From: Gemmatimonadota bacterium
GTDB lineage: Bacteria; Gemmatimonadota; Gemmatimonadetes; Palauibacterales; Palauibacteraceae
NCBI GenBank assembly: GCA_020351855.1
Contig: CP070670.1
Location: 322,259-378,988 of the forward strand
Length of the DNA stretch: 56,730 nucleotides
Reading direction: 5' to 3'
The position numbers and the translations under genes are program-made. The notes beneath the pieces are model-generated. The model did not search any database. It had not been told where the DNA came from and saw only the letters and a program-made list of their open reading frames with translations. Shown one piece after another: positions 1 through 56,730 of this stretch. Within the stretch, counting starts at the first letter, position 1; every line of letters starts with the position of its first letter.

Positions 1-1861
1 ACTCGAGATGCGGCGCAGCGGAAAGCCTCAGGCGGGCGATCTGGCCGGGGGAGAGCCCGCCGGCCAGTCTCGTCGGTACCCGGACCCGGGCTTGGCGACC
101 ACGGAGCGAGGCGATCTCGAACAGGAGGTCGCCGGCACGGATTCGCTGACCGGTTCGCTCATGCAGCCGGTAGCCAAGGATCACGCCGTCGATCGGGGCC
201 GAATCTATGTGGCGACTCCGCTGCGCCTCCAGGACTCGCAGCGCCTCGAGAGCTTCAGCCAGCCTCGCCTCGCTGCCGGCAGCCGAGGCGAGGTCGCCGC
301 GAGCCGTGGCGCGGGACCGCCGGAGCCGAAGGCGCTCGATGGCCGCGCGCTGCTCGGCGGTTGCCGCCTCGAGCTGCGGGTTCCAGAGCTCGATGAGCGG
401 CGTTCCCGCCCGAACGCTGTCGCCTTCCCGAACGTACAGCCGCTCCAGGATGCCCCCTGTCTCGGCGTGGATCTGGATCCGCGGCACCGCGACGATGGTC
501 ACGGGCCCCTTGGCCCGGAAGGTCCAGGGAATGACGAAGGGGAGGGCAGCCGCGAGAACCAGGCTTGCCAGGGCCAGTGACAGGCGGCGCCGCATCCGGC
601 CGCCCCGCCACAGGGTGACGAGGGCGCTCGCAACGGATCGCGCCCGGCCCTGCCAGCGAACCAGGAAGCTGCCGATGACGGCCAACGCCACGGTCCAGGC
701 CCAAGGACCGATGAGCTTCCCGAGGAGGCTGAAGAGCCAGAAGGCGCCTACGGCGGCAAAGGCGACGCTGTATGCCAGCGCGAGTCCGCCGTAAAGCTGG
801 AAGACCCGCCGCTCACGCGGCGTGAGCCGCGGCGGCCTCGTCTCCAGCCCGAGCCCGTATCGACGCCCGAGCCAGCCCCAGTAGTCGAACGCTCTTCGGC
901 GCAGGTTGGGGATCTCCAACCAGTCAGAGAGTGCGTAGTACCCGTCCAGCGGGACGAGCGGGTTCAGGTTGGTCAGAAGGGAGAGGAACCCTCCCGCGAG
1001 CGCCGTCACAAACGCGACCTGATGGATGAGAGTCCCGGGCTCGGTGAATACCCAGGTAATGCCGGCTACGGACGCGATCAGTAGATCGCTCCACGGGCCG
1101 GCGAAGGTCACCCATAGCCGTTGCGATCGACGCTCGAAGGTCCAAGCATCGTTCGTGTTGCAGAAGAGAGCCGGTGAGAAGTAGAGCAGCATGACGCCGA
1201 TCTCATGCACTCGGCCTCCGAACCTCTTGGTGGTGAGGCCGTGCGCGAGCTCATGAGTACCTCCCAGCAAGAGGAAGGCGCCGACGAACATCGCCACCGC
1301 CGCGCCGCTCTCCAGCCGATAGAGCTCGAGCGTGCCGCCCCACATCTCGTCGAAGCGGGCGGTCACGATGGCGGTGAGCACGACGAACAGGAGGAGCGAC
1401 AGCACGACAAACTGCGGCGACCAGATCCAGCCGATGCGCCCAACGGTGCGTCCGAATAGCCGATCCGGATCCCCGAGCGAGAGGCGGAGCCTCAGCAGCG
1501 AGCCCTTCGTGCGCCGTCTCGTGCGCACCTTCCGCTCAACCCGGAGATGCTCCATGGCCATCAAGTGCTGCTCTGCGGGCGTGCGCTGAATGATCCCCTG
1601 GCGCTTGAGGCGGTGTGCGAAGTCCGCGACCTGGCCGCCGGAAACCTTGAGGTCGAGAGAGATCTCGGCCTCCGCGGCTATCTCCTCGGCCGACCTCGAC
1701 CCATCCATCAACTGGATCAGACGGGCCTCGGACTCGCCAAACTGGAAGTACTTGTGGGTATCGGGCAGTCGCAGGATGTACTGCACCTTGCCGTGGTATT
1801 CCCGGCGCACGTACTCGAGGCCATGTCGCACCCGGGGGCGGGCGTCCAGCGTCGTCTTCAA
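1..1861 (-). CDS. PqqD-like / M50 site-2 protease / HlyD fusion (3' end outside window)
   Basis: The frame is open from a TTG at 1861 to the left edge (620 residues seen). TTG overlaps the stop of the upstream adaptor gene in TTGA, so the two are translationally coupled. Residues about 1-100 resemble a PqqD-like winged helix (KYFQFGESEARLIQLMDG). Next come transmembrane segments with the zinc-protease motif HELAH (H203, E204, H207) and a second-ligand motif NPLVPLDGYY (D306), as in M50 site-2 proteases. After more membrane segments, about residue 440 onward is a HlyD-type barrel-sandwich (IHAETGGILERLYVREGDSV) with a helical hairpin. M50 enzymes cleave substrates inside membranes; HlyD domains bridge to exporters. 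A joint role in processing and exporting a peptide is inference. The C-terminus and any further operon genes lie outside the window. Confidence 0.85.
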   Translation of the reverse strand, partial: MKTTLDARPRVRHGLEYVRREYHGKVQYILRLPDTHKYFQFGESEARLIQLMDGSRSAEEIAAEAEISLDLKVSGGQVADFAHRLKRQGIIQRTPAEQHLMAMEHLRVERKVRTRRRTKGSLLRLRLSLGDPDRLFGRTVGRIGWIWSPQFVVLSLLLFVVLTAIVTARFDEMWGGTLELYRLESGAAVAMFVGAFLLLGGTHELAHGLTTKRFGGRVHEIGVMLLYFSPALFCNTNDAWTFERRSQRLWVTFAGPWSDLLIASVAGITWVFTEPGTLIHQVAFVTALAGGFLSLLTNLNPLVPLDGYYALSDWLEIPNLRRRAFDYWGWLGRRYGLGLETRPPRLTPRERRVFQLYGGLALAYSVAFAAVGAFWLFSLLGKLIGPWAWTVALAVIGSFLVRWQGRARSVASALVTLWRGGRMRRRLSLALASLVLAAALPFVIPWTFRAKGPVTIVAVPRIQIHAETGGILERLYVREGDSVRAGTPLIELWNPQLEAATAEQRAAIERLRLRRSRATARGDLASAAGSEARLAEALEALRVLEAQRSRHIDSAPIDGVILGYRLHERTGQRIRAGDLLFEIASLRGRQARVRVPTRLAGGLSPGQIARLRLSAAPHLE

Positions 1862-2796
1862 GGAACGGGGTCCTCTCTTCGGCGCGCCTCGGCACCCGGA
1901 TCCGGCGGTTTCGCAACAACTTCGGCCATGACGGAGGCACCGGGGTGGAACCCGTTTGCCTCCGGAAGTTCCACGATGACCTCGCGCGTTCCGCTCGCCG
2001 GGTCGACCGTAGGACCAATGATCGCCACATAGGCCGTGGCGGTCTGGCCGTCACCGGATCTCAGAAGCACCGGATCACCGATCCGGAACCGCGCCGATCT
2101 GTCCTCCGGAATGAGGAGGCGCGCACGCAACGGCTCGGTGGCGGTGATTCGAAACAGAGGTTCCGTCTCGCTGACCATCTGTCCTACCCGGATGTACCGC
2201 CTAGCGACGACGCCAGCGAAAGGCGCGCGAACCCTTGTCCTCGAAAGATAGAGCTCGGCTTGGCGGAGGGTGGCTTCCGCTCGTTGCGTCTCGTACTCCG
2301 TCTCTTCGAGCTCGGACGGCGTGACAATGCCGTTCTGCGCTAGGGCGCGAGCCCGCTCCAGCTTCGAGCGGGCCTCCTCCAGCCTCGGGCGGACCGCCGC
2401 CACCTCGAGTGCCGCCATCTCATCATCCAGAGTGGCCAGGAGCTGCCCCTTCGCGACCCGATCGCCCGTCTCGACGTGGATCGCGACGACGGGAAGCGCC
2501 CGGCCGGTCAGATCGTTCTCCGGCACCCGGCTATAGACATCGGCATCGCTCTCGGAGTACAGGTACGTTGCGTAGCGGTCGGCGGCGTCCGGATCGGGCC
2601 TCGGAGCGTCGAGGCGGACCCGGGGTGGGGGCGTGGTCTCGCCCGCGGCGTCCGATCGGACCTCCTCGCTACACGCGAACACCAGGGCGGCCGCGATCAC
2701 CGCGGCGAGCATTCGCACGAGGCTTTCGAGGCGTCTCGCGCCCCCTGCCTTCGGATCTCTCAGTCCTGCCTCCCGGGCGGTCATCCTCAGCGCCAA
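1858..2796 (-). CDS. HlyD/RND-type periplasmic adaptor lipoprotein
   Basis: 312 residues. The N-terminus has a hydrophobic stretch ending in a lipobox (AAALVFACSEE), so a lipid-anchored periplasmic protein is likely. The lipoyl-like half motif (VVAIHVETGDRVAKGQLLA), an alpha-helical hairpin and the return half motif (VRAPFAGVVARRYIRVGQ) are in the order typical of membrane fusion proteins, followed by a beta-barrel domain (RIGDPVLLRSGDGQT). The gene starts inside the end of the GAF-HlyD gene and ends in a TTGA overlap with the M50-HlyD gene, so all three are co-translated. No RND permease or ABC exporter is adjacent within the window; the pump partner is unknown or lies further left. The start could be the second Met (MTAREAG), 12 bp downstream. 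Confidence 0.88.
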   Translation of the reverse strand: MALRMTAREAGLRDPKAGGARRLESLVRMLAAVIAAALVFACSEEVRSDAAGETTPPPRVRLDAPRPDPDAADRYATYLYSESDADVYSRVPENDLTGRALPVVAIHVETGDRVAKGQLLATLDDEMAALEVAAVRPRLEEARSKLERARALAQNGIVTPSELEETEYETQRAEATLRQAELYLSRTRVRAPFAGVVARRYIRVGQMVSETEPLFRITATEPLRARLLIPEDRSARFRIGDPVLLRSGDGQTATAYVAIIGPTVDPASGTREVIVELPEANGFHPGASVMAEVVAKPPDPGAEARRREDPVP

Positions 2797-4688
2797 ATGT
2801 TCATGCGGGTCCAGCGCACGAGGGGACGCAGTAGCAGATAGCCGACCGGCAGGCGGGCACCGACGATCTTGGCTCGTGCGTCCAGGCCAGGCCGTAGCAG
2901 GCCTGCCGAGTTCTCCACCTCAGCGCGGACCGGCACGGTAGGCTCACCGTCGATCGCAGAGTCGGCCTGCGCCGCGATCGCAGTGACCTGGCCTACAAAG
3001 GTGTGGCCGGGTTGCGCCATCACCTTCAGGCGAACGTCCTGGTCGATCCGGACACGCTGGATGTCGCGTTCGGCCACCCACGCCTCGATCTCCAACCGGT
3101 CCGTTCTGCCGAGCACGACGAAAGTCTCGCCGGCGTCCAACCACTCCCCCAGCTTCTCGTACGGGCGAAGGGTGAGGACGACTCCGTCCACGGGAGCCCG
3201 CAGCCTTGTCCTGCCCAGCTGCTGCTCTAGTAGGGACACCATCTGCGACAGTTCCTTGGCGCTGATCTCGGCGAGGCGGGCTTCTGCCTCGTCGCCGCGC
3301 GCCCGCGCTGCTGCTGCGCTTCGGTCGGCCGCGATAAGCTCCGCACGCGTCCGGGTGAGCTGCATGCGAATGTCGTCGTCGCGAAGCGATGCGATCACCT
3401 GGCCCTGGTTGACGCGATCCCCCTCATCCACCAATACCTCGGCCAGCAAGCCGTCGACGGTCGCTCGGACCGGCATTCGGTCAGCCGGGAGCAACCGGGT
3501 GTCACGGGGCCCGATCCGTTCTGCCCAGGGGAAGGACAGAAAGCCGACCAGGAGCGCGGCGGGGAGGACCACGCGGCTCAGTAACCTCCGCCTGGGCATG
3601 GCGGCCAACCTGCGCTTCAGGGCGGCCACCGGCTCCAGAAAACCGATGAGCGGGACCTGTCCGTAAAGCTCCGCGTTCCGGATTGCGACGGAGGTCTGGT
3701 TGGCAAGAAGCTCGGCTGCCTCCCGGGCGTTCTGGCCGAGAAACTCCGCCGTGGCGGACTCCATGTAGAGAGCGCCCAACCGTCCTTCTTCATCGGCCAG
3801 CGGTATCATGCAGAGGGCGTGGATGCCGGAATCCTGGAGGTAGTCTGCAAACCCGGCCCGAATGGTCCGTGCCGGCTCTGCGTCGGCCTGGAGATCGGAC
3901 ACGTAGATGCTGTCTCCCAGTTCGGCCAGATACGCGATGAGGCGCTCGAGGTCCCGGTTCTGGTCCGACCGCGTGTCGAGCGTATCCGTTCCCGAAAGCG
4001 CGTGGAGCACGAGGCGCCCCGATTCGCTCAGGGCGATCGCTGCGCGGTCGTAGGGAATGGCCTGGCTCCCCAGATTGACGACCGAGAGCGCCAGGCGGTC
4101 GATGTCTAGCGTGGCGGTGATCTCGCGGCTGATCTCCAGCATCGCGTGCAGGTCCCGGGCGCGTTTCTCAGCGGCATGGAGCTGCGCGTTGTGGAGGGCG
4201 AGTCCTGCTGCGGAGGCAAGACCCTCGAGAAGGACGAGGTCCTGCTGGTCGAAGAGCCCTGATCCCCCCCGCTTGTTCAAGATCTGGAGCACTCCAAGGA
4301 TCTCGTTCTTGGCCTTCAGTGCTGCGGCTGCCATGGACCGGGTGGCGAAGCCGGTGGCCTCGTCGACCTGGTGCACAAAGCGAGCGTCGTCCCGGGCATC
4401 CGAAACGAGTTCGGACTCGCCGCTTACCGCTATGTCGCCGACGATTCCGGCACCGAGCGGCAGCTCGAGGCCCTGGATCTTGTGCGCGACCGGTCCCTTG
4501 GCGATGTGGCAGGTGACGTGGTCGCCCTCGCGCAGCCAGATGGAGCCCGCCTCGGCGTCCAGGAACTCCACGACGCGGTCGAACACGCGCGGCAGGAGCT
4601 CCTCCATGTCGAGCGTGGCGCTGAACTCGAGCGTCGTGCGGTACAGGAGCTCGAGATGCTCCGCGGAAAGAAGGGCTTCGTTCGACAA
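2787..4688 (-). CDS. GAF-GAF-transmembrane-HlyD fusion protein
   Basis: 633 residues from a TTG start. Residues about 12-165 form a GAF domain (SIWLREGDHVTCHIAKGP ... LGVLQILNKRGG), and about 180-345 form a second one (YDRAAIALSESGRLVLHAL ... GALYMESATAEF). A single transmembrane helix follows near 370-390 (VVLPAALLVGFLSFPW). The C-terminal third is a HlyD barrel-sandwich with coiled hairpin (GLLAEVLVDEGDRVNQGQ, RLRAPVDGVVLTLRPYEKLG). GAF domains bind small ligands or chromophores in the cytoplasm; the topology puts them inside and the adaptor part in the periplasm. It is the first gene of the three-gene set, overlapping the next by 10 bp. No kinase or cyclase output domain is present, so the adaptor itself may be the output (inference). 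Confidence 0.87.
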   Translation of the reverse strand: MSNEALLSAEHLELLYRTTLEFSATLDMEELLPRVFDRVVEFLDAEAGSIWLREGDHVTCHIAKGPVAHKIQGLELPLGAGIVGDIAVSGESELVSDARDDARFVHQVDEATGFATRSMAAAALKAKNEILGVLQILNKRGGSGLFDQQDLVLLEGLASAAGLALHNAQLHAAEKRARDLHAMLEISREITATLDIDRLALSVVNLGSQAIPYDRAAIALSESGRLVLHALSGTDTLDTRSDQNRDLERLIAYLAELGDSIYVSDLQADAEPARTIRAGFADYLQDSGIHALCMIPLADEEGRLGALYMESATAEFLGQNAREAAELLANQTSVAIRNAELYGQVPLIGFLEPVAALKRRLAAMPRRRLLSRVVLPAALLVGFLSFPWAERIGPRDTRLLPADRMPVRATVDGLLAEVLVDEGDRVNQGQVIASLRDDDIRMQLTRTRAELIAADRSAAAARARGDEAEARLAEISAKELSQMVSLLEQQLGRTRLRAPVDGVVLTLRPYEKLGEWLDAGETFVVLGRTDRLEIEAWVAERDIQRVRIDQDVRLKVMAQPGHTFVGQVTAIAAQADSAIDGEPTVPVRAEVENSAGLLRPGLDARAKIVGARLPVGYLLLRPLVRWTRMNIWR

Positions 4689-5247
4689 CCGCCGGGCTAC
4701 ACTTCTCCGTTTTCCGGTCCGTTAACGGGTGACGGCCGGGGAAAAAAACGCTCCACCCTGAATCAGCCGAGCCTGAACTTAGAGCCGAGGGGCCAACTGG
4801 CAACCTCTGCCGCGTTTGCCGTTCTCTGATCCGATGCGGGGAGGCTCGGCCCCGATCAGCGCTTCTGTAAGGTTCGAGGCCCCGCCGGCATCCAGACCAT
4901 GTAACGGAAGGGCGTCCAGCTCATGTGTGGTGGTCCGGGCCAATGGAGTTGCCGCCGGAGCTGGAGGGAGGGGACACGGGGGCGGTTTCCGCAAGGGACC
5001 GCCCCTGCTCCCATCAGGGAAGGGCTGATTCCCCAGAACGTGCCCGGCACCCGTCGGCTGCACCACGGTGGGCTGCAAAGTCTAGCGGCCAGCCGCAATC
5101 AGTCGCCCCCGACAACGCCCTCACGGCCGGACAACGGCTGTCCTTCCGCAGCCTTCCCGCCTGGCACGCCTTTCGCCCTTCATGGACGGGCCGGTCCCTC
5201 GCAGAGGGGTGGTGATCCCGTGAATCCCATCAGCCATCGGAGGGGTG
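4689..5247. other. Intergenic region, no gene recognised
   Basis: About 560 bp between the divergent GAF-HlyD gene and the lipoprotein gene. Several short frames are open but none has a ribosome site plus a protein-like composition. One inverted repeat is visible: GGGGCGGT at 4979-4986 and ACCGCCCC at 4998-5005 (8-bp stem, 11-nt loop), followed by a weaker pair ATCAG/CTGAT just downstream. It probably holds the promoters of both flanking genes; no clear -35/-10 pair was found. Confidence 0.5.
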
Positions 5248-5691
5248 ATGCGCTGGATGCGATCGTTGGTTTGTCGGGCGATGGCGACGGCAGGTCTGGT
5301 CGCGGTCGCCAGCTTCGGGACGTCTGCGTGCTCCAGCCGATCGGCCGAGAGCCCTCCGGATCCCCGGAGTGCGGAGCGCGCGCCGGGCACGACGTCCGGC
5401 ACGGTGGCGACATCCACCTCGACCGCGGCCACCCTCGGCATACCGCCGGGCCACCTTCCACCTCCCGGCCAATGCCGCGTCTGGATGCCGGGCCGGCCGC
5501 CGGGCCAGCAGCGGGCTGCCGGAGCGTGTTCAACGCTCGAAAGGCAGGTGCCGGCCGGAGCATGGCTCGTCTACCGTCCCTCCGAAAGCAAGAAGACGGT
5601 GAGGATATGGGTATACGGGGAGCGGCGGCCGACCCTCGTGCGCGTGTTCGACCTGGTGACCGGAGGGTTGCTCAGCGAACAGGTTCTGTAG
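5248..5691 (+). CDS. Lipoprotein with GIPPGH-type proline/glycine motif
   Basis: 147 residues. A signal peptide ends in a lipobox (ASFGTSACSS), so the protein should be lipid-anchored outside the inner membrane. After a Ser/Thr/Pro-rich linker comes GIPPGHLPPPGQCRVWMPGR and a shorter echo (PGRPPGQQ), two more cysteines, then a small basic C-terminal domain (WLVYRPSESKKTVRIWVYGE). I recognise the GIPPGHLPPPG signature as recurring in small secreted proteins of several phyla, but know no function. A GGAGGGG ribosome site (5239-5245) lies just before ATG 5248; ATG 5257 is an alternative start with better spacing. The gene stands alone. Confidence 0.75.
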   Translation: MRWMRSLVCRAMATAGLVAVASFGTSACSSRSAESPPDPRSAERAPGTTSGTVATSTSTAATLGIPPGHLPPPGQCRVWMPGRPPGQQRAAGACSTLERQVPAGAWLVYRPSESKKTVRIWVYGERRPTLVRVFDLVTGGLLSEQVL

Positions 5692-5811
5692 GCACCCGCG
5701 GCGTCCGCTTCCGGGCGCCTCCGGCGGTTCGTTGAGGGCGCCAAAAGTATCGCCTGCCTCATTCGTTTCACAGCAAAGCCCCCAATCCGGAAGGCAAAGA
5801 CTTCTGGTATG

Positions 5812-5840
5812 TTGCACATCACAATATCATGCCACATAAT
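5812..5840 (+). promoter_or_regulatory. Predicted sigma70-type promoter of the small membrane protein gene
   Basis: TTGCAC (5812-5817), 17-bp spacer, CATAAT (5835-5840), in a short AT-rich island of otherwise GC-rich DNA. The predicted start near 5847 gives a 5' leader of about 120 nt to ATG 5967. A direct-repeat pair overlaps the spacer and the initial transcribed region. Confidence 0.55.
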
Positions 5841-5864
5841 GGTTTAAATACCACAATATCATGC
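5820..5864. repeat. 13-bp direct repeats flanking the promoter (probable operator)
   Basis: CACAATATCATGC occurs exactly twice, at 5820-5832 and 5852-5864, with a 32-bp period (about three helical turns). One copy sits inside the promoter spacer and the other just downstream of the expected transcription start, the layout expected for a repressor site. Confidence 0.6.
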
Positions 5865-5966
5865 TGTATCTCATGTATGGACACCCCTCGGTCGCTCGCG
5901 GCACGGCCGCGGCGGGTTCCGCGCACGGAACCCTACATGCCCCCTTGACTCAGGGAGACGGAAGAC

Positions 5967-6332
5967 ATGTCCAGATTCGGTGCGTCCAAGAGCGAAAGGG
6001 CCTTCTCCGCAGTCGCGCTGCTGCTTGCGGTGCTCTACATGGCAGCCGGTCTCTCGGTGTGGCTGGGCGTCGGGAATCCGAACGAGTACGCCCGATCGGT
6101 TTGGGGCCTGCTCGGTCTCGCCGCCGGCGTGTGCATCCTGCTGGGGGTCTGGATTCGGGGGCGGTCTCCGATCGCCGGTGCAATGCTCGTGTTCGGCGGT
6201 GCGGTCCCCCTGGCCGTCGTCTTCGCCTGGACGCTGCTGCCGCCGGTGCTCTCGCTCTTCCTCGTCATGTTGTGGGCACGGTCCCGCTGGGTGGCCGGGC
6301 GAGCTGGCCGGCCCGCCCTGTCCAGAGGCTGA
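5967..6332 (+). CDS. Small integral membrane protein, unknown function
   Basis: 121 residues with four hydrophobic segments (about 14-33, 45-62, 68-85 and 86-103, for example AVALLLAVLYMAAGLSVWLG and LLPPVLSLFLVMLW) and a basic C-terminus. It has no recognised domain or catalytic motif. The GGGAGACGGAAG ribosome site just before ATG 5967 supports the start. It is followed by a strong intrinsic terminator and preceded by an AT-rich promoter with direct repeats, so it is a monocistronic, probably regulated unit. Confidence 0.8.
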   Translation: MSRFGASKSERAFSAVALLLAVLYMAAGLSVWLGVGNPNEYARSVWGLLGLAAGVCILLGVWIRGRSPIAGAMLVFGGAVPLAVVFAWTLLPPVLSLFLVMLWARSRWVAGRAGRPALSRG

Positions 6333-6367
6333 TCGTCGATTCGCTTCGATCCTCTCCACAACGTCAG

Positions 6368-6404
6368 AGCCCCGGCGACTGAGTGGCCGCCGGGGCTTTC
6401 TTCG
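6368..6404 (+). terminator. Intrinsic terminator
   Basis: Perfect 10-bp stem AGCCCCGGCG (6368-6377) / CGCCGGGGCT (6388-6397) with a 10-nt loop, followed by TTCTTCG. It closes the small membrane protein unit. Confidence 0.85.
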
Positions 6405-6566
6405 TGTCAACGCCGGAAGCTAGCCGTGGAAGCACGGCCTCTCCCTTGCGGGACGCACCCGATCTTGCAGCATGGTTCTTCCGGACGAAGGCATGAGTAC
6501 CCACAATTGAATCCCGGAGGTGACGACCGGGCGCTTATCCGCGAGAACGAACAAAAGGGGGGCAGC

Positions 6567-6746
6567 ATGGCCAAGCTCATCGTGACCGCCGTCTCCGGCT
6601 CCAGCTTCGAACTCGATGTCGACTCCTACGAGAGCGGCGTCGACCAGGCCCTGTTCTTCATGGAGCGGCAGGCACGGCACGACACGGACTCCGGCACCGT
6701 CTTCTACCCGACGCACCAGATCGCGAAGATCGAGGTACGGCGGTAA
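6567..6746 (+). CDS. Small protein of 59 residues, unknown function
   Basis: ATG 6567 follows a clear ribosome site (AAAAGGGGGGC) and encodes MAKLIVTAVSGSSFELDVDS and on to IAKIEVRR: a charged, soluble, probably alpha/beta mini-protein with no signal peptide or cysteine. The frame stays open upstream to 6426, but that part has weak coding character. It ends 13 bp before the FAD oxidoreductase start and is probably cotranscribed with it. No family was recognised. Confidence 0.7.
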   Translation: MAKLIVTAVSGSSFELDVDSYESGVDQALFFMERQARHDTDSGTVFYPTHQIAKIEVRR

Positions 6747-6759
6747 GAACTTCGGCGGC

Positions 6760-8016
6760 ATGACCGAGCGTGCCGCGGATGTCCTGATCGTCGGGGCCGG
6801 GCTGGCAGGCCTGACCTGTGCGCGCGAGCTGTCCGCGCACGGGCTCGCCGTGCTGGTGCTCGAAGCCTCGGACGGCGTCGGGGGTCGGGTGCGGACCGAC
6901 CTTGTCGACGGCTTCCTGCTCGATCGGGGCTTCCAGGTCCTCCTGACGGCCTATCCGGAGACCCGGCACGTCGTCGACTTGGGGAAGCTCGATCTGAAGC
7001 CGTTCGAGCCTGGCGCTCTGGTACACATCGGTGGGCGGCTGCACCGGGTCGTCGATCCGTTCCGCCGCCCGGGCGGCGCGGTCGCGACTCTGCGGGCGCC
7101 GGTGGGCACGGTGGGCGACAAGGTGCGGGTCGCGCGCCTGGCGCTGGAGCTGCGCGGGCGCTCCGTCGATGAGATCCTCGGGCGCGAGGAGGTCGCCACC
7201 GGATCCCGTCTGCGGGAACGGGGATTCACTCCCCGGATGATCCATTCGTTCTTCCGACCTTTCCTCGGCGGCGTCTTTCTGGATCCGGCGCTTGACACGT
7301 CGAGCCGCATGTTCGAGTTCGTGTTCAAGATGTTCGCTGCGGGCGACGTGTGTGTGCCCGCGAAGGGCATGGGGGCGATCGCCCGTCAGCTGCACGATGC
7401 TCTTCCCGTCGGATCGGTTCGGACGGACTCGCCCGTGGCCTCCGCCTCGTCTGGGGGCGTGACGCTGGAGTCCGGCGAGATCCTGCGGTCGGATGCGGTC
7501 GTCATCGCGGCGCACGGCCCGGAAGCGGTCCGCTTGACGGGTCTGGACGACATCCCGCCCTACCGGCCGGTCTTGTGCCTGTACTTCGGGGCGGATGTGG
7601 CACCCGTGCGTGAGGGGATCCTGGTACTCGATGGCGAGGGCGAGGGACCGGTCAGCAACCTCGTGGTCATGAGCCGGGTTTCCTCGACGTACGCGCCTGC
7701 CGGTCGGGAGCTCATCTCCGCGACCGTGCTGGGCGACGCGGCCCGATCTCCCGATGCGGCGGCGAGGGCTCGCGCCCAGCTCCGCCGGTGGTTCGGCCGG
7801 CAGGTCGACATGTGGGAGCCGATCGCCTCGTACTCGATCGCGGCGGCACTACCGGATCACTCGCCGGCGTGCGGCGGTGTGCAGGCACGGGCGGTGGAGA
7901 CCGACGGCGGCCTCTTCGTCTGCGGTGACCACCGCGTGCACGGGTCGATCGAGGGCGCGATCCAGTCAGGAGTCCGGGCGGCGGGTCGCGTCTGGCGCGT
8001 GCTGGGTGGTGCCTAG
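6760..8016 (+). CDS. NAD(P)/FAD-dependent oxidoreductase (amine oxidase / phytoene-desaturase-like)
   Basis: 418 residues from ATG 6760. The N-terminal Rossmann dinucleotide motif is clear (VLIVGAGLAGLTCARELSAH, then a glutamate closing the second beta strand and the GGRVRTD loop typical of flavin amine oxidases). The C-terminal FAD-contact segment GGLFVCGDHRVHGSIEGAI is also typical (GD, then SI.GAI.SG). The substrate cannot be read from sequence; relatives include protoporphyrinogen oxidases, carotenoid desaturases and light-operon oxidoreductases. No signal peptide. The gene follows the 59-aa gene by 13 bp, and its stop shares a CTAG tetranucleotide with the convergent gene. Confidence 0.85.
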   Translation: MTERAADVLIVGAGLAGLTCARELSAHGLAVLVLEASDGVGGRVRTDLVDGFLLDRGFQVLLTAYPETRHVVDLGKLDLKPFEPGALVHIGGRLHRVVDPFRRPGGAVATLRAPVGTVGDKVRVARLALELRGRSVDEILGREEVATGSRLRERGFTPRMIHSFFRPFLGGVFLDPALDTSSRMFEFVFKMFAAGDVCVPAKGMGAIARQLHDALPVGSVRTDSPVASASSGGVTLESGEILRSDAVVIAAHGPEAVRLTGLDDIPPYRPVLCLYFGADVAPVREGILVLDGEGEGPVSNLVVMSRVSSTYAPAGRELISATVLGDAARSPDAAARARAQLRRWFGRQVDMWEPIASYSIAAALPDHSPACGGVQARAVETDGGLFVCGDHRVHGSIEGAIQSGVRAAGRVWRVLGGA

Positions 8017-8558
8017 GCTCGGGGCGGCCGCTCGCTCACTCGGCGGAAGGCCTGCAGGGTCTCCTCGAGCTGCTCCGTTGCCCTCTCGATGTATTGGTGC
8101 GCCTCGTCCACGTAACCGTCGGTGGAAGCCGACCAGACGCGGTTGAGATAGCGCTCCCCGGCCGCGAACCGATTCATCACGTCCGCATAGGCCTGGAGGC
8201 CATAGCTGTGGGCGATGCTCTCGCGGGCGTCGACGAACGCCGCGAGGTCGTCGAAGAACCAATCGTCGATCCGGTGGCGGAGATCGTAGACGTTGATCGC
8301 GTCCCTCTCGGCGCTCAGCCGCTCGGCGCTGGCAACGAGGCGCTCGAGCGCGTCCCCCAGGACCTGGATGTTCGTCGTCAGGCGAACCTCGTCGCGGGCC
8401 TCGGCCCGGTCGGCGCGGCGCACCAGCGCGACGCCGACGACCCCGAGGGCGAGGCAGGCGAGAAGACCCTCGGCCGCCACGCCCTCCACCTGGCGGACCG
8501 CCACGAAGGCGCCTGCGAGGAAGCCGAGTGTGATGAGGCCATAGCCGACCCGTCTCAT
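8013..8558 (-). CDS. Membrane-anchored helical protein beside the OPT transporter, unknown
   Basis: 181 residues. Two N-terminal transmembrane segments (ITLGFLAGAFVAV and LLACLALGVVGVALV) are followed by an all-helical domain of about 130 residues with coiled-coil character (LGDALERLVASAERLSAERD) and conserved-looking aromatics (DDWFFDDLAAFVD, SYGLQAYADVMNRF). No family was recognised. Its start lies 8 bp after the OPT transporter stop, so the two are almost certainly one operon; a role as accessory or scaffold of the transporter is inference. ATG 8558 is the first start after the OPT stop. Confidence 0.8.
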   Translation of the reverse strand: MRRVGYGLITLGFLAGAFVAVRQVEGVAAEGLLACLALGVVGVALVRRADRAEARDEVRLTTNIQVLGDALERLVASAERLSAERDAINVYDLRHRIDDWFFDDLAAFVDARESIAHSYGLQAYADVMNRFAAGERYLNRVWSASTDGYVDEAHQYIERATEQLEETLQAFRRVSERPPRA

Positions 8559-8566
8559 CGCGTGCC

Positions 8567-10333
<1,767 letters not shown>

Positions 10334-10608
10334 GTGCGCTCTCCGTCCGGTGCGCTTGGTCCTGCCGCGCCTTGGCCGGGTGGTGTCGCCGTCGTCCGAC
10401 CCGGGCCGGCCGGCCCGGGATTCCCGAGGATAGCATGCTTGGTGGCACACAAAAAGGGGCCGCTGCCGGCGGCTTGCCGACGGCGTCTCGAGGCTGCAGC
10501 GTTGCTGGTGCTTGCCCGGTCCGCGCGGCTCCCCCCGAGGCGGGAAGACGTGGGGGGTCGACGCGGCGGTCGCGTTCAACCCGTCCATTCGAGGGAGAGC
10601 TAGTTGCG

Positions 10609-11727
10609 ATGACCGATCCCAGATACACGAAGCTGGCCGACACGCTGATCCGGTACTCCTGCGACCTTCAGACCGGCGAAAGGGTGTTGATCGAGGCGAT
10701 CGACATCCCGGTCGAGTTCACGCGGGAACTGATCCGCGCCGCCTATCGCGCCGAGGGTCTGCCACTGGTCCTCCTCAAGAGCCAGCCCGTGATGCGGGAG
10801 CTGCTCATGGAAGCGAGCGCTGAGCAGCTTCAGCTTATCGCCGGGGGCGAGGAGATCTGCATGCGGGGCGTCGATGCCTACATCGGCATGCGCGGCAGCG
10901 CGAACGTGTCCGAGCTCTCCGATGTCCCGATGGAGAAGATGAGACTGTACGAAGAGCACATCTGGAAACCCGTCCACGTGGAGGTGCGGGTCTCGAAGAC
11001 GAAGTGGGTGGTCTCGCGCTGGCCGAGTCCGTCCATGGCGCAGCTCGCCCAACGTTCCACCCACGCATTCGAGGACTTCTACTTTCAGGTGTGCACGATG
11101 GACTACGAACGGCTGTCGGAGGCGATCGAGCCTCTTCGGGAGATCGTGGAGGCCACCGACGCCGTCCGGTTGGTGGGACCCGGGACGGACCTCACGTTCA
11201 GCATCGAGGGCATCCCGGCGATCTCGTGCGACGGTCACCGCAACCTGCCCGACGGCGAGGTCTACACTGCGCCGGTGCGGGACAGCGTCAACGGAACGAT
11301 CCGGTTCAACGCCGAGACGCTATACCAGGGAGTCACCCACGATGAGGTGTGCCTCACGTTCGAGGATGGCCGAATCACCGACGCGGCAAGCAGCAACACC
11401 GACCACCTGCAGGCGGTGCTCGACTCCGACGAGGGCGCCCGCTACGTGGGCGAGTTCGCGATCGGACTCAACCCATACATCACCGAGCCGATGAAGGACA
11501 TTCTGTTCGACGAGAAGATCGCGGGCAGCATCCATCTGACGCCCGGCGGCGCCTACGAGATCGCGGACAACGGAAACCGCAGCCAGATCCACTGGGATCT
11601 CGTGCTCATCCAGACCCCGGATTGGGGTGGGGGCGAGCTGTGGTTCGACGGGCGGCTGATACGGAAGGACGGTCGCTTTGTCCTCGAGGAGCTTTCAGGA
11701 CTCAACCCGGAGAACCTGGTCGGGTGA
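10609..11727 (+). CDS. M29-family metallo-aminopeptidase (AmpS/PepS type)
   Basis: 372 residues, the usual size for thermophilic-type aminopeptidases. These enzymes remove N-terminal residues using two metal ions. Expected ligand-bearing segments are all present in the C-terminal half: the glutamate of YVGEFAIGLNP, the histidine of AGSIHLTPGGAYEI, and the His/Asp pair of SQIHWDLV. An N-terminal alpha/beta domain (RVLIEAIDIPVEFTRELIRA) matches the family. A GGGAGAG ribosome site precedes ATG 10609. The protein has no signal peptide, so it is cytosolic. The divergent OPT importer suggests a peptide-utilisation pair. Confidence 0.9.
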   Translation: MTDPRYTKLADTLIRYSCDLQTGERVLIEAIDIPVEFTRELIRAAYRAEGLPLVLLKSQPVMRELLMEASAEQLQLIAGGEEICMRGVDAYIGMRGSANVSELSDVPMEKMRLYEEHIWKPVHVEVRVSKTKWVVSRWPSPSMAQLAQRSTHAFEDFYFQVCTMDYERLSEAIEPLREIVEATDAVRLVGPGTDLTFSIEGIPAISCDGHRNLPDGEVYTAPVRDSVNGTIRFNAETLYQGVTHDEVCLTFEDGRITDAASSNTDHLQAVLDSDEGARYVGEFAIGLNPYITEPMKDILFDEKIAGSIHLTPGGAYEIADNGNRSQIHWDLVLIQTPDWGGGELWFDGRLIRKDGRFVLEELSGLNPENLVG

Positions 11728-12061
11728 GGTCGCCCCTGAGAGGCGGCCGGCCCGCTTCGCCATCGTGTTCCGGCAGGCCGGGGGGAAAGTGTCTGTGGCG
11801 TCGGGGAAGCAGGGTGACGAGCCCGCCCGGGTGATTCGACAAGTGCTGGCATTGTAAGCCATTTTGCTATTTAATCTTACAAGCGCTTCTCACGGCAGGC
11901 CGCCATCGTAGCATACCGATTGCGTAGTCGCGGAGGTCGATGCCGCGCATCGGAGCCAGCCATCCGCAGCAGGGGCAGTTCTCGGCGGAAGAAGTGACCC
12001 CTGGCCATGCGCAACAATCGTCGCAAAGTAGGTGTGACCTGAAGACCGGGAGGTCCGTGTC
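11728..12061. other. Intergenic region upstream of the pilin-like gene
   Basis: 334 bp. It contains an AT-rich stretch around 11850-11885 carrying an inverted repeat, in sharp contrast to the flanking GC-rich DNA. No reading frame here looks protein-coding. The part nearest the pilin gene (11990-12060) has some RNA-like repeats but did not match a known riboswitch. Confidence 0.5.
11852..11882. repeat. Inverted repeat, possible operator
   Basis: TTGTAAG (11852-11858) and CTTACAA (11876-11882) are exact inverted repeats separated by 17 bp that include TATTTAAT. The size and AT content suit a dimeric regulator site upstream of the pilin-like gene. Confidence 0.45.
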
Positions 12062-12313
12062 TTGTCAGGTGCGAACCTGCAGCATAAGGAATCCGCCGCC
12101 CGTTCGAGCCTCCGGCTTGAGAACGGCCAGGACACCACGGAGTACGTCCTGATCATCATCCTGCTCGTCCTCGCGTTCACGCTCGGCGCGCTCGTGTGGA
12201 CGAAGAGCGTGCAGGGATCCTACCGAGTCGACGAGTGTGCGGCCGAGAGGGTGGAGAGCGGTTTGAACGGAAACGGAGGGGCGCAGGGGCGGGACTGTGG
12301 CCCGGCGCCCTGA
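12062..12313 (+). CDS. Type IVb / Flp-like prepilin or pseudopilin-like protein
   Basis: 83 residues from TTG 12062, preceded by a GGGAGG ribosome site. The segment NGQDTTEYVLIIILLVLAF places a glycine before a predicted prepilin-peptidase site, with glutamate at mature position 5 and a hydrophobic helix after it, the hallmark of type IV prepilins. The C-terminal part is short and polar and contains two cysteines (VDECAAERVES, GRDCGPAP). Flp and TadE-type proteins share the TTEY signature. No secretion ATPase, prepilin peptidase or tad gene is in the window, so it is an orphan here. The identity as a pilin rests on one motif. Confidence 0.65.
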   Translation: MSGANLQHKESAARSSLRLENGQDTTEYVLIIILLVLAFTLGALVWTKSVQGSYRVDECAAERVESGLNGNGGAQGRDCGPAP

Positions 12314-12356
12314 TCCGGGTCCTCTACTGGGGGAGTACGAGACGTTGAAGGATCAC

Positions 12357-12554
12357 ATGCCCAGGGTGCTGCTGCTCGTGCTGATCACCGGGTTCGGAGG
12401 AGTCTTGCTCTACTGGCTCGGCTTCGATCCTCCCGCCCAGCCGGGCGGCTGGATCGGCGCGGGCTTCGCGTTCTTTGTCTGGATCATGCTTCTGCTGAGC
12501 GGGTTCGGTCACCGGCTCGTGCGCTTTCTGAGGATCCTTCTCGGCTGGTCGTAG
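12357..12554 (+). CDS. Small two-helix membrane protein, unknown
   Basis: 65 residues from ATG 12357, which has AAGGA 5 nt upstream; TTG 12345 (with GGGGGAG) and GTG 12297 are in-frame alternatives, the last overlapping the pilin-like gene by 17 bp. Two hydrophobic helices (VLLLVLITGFGGVLLYWLGF and GFAFFVWIMLLLSGF) are followed by a basic tail (HRLVRFLRILLGW). It probably forms a two-gene unit with the pilin-like gene. Confidence 0.65.
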   Translation: MPRVLLLVLITGFGGVLLYWLGFDPPAQPGGWIGAGFAFFVWIMLLLSGFGHRLVRFLRILLGWS

Positions 12555-12566
12555 CCCGTCCGCGTG

Positions 12567-12593
12567 CCGGCCCGGCCCGCGGGGCCGGGCCGG
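12567..12593. terminator. GC-rich hairpin between convergent genes
   Basis: Perfect 12-bp stem CCGGCCCGGCCC (12567-12578) / GGGCCGGGCCGG (12582-12593) with a 3-nt loop. It lacks a U-tract on either strand, but its place between two convergent stops suggests a bidirectional terminator. Confidence 0.6.
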
Positions 12594-12605
12594 GACGCAA
12601 TCTCC

Positions 12606-13850
12606 TCAAATCCCGTGGCGCTCCGCGAAGGCGGTGAGCGCCCGCTCGAAGATCTCGAGGGGCGGGCGAACCAGGCCGGCGCCGATCTGTCCGACCCCGG
12701 CCTCGCGATGGGCAATCCCCGTGTTGATTCGAGGCGTGATCCCCAGTTCGATGACCCGCCGGATATCGATGCCCGTGGGGCTGCCCCGAAAATCGAGGGC
12801 CGGAATGGTGAAGTGCTCGTGTTCGGCTGCCGTGATCTCGTACATCTCCAGCGTGGCGTTGACGGCATCGCCCGGCGTGCCGCTCACGAACCTCACGATG
12901 GCGGGAGCAGCGGCCATGGCGAACGCACCGATGCCGGCCGTCTCCGTGATCGTGCTGTCACCGATGTCGGGGTTGGCGTTGGAGTGGGAGAAGCCGCTGA
13001 AGTAGAGCCCATCGGGCGTCTGTGCGGGCGCCGTGAACCATTCGGCGCCCAGGCCACTGACCCGTATGCCGAAGTCGGTGCCATTTCGCGCCATGGCGGT
13101 CACGATCGTGCTTCCCTCGACTCCGTGGGCTGCATCAGCCATGGCCTTGCAGGCCGCCATGACGGGATTCAGGACGCTCAGCGCGTTGTCACCGAGAAAC
13201 GTCAGGACTCTCGCACGGTCCTCCGGATCGATCCGGAGGCGAGCGATCAGGGGGGAAAGCTGCTTCAGAAAAAGAAGCGATCCCGCCTTGTTCCGGTTGT
13301 GCCCCTCATCCCCCATGTGGAGCGCTTCGGCGAGGAGCGTGCGGAGGTCGATGCCCCCGGCCAGCGTGAGCGCTTCCGCCAGAATCGGTGCCATGACTTC
13401 GTTCATCCAGCGAAGCCTCTCCAGCACCTCCGGCGCGTAGGCGCCGTACCGCAGGACCCTGCCGTATCCCTCGTTGAGGGTGGAGTAGGCCCGTCCGCCG
13501 TCGGTGCGCTCCTCGATCACGTACACGGCCATCGAGGGAGAGATGACGCCGGCCATCGGACCGACGGCGGCGTGGTCGTGGCACGGGGAGAACTCGATCT
13601 CTCCGCTTCCCGCGATACGGGCGGCCTCCTGTTCGTCCGTTGCGATCCGCTCGTAGAGCAACGCCCCGACCACCGCGCCGCGCAGCGGCCCAGACATCCG
13701 CTCCCAGGCGATCGGCGGTCCCGCGTGCAGCAGAAGTCGATCGTGCATGCCGGGTATGGTGCCGGATGCCCTCTCCACCGCGGTCAGCACCGGCCGCGCC
13801 GCGATCATCCGACGCACACTCTCTGCATTGGCGTGCGAAACGTCCACCAC
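12606..13850 (-). CDS. DUF1116 family protein (YlbE/AllG-type oxamate carbamoyltransferase subunit candidate)
   Basis: 414 residues. The sequence matches the DUF1116 family by overall pattern (RERM/W...GPLRGAVVGAL near the N-terminus, SPCHDHAAVGPMAGVISPSM, and AHGVEGSTIVTAMARNGTDF). In enterobacteria the family member YlbE (AllG) joins FdrA (AllF) and YlbF (AllH) to form oxamate carbamoyltransferase in anaerobic allantoin breakdown. Here it follows FdrA by 1 bp with an AGGAGGT ribosome site before GTG 13850/13847, so partnership with FdrA is strongly supported. The AllH-type protein is not adjacent. The actual substrate is therefore open. Confidence 0.8.
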   Translation of the reverse strand: MVDVSHANAESVRRMIAARPVLTAVERASGTIPGMHDRLLLHAGPPIAWERMSGPLRGAVVGALLYERIATDEQEAARIAGSGEIEFSPCHDHAAVGPMAGVISPSMAVYVIEERTDGGRAYSTLNEGYGRVLRYGAYAPEVLERLRWMNEVMAPILAEALTLAGGIDLRTLLAEALHMGDEGHNRNKAGSLLFLKQLSPLIARLRIDPEDRARVLTFLGDNALSVLNPVMAACKAMADAAHGVEGSTIVTAMARNGTDFGIRVSGLGAEWFTAPAQTPDGLYFSGFSHSNANPDIGDSTITETAGIGAFAMAAAPAIVRFVSGTPGDAVNATLEMYEITAAEHEHFTIPALDFRGSPTGIDIRRVIELGITPRINTGIAHREAGVGQIGAGLVRPPLEIFERALTAFAERHGI

Positions 13851-13851
13851 G

Positions 13852-15690
13852 CTACCTCCTGAGCTTCTCGAGGATCTCGCGGAGTCTGGCGTCTCCCCCC
13901 GCCGGGGGGCGCCAATCCACGTGGATCACCTCGGCGCCCTGGGCGGCAACGCTTTCGGCGAACCGCTCCAGACCGATGTTGATGGCCGCCGGACGCGGCT
14001 CGAGAGCCGAGAGAGGAACGGGCCTGGCCTCGTGGCGCTGTTCCGGCTGCCGCGGCTCCGCCGCGCGCTCTGTTCTCCCCGGCGCGCCTCGCTGCCGCAC
14101 CGCTCGCTGCGGCGCGGCTTCCGCGTCACCTTGTGGTTCCCCGCCCAGACCTCCGGCGCGACGCAGGGCGTAAGACACAGCCTCACGCACCTCCCGTCGC
14201 ACGATCGCCCCGGCCGTCTCGAGGCGCTCGATCTGGCTCTCCAGTCCCTGCGGGTCGGCATCGGTTCCCACGACGATCGTCACGATCTCGAGGTTCGGCC
14301 GTACGGCGCCCGAGATGGCCGGAGCCAGTTCGGCCGCCGGGTCCTCGTGCGCCCCGAATCCGAGCACCACGTCGAGCAGGATGAGGCCGACGTCCGGGTC
14401 AGAGGCCTCCTGTTGAAGGCGACCGGTCCGGATGCCGTGGTCGATCATCGGGTGCGGACGCCCTGCGGTGTACTCGTCGGCTCCGAGATCCAAAACCACG
14501 TGGCCTGGCTTCCGTTCCCGCTCGTCGACGGGACAGACGCCACTCACGTGGAGGTTGGAGCTCAAAGGGGCCAGGCGGCCCCGGAGGCCGAGGAGCATCT
14601 CAAGGGCCAGTGTGCCCCCGGCGAAGAGGCCGCGCACAAGCGGAGCGGGCGGTCGGGAGGGATCGGCAGATAGCATCTCCCGGGCCTCCCCGCCGGCGGG
14701 GCTGAGGCCTGCCCGCTCCCGTCCGCCGTGAGGCCCGGCCCCGCCGCCGGCCAGCTCGCAGGCGATGTCCGCGGCGTCCCCCAGCCCCGACGCGATGCAA
14801 ACGGTCGAGTTCGCAAAGCTCGTCTCCAGCGCGGCTCCCTGGAAGGCCACGACCGTCGGCTTGCCGGTGGCAGCGGCGGCCTCGAGCAGCCGCTCGGCCA
14901 CGTCCGGATCGGGCGGCTTCGATAGGAGGACGATGACACCGGTCCCGGGATCCCTTCGAAGGAGATCGAGGGCCTGCAGGGTCGTCGCGGCACCGACCTC
15001 CCGGCTGAGGTCCCGTCCTCCCGTCCCGATGGCATGGGAAACTCCGGCGCCCCGCTCATGGACGGCGCAGGCGACGGCCTGGAGTCCGGTACCGGAAGCC
15101 GACACGATGCCGATGCTGCCGCGCCGAACGCGGTTGGCGAAGCCGAGTCCGATGCCGCCGATGAGGGCCGTGCCGCAGTCGGGTCCCATCACGAGCAATC
15201 CGGCGTCCCCTGCCCGGCGCTTCAACCGGATCTCCTCCTCGAGGGGGACATGGTCGCTGAACAGGAACACGTTCAGCCCGAGGTCGAGCGCCCGGTCCGC
15301 CACGGTGCTCGCGTATCGACCGGGCACGGAGACGAGCGCGAACCGAGCCCGGGGGCAGGACCGACTGGCCGTTTCGATGCTTTGGGGATTGTACCGAACG
15401 TCACCGGACCCGGACTCTCGACCGAGCAGCGCATCGACCCGGTCGAGGGCGTCCAGGGCCGCGCTCTCGGAATCGGCCTTCACGACGATCAGTAGATCTC
15501 CGGACCCGAGTTCCGTGGCGGCGGGCGCCTCGAGACCGCTGGTAGCGAGCAACTCCAAGTTTTCGGGCGTGGCCATCACCGCACCTGCTTCCTGCACGCC
15601 CGGAAGCTCGGTCAGGGCCGCCTGGAGCTGCATGAGCAGGATGGAGTCGCGGTAGATGCCGGGCCGCACGGCGCTCGCCAGAATGCTCAT
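13852..15690 (-). CDS. fdrA: FdrA family acyl-CoA-synthetase-like protein
   Basis: 612 residues from ATG 15690. FdrA proteins resemble succinyl-CoA synthetase subunits: an N-terminal regulatory part (PGVQEAGAVMATPENLELL), a CoA-binding-like Rossmann segment (RRAGDAGLLVMGPDCGTAL, IGIVSASGTGLQAVACAVHE) and a ligase-like segment (AIGTGGRDLSREVGA). In E. coli this family is AllF, part of oxamate carbamoyltransferase. Residues about 410-580 contain a low-complexity stretch (RREVREAVSYALRRAGG and the Ala/Pro-rich segment beyond) before the conserved C-terminal end. The gene is coupled upstream to the phosphopantetheinyl transferase by an ATGA overlap and downstream to DUF1116 by a 1-bp gap. Confidence 0.82.
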   Translation of the reverse strand: MSILASAVRPGIYRDSILLMQLQAALTELPGVQEAGAVMATPENLELLATSGLEAPAATELGSGDLLIVVKADSESAALDALDRVDALLGRESGSGDVRYNPQSIETASRSCPRARFALVSVPGRYASTVADRALDLGLNVFLFSDHVPLEEEIRLKRRAGDAGLLVMGPDCGTALIGGIGLGFANRVRRGSIGIVSASGTGLQAVACAVHERGAGVSHAIGTGGRDLSREVGAATTLQALDLLRRDPGTGVIVLLSKPPDPDVAERLLEAAAATGKPTVVAFQGAALETSFANSTVCIASGLGDAADIACELAGGGAGPHGGRERAGLSPAGGEAREMLSADPSRPPAPLVRGLFAGGTLALEMLLGLRGRLAPLSSNLHVSGVCPVDERERKPGHVVLDLGADEYTAGRPHPMIDHGIRTGRLQQEASDPDVGLILLDVVLGFGAHEDPAAELAPAISGAVRPNLEIVTIVVGTDADPQGLESQIERLETAGAIVRREVREAVSYALRRAGGLGGEPQGDAEAAPQRAVRQRGAPGRTERAAEPRQPEQRHEARPVPLSALEPRPAAINIGLERFAESVAAQGAEVIHVDWRPPAGGDARLREILEKLRR

Positions 15691-16463
15691 TTGCCTGCCT
15701 CGGGCGCGGCGGGGCGGCGCGTAAGCTCCTCCAAACCATCCGGCTCCAGCTCGCCGACCGACAGCGTCAGGTCGGAGCCTTCCGAGGCGACAGCGGCCAG
15801 GAATCCCGACGCCGGCTCGAGGTGGAAGAGGGTCCACCGGGCGGCGGCGGCCGCGCTGTGGTCCACGGACAGAAAAGCCGCCGGATCCTCGGGGTCGAGC
15901 GACACCTCCACCCGCCCCATCGTCGCCCACATCCCGTGCCCCGTCGCCTTCGCGAAGGCCTCCTTGCGCGTCCAGCCGTTGAAGAAGGCGCGCAGCCGTC
16001 TCTCATCGGGAACGCCGGCCAGGCTCCGGCGCTCCCGCGGAGTGAACACCCGCCGCTCGATGGCCTCCCGGTGCGCGAGTGGCCTTACCGGCTCCACATC
16101 GACGCCCACCGGGCGCCCCGCCGCGAAGCCGAGCATCAGAAGATCGCGGCTGTGCGAGAGGCTGAAGCGAATGTCCGGGCTGGAGCCGGCATCAGCGAGC
16201 GTTGGCTGGCCCATCGGCCCGTAGGCGAAGCGCACGTCCGCCGGCGCGGCGTCCAGATAGGAGGCCAGCACCCGCCGGAGGACGCCCCGGGCGGCCATGA
16301 AGCGGTTCCTCTCCGCGTGGCGCCGGAGCCGTTGCGCCCGATCCCGTTCATCCTCCGATAGCGACGTCGTCAGCGATGCGAGGCGTGCAGCACTGATGCT
16401 CAGCGTCGTCAGCCAGACGTGCACCTCGCGTGGCGCTATGGCCCACACCGTCACGTGTTCCAC
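15687..16463 (-). CDS. 4'-phosphopantetheinyl transferase (Sfp type)
   Basis: 258 residues from GTG 16463. It transfers phosphopantetheine from CoA to a carrier-protein serine. The two family signatures are present: the magnesium site GVDVEPVRP and the downstream FFNGWTRKEAFAKATGHG. An upstream segment RFSLSHSRDLLMLGFA is the usual third motif. The length matches Sfp-type enzymes. Its stop overlaps the FdrA start by 4 bp, an odd pairing because FdrA is not a carrier protein; no polyketide, peptide synthetase or acyl-carrier gene lies in the window. Confidence 0.92.
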   Translation of the reverse strand: MEHVTVWAIAPREVHVWLTTLSISAARLASLTTSLSEDERDRAQRLRRHAERNRFMAARGVLRRVLASYLDAAPADVRFAYGPMGQPTLADAGSSPDIRFSLSHSRDLLMLGFAAGRPVGVDVEPVRPLAHREAIERRVFTPRERRSLAGVPDERRLRAFFNGWTRKEAFAKATGHGMWATMGRVEVSLDPEDPAAFLSVDHSAAAAARWTLFHLEPASGFLAAVASEGSDLTLSVGELEPDGLEELTRRPAAPEAGK

Positions 16464-16560
16464 GCCCAGCGCCCGCTCGGTCCGCCTGTCGGGCTATCGG
16501 ACCGAATGAGCGCCGCTCCGCACGGCGCCGCTGCGTTTCGCCGATGACTGGCGATCGTTC

Positions 16561-18270
16561 CTACACGTAGACCGGGTACACGGGCTCGTACATCTCGGCT
16601 CGAACGTGGTCGGCCAGCGTCTTGCCGTGCGGCCTCGGCTTGCTGGCCAACTCCCGCTCGTAGGCCAGGCCGGCCACGGCGGTGGCGATGGCGGACGACA
16701 CGTCCCGGATCTGCGTGAGGGGCGGGAACAGGCAGCCCTGCTGCAGCGCTTCCTCGGGGACCATCCCGGCGAGGGTGCGGGCGGCCGCATAGAACATCCC
16801 ATCGGTTGCCTGCTGGGCTCCCGAGACGATGAGGCCGAGTCCGACGCCCGGAAAGATGTAGGCGTTGTTGGCCTGTCCTGGCACGAGCGTACGCCCCACG
16901 AGGTCGACGGGGTCGAACGGGCTTCCGCTTGCGAAGATGGCCCGCCCGCCCGTCCACGCGTACGCCTGCTCGGCCGTGCACTCGGAGTTTGCGGTCGGGT
17001 TGGAGAGGGCGAAGATGATCGGGCGCTCGTTGAGCTCTCCCACCTTCCGGACGATCCCCTCGGTGAAGGTGCCCGGCTGTCCCGACACGCCGATGAGGCC
17101 CGTGGGCTGCACGGCCTCCACGGCCGCGCCGAGGTCGGGCAGGAAGGGGTGGTCCTGCGCGTAGCGGAGCTTGTGAGGTTGCAGGTCCGTGCGTTCCTTG
17201 ACGACGAGACCCTTGGAGTCGAGGAACCAGATGCGTGCGCGCGCGGCCTCCTCATCCACCCCTTCCCGGATCTGGGCCGCCACGATGAGATCCGCGATTC
17301 CCACGGCGGCTTCGCCGGCCCCGAGGAATATGAGACGCTCCTCCGTGAACGGTCGCCCCGTCAGATTCTGGGCGGAGAGCAGTCCGGCCAGGACGACGGC
17401 TGCCGTTCCTTGAATGTCGTCGTTGAACGCACACAGTCGGTCGCGGTAACGCTGCAGCAGCGTGAACGCATTCCTCGTGGCGAAGTCCTCGAACTGCAGG
17501 ACGATTCCGGGAAATCGCTCCTCGAGTGCTGCGACGAACTCCTCGACGAAATCAGCGTATTCCGCTCCCCTGAGCCGGTTCTGTCGCAATCCCAGGTAGA
17601 GCGGGTCCTGAAGCAGATCCTCATTGTCCGTGCCGACGTCGAGTGTCACGGGAAGGCAGCTCTCGGGGTGGACTCCGGCGCAAGCGGTGTAGAGCGCCAG
17701 CTTGCCGATCGGTATCCCCATGCCGTTCGCTCCCAAATCACCGAGCCCCAGTATGCGCTCCCCGTCGGTGACCACGATGATCTCGGCCTCGTAGGGCCAG
17801 TTCGCGAGCACGCGCGCGATCTCGCCCCGATCAGCCGCCGAGATGTACAGGCCATGTGGCCTGCGCCAGATGTGCCCGAAGACCTTGCACGCGGTCCCGA
17901 CCGTCGGCGTGTAGACGATCGGCATCAGCTTCTCGATGTTGTTGATCAGGATGCGGTAGAAGAGGGTCTCGTTCCGGTCCTGCAGGTCACTCAGGAAGAT
18001 GTACCGCTCGAGATCAGACGGCTTGCGCCGGTAGTTCTCGAGCACCCGCCTCTCCTGCATCTCCGGAGTGGCGACGCCGGGGGGCAGGAGGCCGCGGATG
18101 TCGAAGTGCTCCCTCTCCTCGACGGTGAACGCCGTGCCCTTGTTGAACGCGGGGTCCTGGAGGATCTCAAGACCGTGCGGGATCTCGAGTCGCATTCTCT
18201 TTCTGACCTCGGTGCGGCGCTTGTGCCCATCCACCGCGGGTCGCTGCGTCTTGGTCGCATCAGCGCTCAT
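16561..18270 (-). CDS. NAD-dependent malic enzyme (malate dehydrogenase, oxaloacetate-decarboxylating)
   Basis: 569 residues, the size of large malic enzymes. It converts malate to pyruvate and CO2 with reduction of NAD(P). Visible motifs are PIVYTPTVGTACKVFGHIWR (general-acid tyrosine region), GDLGANGMGIPIGKL, the metal-site segment CAFNDDIQGTAAVVLAG, and the dinucleotide loop IFLGAGEAAVGIADLI. It sits 44 bp downstream of the NCS2 permease gene and 97 bp upstream of the phosphopantetheinyl transferase on the same strand. Cofactor preference cannot be settled from sequence alone. Confidence 0.95.
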   Translation of the reverse strand: MSADATKTQRPAVDGHKRRTEVRKRMRLEIPHGLEILQDPAFNKGTAFTVEEREHFDIRGLLPPGVATPEMQERRVLENYRRKPSDLERYIFLSDLQDRNETLFYRILINNIEKLMPIVYTPTVGTACKVFGHIWRRPHGLYISAADRGEIARVLANWPYEAEIIVVTDGERILGLGDLGANGMGIPIGKLALYTACAGVHPESCLPVTLDVGTDNEDLLQDPLYLGLRQNRLRGAEYADFVEEFVAALEERFPGIVLQFEDFATRNAFTLLQRYRDRLCAFNDDIQGTAAVVLAGLLSAQNLTGRPFTEERLIFLGAGEAAVGIADLIVAAQIREGVDEEAARARIWFLDSKGLVVKERTDLQPHKLRYAQDHPFLPDLGAAVEAVQPTGLIGVSGQPGTFTEGIVRKVGELNERPIIFALSNPTANSECTAEQAYAWTGGRAIFASGSPFDPVDLVGRTLVPGQANNAYIFPGVGLGLIVSGAQQATDGMFYAAARTLAGMVPEEALQQGCLFPPLTQIRDVSSAIATAVAGLAYERELASKPRPHGKTLADHVRAEMYEPVYPVYV

Positions 18271-18314
18271 TGAAGATCTCCATCATTCGATGCCGGGGGC
18301 TTGTTCCACCCGGG

Positions 18315-19604
18315 TCACGTGATCGCAAACTTCAGCAAGAACAGCAGGGCGATCGCTAGTACGGCCGGCCCGACCTCCCTCCATCTCCCGCTCAGTAGCT
18401 TGATGGCCGCGTAGGAGATGAAGCCCATGCCGATGCCCGTGGCGATCGAGAACGTCACCGGCGTGCCGATCGCCGTGATCACGGCCGGCGCGTATTCCGT
18501 GACGTCATCCCACTCGATCTCGGCCAAGCCCCGCGCCATCAGCGCAGCCACGTACAGCAGCGCCGAGGCGGTGGCGTACGCAGGCACCATGGCAGCGAGC
18601 GGCGCGAAGAACAGAGTCAGGCCGAACAGGCCTGCAACCACTACGGCCGTGAGACCTGTCCGTCCTCCGGCATTCGTGCCGGCCGCGCTCTCGATATAGC
18701 TCGTCACCGTCGACGTACCGAGCACGGATCCCGCGACCGTCGCGGAGCTATCGGCGAGAAGCGCGCGGTTGAGTCGCGGAAGTCGACCCGCTTCGTCGAG
18801 GAGGTTCGCCCGATGCGCTACGCCGATCAACGTCCCCGCCGTGTCAAACAGGTCCACGAAGAAGAACGTGAACACGACGGTGACGAAGCCAACCTCCAAT
18901 GTAGCAGCTAGGTCGAGCGCAAGCAGCGTCGGCCGGGGATCGGGTGGACGGGCAATGACGCCCTGGAAGCTGGTAAGGCCGAACGGCAGCCCCGCCGCCG
19001 TGACCGCGAGGATCCCGATGAGCACGGCGCCCGGGACCCTTCGCCATGCGAGGGCCGCGATGAGGGCGAAGCCGAGGAGGGCCAACCCGGGCTCGGGCCG
19101 GCTAACGTCACCGAGCGTCACGAGGGTCGTCGGGTGCCCGGTCACGAGGCCGGCGTTCTGCAGTCCGATCAGCCCGAGGAAGAGGCCGATCCCCGCCGAG
19201 ATCGCCAGCTTGAGCGGGCGGGGGACCGAGTTGACCACCGCCTGTCGGACTCGCAGCAGGCTGAGGATGATGAAGAGCACGCCTGACACGAACACGGCCC
19301 CAAGGGCCGCCTGCCAGGGGTAGCCGAGCGTCAGCACGACCGTGTACGCGAAGTAGGCGTTGAGACCCATGCCGGGTGCGAGGGCGATCGGATAGTTGGC
19401 ATAGAGGCCCATGATCGAGGTGCCGACCATCGTCGCGAGACAGGTCGCAACGAAGACGGCTCCCCGATCCATGCCCGCCTCGGCGAGGATCTGCGGGTTC
19501 ACGAACGCGATGTAGATCATCGTGAGAAAGGTCGTGGCGCCCGCGATGACCTCGGTGCGGACATCCGTACCGTGGGCCGACAGACCGAAGCGGCGTTCGA
19601 GCAT
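18315..19604 (-). CDS. NCS2-family purine permease (AzgA/GhxP type)
   Basis: 429 residues with about 13 hydrophobic segments. It begins MLERRFGLSAHGTDVRTEVI followed by GATTFLTMIYIAFVNPQIL, the classic start of AzgA-like adenine/guanine/hypoxanthine permeases. FFFVDLFDTAGTLIGVAHRA and the later TSTVTSYIESAAGTNAGGRT are further signatures of the branch. ATG 19604 overlaps the stop of the upstream methyltransferase gene as TGATG, so the two are coupled. It would import purines with protons. Placement in the same array as FdrA/DUF1116 hints at purine-nitrogen use (inference). Confidence 0.93.
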   Translation of the reverse strand: MLERRFGLSAHGTDVRTEVIAGATTFLTMIYIAFVNPQILAEAGMDRGAVFVATCLATMVGTSIMGLYANYPIALAPGMGLNAYFAYTVVLTLGYPWQAALGAVFVSGVLFIILSLLRVRQAVVNSVPRPLKLAISAGIGLFLGLIGLQNAGLVTGHPTTLVTLGDVSRPEPGLALLGFALIAALAWRRVPGAVLIGILAVTAAGLPFGLTSFQGVIARPPDPRPTLLALDLAATLEVGFVTVVFTFFFVDLFDTAGTLIGVAHRANLLDEAGRLPRLNRALLADSSATVAGSVLGTSTVTSYIESAAGTNAGGRTGLTAVVVAGLFGLTLFFAPLAAMVPAYATASALLYVAALMARGLAEIEWDDVTEYAPAVITAIGTPVTFSIATGIGMGFISYAAIKLLSGRWREVGPAVLAIALLFLLKFAIT

Positions 19605-22048
19605 CAGCTCCTCGAGAGCGAAGCGGAGAGAATCACTGCCGCGACGACGTAGAGAACCAGCGCCAGACCTACGACGGCCCGGAAGCCCAGATGAACGGCG
19701 ACGAGCGTCGCCAGGGCGGCGCCGAGAACGGAGGCGGCGCCGTTCACGCCCCAGGCCCAGGGAACGAGGGCACGATTCCGGTCCGAGATGAGCTGGAGGC
19801 CGGCCGGGAAGGGTACGCCCATCCAGAAGGCGAGCGGCAACAGCAGGATCATGCTCAGCGCGACCCGGCCCGCGTCCGTCCAGCCCGACGCAAGGCGAAA
19901 GATGGCCGGGAACACGGCAAGGTAGGTGAGACCGATCGCGGCGATGAGAGCGACGGCGAGAGCGACGATCCGGCGGGCGCTGCCCGCCGAGACTGTCGAG
20001 GTCAGTCGACGATCCGCGAACCAGCTCCCGACGCCCGAAAAGAGGAGGAAGCCGGCGAGGACGACCGCCACGGCGTATACCGGATAGGCGAGCAGGAGCA
20101 TGAACCGCTGGATGAACGCGATCTCGAGAAACATGAAGGCGAGGCCAAGAGCTCCGAAGTAGGCGGCGACCGCCCCCCGCCGCCGGCCCGCGCGCCCACC
20201 GAACAGGAGCAACGGGAAAAGAACGAGCAGGAAGCCGGCCAATGCCGCCTGCAGAACCGTGGCGATGAGGGCCACGTAACCCCACTCGACGAAGTTGAGC
20301 CAACCGCTCCGGGCCGCCTCCAGGAAGCGGGAGGCGGAGCGCCAGCTAAAGAACCGGAAGAAGTACGGCCGGTCGTCCGTAGCGGGTCGGACGTGGAAGG
20401 CGTAGGCCCGGTAGAGCGTCTCCCGTCGCCCGGAGAGCAGAGCCGTCGTCGCCTCGTAGTAGAAAGGTCGCTCGAGGATCGTGTGCCGGTTCGCCTCCTC
20501 GCGGCGGATGCCCGGTATGTAGCCGAGATCGAGTCCGCGCTCCGCCGCGAAACGACGGATCTCGGCGAGCTGGGGCTGGGACAAGGGGGACCGCGACAGC
20601 AGGAGCGTGGCCGTGTTCCAGGACCGGATGAGCACGAGGTGGCGACTCGGGTCGGGAAGTCCGGCTTGCTCGCAGGCCTCGACCAGCGTGGCGAAGAGCT
20701 TGATCGCATCGCGAGGGGGCATCTTGAGCCAGCGCGTCACGGAGAGGATGCCCTGCGGCGCCAGCTTCCGCAGATAGAGTTGAACGGCCTCCGTGGTGTA
20801 CAGGTAGCTCTCGGCCAGGGCGTGGACCCCCGCCCCGGCCGCGGTGAACGAGTCGAGAAGTGCCAGCTGGATCAGGTCGAACGACCCATCCGGCTGCCCC
20901 TCCATGAACCGACGTCCCTCCGCGAGGATGAAAGTGACATCCTCCCGCTCGTACAGTCGGCCGGAGAACTCGCGCAGCGGGCCTCGAAAGAGGGCAGGCA
21001 CTCCGGGATCCGCCTCCACTGCCGTGACGTGGCGCGCGCCGTGCGCGAGCGCGCTGAGCACCTCCGTGCCGCCGCCGGCACCGACCACGAGCACGGCGGG
21101 CCTTTCCAGTAGCCGGTAAGGCAGAGCGCCGGTCACGTAGTCGAGAAAAGCGAAAGGCGCGAGCGAGCCGTCGAATCGGTTGACGGCCGATACGGAGCCT
21201 CCGTCGAAGTACAGACCGATCTGCTGAGGTAGCCTGCCCAGCTCGGTCATCGGGTATCCCGAGAGCTGGCCTGGCGTCTCGCGGATCGCGGGGGATGCCA
21301 GGGCGGTCAGCTCGGAGAGGGGGCTGTGCGCGCGAGCGACGATCCGCGCTTCTGGGAGCCGCTGGGCGTAGGCGAGTCCCTTGTACTCGGACAGCCGGAT
21401 CTCCTGGCCGCCCGCCAGCAGCAGGGTGGCAGCCGGTCCTACCAGGCCGAGCTGCCAGCGGCGGCCGAGCCCGACGGCGGAGAGCGAGAACGCCAACGCG
21501 GCAGGAACCGTGAGGGCCGCGGGCACCAGGGCTGGTCGTAGCCAGAACAGCAGGCCGACAACCGCGGCGGCCCCGAGCCCCGATCCCAGCATGTTGAAGA
21601 AGTAGAGCCGGCCGACACGGGCGGGCTCCAGCAGGAACCCGAGCGCGATGCACCAGGAGGCCAGGAAGAAGGGGGGAGCGAGGACGAGGTACAGGGCGAA
21701 CAGGTAGCCGAACTGCGCCCGCTCCGTGACCAGGCGGAAGGTCTCGAAAGGCAACGCTTGGCTTGCGGCGAAGCAGGTCACCAGACTGACCGACAGCCCG
21801 AGCGCGCCGAGCGCCAGCAGCGGCCGCTCCCGTCCCTCGATCCTACGCCGCAGCATGGCCAGGACGGTCCCGCTCGCGGCGAAGCCGAGCATGGCGATGC
21901 TGATGATCATGTAGGCGAAGTGGTGCCACTGGGCTACCGAAAGGACGCGCATGAGCGCGATCTCGTAGGCGATCCCGACCGCGCCCACCAGGAGAACGAC
22001 GGCGTGCAGCGGACCGCGACCGGTCTCCGCCGACACTGTACCGCTCAC
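19604..22048 (-). CDS. Integral-membrane spermidine-synthase-like methyltransferase-fold protein
   Basis: 814 residues from GTG 22048. N-terminal membrane block of about six helices (ALMRVLSVAQWHHFAYMIIS), a central SAM-binding Rossmann domain (VLVVGAGGGTEVLSALAHGA, then AVEADPG) and a C-terminal block of about six helices (FLEIAFIQRFMLLLAYPVYA). This architecture is known for membrane-embedded spermidine-synthase-like proteins whose reaction is mostly unproven. The central domain has FDLIQLALLDSFTAAGAGVH where polyamine synthases have a catalytic Asp region. It overlaps the Pcm gene upstream by GTGA and the NCS2 permease downstream by TGATG. Confidence 0.85.
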   Translation of the reverse strand: MSGTVSAETGRGPLHAVVLLVGAVGIAYEIALMRVLSVAQWHHFAYMIISIAMLGFAASGTVLAMLRRRIEGRERPLLALGALGLSVSLVTCFAASQALPFETFRLVTERAQFGYLFALYLVLAPPFFLASWCIALGFLLEPARVGRLYFFNMLGSGLGAAAVVGLLFWLRPALVPAALTVPAALAFSLSAVGLGRRWQLGLVGPAATLLLAGGQEIRLSEYKGLAYAQRLPEARIVARAHSPLSELTALASPAIRETPGQLSGYPMTELGRLPQQIGLYFDGGSVSAVNRFDGSLAPFAFLDYVTGALPYRLLERPAVLVVGAGGGTEVLSALAHGARHVTAVEADPGVPALFRGPLREFSGRLYEREDVTFILAEGRRFMEGQPDGSFDLIQLALLDSFTAAGAGVHALAESYLYTTEAVQLYLRKLAPQGILSVTRWLKMPPRDAIKLFATLVEACEQAGLPDPSRHLVLIRSWNTATLLLSRSPLSQPQLAEIRRFAAERGLDLGYIPGIRREEANRHTILERPFYYEATTALLSGRRETLYRAYAFHVRPATDDRPYFFRFFSWRSASRFLEAARSGWLNFVEWGYVALIATVLQAALAGFLLVLFPLLLFGGRAGRRRGAVAAYFGALGLAFMFLEIAFIQRFMLLLAYPVYAVAVVLAGFLLFSGVGSWFADRRLTSTVSAGSARRIVALAVALIAAIGLTYLAVFPAIFRLASGWTDAGRVALSMILLLPLAFWMGVPFPAGLQLISDRNRALVPWAWGVNGAASVLGAALATLVAVHLGFRAVVGLALVLYVVAAVILSASLSRS

Positions 22049-22836
22049 TCCTCTCGCGTGAACGGAACGAAACGAACCGGCATGAGGCTGCGCTGCTCGA
22101 TCCGCCCGTCGGCCCGCTTTTCGATGAGCATCAGCGTCTGGACCTGGAAGGGCGGGCCCACCGGGATCACCATGCGGGCTCCGGCCCGAAGCTGTTCGAG
22201 AAGGGGGGGCGGGACGTGGCTGGCCGCAGCCGTCACGATGATCGCGTCATACGGCGCATGCTCCTGCCAGCCATAGTAGCCGTCGCCCTCTCGGACAACG
22301 ACGTTCGCGTATCCCAGCTCTTCGAGTCGAGCCCGCGCCGAGCGGGCAAGAGGCTCGACGATCTCGATCGTGAACACCTGGGCGACGATCTCGGCGAGCA
22401 CCGCCGCCTGGTAGCCCGATCCGGTGCCGATCTCGAGCACCCGGTCTTCGGGCCCCACTCCGAGCAGTTCGGTCATGAAGGCGACGATGTAGGGCTGCGA
22501 TATCGTCTGTCCGTGGCCGATCGGCAGCGGGCGGTCCTCGTACGCCTGGGACAGGAGATCAGGGGGGACAAAGCGGTGTCGGGGCACGGTGCGCATGGCC
22601 CGCAGCACCTCCTCGTCACCCACGGCATACTGTGCCCCGAAGGGCGGACTGGCGATGTGATCCCGCACCAGACGCTCCCGCGCCTCCCGGTGCGGGTCGT
22701 CGTCCTCCTGCTGGGCGGCCGCTTGGATGGGGGGCCAAGACAGGCTGGCGATCGCGAGGACGAGGCCGTGGACTGCCCGGCGGGAGACGGCGGAGGTTCG
22801 AGGCATGCCTGCTGGACTCTGCAGATGGCGGGTCAT
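22045..22836 (-). CDS. Exported protein-L-isoaspartate O-methyltransferase (Pcm family)
   Basis: 263 residues. The enzyme methylates isoaspartyl residues to start repair of aged proteins. The catalytic core is complete: PLPIGHGQTISQPYIVAFMT, motif I VLEIGTGSGYQAAVLAEI, and YDAIIVTAAASHVPPPLLEQ. The N-terminus carries a signal peptide (VHGLVLAIASLSWPPIQAAA) ending at AQQ, so it is probably periplasmic, unlike the cytosolic E. coli enzyme. SAM supply outside the cytoplasm is a puzzle; exported Pcm is nevertheless found in other proteobacteria and related phyla. ATG 22836 and 22806 are both possible starts. It is the first gene of the minus-strand array. Confidence 0.88.
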   Translation of the reverse strand: MTRHLQSPAGMPRTSAVSRRAVHGLVLAIASLSWPPIQAAAQQEDDDPHREARERLVRDHIASPPFGAQYAVGDEEVLRAMRTVPRHRFVPPDLLSQAYEDRPLPIGHGQTISQPYIVAFMTELLGVGPEDRVLEIGTGSGYQAAVLAEIVAQVFTIEIVEPLARSARARLEELGYANVVVREGDGYYGWQEHAPYDAIIVTAAASHVPPPLLEQLRAGARMVIPVGPPFQVQTLMLIEKRADGRIEQRSLMPVRFVPFTREE

Positions 22837-22884
22837 CAGACCGGCTCCGGTTTCAGGTCGTCCGGCGACCTGGCTTGTCGAACT

Positions 22885-22913
22885 TTGAAGTCCTATTCTG
22901 GGTTAGATATACG
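22885..22913 (+). promoter_or_regulatory. Predicted promoter of the TonB-like gene
   Basis: TTGAAG (22885-22890), 17-bp spacer, TATACG (22908-22913), in a locally AT-rich gap between the divergent Pcm and TonB-like genes. The leader to ATG 22976 would be about 56 nt. Confidence 0.5.
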
Positions 22914-22975
22914 TTGGGACGGCGGGTGGAGGCACGCAGAGAGCGCGGCGAGCCCTTCCCGAGAGCGGGAACCCC

Positions 22976-23749
22976 ATGGCTGGTGCGCCCATGGCTGATG
23001 AGCATATCCCCTCGGAGTCGTCGAGCGATTCCGCCCGCGGTCGCGAGTCGAAGTTCGCCGCCCTGCCATCGCGCCTCATCGGGTCGCTGCAGGATCTGGA
23101 GAACGCCATCACCCGCGAGCACGCGGGCTACAAGAAGGCCCTGCGGTTTGGTGTGTTGGCATCGCTCCTGGTTCACGCGATCGCCCTGATCTTCATACTG
23201 CCGCAGATCACCGGCATCGTCTCGACCCACACGTACGCCGAGCTCGAGCTCGTCGTGCTCCCTCCGGCCGAGGAAGCGTACGCTCTGACGGCGCCGGCCG
23301 TCGAGGTGCCCGCGCCACCGGAGCCGATTGCCCGGCCAGCCATTCCGCGCCCGGCCGAGATCGAAGACCCGGAGTGGGTTCCGCCTTTCATCCCGCACGA
23401 CACGCCGCCCCGCCTGATCAACGTGGATGAGGTAGTGCGCATCCTCCAGGAGCGCTATCCGCTCGATCTGCGGGAGGAGGGCATCGGTGGGGTCGTGCTT
23501 CTCTGGGTGTTCGTCGATGAGACCGGAAGCCCGACGCGACTGCAGCTCCGTCGGTCCAGCGGCTACGATGGCCTGGATCAGGCGGCACAGAGCGTGGGTC
23601 GCAGGATGCGATTCCGTCCCGCCTTGAATCAGGACCGGCCGGTCGGTGTGTGGGTGGCGCAGCAGATCCGGTTCGAGTTCCAGCCGGCTCCAGCTTCCGA
23701 TGCGGAGCTGGAGGGGGACGAGCCCGGCGAGCCGGAGGGGAGGGACTAG
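22976..23749 (+). CDS. TonB-family C-terminal domain protein (energy transducer-like)
   Basis: 257 residues. A cytoplasmic leader of about 55 residues precedes one transmembrane helix (FGVLASLLVHAIALIFILPQ). A proline-rich periplasmic stretch follows (VEVPAPPEPIARPAIPRPAE), then a TonB C-terminal domain (GVVLLWVFVDETGSPTRLQL, RRMRFRPALNQDRPVGVWVA). TonB proteins transmit proton-motive force to outer-membrane receptors, but this branch also includes stand-alone proteins of unknown role. No ExbB/ExbD or receptor is nearby. Its stop and that of the convergent histidine kinase gene share CTAG at 23746-23749. Confidence 0.85.
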   Translation: MAGAPMADEHIPSESSSDSARGRESKFAALPSRLIGSLQDLENAITREHAGYKKALRFGVLASLLVHAIALIFILPQITGIVSTHTYAELELVVLPPAEEAYALTAPAVEVPAPPEPIARPAIPRPAEIEDPEWVPPFIPHDTPPRLINVDEVVRILQERYPLDLREEGIGGVVLLWVFVDETGSPTRLQLRRSSGYDGLDQAAQSVGRRMRFRPALNQDRPVGVWVAQQIRFEFQPAPASDAELEGDEPGEPEGRD

Positions 23750-25335
23750 CCGACGAGCTTCAGGTCCGGAGGCTGATCCGTCTCGGCCGCCCGCTTGGCA
23801 GCATCCGGGCTGGCGGCCGTCTGGCTTGCATCGATGGGCCCCTCCTGCCCCTTCTGAGCCACGGGCAGGGTCACCCGGAAGCTCGTGCCACGGCCCTCGC
23901 GGCTCTGCACCCCGATCTCCCCACCGTGCATCTCGACGATCTCCTTCGCGATGGCCAGTCCGATGCCGCTGCCCTTGGTGCGCGTGCCGCTCTGCCCCTG
24001 ATAGTACATATCGAAGACCTGCGGGAGCTCATGGACCGGAATGCCGACACCCGAGTCCGAGACTTCGATCACCACACGGTCCCGCCGCGGCATGTCGGGT
24101 CGGATGCGCACCGAAACCCGTCCGCCGCTCGGCGTGAACTTGAAGGCGTTGCCCAGCAGATTGCCGAGAACCTCGTTTCGCAGCCGGTCTGCGTCCACCT
24201 CGATCTTCTCGGGGGCCTGCGGATCGAGTTCGACCTCGAACCGAATGCCCTTTTGGCGCGCAAGCGCCTCGAATGTCCGCTCGAGGCCGGTGCAGATGTC
24301 GGCCAGGTAGGTCAGTTCCAACAGCAGCCGGAATGCGCCCGCCTCGTAGCGGCTCAGGTTGACGAGTTGGCCCACCTGCTCCAGAAGCACCCCAGCCTGC
24401 TCCTCCATCGCGGTCAGAGCCTCCCGCTGCGGGTCGGAGAGCTCTCCATACAGGCCCTCCTGAAGCATCTCCGAGTATCCGCTCAGCACGTTGATCGGCG
24501 TCTTGAGATCGTGCGTGACGATGCTGACGAACTCGGCCCTCAGGCGATGCAGCTCGGCCAGCTGTTCCGTCATCGAGATGAAGGAGCGGTTCAGGTCTCC
24601 CAGCTCATCGACCCGCTCAGCCGACAGCTCCGGCGGTGCCTGGAACTCGCCCTGCGCCACTCGGGCCATGGCACCTCGCAGCTGCTGCAGCGGCGTGATG
24701 AATGTGCGGATGATCAGGATACCGATCGCGATGGCCAGACCGAGCGACATGAGCAGGGCGAGCGGGATCGCTTTGGCCGTCGTGCTCGATAGCTCGGCGG
24801 CTCGCTCCGTCGCCAAATCGCTCCGCAGATCCACTGCCTCCGAGACCTTCGAGAGAGACGCCCGAGCGTCTGCCAGCACGGGCTGGATCTCCTCGAAGAA
24901 GAAATCCGTCGCGCCGGACAGGTCGTTGGCGTAAACGAGCCGCTCCAGTCGGAGGATCACGTACTCGAGGTGCTCAAGGGCGGCCATCGTGGCCGCCGCG
25001 TCCTCCGCGTAACCCGCCTTCTCCAGCTCGGACAGCTCGGTTCGCGTACGGCCCAGCGTCTCGAATACTCCGGCCCGACTCTCCGGACCGGGCTCGGCCA
25101 CATAGCTCCTAAGGTTGGCATCGACCTGGCCGAGTCCAGCCTCAAGGCGACCGAGCGCCACCTTTGCCGAGCCATGCTCAGCCTTCAGCTCGAAGGCGAT
25201 GTCCCGGATCTCATCGAGCCGCTCCATGGCGTAGAGACCCGGCAGCACGAGGACGAGCGCCATGCAAGCGAGCGTGAGAAGCAGCCGCTTGCGAAGCGTC
25301 ATCTCCCTGAGGAAGCCCAGGCCGGCGCCGTTCAC
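23746..25335 (-). CDS. Membrane sensor histidine kinase with periplasmic helical sensor and HAMP
   Basis: 529 residues from GTG 25335, which has AGGGA 9 nt upstream. Two membrane helices (LLLTLACMALVLVLPGLYAM; IPLALLMSLGLAIAIGILII) bracket a periplasmic all-helical sensor of about 170 residues. A HAMP domain comes next, then HisKA with the phospho-acceptor H275 (VSIVTHDLKTPINVLSGYS) and a HATPase domain with N-box (RNEVLGNLLGNAFKFTP), G1 (DSGVGIP) and G2 (GSGIGLAIAKEIVEMHGG). It ends in a Pro/Ala-rich tail. It is the third gene of an operon with the HD-GYP regulator and a lipoprotein, 11 bp after the lipoprotein stop. Confidence 0.93.
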   Translation of the reverse strand: MNGAGLGFLREMTLRKRLLLTLACMALVLVLPGLYAMERLDEIRDIAFELKAEHGSAKVALGRLEAGLGQVDANLRSYVAEPGPESRAGVFETLGRTRTELSELEKAGYAEDAAATMAALEHLEYVILRLERLVYANDLSGATDFFFEEIQPVLADARASLSKVSEAVDLRSDLATERAAELSSTTAKAIPLALLMSLGLAIAIGILIIRTFITPLQQLRGAMARVAQGEFQAPPELSAERVDELGDLNRSFISMTEQLAELHRLRAEFVSIVTHDLKTPINVLSGYSEMLQEGLYGELSDPQREALTAMEEQAGVLLEQVGQLVNLSRYEAGAFRLLLELTYLADICTGLERTFEALARQKGIRFEVELDPQAPEKIEVDADRLRNEVLGNLLGNAFKFTPSGGRVSVRIRPDMPRRDRVVIEVSDSGVGIPVHELPQVFDMYYQGQSGTRTKGSGIGLAIAKEIVEMHGGEIGVQSREGRGTSFRVTLPVAQKGQEGPIDASQTAASPDAAKRAAETDQPPDLKLVG

Positions 25336-25346
25336 GGTTCGGGTCC

Positions 25347-26192
25347 CTACTGCCGGGTCACGATCCGGCGCAACCGCTCGACCTCCTCCTCGAGGGCCTG
25401 CACCTGCTTGCGGAGGTCCGCGATCTGAGCCGGATACGAGGCGCCGCGGAACGTCGGAAGCCCGGCCATCGGCACTGGACGCGGAGAGGCGGGCCAGGCC
25501 GCCTCGCAGTGTCCCCCGCGGTCCTCGATCAGCAGGTCCGCGGTCACCGTTTCGTCGGCCCGCCGCATTCCAGCCGGCGCTTCGTCGTACCGGCCATCGG
25601 CCATCGCCTCGATCTGTTGCCACTCCGCCGGATTCTCATCCGCGACCGCCATGACGCCGGTCTTCCGGAACCTCGATGCCAGATCCGCGGCCTCGGGATC
25701 GGAGGTGCCGGGCACACTCGCACCGAGCCGCAGAGCGATCAGATAGAGCGACTCCGTTACCGTTCTCAGCCACGGGGCAATGCCGGGCTCGTCAAGGAGT
25801 AGCGCTGTCGACTCGGCTGCCAGGCTGCGTCCTGGGTTGGGGTTGCGCGGATCCAGCTCGGCGGCGGCAATCAAGAGTAGCGCCTGCTGGCCGAGCGGCT
25901 CGCTGCCGCACAGATCGATCACCTCGAGGAGCTCTCCGTGGGCAGCGTCGAAGTTGCTCCCTTCCAGCTCTGCCAGCGCCGTTTGGAGTCGCGCGGCGGC
26001 CTCGGACCGTGGAGCGGGCGGAGGTGGAGTCGGAAGGTCGACATGAGCCTGTGGTTCCGGAGCGATGGGCTGCGGCTGCGGGTTGGAAGCACAGCCCCCT
26101 GCACCGATCATGGCCGTGGCCGTGATCATTCGGACCGTCCACGGTCCTCTCCTCCGCGGGACACGCGCGTGCGCCGCTGTCGGCGTCGTCAT
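25347..26192 (-). CDS. Lipoprotein with helical repeats, candidate kinase accessory (QseG-like arrangement)
   Basis: 281 residues from ATG 26192, which overlaps the upstream regulator stop as ATGA. The signal peptide ends in a lipobox (MITATAMIGAGGCASN). A proline-rich linker is followed by a TPR-like helical region (AALAELEGSNFDAAHGELLE; LGQQALLLIAAAELDPRN), a poorly ordered segment and a C-terminal coiled coil (LRKQVQALEEEVERLRRI). In E. coli the kinase QseE and regulator QseF flank the lipoprotein QseG, which acts on the kinase. The gene order and helical make-up here are similar; homology to QseG is a guess from context. The frame extends upstream to 26468 but only in out-of-character sequence. 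Confidence 0.78.
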   Translation of the reverse strand: MTTPTAAHARVPRRRGPWTVRMITATAMIGAGGCASNPQPQPIAPEPQAHVDLPTPPPPAPRSEAAARLQTALAELEGSNFDAAHGELLEVIDLCGSEPLGQQALLLIAAAELDPRNPNPGRSLAAESTALLLDEPGIAPWLRTVTESLYLIALRLGASVPGTSDPEAADLASRFRKTGVMAVADENPAEWQQIEAMADGRYDEAPAGMRRADETVTADLLIEDRGGHCEAAWPASPRPVPMAGLPTFRGASYPAQIADLRKQVQALEEEVERLRRIVTRQ

Positions 26193-27430
26193 TCGGTGCG
26201 GTCGCCCGGGAGCGCGGCGGCGGGTTGGCTGCGCTGCTGGTCCGCCCCCGGCAGGGTGGGCCCGCGACTGCCGTTGCCGCTCGTCCCTTGAATGGCGGCC
26301 GGCGATTCCGGCTCTGCATGCAGGCTCGGGATCGGCCCGCCCGGCAGCTCGGTGAAGCCATCCGTATCGCCGCGGTCGTGCATCCGGAGGAAGGCGTCCA
26401 CGACGGTCGGATCGAACTTGGTTCCCCTGAGCTCCACGATCTCCCGCAGCGCCTTCGCGACGGGCCACGCCTCCTTGTACGGCCGCTCGTGCGTCAGCGA
26501 ATCGAAGACGTCGATCACCGAAACGATACGGGCGGACTGGGGGATCGCTTCTCCCTTCAGACCGGCCCGGTATCCCGTGCCGTCCCAGTTCTCGTGATGA
26601 TACAAGGCGATCTCGGCCGCCATCTGGAGCAGCGGAAACCGGCTGCCCGAGAGCACGCCATGCCCCAGGGTCACATGCTCCTTGATGTGCTCGAACTCCT
26701 CCGGCGTGAGCTTCCCGGGCTTGAGGAGAACCGACGATTCGATCCCGACCTTGCCTACATCGTGCAGAGGGGCCGCGCGTCGGATCACCTCGACCCGATC
26801 CGACGGCCAGCCGAGCTCGTGCGCCAGGCGGGCGGCGAGGATGCCCACGCGCTTGATGTGCTTTCCCGTCTGGTCATCACGGTACTCTGCGGCGAGCGCC
26901 AGACGCTCGACGATCTCGAACTGTGCCTCCTCCAGATCCGCTGTGCGCTGGCGCACCTTGCGCTCTAGCTGTGTGTTCTGTTCTCGAAGGGCCAGCTGCA
27001 GGAAGCGGGTCTGGAGGAGGTTGGAGACTCGGAGCCTCACCTCGGCCGGGCTGAGCGGCTTGTTGACGAAATCGCTCGCGCCACCGGAGAGGGCTCGCGA
27101 CTTGGCTTCACGGCTCGTGTCGGAGGTCAGTACCAGGACCGGCAGGAACTCGAAGTCCGCTACCATTTCCGGCAGGAGCTCGAGGATCTGGAAGCCGTCC
27201 AGGTAGGGCATCTTCAGATCCAGGAGAACGAGGTCCGGCGGGCTTTCGGCGCAGAGCTCTCGTACGCGGCGCGGATCCGTGGCCGTGCTCAGGTTGGCGT
27301 AGCCGGCGGGCTCGAGCACGTGCCGAAGCAGGTCGATGTTGGCCGGCTCATCATCGACGATCAGGATGCGAGCCCGCCGGAGTTCCTCCGGGGCCTGCGC
27401 GATGACGCTGCCGTGCCGTGTGCCGGACAA
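26189..27430 (-). CDS. HD-GYP response regulator (predicted cyclic-di-GMP phosphodiesterase)
   Basis: 413 residues from TTG 27430 with GGAGAG 5 nt upstream. The receiver domain (ILIVDDEPANIDLLRHVLEP) has its phospho-acceptor at D71 (LVLLDLKMPYLDGF). A coiled linker leads to an HD-GYP domain with H223-D224 (LHDVGKVGI) and HHENWDGTGYRAGL. HD-GYP proteins hydrolyse cyclic-di-GMP. The GYP signature reads GYR here rather than GYP, a small departure. The C-terminal 60 residues are low-complexity. It is the first gene of the operon with the lipoprotein and kinase. Confidence 0.92.
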   Translation of the reverse strand: MSGTRHGSVIAQAPEELRRARILIVDDEPANIDLLRHVLEPAGYANLSTATDPRRVRELCAESPPDLVLLDLKMPYLDGFQILELLPEMVADFEFLPVLVLTSDTSREAKSRALSGGASDFVNKPLSPAEVRLRVSNLLQTRFLQLALREQNTQLERKVRQRTADLEEAQFEIVERLALAAEYRDDQTGKHIKRVGILAARLAHELGWPSDRVEVIRRAAPLHDVGKVGIESSVLLKPGKLTPEEFEHIKEHVTLGHGVLSGSRFPLLQMAAEIALYHHENWDGTGYRAGLKGEAIPQSARIVSVIDVFDSLTHERPYKEAWPVAKALREIVELRGTKFDPTVVDAFLRMHDRGDTDGFTELPGGPIPSLHAEPESPAAIQGTSGNGSRGPTLPGADQQRSQPAAALPGDRTE

Positions 27431-27968
27431 GATCGCTCTCCAGGAGCTCGAGCCGTGCCATGCGTGCCGAATCGGGTTGGCAGCCGGCCCGCTGGGCCGG
27501 GGCTGACACCATCCGTCGGGGGGAGCATTCGCCATGCCGAGCGCGACACGGGTGCGAGCCCGCCGGCAGCCCAGCGGTGGAACGACCGTAAGTATATGTC
27601 AAAGCTATTGTTAAATGATATCGAGGCCGGATGCGCTCCCTCGTTGCGGCAGCGAGGGAGGGGCGGTCCGCCACCGGCGCGGTGCGAAAGACCCGCCGAA
27701 TCGCATTTTGCCGCGCCCGCGGTGGCTTGAACGCCGGGCATTCCGGCGACTGCGCGCGGGGTGTGTGTCGGGCGGGGGACGGTGAAAAGGAGTGCCGTGG
27801 CTGCTGGCTGCCGACGTTGCCGATCATATTTCGAAATCGTAATATCTGGCTCTTGCAACGCGAGTGAACTCGAGAACTAGCCGATACCTGCCTGGAAGTC
27901 GCTCTGCGGCGCCGTGGTGACGGTGCCCGACGGAGCCTGAAGCTGGGCGGACGTGAGTTTGGGGCGGG
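27431..27968. other. Divergent intergenic region between the HD-GYP and MarR genes
   Basis: About 540 bp with no convincing gene. It has two AT-rich islands. One near 27590-27625 (TATATGTCAAAG, then TTGTTAAATGATATC) could hold the minus-strand promoter of the signalling operon, with a TATACT-like -10 on that strand but no good -35. The other near 27817-27850 is the MarR promoter. The rest is GC-rich and featureless. Confidence 0.5.
27817..27845 (+). promoter_or_regulatory. Predicted promoter of the marR-RND operon with palindromic operator
   Basis: TTGCCG (27817-27822), 17-bp spacer, TAATAT (27840-27845). The spacer holds a perfect 10-bp palindrome ATTTCGAAAT (27828-27837). A repressor bound there would exclude RNA polymerase, the usual MarR autoregulation scheme. 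Leader to ATG 27969 is about 117 nt. Confidence 0.65.
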
Positions 27969-28472
27969 ATGACGCTCAGGATCCTATCGCCGATTCATAA
28001 GGCCACGCGACAGATCGGACTTCACCTGGCCGACAAGACCACGGAGCTGGGTGTGAGCACGGACGAGGCGCACCTCCTCTCGTACCTGGAAAGCTACGGC
28101 CCGGCGCCCATCTACGAACTGCAGCGCGTTCTCGGGCATCGTCCGTCGACGCTCACCGGTCTGCTGGACCGGCTGGAAGGACGGGAGCTGGTGCTGCGGG
28201 AGCGAAACCCGGAGGATGGGCGCTCCTACCTCGTCAGCCTGACCCTGTCGGGAAGCCGGCTGGCGCATCGGGTCACCCGCCTGGTGGCACAGTTCGAGGC
28301 CGCGGTGCTCGAGGGCGTGGATGAGAGAGCGCTGGATGGATTCCGCCGGGTAATGGAGGCGATCGGCGGGGTGACGCGGATCCAGGTTCGGCCGCCGCGA
28401 GGGCGAAGGGCGCCGACCGTTGGCAGGGGCGGGGTCCCGGACTCCGCCGAGAGAAAGGTGCGCACAGCGTGA
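27969..28472 (+). CDS. MarR-family transcriptional regulator
   Basis: 167 residues. Winged-helix DNA-binding core: recognition region YELQRVLGHRPSTLTGLLDR followed by the wing (LRERNPEDGRSYLVSLTLSG), flanked by dimerisation helices. MarR proteins repress efflux genes and release DNA when they bind small aromatic or lipophilic ligands. It is the first gene of an operon whose next two genes are an RND permease and adaptor; its stop overlaps the pump start as GTGA. A palindrome inside its own promoter supports autorepression. The C-terminal 40 residues are a basic, probably disordered tail. Confidence 0.92.
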   Translation: MTLRILSPIHKATRQIGLHLADKTTELGVSTDEAHLLSYLESYGPAPIYELQRVLGHRPSTLTGLLDRLEGRELVLRERNPEDGRSYLVSLTLSGSRLAHRVTRLVAQFEAAVLEGVDERALDGFRRVMEAIGGVTRIQVRPPRGRRAPTVGRGGVPDSAERKVRTA

Positions 28473-31400
28473 GACTGCCCGTAACGGCCATTCGCCGTCC
28501 GGTGCTGACGACGATGGTGAGCGCCGGTCTGGTGCTGTTCGGCATCCTCGGTTTCTCCCGTCTCTCCGTGCGGGAGTTCCCGGACGTCGACTCCCCCATC
28601 GTCTCGGTCAGTACGGTGCTCCGCGGGGCCAATCCGCGGGTCATCGAAACGACGGTGACGGACGTGCTCGAGGAGGAGCTGAGCACGATCCCGGGGGTTC
28701 GAACGCTGATCAGCTCGAGCGCGGAGCAGGTCAGCAACATCACGGTCGAGTTCACTCTGTCGCGCGACCTCGAGGAGGCAGCGCAGGACGTTCGCGACAA
28801 GGTCGCCCGCGTACGGGGTCGGCTGCCCCGGGACGTGGAGGAGCCGATCGTCGAGAAGCAGGACGCGGATGCCCAGCCGTTCATGTGGATGGCCCTGTCG
28901 GCCGACAACTACGATCTCATCCAGCTTTCCGAGGTCGCCGACCGCGTGGTCAAGCCCCGCCTGCAGTCGCTGGATGGCGTGGGACGTGCCGAGATCCATG
29001 GGGAGCGCCGGCCCTCGATGCGGATCTGGCTCTCAGGCTCCGAGCTGGCGGCTCGAGGGCTCACCGTGCAGGACGTGGAGGCGGCGATCCAAAGACGCAA
29101 CGTCGAGATCCCGGCCGGGCGCATCGAGTCCGATCGCCGAGAGTTCACGGTGCGGGCGATGGGCGAGCTCAAGACGCCGGACGAGTTCGCGCGCATGGTG
29201 GTCTCCAGCCAGGACGGCCAGCTGGTCCGGCTGCGCGACCTGGCGCGGGTGGAGCTCGGCCCGGAAGATGACCGCTCCGTGCTGCGTTATCGAGGCGTCC
29301 CGGCCGTTGCGATCGGCGTGGTCCGTCAGTCCAAGGCGAACCTCATCGAGGTGTCGGACGGGATCCGGGCGGCGATACCGGCGATCGAGGCGGAGCTCCC
29401 GCCGGGTGTCAGGCTGACGGTCGGGTTCGACCAGTCCACCTTCGTCCGGCGTTCCATCGAGGAGGCCCAGGACACGCTGATCCTCGCGGGGATTCTGGTC
29501 GTGGCGATCATCTTCGTCTCCCTGCGCAACCTGAGGGCCACCCTCATTCCGGGCCTGGCCATCCCGACCTCGATTGTCGCGGCCTTCGGGGCCATGTACT
29601 TCCTCGGCTTCACGATCAACAACCTGACGCTGCTCGCGCTCATCCTCGCCATCGGCATCGTCGTCGACGACGCGATCATCGTGATGGAGAACGCCTACCG
29701 GCATCAAGAGGAGCTGGGCGAACCTCCGAAGGAGGCCGCGGCGCGGGGAACGAGCGAGATCGCCTTTGCGGTGATCGCGACCACCATCTCTCTGGTGGCT
29801 GTGTTCTCGCCCCTTGCCTTCCTGCGCGGCACGACGGGCCGCCTGTTCAACGAGTTCGGCATCTCTATGGCCGGCGCGGTGGTCGTGTCGAGCTTCGTGG
29901 CGCTCACCCTCACACCGATGCTCTGCGCGAAGATCCTCCGGGTGCCGAAGAGCCACGGACGCGTCTACAACTTCCTGGAGCGCGGGTTCGTAGCCATGTC
30001 CGAGAGCTACGGCCGCACTCTCCGATGGGCGGTGCGGCACCGCTGGTACGTGATGGGAGGCGCTTCGGCTGCCGTCTTCATGGCCGTCTTCGTCTTCGGG
30101 GCGTTGAAGCGGGAGTTCGTCCCGCCCGAGGATCGCGGCTTCTTCGTGACCATCACGGTGGCGCCCGAGGGTTCCTCGCTCGAGTACACGGACGGCTATC
30201 AGCGGCGGATCGAGGAGATCCTGCTCGGGGTCCCCGAGGTCGAGCACCTGTTCAGCGTCATCGGGTGGGGGGGGCGCGTGAGCGGCGGGATCGCCTTCAC
30301 GAGGCTCGTGGACTGGGATGACCGTGACCGGTCGGTGCAGGATGTCATCGCCGATGTGCAGCCGAAGTTCTTCGCGATTCCGGGCGTGTTCGCGTTCGCC
30401 AACAACCCGCCCGCCTTCGGCTGGGGGAGCCCGGTTCAGTTCGTGGTGCGAAACCCGGACTTCGACTCGCTCGCCGTGGGCATGGATCGTCTGGTGAACC
30501 GGGCGCGGAGCATCCCGGGCCTCGTGAACGTGGACACGGATCTGCGCGTCAACAAGCCGGAGCTGACGATCAATTACGATCGCGATCGGGCGGAGGACCT
30601 CGGGGTTCCGGTATTCGATGTGGCCAACACGCTGCAGACGATGCTGGGCGGCCGCCGGGTAAGCACGTTCACCCGGGCGAACAAGCTGTACGACGTGATC
30701 GTGCAGACGGCGCCGGAGGCGCGGGCGACGCCCAGCGACATGACCGGCCTGTACGTTCGGGGCCGGGATGGATCGCTCGTCAGCATCGATCAGGTCGCGA
30801 GCATTGAGGAGTCGCTGAGCCCGCGGCAACTCAACCACTTCTCGCGCGTCCGCTCCTTCACCCTGAGCGGCAACCTGGCGCCCGGGTTCACGCTCGGGGA
30901 GGCGCTCGACTCGCTCGGTGCCGCGGCGGCCGAGGTCCTGCCGCGCGGAAGCAGCACCGCCCTGGCGGGCGAGTCCCGCGAGCTCGAGGAGAGCGGCTCC
31001 GCCCTCCTATTTACCTTCCTCGTGGCACTGCTCGTGGTGTACATGGTTCTGGCATCCCAGTTCGAGTCCCTGGTTCACCCGTTCACGATCCTCCTCTCGG
31101 TACCGCTCGCGGTGACCGGTGCCCTCGTCACGCTGCTGGTGGCGGGATCGACCCTGAACCTGTACAGCCAGATCGGAATGGTGCTGCTCATCGGGCTCGC
31201 GACCAAGAACTCGATCCTGCTCGTCGAGTACGCCAACCAGCTGAAGGAACGGGGGCTCGAGACGGTCGACGCGATTCTGGAAGCGGGGCGGATCCGTCTT
31301 CGTCCGATTCTCATGACCTCCGTGGCCACGATCACGGCCATCCTGCCGATCGCGCTCGGGCTGGGAGCGGGCTCCGCCAGCCGCCGACCCCTCGGGTACG

Positions 31401-31540
31401 CCATCCTCGGCGGCATGATCGTGTCGACCACGCTCACGCTCTACCTGGTGCCCGTCGTGTACATTCTGCTCGATGGCCTGCGCGTTCGGCTTCGCAGCCG
31501 GAAGGAGGCGCCGTCACTCGAGCCGGTGGAGGCGAGATGA
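28469..31540 (+). CDS. RND efflux transporter permease (HAE1-like)
   Basis: 1023 residues, the usual length for AcrB/MexB-type pumps. Proton-relay residues are in place: D400 and D401 in GIVVDDAIIVMENAYRH and K913 in LLIGLATKNSILLVEYA. The 12-helix topology with two large periplasmic loops can be followed (first helix VLTTMVSAGLVLFGILGF; last ILGGMIVSTTLTLYLVPVVY). The pump exports drugs, bile-like compounds or lipids across the envelope using the proton gradient. It is translated from GTG 28469 overlapping the MarR stop, and its own stop overlaps the adaptor start as ATGA. No outer-membrane TolC-like gene is in the operon. Confidence 0.96.
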   Translation: MRLPVTAIRRPVLTTMVSAGLVLFGILGFSRLSVREFPDVDSPIVSVSTVLRGANPRVIETTVTDVLEEELSTIPGVRTLISSSAEQVSNITVEFTLSRDLEEAAQDVRDKVARVRGRLPRDVEEPIVEKQDADAQPFMWMALSADNYDLIQLSEVADRVVKPRLQSLDGVGRAEIHGERRPSMRIWLSGSELAARGLTVQDVEAAIQRRNVEIPAGRIESDRREFTVRAMGELKTPDEFARMVVSSQDGQLVRLRDLARVELGPEDDRSVLRYRGVPAVAIGVVRQSKANLIEVSDGIRAAIPAIEAELPPGVRLTVGFDQSTFVRRSIEEAQDTLILAGILVVAIIFVSLRNLRATLIPGLAIPTSIVAAFGAMYFLGFTINNLTLLALILAIGIVVDDAIIVMENAYRHQEELGEPPKEAAARGTSEIAFAVIATTISLVAVFSPLAFLRGTTGRLFNEFGISMAGAVVVSSFVALTLTPMLCAKILRVPKSHGRVYNFLERGFVAMSESYGRTLRWAVRHRWYVMGGASAAVFMAVFVFGALKREFVPPEDRGFFVTITVAPEGSSLEYTDGYQRRIEEILLGVPEVEHLFSVIGWGGRVSGGIAFTRLVDWDDRDRSVQDVIADVQPKFFAIPGVFAFANNPPAFGWGSPVQFVVRNPDFDSLAVGMDRLVNRARSIPGLVNVDTDLRVNKPELTINYDRDRAEDLGVPVFDVANTLQTMLGGRRVSTFTRANKLYDVIVQTAPEARATPSDMTGLYVRGRDGSLVSIDQVASIEESLSPRQLNHFSRVRSFTLSGNLAPGFTLGEALDSLGAAAAEVLPRGSSTALAGESRELEESGSALLFTFLVALLVVYMVLASQFESLVHPFTILLSVPLAVTGALVTLLVAGSTLNLYSQIGMVLLIGLATKNSILLVEYANQLKERGLETVDAILEAGRIRLRPILMTSVATITAILPIALGLGAGSASRRPLGYAILGGMIVSTTLTLYLVPVVYILLDGLRVRLRSRKEAPSLEPVEAR

Positions 31541-32610
31541 CAAGGAGGCGAGGCGAGTGGTCGGTCCTGATCCTGGCGATCGGGGTCGGAGCCTGCGGCG
31601 CCGAGTCCTCGGAGGGAGCAGCGGGAAGGGGCGGTCCGCCTCCGGGCATGCCGGTCGAGGTCTCGGTGGCCACGGTGCAGACGGTCGTGGAGGCGATCTC
31701 GGCGACCGGCCAGATCGAGGCCGTTCAGTCGATCGCGCTCGGGCCGGAGGTGGAGGGGCGGATCGTCGAGATCCTGGCGCGCGAAGGAACCGAAGTCCAG
31801 CGGGGAACGCCGCTCTTCAAGGTCGATGATGCCGAGCTGAAGGCCGAGGTCGCGCGGCTGCAGGCCCAACGCGATCTCGCGGCCCAGGCGCTGCAGCGCA
31901 CGCAGGCGCTCATCGAGCAGCGAGCCACCTCGCCGGCGCAGCTGGACGAGGCCGAGGCGAATGCACGCACCACGCAGGCCGAGCTCGACCTGCTCCAGGT
32001 TCGGCTGGAGCGTACGGTGGTGCGTGCGCCTTTCTCTGGCGTCGTGGGGGAGCGCCTGGTAAGCGTCGGCGATTATGTGAGCCGGGCCACGCCGCTGACG
32101 ACGCTGCAGACGGTTAATCCGCAGCGGGCGAGCTTTCAGGTGCCGGAGCGCTACGCGGGGGCGCTCGACGTAGGCCAGACGGTGACCTTCCGGGTCGCCG
32201 CGGTCGAAGCGCGGACGTTCAGCGGGGTGGTCGAGTTCGTCGATCCGATCGTCAGCCTCCCGAGCCGCACGATCACGGTGAAGGCGCGCGTGCCGAATCC
32301 TGACCGGTACCTGAAGCCCGGCATGTTCATCGAGGCCAGCCTGGCAATCGAGGAGCGACCGGATGCGGTGGTCGTGCCGGAGGATGCCATACTCCCGCTC
32401 TCGGGCGCGGACTACGTGTGGGTCGTCTCCGGCGGGCAGGCGACCCGAATCCAGGTCGACCTGGGCGTTCGCACGCCCGGCTTCGTCGAGCTGAGGACCG
32501 GCGTGGCGGCCGGCGACACCGTCGTGGTGGGTGGGTTGGAGCGCCTGGCAGAGGGCGCTCCGGTCATGCCGATCCCGGTCGAGCGAGGTGGCGACGTACC
32601 GACTCCCTAG
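31537..32610 (+). CDS. RND periplasmic adaptor lipoprotein (MFP)
   Basis: 357 residues. Lipobox at the N-terminus (ILAIGVGACGAESS). The barrel-sandwich halves (GRIVEILAREGTEVQRGTPL and VVRAPFSGVVGERLVSVGDY) flank a helical hairpin (LAAQALQRTQALIEQRATSP), followed by a beta-barrel (GQTVTFRVAAVEARTFSG) and membrane-proximal domain. It pairs with the permease encoded immediately upstream (4-bp overlap). In many RND operons the adaptor comes first; here it follows the pump. Confidence 0.95.
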   Translation: MTRRRGEWSVLILAIGVGACGAESSEGAAGRGGPPPGMPVEVSVATVQTVVEAISATGQIEAVQSIALGPEVEGRIVEILAREGTEVQRGTPLFKVDDAELKAEVARLQAQRDLAAQALQRTQALIEQRATSPAQLDEAEANARTTQAELDLLQVRLERTVVRAPFSGVVGERLVSVGDYVSRATPLTTLQTVNPQRASFQVPERYAGALDVGQTVTFRVAAVEARTFSGVVEFVDPIVSLPSRTITVKARVPNPDRYLKPGMFIEASLAIEERPDAVVVPEDAILPLSGADYVWVVSGGQATRIQVDLGVRTPGFVELRTGVAAGDTVVVGGLERLAEGAPVMPIPVERGGDVPTP

Positions 32611-32694
32611 TCGTCTGTCCGGCTCCCCTGTGCGCCCCTGTGTGGACCCCGACCGGCGCAGCGCTCGCGCACCGGTCCGATGCCCTCCTGACGC

Positions 32695-33261
32695 CTAGTT
32701 GAGGTATTCATCCGGGATCGGGTTGTCGTCCCTCTCCTGATCCCAGGCGATGTTTACGATCCACCACCGGGTCCCATCCCAGAAGAGCTGGATACTGTTG
32801 ATACCGCGCTGGAACGGCTCTTCGTCCTCCTCGACGCGGCTCTCGTACGTGCTGAAGGCATGAGCTATGTTGCCGAACCGTTCCGTCGTCCGCGCGACCT
32901 CGCTCTCGAAGAATCCGATCTCCTCCAGCTGGGAGCCGGCCCTTGAGATGTACTCCTCGGGCGCCCATACGACGTGCCGGATGCTGCCGTCCGGGGTGAC
33001 CACCGATGGGATGAGGTGGGCACCCGGCAGAAAGAGGGAGCGAAAGCGTTCCCAATCCCGCTTCTCACCGGCCGGTCCGGAGATCACTTCGTAAAGAGCC
33101 CCGATGATGGCATCGACGGACTCGACATCGTCGGAGTCGGCCTCGAGCTGGTTTTGTGCAAGCAAGGGCGCCGCGGAGCCGAGCAGGGCGGCGACGATGA
33201 GGGTCGCTCGGGTCAACGCAGCTGCTTGTCTCCATTCGAGGACGCGGGTGTTGCCGTTCAT
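32695..33261 (-). CDS. Secreted NTF2-like (SnoaL-type) protein
   Basis: 188 residues. The signal peptide ends at PLLAQNQ. The mature part follows the NTF2-like cone fold pattern: DAIIGALYEVISGPAGEKRD at the start, DWERFRSLFLPGAHLIP, and a final pair of strands (FQRGINSIQLFWDGTRWWIV, NIAWDQER). NTF2-like domains bind small hydrophobic ligands or act as enzymes; no catalytic Asp/His pair can be assigned here. It is a single gene divergent from the aldehyde dehydrogenase gene, with 97 bp between starts. Confidence 0.8.
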   Translation of the reverse strand: MNGNTRVLEWRQAAALTRATLIVAALLGSAAPLLAQNQLEADSDDVESVDAIIGALYEVISGPAGEKRDWERFRSLFLPGAHLIPSVVTPDGSIRHVVWAPEEYISRAGSQLEEIGFFESEVARTTERFGNIAHAFSTYESRVEEDEEPFQRGINSIQLFWDGTRWWIVNIAWDQERDDNPIPDEYLN

Positions 33262-33358
33262 TATTCGGATGCTCCCTCCGGGGTGAGGTTTCGCTGGCGA
33301 CGCTCCATATTATCCGTCGCTCAAGGCGCCGTCCAAGCCTACGATCACGGTGGTCCGA

Positions 33359-34975
33359 ATGCAGGAAGGTGTGACATACGTGGAAACGACAGCCCCCGGC
33401 CGTGAAGCCAGCCGGGCGCCCGGTGGCGGGTCGATGGACTCGGAGACGCTCGAGCGGCTCGCGACGCGGCTCGCGGGGAGGTCGGAGTCCCCCGCGTGGT
33501 TGTCGGTGGAGATCCCGTTCACGGGAGAGGTCCTGGGCCGTCTGCCGTGCCATGGCCCGCCTGAGGTCAACGCCGCCGCGCGCCGTGCCCGGGCCGCCCA
33601 GCCCAGCTGGGCCGGGACGCCCCTGCGGGAGCGATCGGCAGTGGTTCTGCGCTTTCACGACCTGCTTATCGCGCGACAGGCCGATGTGCTGGACCTCATC
33701 CAGCTCGAATCCGGCAAGGCCAGGGCACACGGCTTCGAGGAGGTCGGCGATGTCGCACTCGTCGCGCGCTACTATGCGATACATGGCCGCAAGCATCTCC
33801 GGGTACGGCGCCGCAAGGGGGCCATCCCCGGTCTCACGGCGGCCTGGGAGGAGCGGGACCCGGTCGGTCTGGTCGGTCTGATCGCACCATGGAACTATCC
33901 GCTGTCTCTGTCTGCTGGCGACGCGATACCCGCCCTGCTCGCCGGCAACGCGGTTCTCCTGAAGCCGGATCCGAAGACGCCGTTCACGGCGCTGTGGGCT
34001 GCAGACCTGTTGCACGAGGCCGGCCTGCCTCCCGATCTGCTTCAGATCGTGGCGGGGGATGCCTCCACCGGGGCGGCGGTGGTCGAGGAGGCCGACTACA
34101 TCGCCTTCACGGGAAGCGCGAGCGCCGGACGAAGCATTGCCCGTCGGGCGGGCGAACGGCTGATCGGCTGCAGTCTGGAGCTCGGAGGGAAGAACGCGAT
34201 GATCGTCCTCGCGGACGCTGATCTCGATGCAGCTGCCCGGGGGGCGGTTCGCGGTGCGTTCGCCAACGCGGGCCAGCTCTGCATAGGCATCGAGAGGCTC
34301 TGCGTGGTCGACCAGGTGGCCGATGCCTTTCTCGAACGGTTCATCGATCTCACCCGGTCCCTTCGCCTCGGTGCCGGGCTGGATTTCGGCTCGGACATCG
34401 GATCCCTGGCCTCGCGGGAACAGCTCCAGAGGGTGCGGGCCCACGTGGAAGGGGCGCTGATGGGCGGCGCACGCCTGCTCGCCGGGGGGCGGCACCGCCC
34501 GGAGATCGGTCCCTACTTCTTCGAGCCGACGATTCTCGCCGACGTGCACGAGGGCATGCAGCTCTGCCGCGAGGAGACCTTCGGTCCCGTCGTGGCCGTG
34601 TACCGCGTGGAAACGGTGGACGAAGCGATCGAGTTGGCCAACGGGACGGCGTATGGTCTCAACGCGAGCATCTGGACCCGAAGGACGTCACATGGTCGCC
34701 GGCTGGCCAGCCGAATCCAAGCCGGCACGGTGAACATCAACGAGGCATACGCCGCCGCCTGGGGGTCGGTAGACGCGCCGATGGGAGGCATGAGGGATTC
34801 CGGTATCGGCCGGCGGCACGGCCGTGAAGGCATTCAGAAGTTCACCGAGTCCCGTACGGTCGCCGTGCAACGCCTGCTTCCCCTGGCGGCGCCTTCATGG
34901 CTGGGCGAGGAGCGGTACAGCCGGTTGCTGAGCCGCCTGCTCCGCCTGCTCCGGCGCGTCCCGGGGCTCCGGTAG
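33359..34975 (+). CDS. NAD(P)-dependent aldehyde dehydrogenase (succinate-semialdehyde dehydrogenase-like)
   Basis: 538 residues. It oxidises an aldehyde to its acid. Key motifs: cofactor loop VGLIAPWNYPLSLSAGDAIP with lysine in AVLLKPDPKTPFTA; FTGSASAGRSIARRAGERLI; catalytic glutamate in LELGGKNAMIV; and catalytic cysteine in FANAGQLCIGIERL. The E-to-C spacing is normal. Closest by pattern are succinate-semialdehyde dehydrogenases, but long-chain aldehydes are equally possible given the neighbouring acyl reductase-like gene. ATG 33359 has a weak GGTGG; GTG 33350, 33371 and 33380 are alternative starts. It precedes the SDR gene by 19 bp. Confidence 0.9.
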   Translation: MQEGVTYVETTAPGREASRAPGGGSMDSETLERLATRLAGRSESPAWLSVEIPFTGEVLGRLPCHGPPEVNAAARRARAAQPSWAGTPLRERSAVVLRFHDLLIARQADVLDLIQLESGKARAHGFEEVGDVALVARYYAIHGRKHLRVRRRKGAIPGLTAAWEERDPVGLVGLIAPWNYPLSLSAGDAIPALLAGNAVLLKPDPKTPFTALWAADLLHEAGLPPDLLQIVAGDASTGAAVVEEADYIAFTGSASAGRSIARRAGERLIGCSLELGGKNAMIVLADADLDAAARGAVRGAFANAGQLCIGIERLCVVDQVADAFLERFIDLTRSLRLGAGLDFGSDIGSLASREQLQRVRAHVEGALMGGARLLAGGRHRPEIGPYFFEPTILADVHEGMQLCREETFGPVVAVYRVETVDEAIELANGTAYGLNASIWTRRTSHGRRLASRIQAGTVNINEAYAAAWGSVDAPMGGMRDSGIGRRHGREGIQKFTESRTVAVQRLLPLAAPSWLGEERYSRLLSRLLRLLRRVPGLR

Positions 34976-34994
34976 CTCGCCGCTCGCGGCCGTC

Positions 34995-36080
34995 GTGGGC
35001 ACGATCTTCTTTACCGGCTTTCCGGGCTTCCTCGGTACGGCGCTGCTTCCGAGGGTCCTGGCCGGTCGTGATGACGGGTCTGCCGCTTGCCTGGTCCAGC
35101 CGAAGTACGCTGCCCTGGCGCGTCGCCGTCTCGCGCGCCTGGAGGCGGAAGCACCGGGTCTCGGCGGGCGTATCCTACTGGTGGAGGGGGATCTTGCGGA
35201 GCCCGGTATGGGCCTCGCGGCGGCGTCGCAGCTCGCCTCGCGCACGACCGAGATCTACCACCTGGCCGCCATCTACGACTTGGAAGTCTCCCGTCCTGTG
35301 GCGATGCGGGTCAATGTGGAGGGTACCCGAAGGGTCGTAGCGTTCGCCCGGCAGTGCGCATCTCTCCGGCGCCTGCACTACGTGAGCACCTGCTACGTGA
35401 GTGGACGCCATCCGGGGGTCTTCGGGGAGGCGGACCTAGATGTGGGCCAGCGCTTCAACAACGCCTACGAGGAGACGAAGTTTCTCGCAGAGCAGGAGGT
35501 GCAAGAGGCCATGCACGGAGGTTTGCCCACGACGATCTACCGGCCGGCGATCGTGGTGGGAGACAGCGATACCGGTGCGACGCAGAAGTATGACGGCCCC
35601 TACCACCTCGTACGCCTGCTGCTTCGCCAGCCCCACCTGGCCTTCCTGCCCCTCGTCGGCAACTCGGCGGCGAGCAGGGTGACCTTGATCCCGCGCGACG
35701 TGGTGATCGCGGCGATCGATTTCCTCGCCCGGCGGGAGCGGTCTCTTGGGCGCGTATACCAGCTTGCCGATCCGGATCCCCCCACCGTCCGCGAGACCGC
35801 AGAGATCCTGGCGAAAGCGCTCCGCAAACGGCTGGTCAGTGTGCGCGTTCCGAGAAGGCTGGCCGGCCGGGCGCTGGAGAACCGCTTAGTCCGAAGGGTG
35901 GTTGGAATCCCGCCCGCGCTCATCGACTACTTCACCCACCCGACCCGATACTCGGTTACCCAGGCGGAGGCGGACCTCGATGGGAGTGGCGTGGTGCTGC
36001 CGTCGTTCCGCTCTTACGCGGAGCGCATTGTCTCCTTTGTGGAGGAGAACCCCGACATGGACGACGCCCCGATGGCGTGA
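34995..36080 (+). CDS. Extended SDR, thioester-reductase / fatty-acyl-reductase-like
   Basis: 361 residues from GTG 34995. NAD(P)-binding glycine motif TGFPGFLGTALL, downstream acidic DLAE turn (VEGDLAEPGMGL), serine in YVSTCYVSG and the YxxxK catalytic pair in NAYEETKFLAEQEV. The segment HLAAIYDLEVSRPVAMRVNV, with its NVEGTRR extension, is characteristic of the NAD-binding-4 branch that includes carboxylic and fatty-acyl thioester reductases. With the aldehyde dehydrogenase upstream it could interconvert acyl and aldehyde forms of one substrate (inference). Its last 67 bp overlap the end of the convergent DUF2867 gene. Confidence 0.85.
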   Translation: MGTIFFTGFPGFLGTALLPRVLAGRDDGSAACLVQPKYAALARRRLARLEAEAPGLGGRILLVEGDLAEPGMGLAAASQLASRTTEIYHLAAIYDLEVSRPVAMRVNVEGTRRVVAFARQCASLRRLHYVSTCYVSGRHPGVFGEADLDVGQRFNNAYEETKFLAEQEVQEAMHGGLPTTIYRPAIVVGDSDTGATQKYDGPYHLVRLLLRQPHLAFLPLVGNSAASRVTLIPRDVVIAAIDFLARRERSLGRVYQLADPDPPTVRETAEILAKALRKRLVSVRVPRRLAGRALENRLVRRVVGIPPALIDYFTHPTRYSVTQAEADLDGSGVVLPSFRSYAERIVSFVEENPDMDDAPMA

Positions 36081-37588
36081 CCGACCGGCTCGTCGTCCGC
36101 CCCCTCACCGGTGGGTGGGAGCTTCCGCGAGTCCGCTACGGCGGCTCGGGCGATCCCCCGAAGCATGCCCCGGAAGAGCACGACGTGGACGGGATACATC
36201 GCGTACCAGTAGAGGAGGCCTGAAAGGCCAACCGGATCGAACATGGAGGTCTGCCGGATGCAGCTGGCGAATGCCGCATCGTCCGGCACGACGTTCCCAA
36301 CCGGCTCGACTTCGAACTGGAGCCAGGCGCGACCCGGGAGCTTCATCTCGGCGTGCAGGGTGAGGAGTCTGTCGGGCTCGTACGCCTCGACGCGCCAAAA
36401 GTCGACCGTGTCTCCGACGGACAGGTTCTCCGGGTCGCGCCGTCCTCGACGGGTCCCCACGCCCCCGACCAGAAGGTCCAGAAAGCCGCGGACTCCCCAC
36501 ATCCAGTTGCCGAAGTACCAACCGACACGCCCGCCGATCCGACGGATCGGTCGGAAGGCGACGGATGGGGCGGTTGAAACCTCGACGGACCGCGAGTCGA
36601 CGACGCGGCTGCCGAACCTCGTGCCCGCCCAGGATCTCTGCGGGGCCGTGGAGAGGGCATCGGACCAGCGGGTCTGAGCGAACTCTCGGTCCTCGTTGGC
36701 CAGGGCGCGGTCAATCGACTCCCGTATGTCGCGGGGCCGAACCTCGAACTCCCGCAGCGCAGCGTGATCACGCACCACGGTCGTGTTACGCATCCCGTCG
36801 ATGAGATGACGGCCCACGCGCGCATACACGGGTGTCACCAGCCCCAGCCACAGGCTGCTGAGGTAGGGCGTGAGCACCGGCACGGGGATCATGAGGCGCC
36901 GCAACCCGCGCTGGCGAGAGTACTCCTGCATGATCTCGCCATAGGACACGATCGAGCTCCCACCGATCTCGAACACGCGGCTGCCCTCGAGCGGGGAATC
37001 CAGCGCGGCCAGCAGATAGTCCAGAAGATCCTCGATGGCGATCGGCTGTGTGCGCGTCCTGACCCATGAGGGGGTGATCATAATCGGCAGCTTCTCGACC
37101 AACGCCCTCACCAACTCGAACGAGAAGCTTCCGCTGCCGATCACGATGGAGGCTCGGAACTCGACTGTCTGTACGCCTGATTCGCGCAGGAGACGTCCGA
37201 CTTCCTGACGGCTGCGCAGGTGATCGGAGAGATCGGGCCCCTCTCCGAGTCCGCCCAGGTATACGATCCGCCGGACGCCTGCCAGTCGGCAGGCCTGGCC
37301 GAAGTTGACCGCGGCCTTCCGATCCGCCTCGCCGAAGTCCTCCGAAGTGGCCATCGAGTGCACGAGATAGTAGGCGACGTCGATGCCCTCGAGCGCCCGG
37401 TCGAGCGATGGCCGGTCGAGGACGTCGCCCTGCACGACCTCCGTCGCGGGATCGACGCGTGCCTGGAGATAGTTCGGCCGACGGGCCAGGCACCGGACCC
37501 GCTCGTCGCGCTCCTCCAACAGGGTGAGCAACCGACCTCCGACATACCCGGAAGCTCCGGTGAGGAGGATGCGTCCTGCCGTTGACAT
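36014..37588 (-). CDS. SDR / NAD(P)-binding protein with DUF2867 C-terminal domain
   Basis: 524 residues. The N-terminal atypical SDR has the motif LLTGASGYVGGRLLTLLEER and GDVLDRPSLDRALEGIDVAY. A membrane-associated region (TPYLSSLWLGLVTPVYARVG) leads to the C-terminal DUF2867-like domain (WYFGNWMWGVRGFLDLLVGG ... GDTVDFWRVEAYEPDRLLTL ... VGLSGLLYWYAMYPVHVVLF). Such proteins are often next to photolyase and light-response genes, as here. The real substrate is unknown. Its coding end runs 67 bp into the convergent upstream SDR gene. Confidence 0.85.
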   Translation of the reverse strand: MSTAGRILLTGASGYVGGRLLTLLEERDERVRCLARRPNYLQARVDPATEVVQGDVLDRPSLDRALEGIDVAYYLVHSMATSEDFGEADRKAAVNFGQACRLAGVRRIVYLGGLGEGPDLSDHLRSRQEVGRLLRESGVQTVEFRASIVIGSGSFSFELVRALVEKLPIMITPSWVRTRTQPIAIEDLLDYLLAALDSPLEGSRVFEIGGSSIVSYGEIMQEYSRQRGLRRLMIPVPVLTPYLSSLWLGLVTPVYARVGRHLIDGMRNTTVVRDHAALREFEVRPRDIRESIDRALANEDREFAQTRWSDALSTAPQRSWAGTRFGSRVVDSRSVEVSTAPSVAFRPIRRIGGRVGWYFGNWMWGVRGFLDLLVGGVGTRRGRRDPENLSVGDTVDFWRVEAYEPDRLLTLHAEMKLPGRAWLQFEVEPVGNVVPDDAAFASCIRQTSMFDPVGLSGLLYWYAMYPVHVVLFRGMLRGIARAAVADSRKLPPTGEGADDEPVGHAIGASSMSGFSSTKETMRSA

Positions 37589-37603
37589 GTGCCCTCCCCG
37601 CGA

Positions 37604-38419
37604 TCAGTTGGCGGCCGGGGTAGCCGGGTGCGGCCCTGTCGATGGCCCGTGAGCGGGAAGTACAGATCCCAGTCCGCCATCTACGCCGATGACTTGGCCC
37701 GTGATCCAACTGTTACGCGGATCGAGCAGCCACGCAACAGCCCGAGCCACATCCTCGGGCTCACCGAGCCTCCCGAGCGCGTGTAGCGCCCGGGAGGCAC
37801 GGGCGGCTGCGGGCCGGCTGGTGATACGCTCCGTCAGCGGGGTCCGGGTCAGTCCCGGCGCTACGACATTGAAACGCAGTCCCGCGCCGGCGTAGGTGGC
37901 AGCCGCGGAGCGGGCCAGACCCACGATTCCGGCCTTGGCGGCTGCGATCGCCTCGTGGTTGGGAATCCCTATCGCCGCTGCCGCGGATCCCATGAGAACC
38001 ACCGAACCACCGCCGCTTCGCATGTGCGTGCCTGCCGCCCGGACGACGGCAAATGCCGAGCCCAGATTCACATCGATGACGTCTGCCCACTCCTCCGGCT
38101 TCGTCGCGTGCGCGGGCTTGAGCAGCAGCGAACCGACGCAGTTGGCGATGCCGTCCACTCGCCCGAAGGTCGAAGCGACATCACCCAGCCAGTCGGCCAC
38201 GGCAGGAGCATTCGTGGCGTCCAGCACCTTGAAGTCAGCACCCATCTCGCGGGCGAGGGACCGGAGTCGGCTTTCACCGCGTGCGGCGATTGCCAGCCGG
38301 GCTCCGGAGTCCCTCAGCAAGTAGCTGACCGATTCCCCGATGCCGCCCGTGGCTCCCAGAACCGCGAACACGGGGCCCTCGCCCAACGGGACGGGGTGGG
38401 GTTGAGGTGAGTACATCAC
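37604..38419 (-). CDS. Classical SDR-fold protein lacking the catalytic tyrosine
   Basis: 271 residues. The Rossmann start (FAVLGATGGIGESVSYLLRD), the DATN turn, the NCVG-type motif (GIANCVGSLLLKP), the serine strand (SVVLMGSAAAAIGIP) and the C-terminal cofactor loop (GRLGEPEDVARAVAWLLDP; GQVIGVDGGLGS) are all standard for oxidoreductases such as 3-oxoacyl-ACP reductases. The active-site YxxxK is replaced: the segment reads NHEAIAAAKAGIVGL, keeping lysine but with isoleucine where tyrosine should be. Many family members in public annotation share an NHEAIAAAKAG pattern, so this may be a real subfamily. It is 15 bp upstream of the DUF2867 gene in the same direction. Confidence 0.85.
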   Translation of the reverse strand: MMYSPQPHPVPLGEGPVFAVLGATGGIGESVSYLLRDSGARLAIAARGESRLRSLAREMGADFKVLDATNAPAVADWLGDVASTFGRVDGIANCVGSLLLKPAHATKPEEWADVIDVNLGSAFAVVRAAGTHMRSGGGSVVLMGSAAAAIGIPNHEAIAAAKAGIVGLARSAAATYAGAGLRFNVVAPGLTRTPLTERITSRPAAARASRALHALGRLGEPEDVARAVAWLLDPRNSWITGQVIGVDGGLGSVLPAHGPSTGPHPATPAAN

Positions 38420-38492
38420 AGGTCCGCACCCTTCGTCAATCTATGAGCAGCGGAGCGGGCAAGAGTGCCCGCTCCTTCGAATGAGACCGAGC

Positions 38493-39020
38493 TTATCGGC
38501 AGCCGGCCGGCTCATCGCGCGGCAGAATGACCGCATCGATCACGTGGATCACGCCGTTGCTGGCCGGAATGTCCGTCTTGAGGACCTTGGCCCCATCAAC
38601 CATGACGCCCGCATCGCTGGTCTTGATCGCGATCTTCTGCCCCTGAACGGTCTTCGCCTCCGAGAGCTTCACGACGTCCTTCGCCATGACCTTCCCGGGA
38701 ACCACATGGTAGGTCAGGATGGCCACCAGCTTATCCTTGTTCTCGGGCTTGAGGAGTTCCGCGACCGTGCCTTCCGGCAGCGCGCCGAACGCCTCATCCG
38801 TGGGAGCGAACACGGTGAACGGACCGTCGCTCTTGAGGACCTCGACGAGTCCGGCCGCCTTCACCGCCGCGACCAACGTCTCAAAGGATCCGGCGGAGAC
38901 GGCCACGTCGACGATGTCCATCGAGGCCGGCTTGGCATACGACGCCTGCTGGGCGAGCGCCGGGGAGGACGTGAAAGCGGCGAGCGCCGCGACGAGGGCA
39001 ATGCGAACACCTTTCATCAT
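38493..39020 (-). CDS. Secreted fasciclin (FAS1) domain protein
   Basis: 175 residues. Signal peptide ([17 protein letters not shown]) with cleavage near ALAQ. One complete FAS1 domain follows: [40 protein letters not shown] and the H2 box [16 protein letters not shown]1 proteins act in adhesion or envelope interactions. It ends with a short Cys-containing tail (PAGCR). Start ATG 39020 has GGAG 5 nt upstream, and a near-consensus promoter at 39094-39122 drives it. It is divergent from the photolyase gene. Confidence 0.9.
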
Positions 39021-39093
39021 ACCAACTCCATCGTGTTGTCGGACGCTGCTACGAACGCCCTACTATTCTCAATTGCACATCACCTAAGGGGCG

Positions 39094-39122
39094 AAAATAC
39101 GCATGGATCAGACGGTTGTCAA
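39094..39122 (-). promoter_or_regulatory. Predicted promoter of the fasciclin gene
   Basis: On the minus strand: TTGACA (39117-39122), 17-bp spacer, TATTTT (39094-39099). This is the best consensus match in the window. Leader to ATG 39020 is about 67 nt. Confidence 0.65.
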
Positions 39123-39143
39123 GCATTTGTCCAATACATCACA

Positions 39144-39173
39144 TTGACAAGCCCCGGGGCATCCGATTAAACT
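39144..39173 (+). promoter_or_regulatory. Predicted promoter of the photolyase operon
   Basis: TTGACA (39144-39149), 18-bp spacer, TAAACT (39168-39173). The -35 boxes of this and the fasciclin promoter are 21 bp apart on opposite strands, so one regulator bound between them could control both. Confidence 0.5.
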
Positions 39174-39322
39174 GCTCGCGTGGATGGGCAACCGATCGCA
39201 CGAAACGGAAGCCGGTTGAACGTGCTCGCAGCGCGCGACGCCCACGTGCCCACGAACCGCGCCGGCTTTCGGATGCTCCTGGACAGCCTTCGCTTGGCAG
39301 GTTAGACAGGGGGATGAGCCAA

Positions 39323-40807
39323 ATGAAGGGGTTTAGCGTTCCCGCGGTCCGACGGTCGGTTCTCAACGACCGAGACCCTGATCCGGCCGGATCCTTCGTC
39401 GTTTACTGGATGACCTCCTCGCGTCGACCCCACTGGAACTTCGCGCTCCAGCACGCTCGGGACTGGGCGCGACAGCTCGGAAAGCCTCTGGTCGTGCTCG
39501 AGGCGCTGCGAAGCGATTACCGCTGGGCGAGTGACCGAATGCACCGGTTCGTCGTGCAGGGGATGGTCGATCACGCGAAGGAGTTCGCTCGTCGCGGGAT
39601 CACCTACTATGCCTACGTGGAACCGGAGCCAGGCGCGGGCAGGGGGCTCCTGGCGGCCATCGCGGCCGACGCCTGCCTCGTCGTGGGCGACGAGTATCCG
39701 GCATTCTTCCTTCCCCGCATGGTGGAGTCGGCGCGCAAGATCCCGATTCGTCTCGAGACGGTGGACTCGAACGGTCTCCTTCCGCTTCGCGCCGCCGATC
39801 GCGTCTTTCCGACCGCATACGCCTTTCGGCGCTTCCTGCAGCGGGAGCTGCCACGGCACCTCGCGCAGCGACCCGAGCGGGATCCGCTGGCGACCGCGCC
39901 GCCGGAAGCGGCGAATCTTGCGCCGAACGTCCTCCAGCGCTGGCCAGGCCTCGCTTCCGAGCCGTCACCGGACGGCCTCGATGACCTCATCGCCCGGCTG
40001 CCTATCGACCACCATGTTCCGCCTGTGTCCTACGAGGGGGGATGCGCCGCCGGTGCCGCCGGGCTGCGCGCGTTCGTCGCCGGTAGGCTTGAGCACTATG
40101 CGGAGAAGCGGAACGATCCGACCGAGCCTGCTACCAGCCGGCTTTCGCCGTACCTGCACTTCGGACATGTGGGGGCGCATCAGGTCTTCGAGGCCGTGGC
40201 CCGAGCAGAGGATTGGGAGCCCGACAGACTGGCGGACTCGGCGGGCGGGAAGCGGCGGGGCTGGTGGGGGATGTCGGAGTCGGCCGAGGCTTTCCTCGAC
40301 GAGCTCGTCACGTGGCGCGAACTGGGCTTCAACCGCTGTGCCCGAACAGGGGACTATGACCGCTTTGAGTCCCTGCCCGACTGGGCCCGCGAGACGCTCA
40401 GCGACCACGCAGACGACGAGAGGCCGTACCTCTATTCACGGGAGGAGCTGGAGGCGGCAGAGACACACGACCAGATCTGGAACGCGGCTCAGCGTGAGCT
40501 GCGAGTCGAAGGTCGCATCCACGGCTACCTTCGGATGCTGTGGGGCAAGAAGATCCTGGAGTGGTCGAAGACGCCGCGGGAGGCGCTCCAGGTGATGATC
40601 GAGCTCAACAACCGTTGGGCCGTGGACGGGCGCGACCCGAACTCCTACAGCGGCATCTTCTGGGTGCTGGGCCGCTATGACCGCCCCTGGGGCCCTGAGC
40701 GTCCCGTGTTCGGGAAGATTCGATACATGACCTCCGAGAACACCGCCCGCAAGTACAGACTTCAGACCTACCTCGAACGGTACGGTGACGACGCGAAGCA
40801 CCTTTAG
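39323..40807 (+). CDS. phrB: Class II CPD photolyase
   Basis: 494 residues from ATG 39323 (GGGGG 9 nt upstream; ATG 39314 is also possible). It repairs cyclobutane pyrimidine dimers with light and FAD. Features of class II enzymes are visible: VVYWMTSSRRPHWNFALQHA near the start, LSPYLHFGHVGAHQVFEAVA, and the FAD-site block SESAEAFLDELVTWRELGFN. A later block EGRIHGYLRMLWGKKILEWS with MIELNNRWAVDGRDPNSYSG is also typical of class II. It is the first gene of an operon with the FeS photolyase, whose start lies 23 bp inside it. Confidence 0.92.
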   Translation: MKGFSVPAVRRSVLNDRDPDPAGSFVVYWMTSSRRPHWNFALQHARDWARQLGKPLVVLEALRSDYRWASDRMHRFVVQGMVDHAKEFARRGITYYAYVEPEPGAGRGLLAAIAADACLVVGDEYPAFFLPRMVESARKIPIRLETVDSNGLLPLRAADRVFPTAYAFRRFLQRELPRHLAQRPERDPLATAPPEAANLAPNVLQRWPGLASEPSPDGLDDLIARLPIDHHVPPVSYEGGCAAGAAGLRAFVAGRLEHYAEKRNDPTEPATSRLSPYLHFGHVGAHQVFEAVARAEDWEPDRLADSAGGKRRGWWGMSESAEAFLDELVTWRELGFNRCARTGDYDRFESLPDWARETLSDHADDERPYLYSREELEAAETHDQIWNAAQRELRVEGRIHGYLRMLWGKKILEWSKTPREALQVMIELNNRWAVDGRDPNSYSGIFWVLGRYDRPWGPERPVFGKIRYMTSENTARKYRLQTYLERYGDDAKHL

Positions 40808-42416
40808 CAGACTGCTGTCGAACCACGCTGGCGATCCTGGCCGGCCCATCTGGGTGTTCGTCCCCTACGACCAGCTGACCGACCGGATAGGCCCGCTCGC
40901 CAGGCACGGGCCCGAGGAGATCGGGATCGTGCTCGTCGAGAGCCGGTGGAAGGCATGCAGGCGGCCCTACCACAAGCAGAAGCTTGCCCTGGTTCTCGCC
41001 AACATGAGGCACTTCGCCCTCGAGCAGGCGCGCCGCGGCGTGGCCGTCCGGTATCTGATGGCAGACGGTCCCTACCGCGAGGCGCTACGACCGGTCGCGG
41101 AGGAGCTGGGGCCGCTGATGGTGATGGAGCCGGCCGAGCGAGAGCTTCGGGTGGACCTGGCGCCGCTCTTCACGGCCGGCTTGCTTCTTCTGCGACCGCA
41201 CGAGGGCTGGCTCACCTCGAGCGAGCAGTTCGCGGCCAGCCAGGATGGCCCGCCGTGGCGAATGGACCCGTTCTACCGTCACGTGCGGAAGGAGACGGGG
41301 GTGCTCATGGAGGGTGGCCGGCCGGCGGGCGGCCGCTTCAGCCTGGACGCGGAGAACCGCCGCCCTTGGCCTGGCGAGCCGCCCGCCCCATCCGCACCGG
41401 ACTTTCCGGTGGACGACATCAAGGCCGAGGTCGCCGAACTGGTGGAGGCGGTCTTCGCGGATCACCCGGGGGAGCTCGATCTCGATCACCTTCCCGCAAC
41501 CCGGGTGGACGCCGATCACCTGTGGAGCTGGGCAAAGGAAGAGTGCCTGGTGCACTTCGGTCCCTTCGAGGACGCGATGTCCCGTCGCTCCGGAGGTCTG
41601 TTCCACACTCGGGTGAGTGCGCTGCTGAATCTGCACCGCCTGCTGCCGGCTCAGGTGGTGGGCGATGCCTTGGCGCTTGACCTGCCGCTCGCGAGCCAGG
41701 AGGGGTTCGTCCGGCAGGTCATGGGATGGCGGGAGTTCGTGCGTCACGTCCACGCGGCGACGGATGGCTTTCGGTGCGGGCCGGAGGGCTTCGCCTTGGA
41801 GTCCGGTGGTGTGTCCGCCGAACGGTCGTTCGCGGCTGGTGAGGACCGGCCCGGCGCCCCGGACTTTCTTGGCGCGGCGACGCCGCTGCCTCCCGCCTAC
41901 TGGGGCACACCCTCCGGTCTCGCCTGCCTGGACCAGGTGGTGGGCCAGGTATGGCGAGAGGGCTGGAGCCACCATATCACGCGGCTCATGGTGCTCAGCA
42001 ATATCGCCCTCCTCATCGACGTGGACCCGAGGGAACTGACCGACTGGTTCTGGATTGCATACGCGGACGCCTTCGACTGGGTCGTCGAGCCGAACGTGCT
42101 CGGGATGGGTGCCTTCGCGGCAGGGGAGCTCATGACCACCAAGCCCTACGTGTCCGGCTCGAACTACATCGCCAAGATGAGCGATTTCTGTGATTCATGC
42201 GCCTTCGATCCGGACGTGTCGTGTCCGTTGCGCGACCTCTACTGGGCCTTCCTCGCCCGGCACGAGGAGAAGCTGGCGGGAATCCCCCGCATGCGGCTAC
42301 CGTACGCTTCGCTGGCGAAGCGCGGGGCGGAGCGACGCCGTCGGGATCAGAGGACCTTCGAGGCCGTCCGCCAGCGTCTCGGCGATGGGCAGATTCTCAG
42401 CCCGCCGCCTCCATGA
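40785..42416 (+). CDS. FeS-type bacterial cryptochrome / (6-4) photolyase (DPRP family)
   Basis: 543 residues. Matches the deoxyribodipyrimidine-photolyase-related family (CryB/PhrB): VFVPYDQLTDRIGPLARH at the start, KLALVLANMRHFALEQARRG, and FVRQVMGWREFVRHVH near the FAD site. Four cysteines, C381, C469, C472 and C480, are candidates for the [4Fe-4S] cluster; the 381-469-472 spacings (88 and 3) match the family as I recall it, but the last gap is 8 rather than about 13. (6-4) repair is the known role of PhrB. The GTG start lies inside the end of the class II photolyase gene, so the two are coupled. Confidence 0.9.
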   Translation: MTTRSTFSRLLSNHAGDPGRPIWVFVPYDQLTDRIGPLARHGPEEIGIVLVESRWKACRRPYHKQKLALVLANMRHFALEQARRGVAVRYLMADGPYREALRPVAEELGPLMVMEPAERELRVDLAPLFTAGLLLLRPHEGWLTSSEQFAASQDGPPWRMDPFYRHVRKETGVLMEGGRPAGGRFSLDAENRRPWPGEPPAPSAPDFPVDDIKAEVAELVEAVFADHPGELDLDHLPATRVDADHLWSWAKEECLVHFGPFEDAMSRRSGGLFHTRVSALLNLHRLLPAQVVGDALALDLPLASQEGFVRQVMGWREFVRHVHAATDGFRCGPEGFALESGGVSAERSFAAGEDRPGAPDFLGAATPLPPAYWGTPSGLACLDQVVGQVWREGWSHHITRLMVLSNIALLIDVDPRELTDWFWIAYADAFDWVVEPNVLGMGAFAAGELMTTKPYVSGSNYIAKMSDFCDSCAFDPDVSCPLRDLYWAFLARHEEKLAGIPRMRLPYASLAKRGAERRRRDQRTFEAVRQRLGDGQILSPPPP

Positions 42417-42441
42417 GATCCATCGCCCTGCGGGAGGTGGG

Positions 42442-43410
42442 ATGACCGAGTTTGCTCGACCGCGGCTCGTCCTGAGCCGCTGTTTGGAGCTCGAAAAGGT
42501 CAGGTATAACGGCGAGAAGATCGCCTACGACTTCGTGCGCGAGCTCGAACCGTTCGTCGACCTCGTCCCGATCTGCCCCGAGGTGGAGATCGGCCTGGGC
42601 GTGCCGCGGGATCCGATCCGCCTGGTGGTAGGGGAGGACGGGGTGCGCCTCTACCAACCTTCGACGCGGCGCGATCTGACCCTCGCCATGCAGGAGTTCG
42701 GCGACACGTTCCTGTCCGGGCTGCCGCCGGTCGATGGATTCGTGCTGAAGAACCGCTCCCCGTCCTGCGGGATCAGCGACGTGAAGCTTCACACCCCCGA
42801 TGGGATGCCGGCCTCTTCCGGGAAGCGGGCCGGGATGTTCGGTCAGGCGGTGATCGATCGGTTCGGCGACCTGGCAGTCGAGGATGAGGGCAGGCTGCGC
42901 AACTTCCGGATCCGGGAGCACTTCCTCACGAAACTCTTCGCTCTGGCCGCGCTCCGTCAGGTCGAGGATTCCACCGCCATACGGGACCTGATCGACTTCC
43001 ACGCTCGCTACAAGTTCGTGCTCATGGCATACAGCCAGAAGGGCCTGCGAGAGCTCGGACGCCTCGTGGCCAACGGCCGCGACCTCGCGTTGGACGATCT
43101 GATGGCCCGATACCGCGTCGGGTTCGCGGCTGCCCTGCGCCGGCCTCCCAAGTACACTTCGGTCATCAACGTGCTCGATCACGCCGCGGGATACTTCAAG
43201 CGGACGCTGGATGGACGAGAGAAGGCGATGTTCAGAAGGCAGGTCGATCGGTACCGGAGCGGACGTCTGCCCCTCGCCGGTGTGACGGCCGTTCTGTGGG
43301 CGTGGGTCATCCGGGAGGACGAGGCTTACCTGCAGGGGCAGGCCTTCTTTCAGCCCTACCCGGACGAGCTGATGAGCGTGTCGGATTCGGGCAAAGGTCG
43401 AAAGATATGA
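42442..43410 (+). CDS. DUF523-DUF1722 protein (YbgA-like)
   Basis: 322 residues from ATG 42442 with GGGAGG upstream. The N-terminal DUF523 half carries cysteine motifs (LVLSRCLELEKVRYNGEKIA; DGFVLKNRSPSCGISDVKLH) and the C-terminal DUF1722 half has FLTKLFALAALRQVEDSTAI, YSQKGLRELGRLV and CTS-like SVINVLDHAAGYFKRTLDGR. In E. coli the DUF1722 protein YbgA is encoded beside the photolyase gene, matching the position here 25 bp after the FeS photolyase. Function is not established. Its stop overlaps the next gene as ATGA. Confidence 0.9.
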   Translation: MTEFARPRLVLSRCLELEKVRYNGEKIAYDFVRELEPFVDLVPICPEVEIGLGVPRDPIRLVVGEDGVRLYQPSTRRDLTLAMQEFGDTFLSGLPPVDGFVLKNRSPSCGISDVKLHTPDGMPASSGKRAGMFGQAVIDRFGDLAVEDEGRLRNFRIREHFLTKLFALAALRQVEDSTAIRDLIDFHARYKFVLMAYSQKGLRELGRLVANGRDLALDDLMARYRVGFAAALRRPPKYTSVINVLDHAAGYFKRTLDGREKAMFRRQVDRYRSGRLPLAGVTAVLWAWVIREDEAYLQGQAFFQPYPDELMSVSDSGKGRKI

Positions 43411-44258
43411 ACGCACGGCCTACCGAGAGGAAGCGAGCCTTGAGGAGCTGTCAATGGGTGACCGGGATCGGCGGCCTGACCGGGATCAGCGGCCTGACCG
43501 CGATTCTCTGCCTCGGAGCCGCCGCATCCCTGCCGGCCCAGCCCGTCGAGACCAGGCTACTGGTACGGGCGGTCTCCGCCGATGCGAAGATCATCGGCAC
43601 GAACGTCGGCGGGGCCCGCATTACGGTGCGCGACGTCGCGAACGGGACCGTGCTGTCCCAGGGCACTCAGCTCGGGAGCACGGGGAGCACCGAGCGGATC
43701 ATGAGGGCTCCGCGGCAGCGCGGAGCCAGGGTGTTTGACACCGAGGGGGCGGCGGGCTTCGTGGCGACGCTGGAGATCGACGAACCGACGCTGGTCGAGG
43801 TGACGGCGGAAGGCCCGCTGGGGACCCCGCAAGCCACGCAGCGGAGCTCCACCACGCTTTGGCTGGTGCCTGGCGAGGACGTGCTCGGCGAGGGGCTGGT
43901 GCTCGTCCTGCACGGCTTCGCCATCAGGCTCGAATCACCCTCTGTCGAGCGGAGTTTCGTCGCCGGCGAGTCGATTGCCCTTCGCGTGCATGCGGAGATG
44001 CTGTGCGGCTGCCCGCTCACCCCGGGAGGCCTGTGGGACTCGGACCGCATCGCGATCGTCGCGAGGCTGCTGGACGAGCGCGGACCGCGTGCGGAGACGG
44101 AGCTGTCATACGCGGGCGAGCCGAGCACGTTCGCCGGGACGATCGTCGCGCCGGCGCCGGGAGAGTACCGGCTGGAGATCCTGGCGATCGACGCCGATCG
44201 GGCCAACTTCGGCCGGACGGAGCAAGACCTTCGAGTTGCCGGCGGTCCGTCGCCCTGA
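43407..44258 (+). CDS. Secreted protein, unknown (beta-rich)
   Basis: 283 residues from ATG 43407. The signal sequence contains a repeated TGIGGLTGISGLTAIL run encoded by an 18-bp tandem repeat, and ends near LPAQPVE. The mature part is rich in beta-strand-like stretches (TLEIDEPTLVEVTAEGPLGT; PGEYRLEILAIDADRANFGR) with one Cys pair (MLCGCPL). It looks like two immunoglobulin-like domains, but no family was recognised. It is the last gene of the photolyase operon by overlap, and its relation to DNA repair is not obvious. Confidence 0.75.
   Translation: MNARPTERKRALRSCQWVTGIGGLTGISGLTAILCLGAAASLPAQPVETRLLVRAVSADAKIIGTNVGGARITVRDVANGTVLSQGTQLGSTGSTERIMRAPRQRGARVFDTEGAAGFVATLEIDEPTLVEVTAEGPLGTPQATQRSSTTLWLVPGEDVLGEGLVLVLHGFAIRLESPSVERSFVAGESIALRVHAEMLCGCPLTPGGLWDSDRIAIVARLLDERGPRAETELSYAGEPSTFAGTIVAPAPGEYRLEILAIDADRANFGRTEQDLRVAGGPSP
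43460..43500 (+). repeat. 18-bp tandem repeat in a signal-peptide region
   Basis: Two copies of an 18-bp unit (GACCGGGATCGGCGGCCT at 43460-43477 and the same with one change at 43478-43495) plus a 5-bp third start. They encode the repeated TGI(G/S)GL segment of the secreted protein's hydrophobic core, so slippage would change signal length in units of six residues. Confidence 0.8.
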
Positions 44259-44304
44259 GACAACCGGCTCGGGCCCGCGAGGCTGCGATGCGGCCCGCGA
44301 AGCC

Positions 44305-45495
44305 TCAGCGCTTCCACACCTCGGTATTGGGGCGGAAGACGACCCAGCTGAACCAGAAGTGATTGCCGTGCGGCAGGCCGCGAAGCCGCTGTCCCTGGAG
44401 CGGTCCGGCGACGGCACGTCCCGCCAGGTCCCAGCCCGATCCGGTCTCCCGGTCGCGCATCGCCCCACCCGTCCACTCGAAGGTTAGGATGCGGTCGGCG
44501 AGGCGCCGATCGAACACCGCCGTCTGTCCCACGTCCCGTCCGGCGCTCACCTGAGAGCGGTCCACCGCGCTGGCCGCCCCCGACGTCCAAACGACGGCGA
44601 AGCTCAGGTCGCCGACCGAGTCGTTGACCACCCGAACGTCGGACAGGGATGAGAAGCCTGCAGCCCAACCATCCCCGACATCGAGGGCCACGACCCGCTC
44701 CATCGCCGGCAGGCGCGGATCTTCCTCTGCGAGGAAGAACCTCGGCAGCGGCGAGCCGGACGGATCGTCGTACCCGACATAGGGGTTCCGCCCGTAGTCC
44801 CGACGGTGGCCCGTCGCGCGCGAGAGCACGAGCGCATCGGGGTGGAGGTTGCGCACGACCTCCCAGGCGAAGGTGTTAGCCGGGATGAACTCCAGCTCCG
44901 CCCCGAGAAGCTCGCCGACGATGGCCCTGCCGATCGCCTGCTGCCACCAGCTCTCCGTCTGACGGTCGTACATGAGGAGATCGGAGTGGCGCAGGCGGCC
45001 GGTCGTTCCGAAGTCCAGCGTCCTCCCCGCCAGCCGGCGGTCGAACACCAGCGCCGTGTTGCACAACGGGCAGAAGGTGACCGCGATGGGCCGGCCTCCG
45101 ACGTGGTCGTTCACGATCTCGTGCCAGAGAAGAATGGCGAGCGGATAGGCCTTCACCTCACCGCCATGCTCGACCACGACGAGCGGGTCCGAGCCTTCCA
45201 GCCAAAGCGCCGCCTGGGCGGGCGTCTCGAAGCGAGGCTCGTCGATCGCGGGAATGCCGTCCTTCGGAGGGCCGCCCGGGACGATCTCCTCCGGCGGCAC
45301 GGAGATCTTGGAGAAATCCGTAGCCCAATCGTCTCCGTGCCCGATCAGCGCCGCGACAGCGCTCGAGTCTGCCCGGACCTCCTGGCTCGCGCTCTCCCCC
45401 TGCGCACAGGCGGAGGCCGTCAGGAACACGAGGACGGACGTCAGACGGGCCGTTGGCCCGTGCGCATCTCGAGCGTCTAGAGGAAAAGTCTTCAC
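44305..45495 (-). CDS. DUF3179-domain lipoprotein
   Basis: 396 residues from GTG 45495 (GGAGA 6 nt upstream; the frame also runs from TTG 45534). Lipobox at VFLTASACAQGES, so a lipid-anchored envelope protein. The DUF3179 hallmark is visible: AYPLAILLWHEIVNDHVGG, then the cysteine motif ITFCPLCNTALVFDR-type (here VTFCPLCNTALVFDR), followed by SDLLMYDRQTESWWQQAIG and a second repeat-like part toward the C-terminus (GGAMRDRETGSGWDLAGRAV). The CPxC motif suggests redox or metal chemistry; the role is unknown. Confidence 0.88.
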   Translation of the reverse strand: MKTFPLDARDAHGPTARLTSVLVFLTASACAQGESASQEVRADSSAVAALIGHGDDWATDFSKISVPPEEIVPGGPPKDGIPAIDEPRFETPAQAALWLEGSDPLVVVEHGGEVKAYPLAILLWHEIVNDHVGGRPIAVTFCPLCNTALVFDRRLAGRTLDFGTTGRLRHSDLLMYDRQTESWWQQAIGRAIVGELLGAELEFIPANTFAWEVVRNLHPDALVLSRATGHRRDYGRNPYVGYDDPSGSPLPRFFLAEEDPRLPAMERVVALDVGDGWAAGFSSLSDVRVVNDSVGDLSFAVVWTSGAASAVDRSQVSAGRDVGQTAVFDRRLADRILTFEWTGGAMRDRETGSGWDLAGRAVAGPLQGQRLRGLPHGNHFWFSWVVFRPNTEVWKR

Positions 45496-45632
45496 CGGCA
45501 GTCTCCACCGACCGGACGTCGGTTCACCTTGCAACTGTTGCGATGGGACGTACCGTCAAACACCCTCGTTGCGTGACCGGTTCCGACCGACCACGGAGGA
45601 ACCGCTAAAGGACGACAACCGGATGGTGGACC

Positions 45633-46457
45633 ATGTCGAGGATCGCGCTGGTGCAGCAGAAAGCCGTTCGGGATCGGGTCGATAATCTCCGCCGCGCGCT
45701 TCTCGCCATGGAGGAGGCGGCGGACCGTGGCGCGGAGATCGTGGCGTTTGCCGAGCTCGCGGTCGATCGCTTCTTTCCTCGTCACGCCGCCGATCCGTCC
45801 GCGGCCGATCTGGCAGAGACGATACCGGGTCCGCTGAGCCGGGCGGTGGCCGCTCGCGCCCAGCAGCTGTCGCTCGTCACCGTATTCAACATGTACGAGT
45901 TGGGTGCCGATGGCAGGAAGTACGACAGCTCGCCGGTCTTCGATGCGGATGGGCGTCTGCTCGGAGTCACCCGGATGGTGCACATCACCGACTATGAAGG
46001 CTTTCACGAGCAGACCTACTATGCGGAGGGCAATCGGGGAGCCCCCGTCTACGACACGCGGGTCGGTAGGATCGGCGTCGCGATCTGCTACGATCGGCAT
46101 TATCCGGAGTACATGCGTGCTCTGGGCGTGGGTGGTGCGCGGCTCGTAGTCATCCCGCAGGCGGGAACCGTCGGGGAGTGGCCGGAGGGCCTGTACGAGG
46201 CGGAGGTGAGGACGGCTGCCTTCCAGAACGGATACTGGACCGCGCTCTGCAACCGGGTGGGGGCCGAGGACGAGCTGACCTTCGCCGGGGAGTCGTTCGT
46301 CGTGGACCCGGAGGGCCGGGTGACGGCACGGGGCGCCAGCGGGGAAGAGGACCTGGTGCTCGCTGAACTCGACCTGGATGCCTGCGACCGTTCCACCGCT
46401 CGCCGCCTCTTCTGGAGGGACCGGCGGCCGGAGCTGTACCCCGAATGGCTGATCTGA
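45633..46457 (+). CDS. Carbon-nitrogen hydrolase (nitrilase superfamily), N-carbamoyl-amine hydrolase-like
   Basis: 274 residues. Members hydrolyse amide or carbamoyl C-N bonds with a Glu-Lys-Cys triad. Catalytic glutamate E41 (VAFAELAVDRF) and nucleophile C152 (VAICYDRHYPEYMRALG) are in the expected places. The lysine normally two residues before the conserved histidine (K-x-H) is methionine here (M115-V-H117 in GVTRMVHITDYEGF), so the lysine must come from elsewhere or the enzyme differs. The closest pattern is beta-ureidopropionase / carbamoylputrescine amidase. It is preceded by its own 137-bp gap and stands alone. Confidence 0.85.
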   Translation: MSRIALVQQKAVRDRVDNLRRALLAMEEAADRGAEIVAFAELAVDRFFPRHAADPSAADLAETIPGPLSRAVAARAQQLSLVTVFNMYELGADGRKYDSSPVFDADGRLLGVTRMVHITDYEGFHEQTYYAEGNRGAPVYDTRVGRIGVAICYDRHYPEYMRALGVGGARLVVIPQAGTVGEWPEGLYEAEVRTAAFQNGYWTALCNRVGAEDELTFAGESFVVDPEGRVTARGASGEEDLVLAELDLDACDRSTARRLFWRDRRPELYPEWLI

Positions 46458-46513
46458 GGGTGCCTCGCCTCGCCGGGTAAGGCGTGCCCGGCGCGCACGC
46501 CAAGGGGCGCCCG

Positions 46514-46532
46514 CGGCTATACCCGGCTATAC
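46514..46532. repeat. 9-bp tandem repeat upstream of the YIP1 gene
   Basis: CGGCTATAC occurs at 46514-46522 and 46524-46532 (10-bp period). The second copy contains TATACT at 46528-46533, a fair -10 element, so it may mark the promoter of the YIP1 gene. No good -35 is visible. Confidence 0.4.
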
Positions 46533-46615
46533 TCGTCTCTGGTCATTCCCGTCCCGAACCGGGACCGGGGTTCGAAGAGGGGACGCATCCCGCGCCAAAG
46601 CCTGGAGGAGGCGAC

Positions 46616-47152
46616 ATGGAAGTCGAACGCCAGGGTTCACTGATCCAGCGGATGATCGGTGCCGCCACCCTCGACATCGAGACGTACGAGGAGGTCGAGC
46701 ACGACGAGAGCGCCACCCCGCAGGCGGCCGTCGTGGTCGGCATCGTCGCCGTTGCAGCCGCGATCGGCGGCGTGAACGGTGGGGCGGGCGGTCTGATCGG
46801 CGGCCTGATCAGCGCCTTCGCCGGCTGGCTCGTATGGTCGGCCATGACCTACCTGATCGGCACGACGGTGTTCGCCGGGAAGGCTACCTGGGGCGAGCTT
46901 TTGCGCACGCTGGGCTTCGCCCAGTCTCCCGGCGTCCTGTACGTCGTGGGGATCATCCCGGTGCTTGGCGTTCTGGCCAAGGTAGCCGTATGGATCTGGC
47001 TGCTCGTGGCCGGCATCATCGCGATTCGCCAGGCGCTGGATGTGGACACGACGAAGGCCGTGCTGACGGCGCTGATCGGCTGGGGAGTCTACGTGCTGCT
47101 TGCGATCGTCCTCGGCCTGCTTTTGGGCGTGGGCAACCTGATGTTCGGCTGA
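46616..47152 (+). CDS. YIP1 family integral membrane protein
   Basis: 178 residues from ATG 46616, with GGAGGAGG 5 nt upstream. After a short polar N-terminus (RMIGAATLDIETYEEVEHDE) come five hydrophobic segments, including AGGLIGGLISAFAGWLVWSA, TYLIGTTVFAGKATWGELLR and VYVLLAIVLGLLLGVG. The pattern LLRTLGFAQSPGVLYVVGII is typical of bacterial YIP1-domain proteins. Function in bacteria is not known. It ends at a strong hairpin shared with the convergent acetamidase gene. Confidence 0.85.
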   Translation: MEVERQGSLIQRMIGAATLDIETYEEVEHDESATPQAAVVVGIVAVAAAIGGVNGGAGGLIGGLISAFAGWLVWSAMTYLIGTTVFAGKATWGELLRTLGFAQSPGVLYVVGIIPVLGVLAKVAVWIWLLVAGIIAIRQALDVDTTKAVLTALIGWGVYVLLAIVLGLLLGVGNLMFG

Positions 47153-47171
47153 TCCGGCTGCGGCCATGGGA

Positions 47172-47195
47172 GGGGCCGGCGGGCGCGCCGGCCCC
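47172..47195. terminator. GC-rich hairpin between convergent genes
   Basis: Perfect 10-bp stem GGGGCCGGCG (47172-47181) / CGCCGGCCCC (47186-47195) with a 4-nt loop, between the YIP1 stop and the acetamidase stop. No U-tract; probably a bidirectional terminator. Confidence 0.6.
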
Positions 47196-47201
47196 GGGGC
47201 C

Positions 47202-48245
47202 TCACAACCCGAGCACGGCCTTCGGCATGTGCATGGCCACGAGCACGTGGGGGGCATCCACCACTTCCGCGATCTTGAGGTCTCCCGCCAGCGAGCAAAG
47301 CATGTAGGCCTCCTCTCGCGACAGCCCGTGCTCGCCGACCAGGTAGTCGATCATGTACCCGGTCGCCTTTCTCGCTGCCTCGTCGATCGTCGTTGCGAAC
47401 GCGGTGACGGCGTAGTCAGCCCCCGTCTCGTACTCCGGCTCGGGGATCGCGCGCCCTCCCTTCAGCACCTCGATCTCGTAGACGATCCGCATCGGTGCCT
47501 CGATCGCGGTCCCGGACACCTCTCCATCACCCTGAGCGGCATGCGTGTCCCCGATGGAGAACAGGGCGCCCTCCACGAAGACCGGAAAGTACACGGTCGT
47601 CCCGGCCGTCATGTGCCGGTTGTCCATGTTGCCGCCGTTCGCCCGCGGCGGAATGGTGCTCAGCATCGAATCGGTCGGCGGAGCGACGCCCATGACCCCG
47701 GCAAAGGGTCTTAGGGGAATCCGGATGCGGTCGGAGAAGCGGATGGCATCCTGTCCCTCGGCCAGACGCCAGGTCTTCAGGTAGGGCTCCGTGAACTCGT
47801 CGGCGAGGAAGCCGAAGCCCGGAACGATGGCGGCCCACGCCCAATCGCCGATCGCGATATCGTGAAGCGTGACGGCGAGCACATCCCCGGGCTCCGCTCC
47901 CTCCACGTAGACCGGCCCGGTGAGTGGGTGGACCGCATCGAAGGAGACGTTGAGCAGGTCATCCACGGTCGCCTCCGGGCCGAGCTGCGCATCCGTCGCC
48001 TCCTCGGTCAGCACCTCGATGATCGCCCCCGAGGGGACACGAAGGACCGGCGGGATCGCCGCGCTGAACCGGCTGTGCGTCTGCTCCCGGCCGAGTCGGT
48101 ACTGCGGCTCGGGCGGTGCGGATGGGGCGCTGCCCTCCGCGGCCGCGGTCGATCCGCTCTCTGCCTGAGGCGAGCTGCAGGCCGCCGCAAGGCAGAGGGA
48201 GAGGAAGACGAGGCGGTGGCCCGTTGCGCTGTGCAGATCGGTCAT
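47202..48245 (-). CDS. Acetamidase/formamidase family lipoprotein
   Basis: 347 residues. Lipobox near the N-terminus (LSLCLAAACSSPQA), so it is exported and lipid-anchored, unusual compared with cytosolic formamidases. The FmdA/AmdA fold motifs are present: VHPLTGPVYVEGAEPGDVLA, IPLRPFAGVMGVAPP, GGNMDNRHMTAGTTVYFPVF and SIGDTHAAQGDGEVSGTAIE. The family hydrolyses short amides and releases ammonia. Extracytoplasmic acetamidase-type proteins of this kind are common in several phyla, with unproven substrates. Confidence 0.88.
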   Translation of the reverse strand: MTDLHSATGHRLVFLSLCLAAACSSPQAESGSTAAAEGSAPSAPPEPQYRLGREQTHSRFSAAIPPVLRVPSGAIIEVLTEEATDAQLGPEATVDDLLNVSFDAVHPLTGPVYVEGAEPGDVLAVTLHDIAIGDWAWAAIVPGFGFLADEFTEPYLKTWRLAEGQDAIRFSDRIRIPLRPFAGVMGVAPPTDSMLSTIPPRANGGNMDNRHMTAGTTVYFPVFVEGALFSIGDTHAAQGDGEVSGTAIEAPMRIVYEIEVLKGGRAIPEPEYETGADYAVTAFATTIDEAARKATGYMIDYLVGEHGLSREEAYMLCSLAGDLKIAEVVDAPHVLVAMHMPKAVLGL

Positions 48246-48358
48246 CGGAACGCTCCGTCGAAAGGCGGCGGAAACTCTGAATCGGCTCTACAGCCTGGTC
48301 GGCGGCACAAGCTAGAAGGAGAGGGGCACGAAGCACAGGCGATCGACCCAAAGGGGCC

Positions 48359-49249
48359 TCAGGTCGGGGCGGGGGCCCGAGTGCCGGCGGGCCACCGGGC
48401 CAGCAGGGTCGTGGCCGAGACGATCAGGAGGAACCCGGCCAGGCTGAGCCCGCCCGGGATCTCGGAGAAGAAGAGCACGCCCCACGCGGCGGCGAACACG
48501 ATCTGGAGGTAGCCCATGCCAAGAGCGCGGCCGGCAGGCTCCACCCGCAGCCCCTTGGTGAGATGAACCTGTCCGAGCTGCGTGGCGATCCCGATTGCGA
48601 CGAGCAGAAGCCACTCGTTGCCCGTTGGCCAGACGGGATTCACAGCTGCCAGGGGAGCGGATCCCAGGACGCTCACGACGGCGAAGTAGAACACGATGAC
48701 CAGCGGCTCTTCGGTCGCGGTGAGGGCGCGCACGGTGACGTAGGCCCCGGCGCTGAGCACGGCGCCCAGAAGCGCAACGGCCACAGCGACGGGATCGAGC
48801 TCCGCCGCACCGGCTCCGAAGACAAGGGCTGGCTGGGCCACGAGCAGCACACCGGCCAGGCTGGCGGCGATGCAGGCACCGTCCCGCGGCCGAACACGCT
48901 CGTCGAGGAGAAGGGCCGCGACGAGCGCCGCGAAAACCGGGTTCGTGTACTGGATGACGGTCGCGTCGGCCAGCGGCAGGTGCACGACGGAGTAGAAGAA
49001 GCACAGCAGGGCTCCGAAACCGAGGGCGCCTCGCAGCACCAGGAGACCGCGCCTCCGTCCCCACGGCCGCAGCCCCCGGCGCTTCAAATAGGCCCAGGTC
49101 ACGAAGAAGCTGATGAGGGCCCTGGCGAGCACGATCTCCTGCACGGGAAGTCGGCGTCCTGCGAGCTTGACCAAGAGGCTCATAAGGCTGAAGGAGAGGG
49201 CTGCAACGGACATGTGGCGGAGACCGACGGGAACGGATCGCCGATTCAC
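48359..49249 (-). CDS. EamA/DMT-family transporter
   Basis: 296 residues and ten predicted transmembrane helices, arranged as two EamA repeats (LMSLLVKLAGRRLPVQEIVL ... DATVIQYTNPVFAALVAALL; FYFAVVSVLGSAPLAAV ... GRALGMGYLQIVFAAAWGVL). Drug/metabolite transporters of this type export or import small molecules. GTG 49249 overlaps the MFS stop as GTGA and lies just before the first hydrophobic segment; ATG 49213 is an alternative. It forms an operon with the MFS gene. Confidence 0.9.
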   Translation of the reverse strand: MNRRSVPVGLRHMSVAALSFSLMSLLVKLAGRRLPVQEIVLARALISFFVTWAYLKRRGLRPWGRRRGLLVLRGALGFGALLCFFYSVVHLPLADATVIQYTNPVFAALVAALLLDERVRPRDGACIAASLAGVLLVAQPALVFGAGAAELDPVAVAVALLGAVLSAGAYVTVRALTATEEPLVIVFYFAVVSVLGSAPLAAVNPVWPTGNEWLLLVAIGIATQLGQVHLTKGLRVEPAGRALGMGYLQIVFAAAWGVLFFSEIPGGLSLAGFLLIVSATTLLARWPAGTRAPAPT

Positions 49250-50475
49250 GGGCGGGGCAGGGTGGCGGTAAGGAGAAGGAGCGTGTCCAGGGCGAGGGCA
49301 GCGGCGGCGTAGAATGCCGCTTCCACGTTCCACCACCCGACCACTCCCCCCATCAGGATGGGACCCAGCGTCTGCCCGAGCCGCAGAAGCATGCCGTTGA
49401 TCGAAAGGAAGGCTCCGCGCTGGTCCTCGGGAGCGTGATCGGCCAACAGGTTGAGGATCGTCGGGATCGACAGGGCGGCGCCGGCCCCGAACACGGCAGC
49501 CGAGACGAAGAGCTGCCAGGCCTCTCGCGCAGCGGGGAAGCCCAGCATGGCCAGCCCGAAAAAGACGAATCCGAGACGAGCCAGTCTCGTCTTGCCGAAA
49601 CGGCCGGCCAGACGCCCGAGGCGCGATGAGGTAATGGCCGTGACGACCGAGCCGGTGGACAGCACAAGCCCGATGGAGAGGCTGCTCGCTCCGAACGAAC
49701 GCTCGGCAAGAGCAGGGAAGAAGGCCATGTAGGAGCCGAACAGCATGATGAAGATCGTGACCGTCGCGAACATCATACCGGCAATGGCGGGGGTCGTCAG
49801 GGCGCGACCGATGCGGACGAGGTAATCCCTCAGGGATGTGCGTGGAACGGGGTGGGCGCGGGGCAGTCCGAATAGCACCAGTAGGGCCACGGGGATCCCG
49901 AGCAGAGCGAGGAGGAAGGGATAGTTCCAGCCGAGAAGGGCAAGTGCGCCTCCGATCGCCGGGTAGCTTGCCGTGCCCACGCTCAGGACGGAAGCGTTGT
50001 AACCCATGGCCTCCGTTCGCACCGGTCCGCTGTACAGGTCGCTGATGATCGTCAGGTTGAGAGCGCCCAGCGAGGCACCGCCCACGCCTTGAAGCAGCCT
50101 GAGGATGACGAGGGTCCGGAAGTCGGGGGCGAGGGCGCACGCGGCACCGGCCGCCGCGAAGAGCAGCAGCGAGGGAACCAGCACCTGCCGCCGGCCCCAG
50201 CGATCTGCTGCCATGCCCAGCAGCGGGGTGAGGAAGATGCCAGGGACCGTGAAGGCGCTGATCAGCCATCCGATTTGGGCCGGTGAGACGTCAAGCGCCC
50301 TTGCGATCTGCGGAAAGGCGGGAGTAATGCTCGACACCGCGAGCACGGCGATGAGCGTGATCGAGAAGACGATGTGCAGGTTGCGATCCCTGATGAGATG
50401 GCCGGATTGTCCGTCCGGGCTTGCCCTCCTCATGAGTTGGCATGGCTCCTGCTCCGAGCGACGTTCAGGAGCCAT
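49246..50475 (-). CDS. MFS transporter (drug-efflux-like, 12 TM)
   Basis: 409 residues. Major-facilitator signature in the first cytoplasmic loop (GMAADRWGRRQVLVPSLLLF), motif C-like segment in helix 5 (YNASVLSVGTASYPAIGGAL), and a second-half loop (LGRLAGRFGKTRLARLGFVF). Pattern resembles Bmr/Bcr-type exporters. ATG 50475 or ATG 50433 (MRRASPDG) could be the start. It is coupled downstream to the EamA transporter. Substrate unknown. Confidence 0.92.
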   Translation of the reverse strand: MAPERRSEQEPCQLMRRASPDGQSGHLIRDRNLHIVFSITLIAVLAVSSITPAFPQIARALDVSPAQIGWLISAFTVPGIFLTPLLGMAADRWGRRQVLVPSLLLFAAAGAACALAPDFRTLVILRLLQGVGGASLGALNLTIISDLYSGPVRTEAMGYNASVLSVGTASYPAIGGALALLGWNYPFLLALLGIPVALLVLFGLPRAHPVPRTSLRDYLVRIGRALTTPAIAGMMFATVTIFIMLFGSYMAFFPALAERSFGASSLSIGLVLSTGSVVTAITSSRLGRLAGRFGKTRLARLGFVFFGLAMLGFPAAREAWQLFVSAAVFGAGAALSIPTILNLLADHAPEDQRGAFLSINGMLLRLGQTLGPILMGGVVGWWNVEAAFYAAAALALDTLLLLTATLPRP

Positions 50476-50630
50476 AGTCGTTTTCGGTAGCTCTCGACGT
50501 TATCTTTGCCCGCTCGCCGTTCTCGAAGGTATCGGGCGTGAACCGTGGCGGTAGCGGATCCCGCGCAATCCGGCGGCGTCTTTAAGGTGCCAGAGGATGC
50601 GCGGGGCTCGCGGAGACAAAGCAGCGACGA

Positions 50631-51614
50631 ATGCTTCGCCGACTGACAGTCCCGGTCGCAGTCTTGTGCGCTCTGCTCGTGAATTCCATCGAGGTGCCGG
50701 CCCAAGGGGTCCTGGCGTTTCGGGATGCAGCGGGCCGCGTGATGCTCTTCGACGCGATCTCGCTGGATCTCATCGAAGGTCTTCCGCTGGCGGGCGACAT
50801 ACCCGACGCGACGGTGTCTCCCGACGGACGGTATGCCTATGTCCTCAACCGACCGCCGGTGAGGGCTTCCGCTGACTCGTCGGGCTCCTCGATCATCGTA
50901 TTCGACCTTTGGAAGCGCTCTCTCGCTTCGGTCATCGATCTGGGCGGTTTCACGCCGACGAGCGGCGTCCGGCTCAATCGCAGGGGCTCCCGCGTCTGGG
51001 TGATCGCCGAGGAGGACGGATCGGTGCTCGAGCTCGATGCGAGGACTGGCAAGCTGCTGATGATCTGGAAGACCGGGACGGAGCTGAACCACCGCGCCGC
51101 CGTGACGCCGGACGACCGGCGCCTCTATGTGGCAAACATCCGCGACGACGTGGTGACGATGATCGATCGACAGCGGATCTACAGTGCCAGCATCCCCACG
51201 GGCACCGCGCCCGCCGACGTCGATGTCTCGCCCGACGGCTTCGAGGTCTGGGTGGCGAACAGCGGCTCGCACACGATTTCCGTCCTCAGCGTGCGTCGAG
51301 ACCGGAAGCTGGCGGATTTCTTCGCGGGGGCGCTGCGGCCGGTCCGCCTGCGATTCACGCCGAGTGGATCGGAGGTGTGGGTGCTTCATCGGGGCAGTCC
51401 CGAGATCACGATCTTCAACGCCTTCAAACGGGTCCAGACCGGTCGCGTACTGCTGCCGGGCGTGCCGACCGACATCCTGTTCTCCAGCGATGGGGAGAGG
51501 GCATACATCACGCTGCCCGAAGGCGTGGTGGCTGTCGACGCCAGGACGCGCGAGGTCGTTCACACGTTCGCCGGCTCCGCCGCCCGAGGTTTTGGGATGA
51601 GGGGCAGTCGTTGA
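50631..51614 (+). CDS. Secreted YncE-type beta-propeller protein
   Basis: 327 residues. Signal peptide (TVPVAVLCALLVNSIEVPAQ) then repeated blades with the YncE/NHL-like signature (ATVSPDGRYAYVLNRPPV; VTPDDRRLYVANIRDDVVTM; DVSPDGFEVWVANSGSHTIS; RFTPSGSEVWVLHRGSPEIT). Six or seven blades fit the length. Such propellers bind proteins, sugars or nucleic acids; no catalytic residue is known. The gene is monocistronic and ends at a clear terminator. Confidence 0.9.
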   Translation: MLRRLTVPVAVLCALLVNSIEVPAQGVLAFRDAAGRVMLFDAISLDLIEGLPLAGDIPDATVSPDGRYAYVLNRPPVRASADSSGSSIIVFDLWKRSLASVIDLGGFTPTSGVRLNRRGSRVWVIAEEDGSVLELDARTGKLLMIWKTGTELNHRAAVTPDDRRLYVANIRDDVVTMIDRQRIYSASIPTGTAPADVDVSPDGFEVWVANSGSHTISVLSVRRDRKLADFFAGALRPVRLRFTPSGSEVWVLHRGSPEITIFNAFKRVQTGRVLLPGVPTDILFSSDGERAYITLPEGVVAVDARTREVVHTFAGSAARGFGMRGSR

Positions 51615-51674
51615 GCGACCGGCGAGCCGCCGGGATGCGATCGCGGCACGGATAGGTCCGGGCCCGATGTGAAG

Positions 51675-51707
51675 AAAGGCGGAGGAAGCCGTACCTCCTC
51701 CGCCTTT
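51675..51707. terminator. Bidirectional intrinsic terminator
   Basis: Perfect 12-bp stem AAAGGCGGAGGA (51675-51686) / TCCTCCGCCTTT (51696-51707) with a 9-nt loop, A-rich on the left and T-rich on the right, placed between the beta-propeller gene and the convergent secreted-protein gene. Confidence 0.85.
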
Positions 51708-51742
51708 GACATCGCGGCGCCTGCCTTACGGCGCCCCTCGAG

Positions 51743-52543
51743 TCAATCGCCTCCAGACCATTCGGCCATGGGCATGTAACTCATCCCCGGAACGAACTCC
51801 TGGTCCCGGCTGTCCATGGCACGGACCAGCTTCATCCGCTCACCCTGCAGGGTGTCCCACTTCTCGGTCAACTCCTTCTGGGTGAGGGAGGTGCGAAGCG
51901 AGCCCTCGCCGTGGAAGGTAGCGAGGTTGTCGATCGGCACGGTGTAAACCCTGAGGCCGCCATCGCCGATCACCGTCTCGTAGGCGTGCACGGCATACCG
52001 CCAGCCGGCCTCGGAGATCAGCTCCATCAGGGCGGCCGTGTTGGCGGCGTGCGCCTCCTGGTGCCCGGGCCGGACCCAGTTCATGTATACCATGACGTAG
52101 TTGGGATTGTCGATCGGCGTGGCCGGCTGGTAGCTGTGCTCTGGCAGGACCTTCTGGATCTGCGTCTGTGCGCTGTAGTCGAGCTTGGAGAACTCGCCGA
52201 GCGCCTCCCGGAGGGCTGCCTCGCCGGGCGTGCCCGAGAACTGCCGCATCCACTGCTCCGGGTCGTCGAAGTAGGCCATGCTCTTCACGGGATAGACCAG
52301 GGTGAAGTTCGCGCCGTCGCGGAAGAACAACCATCCGTAGTCGGCCGATAGGTTCGCGAGCTTGGCCGCCCCAGCGATCTTCTCCATCGTCATCTCGAAG
52401 GCCGCCGCGTGGGCAGGGGCGACCTCGAACCGCACGATCTCCCGATACATCGGTCCGTCGTCGGCGGCCTGCTGCGCGGGGGCTTGGCTCCAGCCGCCTG
52501 CGAAGAGCGAGAGGCCGGCCAAGACGGTCATCATCTTTCGCAT
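51743..52543 (-). CDS. Secreted protein with two antibiotic-biosynthesis-monooxygenase-like segments
   Basis: 266 residues from ATG 52543, with a perfect AGGAGG 6 nt upstream. Signal peptide ends at APAQQAAD. The mature part has two similar halves, each with strand-helix-strand patterns (REIVRFEVAPAHAAAFEMTM; MVYMNWVRPGHQEAHAANTA), suggesting a duplicated ferredoxin-like (dimeric alpha-beta barrel, ABM-type) fold. No active-site residue is evident. The assignment is by pattern only; I do not recognise a named family. Confidence 0.7.
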   Translation of the reverse strand: MRKMMTVLAGLSLFAGGWSQAPAQQAADDGPMYREIVRFEVAPAHAAAFEMTMEKIAGAAKLANLSADYGWLFFRDGANFTLVYPVKSMAYFDDPEQWMRQFSGTPGEAALREALGEFSKLDYSAQTQIQKVLPEHSYQPATPIDNPNYVMVYMNWVRPGHQEAHAANTAALMELISEAGWRYAVHAYETVIGDGGLRVYTVPIDNLATFHGEGSLRTSLTQKELTEKWDTLQGERMKLVRAMDSRDQEFVPGMSYMPMAEWSGGD

Positions 52544-52700
52544 CTCGAGCCTCCTGGGAAGGGCGGGCGTCATGCACGGCAGTGCCGTGCGCACAGTGCA
52601 ACCGGTCACGCGCGAATCTCGTAAGGTCGGGAGACCAGTCGCTTCAAGATAGGATGTGGCTGGAGCGCGGCAAGACAAACGAACGGCAGCGGAGGCTCCC

Positions 52701-53003
52701 GTGGAAGACATCCTCGCTCTCATGATCCCCATCATATTCATCCTCGCCATGGCTTCGGTTCTCATCCTGAGACCGATCACGAAGCGGCTGGGGGACGCGA
52801 TCCACCAGGTGCAACAGGATCGTCACGAGACCAGGATCGAACAGGCTCAGCTGGAACAGATCCGCGGACTCGTGGAGGGGGTGCAGGAGCGGCTGGAGCT
52901 GCTGGAGCAGCGGCAGAGCTTCTATGAGTCCCTCATGGAGGCCAGGCCGCAGCGCCGACTGGAGGGGGCCGCGGACCGAGCGGCCGAGCGGGCCCTGAAC
53001 TAG
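52701..53003 (+). CDS. Small membrane-anchored coiled-coil protein
   Basis: 100 residues from GTG 52701 (GGAGG 5 nt upstream). One N-terminal transmembrane helix (LALMIPIIFILAMASVLIL) is followed by a long amphipathic coiled coil rich in Gln, Glu and Leu (HETRIEQAQLEQIRGLVEGV; LELLEQRQSFYESLMEARPQ). No enzymatic motif. It is divergent from the secreted two-half protein and stands alone. Function unknown. Confidence 0.8.
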   Translation: MEDILALMIPIIFILAMASVLILRPITKRLGDAIHQVQQDRHETRIEQAQLEQIRGLVEGVQERLELLEQRQSFYESLMEARPQRRLEGAADRAAERALN

Positions 53004-53136
53004 GCGCAGCCGCGGCCCACCGGAGGTCGACGGCCTCCCTGAGCAGGCCCCGCGCTCAGGGGATCAGCACGGCCTGCCGGAGTCCCCTCGCGTACATCCG
53101 GGGTCGCCCCGCGTACTCCGACGGGCGGGCTGCTGC

Positions 53137-54555
53137 TCAGGCGGGTGGCTGCACGTAGGCGAGAAGCGCCGCCAATGCGAAGACCAGGGCCATGCACAGC
53201 ACCTCCCACAGGACCGAGATGCGCAGGCGTCCGGCCGCTCCCTCCTCCCCTGCCTCCAGACGCGGAAGCAGACGCACCTGGTGCCGATAACCGAAGAGCA
53301 CGAGGATGAAGAGTCCGGCGCTCTTTGCCAGGACGAGCCGGCCGTACGTCGTCGCGAACAGGGATCCGAGGCTCGGCACGGCGACCCAAGTCTGCGCCAT
53401 GCCGGTCACCACCACGACGAGCACCGCAACGAAAGCCGCCCGGGAAAACCGGCGGGTCGCTGCCCGGTACTCCGGTGTATCGCGAGCCTCCAAGACCAGG
53501 TACAGGAGGCCGCCCAGCCAGAGCTGAGTGGCCAGCAGATGCGCGGTCTTGGCCGGCACGGAAATGGCCGGATCGGTAGAGAGGGCATGGCCCGTCGCCC
53601 CGCTAACAAACACGGCGAAGAGCGCGAGCAGCGCGGCCGAGCCGACGTGACGCCCGAAGGCCAGAGCGGCAAGAATGGCGACCGCCAGGCCCAGCCTCAG
53701 CAACTCCAGTCCGCCCGCCCTCGTGCCGAGCAGGGCGGGGATCTTCTCGATGTCCAGCGTCCCGCCAGGGCTTACGCTGCGCAGCCAGAGGAGGAGATGC
53801 AGGGCAAGAAGAACCGGGACGAGGAACGCCAAGAAGTATCCGAGGGCCGCTGCCCGGCGCGCCCGGCCCGGCGCCACCCACACGATCATGAGGAGCAGCC
53901 CGCCGAGGGCGAGCAGCGCAGCAACTGCCGCGCCACGCGACAGAGCCAGCGATGGAGGCACCGCGATGCCCAGCCATTCCCCCTCGGCGGGCGGCGGCTC
54001 GAAGCGGGCGGTCGGCTTCTGGGCGTCGCCATCCTGGCTTGCCGCTACCTCTCCAGGGGCGCCGTCGAACGGTGAGTCCCGGCCCGAGTCGCGAGCCGCT
54101 ACCGGCTCGGGGACGAAAAGGTAGAAGACGATGGAACCGGAAATCGCGTGGCCGTCGACGGAGACCGTGCGCCAGGAGATGCGGTAGGCGCCGGCCGAGA
54201 GCGCCGGCACATCGGCGACGAGGCCACGGTCCGTATCGGGATCGGCGGCGACATCGAGCGCCAGGACGAGGCCGCCGGGTCCCGAAAGGCGGATCTCGCT
54301 CAGCGCTTCCTCGACGGTTCCGCTGAACACGAGCCGGATACGCTCCGGCTCCACCGAGAGTGTGTCTCCGTCGCCCGGCTCCGAGGCGAGCAACTCGATG
54401 TGCGGCCGGCCCGGCAGATCCGCCGCGTCCCATGAGTCGCGGAAGGCCAGATCGGTGCCGCTCGCGCTTCCCGGCGAGAGCGCAAGGATCAGCACGGGGG
54501 CTGCAACGCGGAGGAGTCCGGTCCCGATGTGCTCGAACATGCCCGACGATAGCAC
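53137..54555 (-). CDS. CopC-CopD fusion, copper resistance/uptake membrane protein
   Basis: 472 residues. Signal or anchor region, then a CopC-like beta domain of about 95 residues (PHIELLASEPGDGDTLSVEP; AYRISWRTVSVDGHAISGSI) whose SVDGH motif is a hallmark of CopC. A linker leads to a CopD-like membrane domain with eight or more helices (LLALHLLLWLRSVSPGGTLD; GHALSTDPAISVPAKTAHLL; LATQLWLGGLLYLVLEARD). CopC binds copper in the periplasm and CopD passes it to the cytoplasm. The two domains are separate genes in the classic system and fused here, a known variation. ATG 54555 or 54540 could be the start. Confidence 0.88.
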   Translation of the reverse strand: MLSSGMFEHIGTGLLRVAAPVLILALSPGSASGTDLAFRDSWDAADLPGRPHIELLASEPGDGDTLSVEPERIRLVFSGTVEEALSEIRLSGPGGLVLALDVAADPDTDRGLVADVPALSAGAYRISWRTVSVDGHAISGSIVFYLFVPEPVAARDSGRDSPFDGAPGEVAASQDGDAQKPTARFEPPPAEGEWLGIAVPPSLALSRGAAVAALLALGGLLLMIVWVAPGRARRAAALGYFLAFLVPVLLALHLLLWLRSVSPGGTLDIEKIPALLGTRAGGLELLRLGLAVAILAALAFGRHVGSAALLALFAVFVSGATGHALSTDPAISVPAKTAHLLATQLWLGGLLYLVLEARDTPEYRAATRRFSRAAFVAVLVVVVTGMAQTWVAVPSLGSLFATTYGRLVLAKSAGLFILVLFGYRHQVRLLPRLEAGEEGAAGRLRISVLWEVLCMALVFALAALLAYVQPPA

Positions 54556-54718
54556 GACGGGTGGAAACCGTCACCTGGGGACAGTAGGCGGAAGGCGCGG
54601 ACAGGCGAGTGGAGCCGAAGGAAGTCGGCTGCGCATGGAGTGTTGCTCGCCTCCGGCCCGCGTGCGCGGCTCCGTCGCCTCCGTATCGATCAGCCTGCCT
54701 GGCGCCCTGATCCTTGTG

Positions 54719-54991
54719 TCAGGAGCCGCCTTGATCGAGCTCCTTGCGCCCGGATGCCACTCCGGCCCCGACGCTCGCACCGAAGATCACGGCGGACGCC
54801 GTTCCCACGATCGGCAGGAGCCACGCGACCGGAGCGGCCGCGGCCGCCGCCACGCCTCCCGCGATGAAAGGCGCATAGGGCTTGCGGACGCCGTCCACGA
54901 AGCGAAGACGGGTCCGTACGAAGCCTCGCGACTTCGCGTAGCCAAAGGCTCCCGCCGCGCCCGTGGCGGCAAGCCAGATGATCTCCACCAT
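54719..54991 (-). CDS. Small membrane protein with glycine/alanine-rich helices, unknown
   Basis: 90 residues from ATG 54991 (GAGGAGGAG upstream). Two hydrophobic, small-residue-rich segments (IIWLAATGAAGAFGYAKSR; APFIAGGVAAAAAAPVAWLL; IVGTASAVIFGASVGAGVA) around a basic middle. No family was recognised. It lies 106 bp after the Nramp-related gene and 163 bp before the CopC-CopD gene, same strand. Confidence 0.7.
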   Translation of the reverse strand: MVEIIWLAATGAAGAFGYAKSRGFVRTRLRFVDGVRKPYAPFIAGGVAAAAAAPVAWLLPIVGTASAVIFGASVGAGVASGRKELDQGGS

Positions 54992-55097
54992 GTCTCCTCC
55001 TCTTCTTCGCGCTCTCAACCAGCCGTACGCGGACGGCCTGCGAGGGGTTTCGCCACCGGTCCCGGCCGCGCCTCGCCGAATCCAGAAGGGCTTCGCT

Positions 55098-56417
55098 TCA
55101 TGCCGTGAACTGGAGATACAGGAACAGGGCCGAGGCGCCGGCCATGCACACGATGCCGAGCAGAGCCCAGTAACGGAGGGCTCGTCCGGGCCGGAGCTGG
55201 GTCTCCTCGATCTGACGCGTCACGCACGCGTAGTTCAACGCATAGAGGAGCGGTGCGAGCAGGAACGAGGTCACCGCGGCGATCGTTACGAGGAGCACCG
55301 GGTCGGGAAGCCACACCGTCTCTGCGAGCGCCAGGCCGAGGCTGCCGAGCAGAAAGCCCCAGTAGAGACGTCCGCCGGACCGGGAACGGACCGAGCCCAC
55401 GGGGCTTGGAACGGAGCGCAGGCGCTGCACGGTTTCCCGGAAGGCGCGCGGAAACCCGTCCAGCACGCCATATGCCGTGGAAAACATCCCGAAGAAGGCC
55501 GCGGTCAGGAACAGCGGATAGACCCATTGGCCCAGCACATCCGTGTACAGGCGCGCGATCGTGATCGCGACGTTCGCCCCGGCGGGGATCATGCCCACCG
55601 GCCGCAGCACCTCGGCTCCGAGGGCCAGAAAGATGACCGCAAGGACAAACGAGAGCGCGTAGCCGGCCCGCATGTCCGCCAGCCCGACGCGCAGCGATCC
55701 GGCGGGGCCGGCCCGGCCGCCGCGGCGCGCGGAGGCCTCCCAAACGTCCTTCCGCTGCAGGGCCCACAGCGAGTGCCAGACGGATACGTCGATGCCCGTG
55801 GGCATCCAGCCGAGCAGGGCGCCAACGAGGAGGAGAGAGCCGGCCGGTACACGCGGGACGACGAGGCCGCTCCAGAACGCGTTGGAGGGTGGGCGCGCCA
55901 GGAACGCGAGGACGGTCATCAGCGTCAGCCCGAGCAGCAGCCACTTGCTGAGCGCGGAGAGGCCATCGAATCCTCCGGACCGGAGCAGCGCCGCGCACAG
56001 GAGCCCGAGTCCGAGGCTGAGAAGCGGGATGGGGACGGCGATCGGGAGGCCGGCGGCCACCACGGCCGCGCCGACGCCCAGAACGCCGGCCAAGACGGTG
56101 ATACCCTGGATGACGGTGCCGGCCAGGAAGATCCACAGCGCCCAGTTGCGGGGGCCGGGCACCGCTGCGTAGCCGTCCAGCAGCGAGCGCCCGGTCGCGA
56201 CGGCGAAGCGCGGTCCGAATTCGAAGGCCGGATACTTGAAGAGGTGGCTGAAGGGCATCAGCCACAGAAGGGCGTAGCCATAGGCGGCACCTGCTGTAGG
56301 GGCCAGCACCAGGTGGCTGGCTCCGATCGCCGTCGCGGCCATGGCCATCCCCGGTCCGATCCAGCGAATCCGGTCCAGCGCCAGGGCCCATGATGAGCCT
56401 CCGCTCGCACCGTTCAT
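55098..56417 (-). CDS. Nramp-related transporter lacking the DPGN motif
   Basis: 439 residues with 11 hydrophobic segments. Overall pattern matches Nramp divalent-metal transporters, for example WIGPGMAMAATAIGASHLVL at helix 1 and AGANVAITIARLYTDVLG later. The two metal-binding motifs differ: helix 1 has GASH where metal transporters have DPGN, and helix 6 has MPTGIDVSVWHSL where they have the MPHN-like sequence. Such Nramp-related proteins with an ASH motif are thought to carry other ions, or none. The real cargo cannot be told from sequence. It is divergent from the OsmC gene. Confidence 0.82.
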   Translation of the reverse strand: MNGASGGSSWALALDRIRWIGPGMAMAATAIGASHLVLAPTAGAAYGYALLWLMPFSHLFKYPAFEFGPRFAVATGRSLLDGYAAVPGPRNWALWIFLAGTVIQGITVLAGVLGVGAAVVAAGLPIAVPIPLLSLGLGLLCAALLRSGGFDGLSALSKWLLLGLTLMTVLAFLARPPSNAFWSGLVVPRVPAGSLLLVGALLGWMPTGIDVSVWHSLWALQRKDVWEASARRGGRAGPAGSLRVGLADMRAGYALSFVLAVIFLALGAEVLRPVGMIPAGANVAITIARLYTDVLGQWVYPLFLTAAFFGMFSTAYGVLDGFPRAFRETVQRLRSVPSPVGSVRSRSGGRLYWGFLLGSLGLALAETVWLPDPVLLVTIAAVTSFLLAPLLYALNYACVTRQIEETQLRPGRALRYWALLGIVCMAGASALFLYLQFTA

Positions 56418-56539
56418 GGGCGGGAAGATCGCGTCGCCGCGCCAGCATCGGTAGAGTTGGACGACGAAGGCCGAGGGCCGGGACGGGAGGGCCGGGCACA
56501 GGCGCTTCCGGTCCGCACCTTATCGAGGAAAGGGCCGCG

Positions 56540-56730
56540 ATGTCCAAGAACCAGCAGGAAGTCGAGCTCGAGTGGCAGGAGGGTTTCCGGTTCGAGTTCC
56601 GCTCAGCCGGCATGGCCGGGCTGATCGACGGCCGGAGAGCCGAGGCACCGGCGCCCACCGACATGCTCCTGGGTGCTCTCGGCGCCTGCGCCGGGATCGA
56701 CATGGTGGACATTCTCGAAAAGGGCCGCCA
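56540..56730 (+). CDS. OsmC-family protein (5' part only)
   Basis: The window ends after 63 codons. Start ATG 56540 has AGGAAAGG 6 nt upstream. The visible sequence (FRFEFRSAGMAGLIDGRRA; PTDMLLGALGACAGIDMVDI) matches the OsmC/Ohr family, including the conserved cysteine in LGALGACAGIDM, with the second cysteine expected beyond the window end. OsmC proteins reduce organic hydroperoxides or bind related ligands. Confidence is limited by the truncation. Confidence 0.85.
   Translation, partial: MSKNQQEVELEWQEGFRFEFRSAGMAGLIDGRRAEAPAPTDMLLGALGACAGIDMVDILEKGR

Follow-up and report, generated by a model that had tools for sequence, protein, structure and literature searches.

RiPP recognition elements (RREs) fused to site-2 proteases are known from daptides, in which leader removal depends on the RRE and the leader carries the motif ELExMEAP (PMC10036551). 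This protease and its leader form the closest known pair to the system that we describe here. Among epipeptides, the M50 protease EpeP has been proposed both to cleave and to export (PMC10885120). For giant proteins, an N-terminal domain designated LEPR-XLL has been mentioned (PMC10868602). In open-licence papers we found no description of a LEERIAP tag, or of the M50-HlyD-PqqD/RRE or GAF-HlyD-M50 domain combinations that characterize the locus below.

Our analysis started from a 56,730-nucleotide stretch of a Gemmatimonadota genome (the window; GCA_020351855.1, CP070670.1:322259-378988), a single contig flanked by two 100-N scaffold gaps within an assembly (G000) of 2.96 Mb. At its left end, three genes run leftward on the minus strand (4688-2787, 2796-1858 and 1861-2), encoding in order a tandem GAF-TM-HlyD protein, a HlyD lipoprotein and a PqqD-like/RRE-M50-HlyD protein. 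The three linked HlyD-bearing genes are thus where the first-pass annotation had placed them. All are complete save the 3′ end of the third, which is truncated by the gap (L003:16160-16259) abutting position 1. Genes and predicted domains are as follows.

2787..4688, minus strand: gene 1, tandem-GAF / single TM / HlyD adaptor protein, 633 aa, TTG start
4194..4610, minus strand: GAF domain 1, residues 27-165, from a Pfam GAF match
3660..4103, minus strand: GAF domain 2, about residues 196-343, from two Pfam GAF stretches and the secondary structure of the model
3534..3593, minus strand: predicted transmembrane helix between GAF and HlyD, about residues 366-385, from the sequence and a helix at 366-385 in the model
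2883..3470, minus strand: HlyD barrel-sandwich/hairpin region, residues 407-602, from a HlyD_D23 match
1858..2796, minus strand: gene 2, HlyD-family lipoprotein adaptor, start uncertain (TTG 2796, ATG 2784 or ATG 2712)
2..1861, minus strand: gene 3, RRE(PqqD-like)-M50 site-2 protease-HlyD fusion, 620 aa read, 3′ end lost in the scaffold gap
1589..1840, minus strand: PqqD-like RRE domain, about residues 8-91, from a profile of 34 relatives and the model
1241..1255, minus strand: HELAH zinc-binding/catalytic motif, H203-E204-H207, invariant in 40 aligned relatives
941..964, minus strand: NPLVPLDG motif with the third zinc ligand, D306, invariant in 40 aligned relatives
8..517, minus strand: HlyD domain of the M50 protein, residues 449-618, HlyD_D23 53.3 bits, truncated at the window edge

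The 4-nt TTGA overlap that had been reported between genes 2 and 3 is correct. The 10-bp overlap of genes 1 and 2 hinges on the TTG start at 2796, and the in-frame ATGs of gene 2 at 2784 and 2712 would abolish it. Overlap by itself is insufficient to support the fixed stoichiometry that had been read from it; it suggests coupled translation. It had also been proposed that partners might be read to the left of position 1. The genes there, beyond the 100-N gap, are a PrdB/GrdB-like fragment, an esterase and PDH genes, and we do not take them as partners because contiguity across the gap is uncertain.

Gene 1 matches Pfam GAF with 97.6 bits and HlyD_D23 with 74.6 bits, and its AlphaFold model (pLDDT 86) retrieves the tandem GAFs of PDE5, PDE2 and CyaB2, and also MacA, in Foldseek searches; eight trio members were aligned. 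Its predicted domain order is compatible with the earlier suggestion that an adaptor is itself the output of a GAF sensor. Of the loci with enough surrounding sequence, the two closest place the set next to a class III nucleotide cyclase and a Crp-type regulator, a neighbourhood that hints at a cyclic nucleotide as the GAF ligand. Gene 2 carries the lipobox MLAAVIAAALVFAC and matches HlyD_3 (66.9 bits) and RND_mfp (139 bits), its relatives having been aligned too.

Gene 3 has Pfam domains for Peptidase_M50 and HlyD and a weak PqqD match (15.4 bits, under the 23.4 cut-off); its relatives extend about 60-70 residues further than the window copy. The Peptidase M50 match recurs in all 40 members, and the HExxH motif and distal Asp zinc ligand expected in the membrane helices of a site-2 protease are both present. 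The PqqD match recurs in 11 of the 40, at best with 1.7e-4. When a profile of this region from 34 relatives was searched against 177,635 PDB sequences, the top four matches were PqqD, TfuB1, TbiB1 and PaaA, every one an RRE or RRE-bearing enzyme, with E-values (0.009-0.12) that are individually marginal. The AlphaFold model of gene 3 (pLDDT 87.3) places three strands and then three helices here, with pLDDT of about 82-93. Together the profiles support assignment of the N-terminal domain as a probable RRE. The daptide leader protease model NF041824 matches 40 of 40 relatives and the YydH/LiaK model 39 of 40; the protease belongs to the daptide/epipeptide leader-peptidase group.

The three-gene arrangement is conserved. 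A search of 100 relatives yielded eight more full-length M50 proteins, 31-51% identical over the full alignment, each with HlyD genes directly upstream. Among 22 named Gemmatimonadota loci, 21 of which could be scored for gene order, HlyD directly precedes M50 in 20 and GAF-HlyD comes before that in 17; the exceptions seen are contigs that begin inside the set or gene-calling failures. Seventeen of 20 loci retain the 4-bp overlap between HlyD and M50. Homologous sets are co-located rather than scattered; scattering would have counted against the first-pass annotation.

Beside the cassette, the flanks of these relatives hold one to four small open reading frames (ORFs) of 46-60 aa. They share the leader consensus vrIxLTxEQkxxIRxATGKdAxAIELsxeELEERIAP, followed by a variable tail of 5-23 residues, with conservation dropping directly past the AP. 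Such an ORF is present in all relative loci whose flank suffices. Across 36 distinct leaders, differences at codon positions 1, 2 and 3 (0.29/0.18/0.47) follow a protein-coding pattern; searches against Pfam and NCBIfam found no family above cut-off. In 395 genomes of the phylum, the M50 gene and the leader occur together in 26, the leader only in 5, the M50 gene only in 8 and neither in 356. The 26 co-occurrences compare with 2.7 expected (Fisher p=8e-29, a nominal value because related genomes are not independent), and 43 of 64 leader matches lie within 10 kb of an M50 gene. No leader ORF was detected in 8 of the 34 M50 genomes, including a diverged group (G151, G257, G304 and G360). At the other extreme, one genome (G239) has seven leader matches, five of them on contigs that bear no M50 gene; such unlinked copies, giving up to seven precursors per genome, suggest that the trio may serve several substrates.

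In the window's own genome, a leader profile search of the assembly returned no match (best E=0.9), and a six-frame motif scan, which covered the window and the retrieved loci, found no leader ORF for this genome. A DNA-pattern scan of the assembly gave a lone match, at residue 158 within a reading frame unlikely to be a gene. In two genomes of the window's family and order (G009 and G039), the M50 gene is followed by a Crp gene and then by the leader ORF. From this gene order, the substrate site in the window genome would be expected inside the gap.

The end of the leader, LEERIAP, also marks proteins well beyond this phylum. Our scan of named genomes confirmed 354 M50 relatives, from which 80 loci were kept. 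Their labels include Acidobacteria, Verrucomicrobia, Planctomycetota, Rokubacteria, Nitrospirae, Zixibacteria, Bdellovibrio/Oligoflexia, Magnetococcales, Alteromonadaceae, Betaproteobacteria and others. The pairing of machine and tag recurs across labels of about ten phyla, some of which may err because most loci come from metagenome bins. An ORF with an N-terminal LEERIAP-type tag occurs in 62 of the 80 loci, compared with 0-1 in shuffled sequence and 0 in a real control of 163 kb. Two further loci (L153 and L176) have the ORF just past the retrieved flank, and another (L178) has the variant tag ELEARIAP; of the fifteen loci still left, ten are contigs of less than 10 kb. We also searched 11 whole genomes (49 Mb) for the tag with an exact DNA pattern. 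Each of its 17 matches falls at residues 7-20 of an ORF, 16 of them lie at an M50 locus (within about 11 kb), and the reversed control pattern gave none. The association of tag and machine across phyla is strong.

The tagged products fall into two classes. Peptides of about 45-105 aa with tails rich in Gly, Asn, Pro, Ser and His form the first, with Gly-rich members in Acidobacteria, Verrucomicrobia and others. The second, found in Bdellovibrio relatives, Magnetococcales and Alteromonadaceae, comprises surface-like proteins of 850-1,800 aa, many starting with KKLEERIAPGMxGGG-type sequences. Planctobacterium marinum has a giant protein with the form LEDRIAP, along with M50 and TolC-type genes. 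The LEPR-XLL domain may be comparable, since giant secreted proteins have this short LExR-type motif at their N-terminus. No model of the LEPR-XLL kind in NCBIfam matched the tagged proteins.

Loci of the giant proteins also carry GAF-HlyD, a short HlyD and often a TolC-type gene. Up to 14 loci, chiefly from Oligoflexia, Magnetococcales and Alteromonadaceae, have TolC-type families beside the M50 gene; in those lineages, an outer-membrane factor of the kind that the first-pass annotation had suggested looking for does accompany the M50-HlyD gene. No TolC was identified in the Gemmatimonadota loci. The adaptor and outer-membrane factor of a type I or tripartite exporter are found together in those three groups, as HlyD and a TolC-type OEP. 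No inner-membrane pump (ABC, RND or MFS) lies in the cassette or recurs near the loci, although an unlinked pump may exist; the 80 loci have no ABC exporter near the M50 gene and show a single, distant ABC signature. A simple form of the system occurs in the type strain Pseudogulbenkiania subflava DSM 22618 (L205), where the predicted trimmed peptides contain GYEGQPGNQGG. Gene calling chose antisense frames in several loci, including this one, which was checked by hand.

How closely does the trio resemble the described systems? The daptide RRE-site-2 protease (DapP/MpaP, NF041824) likewise has an N-terminal RRE on an M50 intramembrane protease, daptide loci likewise encode several short precursors, and ELExMEAP aligns in the same register as ELEERIAP, with the E-L-E and A-P positions in common. 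However, the protease of the trio carries a fused HlyD adaptor, and giant-protein substrates exist here. We rejected daptide membership because gene 3 scores 206 bits against the NF041824 cut-off of 300 (217 bits for a Pseudogulbenkiania relative, L171), because the invariant C-terminal Thr of daptide precursors is absent in 12 aligned LEERIAP precursors, and because tailoring genes do not appear to recur: near the 80 loci, whose recurrent neighbour families were clustered and in part individually annotated, we found no recurring ABC transporter or daptide tailoring enzyme of the aminotransferase, alcohol dehydrogenase or methyltransferase kind. EpeP/YydH/LiaK (NF058609) is likewise an M50 protease that trims a ribosomal peptide and has been proposed to act in its export, but this model has no HlyD fusion and the window protein scores 28.5 bits against its cut-off of 225. 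MacA and RND adaptors share the HlyD barrel-sandwich/hairpin fold, and their partner TolC has counterparts beside the trio in several lineages; in contrast to those systems, MacB, RND and MFS pumps are missing here and the adaptors are fused to GAF sensors and a protease.

We propose, with a probability of roughly 0.6, that the trio processes substrates under the direction of a leader and exports them. The substrates would carry an N-terminal leader terminating in ELEERIAP, to which the PqqD-like RRE of the third protein would bind. Within or at the inner membrane, the adjacent M50 site-2 protease would then cut at the AP or just past it. The three proteins may build, from their HlyD domains, an adaptor in the periplasm that passes the trimmed product on to the outside, by way of a TolC-type channel where the lineage encodes one nearby. 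In Gemmatimonadota, very short peptides would result, corresponding to the tails of 5-23 aa, and elsewhere Gly-rich peptides or giant surface proteins. The tandem GAFs of gene 1 would sense a small molecule in the cytoplasm, plausibly a cyclic nucleotide, and gate the adaptor accordingly. Leader processing by the cassette is well supported at the sequence level; the cleavage site, export, its energy source and GAF control are steps that we infer. The fused HlyD domain would make the link of cutting to export explicit. Of the roles that the first-pass annotation had entertained, peptide processing and export is strongly favoured by the tagged peptide genes, the RRE-like profile and the leader-peptidase grouping of the protease.

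The same observations bear on other readings. The LEERIAP peptides could be enzymatically modified precursors of a RiPP natural-product pathway, with the trio merely trimming and shipping the finished molecule. RRE-site-2 protease pairs in daptides and M50 proteases in epipeptides provide precedents, the gene after M50 in Pseudogulbenkiania encodes a 2OG-Fe(II) oxygenase, and in 15 loci M50 is followed by an uncharacterized family of about 320 aa. We nevertheless consider such a pathway unlikely, given that modification enzymes are not recurrent beside Gemmatimonadota trios, that the tails are very short or of low complexity and that the identical tag sits on proteins of 850-1,800 aa. Equally doubtful in our estimate is a peptide-pheromone system in Gemmatimonadota, in which the 5-23-aa tails are released signals that are read or controlled by the GAF adaptor and a nearby Crp-type regulator, kinase or BTAD regulator. 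Short, variable tails, multiple precursors per genome and the adjoining Crp/cyclase or kinase/BTAD regulators would all suit it; however, no receptor was identified, the tails differ within a single genome and the regulators vary among loci.

Least probable of these, and in our judgement improbable outright, is an ordinary multi-adaptor efflux set with LEERIAP peptides as small accessory or regulatory subunits, not substrates. The HlyD domains do match RND/MacA adaptors, and small peptides could act as RRE-binding regulators. But the protease site is invariant in 40 sequences, and the giant LEERIAP proteins mean that tagged proteins cannot all be small subunits. We rejected drug efflux because no pump family, whether RND, MFS or ABC, lies in the cassette or recurs at the loci.

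The trio is real and conserved, and represents an apparently undescribed variation on the RRE-site-2-protease theme. More tentatively, and at rather less than even odds, LEERIAP may be the sorting signal of an undescribed multi-phylum secretion pathway, in which an intramembrane protease, fused to a receptor domain and an adaptor of its own, takes the place of the usual pump, and the cargo can be as small as a 10-residue peptide or as large as a surface protein of 1,800 residues. If true, the system would join RiPP leader peptidases with Gram-negative protein secretion. It would also supply a simple rule for finding members, an N-terminal LEERIAP and a linked RRE-M50-HlyD gene, with which to reach secreted peptides and giant surface proteins overlooked by current family models. 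Whether a site-2 protease can serve as the gate into an export channel, an idea that we otherwise met only for EpeP (PMC10885120), would thereby become testable.

Directly after the M50-HlyD gene, which encodes the proposed leader peptidase, 15 fetched loci carry a gene from a single uncharacterised family, which encodes a protein of about 320 aa and lies approximately 2.3–2.9 kb past the M50 start (L165, L167, L170, L174, L175, L178, L181, L182, L185, L187, L188, L189, L191, L195 and L204). Two members searched against Pfam gave no match, and one of these two gave none in NCBIfam. Further neighbours accompany M50-HlyD or the whole trio (GAF-TM-HlyD, HlyD lipoprotein and PqqD-like RRE-M50-HlyD) at other loci:

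L041:11552-14854, class III nucleotide cyclase/AAA protein, adjoining the trio with a Crp-type regulator
L129:5028-6845, class III nucleotide cyclase/AAA protein, adjoining the trio with a Crp-type regulator
L171:3445-4125, 2OG-Fe(II) oxygenase-type gene after M50-HlyD in Pseudogulbenkiania, a family search match
L205:12535-13371, 2OG-Fe(II) oxygenase-type gene after M50-HlyD in Pseudogulbenkiania

The product of the Pseudogulbenkiania oxygenase-type gene might hydroxylate the Gly-rich tagged peptides.

The window is exactly one contig, flanked at both ends (positions 1 and 56730) by scaffold gaps of 100 N, and an additional N run lies near position 13400 of its own fetched region (L003:13400). 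It holds a further HlyD-type adaptor gene at about 31711-32205 on the plus strand (G000:C1:353969-354463), in a position unrelated to the trio.

No leader ORF was detectable in the four Gemmatimonadota genomes that form a diverged M50 subgroup (G151, G257, G304 and G360), which may use a different tag. The Alteromonadaceae genome G405, the source of locus L200, encodes a second giant LEDRIAP protein at C30:8407, on a different contig from its M50 gene; this protein is a possible substrate in trans.

Follow-up and report, generated by a model that had tools for sequence, protein, structure and literature searches.

What holds the two sides of a short intergenic region in a Gemmatimonadota genome under common control, if anything does, is the question raised by the locus described here. 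The region lies within a 56,730-nucleotide stretch of DNA (hereafter the window), and its 293 bp separate a fasciclin gene from a photolyase gene and contain an inverted pair of TTGACA boxes. A preliminary description, made from the sequence alone, had proposed two such boxes on opposite strands, 21 bp apart and with outward −10 elements, and had guessed that one regulator seated between them, possibly of the CarH/LitR type and responding to light, could control both genes. The layout was confirmed: TGTCAA-N21-TTGACA spans positions 39117–39149, and the candidate −10 boxes found by a promoter scan both face outward (Table 1). The 21-bp spacing was right too, but the inter-box letters quoted were short by three bases, the full 21-nt sequence being GCATTTGTCCAATACATCACA. 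Both gene names hold, that of the fasciclin gene by PF02469 and that of the photolyase even though its PF00875 score (26.2 bits) lies slightly under the cut-off of 26.6 and its best NCBIfam match, TIGR00591 ‘phr2’ (388.5 bits), lies under the curated cut-off of 550. From the phr2 model, we take the photolyase to be class II CPD-like.

Table 1. Elements of the promoter site, flanking genes and the predicted regulator (window positions unless a contig is given).
Feature	Position	Strand	Remarks
TTGACA	39117–39122	−	Putative −35 of fasciclin promoter and CarH-type word (TnnACA); invariant in window and five aligned related sites
TGGACA	39128–39133	−	Second minus-strand word, 11 bp from first; its TGTC (plus-strand reading) is shared by all six aligned sites
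AATACA	39133–39138	+	Imperfect plus-strand word, ACA retained; 11 bp upstream of photolyase −35
TTGACA	39144–39149	+	Putative −35 of photolyase promoter and plus-strand word; 5/6 letters invariant in the six aligned sites
TATTTT	39094–39099	−	Candidate −10 for fasciclin gene, spacer 17
TAAACT	39168–39173	+	Candidate −10 for photolyase gene, spacer 18
41-codon frame	39180–39305	+	Weak candidate for the 3′ end of a lost carH; scores 6.8 bits with a C-terminal CarH profile
NAD(P)-binding + DUF2867 protein	36014–37588	−	PF11066/PF13460; fasciclin side
Short-chain dehydrogenase	37604–38419	−	PF13561; next gene on fasciclin side
Fasciclin-domain protein	38493–39020	−	Predicted target gene 1; PF02469 E 1.6e-40; signal-peptide-like N-terminus (by eye)
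DNA photolyase	39314–40807	+	Predicted target gene 2; PF00875 and TIGR00591, both below cut-off
Deoxyribodipyrimidine photolyase-related protein (DPRP)	40785–42416	+	PF04244 E 7.4e-47; probable same operon as photolyase
TudS-DUF1722 fusion, RudS-type tRNA 4-thiouridine eraser	42409–43410	+	PF04463 and PF08349; probable same operon as photolyase
MerR+B12 protein (L004)	C1:1092241–1093185		Predicted CarH; about 0.73 Mb from the window site

The scan of positions 36000–43000 returned two promoters in total, both at this site, compared with an average of 0.5 in shuffled sequences. With any spacer of 15–27 bp allowed, one inverted pair was observed vs 0.007 expected per window (300 first-order Markov simulations), and the exact pattern occurs once in the 2.96-Mb genome. 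CarH operators are described as rows of nnnnTnnACAn repeats at 11-bp steps with the −35 element within one repeat (PMC9304148), and TnnACA words spaced in this way, one of them enclosing a −35, were found at 39117–39149. The canonical tandem form, with at least three same-strand repeats, some possibly imperfect, was not found there; as the site has only two minus-strand words and one perfect and one imperfect plus-strand word, it was classed as a variant architecture. By eye, the class II LitR word pair T(G/A)TACA-N12-TGTA(C/T)A was absent from 39094–39173.

The exact pattern was found at 20 sites in 16 of 100 related genomes (the window's own included), while the same pattern read backwards as a control gave no site in the 100 genomes. 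As the preliminary description had suggested checking, the arrangement recurs upstream of photolyase genes, and above all upstream of carH: 16 of the 20 sites adjoin carH itself, and a CarH-like B12 repressor is encoded in all 16 genomes with a site. With CarH-positive genomes defined by a match to the window genome's own MerR+B12 protein at E ≤ 1.2e-31, a cut of our own choosing that includes 27 of the 100, the sites were confined to these 27 and absent from the other 73 (p about 1e-11 with relatedness ignored, a statistic that shared ancestry among the genomes inflates); the exact pattern is missing from 11 of the 27. Partial CarH matches in G013 (2.3e-19) and G068 (2.4e-23) fall outside the cut, and neither genome has a site. 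When weak or partial single-domain matches are counted (E ≤ 0.001), 99 of the 100 genomes match the query somewhere, so that the tie between CarH and the site depends on the chosen cut. Photolyase-positive genomes, defined by a cut likewise chosen by us (E ≤ 3e-95), numbered 30, and the site was present in none of the 11 among them without a strong CarH match.

In an alignment of the 20 exact sites as 40 half-sites on TTGACA, TnnACA stood 11 bp upstream in 13 half-sites and 11 bp downstream in seven (18 and 10, respectively, when ACA alone is counted); the other offsets averaged 0.225 across the 40 half-sites when multiples of 11 and ±27 were excluded. TAnnnT was present at a spacer of 17 in 20 half-sites, at a spacer of 18 in four and at each of the remaining spacers between 8 and 33 in four at most; at spacers of 16–19 it occurred on both sides in 10 of the 20 sites, on one side in seven and on neither in three. 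TnnACA was also seen at +31 and at +42 from TTGACA, offsets themselves 11 apart, in five half-sites each; these words suggest that some relatives, such as L072, have a further tandem pair close to where transcripts would be expected to start, possibly a second CarH unit.

Spacing was also examined upstream of carH genes. A pool of 35 such regions (same-strand words 11 bp apart in 24; divergent words 27 bp apart in 20, 16 bp in 13 and 38 bp in nine) had been fetched partly by the operator pattern, and the test was therefore rerun, to avoid circularity, on the 31 regions whose loci came from protein searches only. Same-strand words 11 bp apart were found in 21 of the 31; divergent words were separated by 27 bp in 16 regions, by 16 bp in 10 and by 38 bp in eight, compared with a mean of about 0.1 per distance in mononucleotide shuffles; the exact N21 pattern was present in 12. 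The half-site offsets and these spacings together point to one common four-word design, which in its full form in relatives is TGTnnA-N5-TGTnnA-N10-TnnACA-N5-TnnACA, with one tandem 11-bp pair on each strand. A search for the four words in 295 genomes of the class, with TGTC and GACA required in the outer words and a gap of 9–12 bp, returned 16 sites in 15 genomes (gap of 10 bp in 13, 9 in two and 11 in one), and the design read backwards returned no site in the same 295. The window site has three of these words and, at the outer position on the photolyase side, reads CGGGGC in place of the fourth; the absence of any match to the four-word pattern in its own genome at up to three mismatches fits this missing word. 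With one perfect and one imperfect word, the photolyase side may be the weaker. The preliminary description would have given way had the inter-box sequence been free of constraint; constraint was seen, mainly at the inner 11-bp repeat word. When the window site was aligned with five related sites, TGTCAA, the TGTC of the inner word, five letters of TTGACA and three further columns were invariant.

Pooling of the exact-pattern (100 genomes) and four-word (295 genomes) searches gave 32 distinct operators, 22 of which adjoin carH and 17 a fasciclin gene. Three lie directly between fasciclin and photolyase genes (the window site, G035 and G020:C60), and four face none of carH, fasciclin and photolyase within 700 bp; a copy in G132 also faces a carotenoid-synthesis gene. 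Across from carH, four relatives have SRPBCC genes that look alike and two have proline dehydrogenase genes (one of each scanned). At G006:C68:19351–19405 (L136/L138), an opposed-repeat operator lies between fasciclin-like and Cu/Zn superoxide dismutase genes and overlaps a three-repeat one-strand array.

CarH homologues are defined by the motifs Wx9EH and ExHx2G…GG (PMC8156234). The CarH/LitR-type regulator that had been guessed at has a counterpart in the window's own genome, a MerR+B12 protein with both signature motifs. It combines MerR-type DNA-binding, B12-binding_2 and B12-binding domains, all above their cut-offs (PF13411, 58.7 bits; PF02310, 43.5 bits; PF02607, 23.8 bits with a cut-off of 23). 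The Wx9EH motif reads WRMGRLGPSQEH and is shared by 23 of 27 aligned proteins, this one included; the B12 motif ExHx2G…SxV/T…GG is present as EEHELG with the downstream S..GG spacing. Most relatives' CarH proteins have Q in place of the motif E, and the His is present in all 27 aligned rows (by eye). The protein matches T. thermophilus CarH structures (E 5e-32), and its best family match is the NCBIfam CarH equivalog NF052513 at 128.7 bits, below the cut-off of 400, so that it is not called an equivalog. It was the one protein found in the genome with both MerR and B12 domains, beside two further MerR_1 matches. The gene itself shows no operator that could be recognised: no TTGACA was found in L004, and only isolated words occur within 260 bp upstream. 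The CarH protein of L097 is canonical in Wx9EH. Photolyase-linked CarH paralogues (L064, L072, L077 and L078, in G004, G037, G041 and G042) have Wx9ER instead of Wx9EH but retain the B12-binding histidine, and their light sensing may differ.

Three perfect same-strand 11-bp repeats, TTGACA-N5-TGAACA-N5-TGTACA, were also observed over the promoter of a TspO/MBR gene in the window's own genome (G000:C1:677912–677939, L137), and the same layout precedes tspO in same-genus G004 (G004:C22:51716). When exact three-repeat matches were required, the 100 genomes yielded three sites and the control yielded none. With one mismatch allowed, the own genome gave one three-repeat match vs one in the control and nine two-word matches vs eight; because the latter are close to the control, only the perfect tspO site was used. 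Its canonical CarH layout supports the reading of TnnACA words by the genome's own CarH.

Gene order bears on how the site came to lack an adjacent carH. G004:C15 has the order fasciclin, site, carH, photolyase and RudS-type gene, and the window has the same order minus carH and with the DPRP gene added after the photolyase. The own CarH is related instead to the other G004 copy, at C22 (61% identity), with which it groups in a tree used solely for this purpose (support 97/100). Taken together, the G004:C15 order and this kinship make it likely that the linked carH was lost in the window lineage, leaving the photolyase behind the carH promoter. We propose that the site was ancestrally carH's own autoregulatory promoter and operator, shared with the divergent fasciclin gene. 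The 6.8 bits of the putative remnant frame were reached by 18 of 5000 shuffles and by none of 688 other frames of the window; a full-length CarH profile run on the six frames did not return it among the matches listed.

The surrounding genes fit a light or UV response. On the fasciclin side, the short-chain dehydrogenase gene, which probably is cotranscribed with the fasciclin gene, also follows fasciclin in G004:C15, G020:C60, G037, G041:C129 and G042:C351, and a relative of the NAD(P)-binding/DUF2867 gene adjoins an operator copy in G040. Fasciclin RSP_1409 of Rhodobacter sphaeroides is listed as induced under photooxidative stress (PMC7074977, table), and Gemmatimonas phototrophica is described as showing a fast light response of two photolyases (PMC11406998). 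RudS removes a near-UV-sensitive tRNA modification and has been reported to occur frequently in light-responsive operons, one of which is LitR-controlled and includes a photolyase (PMC11417400). The TudS-DUF1722 gene downstream of the two photolyase-family genes would probably encode a light-induced tRNA 4-thiouridine eraser. A search of genome contigs with the photolyase retrieved eight loci, one a Gemmatimonadetes record (63% over 167 residues) and the others from Planctomycetota and other MAGs; no carH match and no operator of the window type was found in the retrieved DNA of these eight.

Considering these results, we propose, with good confidence, that two sigma-70 promoters placed back to back are overlaid here by an operator of the CarH type. 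As long as it is dark, CarH carrying adenosylcobalamin would occupy the 11-bp TnnACA words and with them both −35 boxes, so that the fasciclin/dehydrogenase/DUF2867 side and the photolyase/DPRP/RudS side would be shut off at the same time. Light would break the cobalt–carbon bond, and CarH would fall off, allowing transcription of both sides. Because the adjacent carH would have been lost in this lineage, the photolyase would have taken its place and the remaining CarH would act in trans. The repeat geometry, its conservation, the tie to carH, the gene order and the CarH motifs are legible in the sequence; binding, repression, light release, the loss event and the action in trans are what we infer. 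The joint guess of one regulator, light and CarH is well supported by the sequence; the 11-bp repeats, the putative ancestral role as carH's promoter and operator, and the missing carH go beyond it. More speculatively, and rather less likely than not in our view, the operator in this bacterial group may be two-fold symmetric, a CarH tetramer (a dimer of head-to-tail dimers) placing one dimer on each opposed tandem pair, so that one tetramer, as opposed to two separately bound units, would shut both divergent promoters with all four DNA-binding domains; the lineage would later have lost the linked repressor and rewired the photolyase to the unlinked CarH.

Divergent promoters are common, and each of the two hexamers is a perfect −35 box followed by a plausible −10, so that the site might simply comprise ordinary back-to-back sigma-70 promoters with no common regulator, the inverted repeat being two −35 boxes only. 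A 27-bp offset fixed in 16 genomes and repeat words at 11 bp that no promoter needs are, however, at odds with this explanation, as are the carH tie and the absence of the site from the 73 genomes without a strong CarH match, and we regard it as very improbable. The words could instead be read by another DNA-binding protein, either a B12-independent CarA-like or Wx9ER paralogue or another MerR protein. Candidates do exist, namely the photolyase-linked Wx9ER paralogues of the four genomes named above and the two further MerR_1 matches in the own genome; the sole MerR+B12 protein found there nevertheless has canonical motifs, and in many relatives the site adjoins canonical Wx9EH carH genes, which makes such a reader unlikely.

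Lastly, the site could be a decaying relic, an operator non-regulatory since the local loss of carH with the promoters alone persisting. The fourth word is gone, the inner word on the photolyase side is imperfect, and carH is missing beside the site, with its possible remnant nearby. Against such decay, the six aligned sites share TGTCAA, the inner-word TGTC and most of TTGACA although the bases around these mostly vary, and a CarH-like gene and the perfect three-repeat tspO site survive in the own genome; we give this account little credence.

The window site is apparently a two-way CarH operator, served in trans and unlike the one-strand CarH arrays described. A conserved operator built of opposed pairs would suggest that CarH, a photoreceptor used in optogenetics, can bind DNA in a second way, and would offer a ready-made light switch that works in both directions. 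Fasciclin proteins and a class II-like photolyase would then join the likely targets of CarH, and the pattern could be used to search for B12/light regulons in uncultured bacteria. Opposed CarH repeats were not found in the open PMC literature among the matches listed, no paper there brought LitR, photolyase and fasciclin together, and papers combining CarH, TspO and light included none on the topic, judged by title.

Compared with known systems, the site resembles the CarH operators of Thermus thermophilus, Bacillus megaterium and myxobacteria (PMC9304148; PMC8156234) in its 11-bp TnnACA words with the −35 inside a word; their repressor is AdoCbl-dependent and released by light, as proposed here. 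As described, CarH differs from other MerR proteins in reading direct repeats, not palindromes (PMC8156234), and the known operators are tandem one-strand arrays of three or four repeats, some imperfect, whereas two short opposed tandem pairs, mostly with a 10-bp gap, are found here. Targets differ as well, being mainly carH, fasciclin and photolyase genes here and carotenoid operons in the known systems. R. sphaeroides RSP_1409 places a fasciclin gene in light-related stress, in an alphaproteobacterium for which the available text of PMC7074977 mentions no CarH. The class II LitR sites of Pseudomonas, T(G/A)TACA-N12-TGTA(C/T)A, belong to the same LitR/CarH repressor family and differ in word and spacing; class II LitR keeps one of two B12-binding domains and works with a LOV protein in P. 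mendocina (PMC9758184). Its light-induced genes include photolyase, cryptochrome and SDR (PMC9758184), and RudS occurs in such an operon (PMC11417400), partly as here. For CarA of Myxococcus xanthus, the operator was formerly presented as two inverted repeats, which lie over a −35 as they do at the window site; in contrast to the opposed-repeat reading, recognition of direct repeats is suggested for CarA instead (PMC9304148). One operator over divergent promoters, as at the window site, has been described for Sorangium cellulosum (PMC9304148; PMC8156234).
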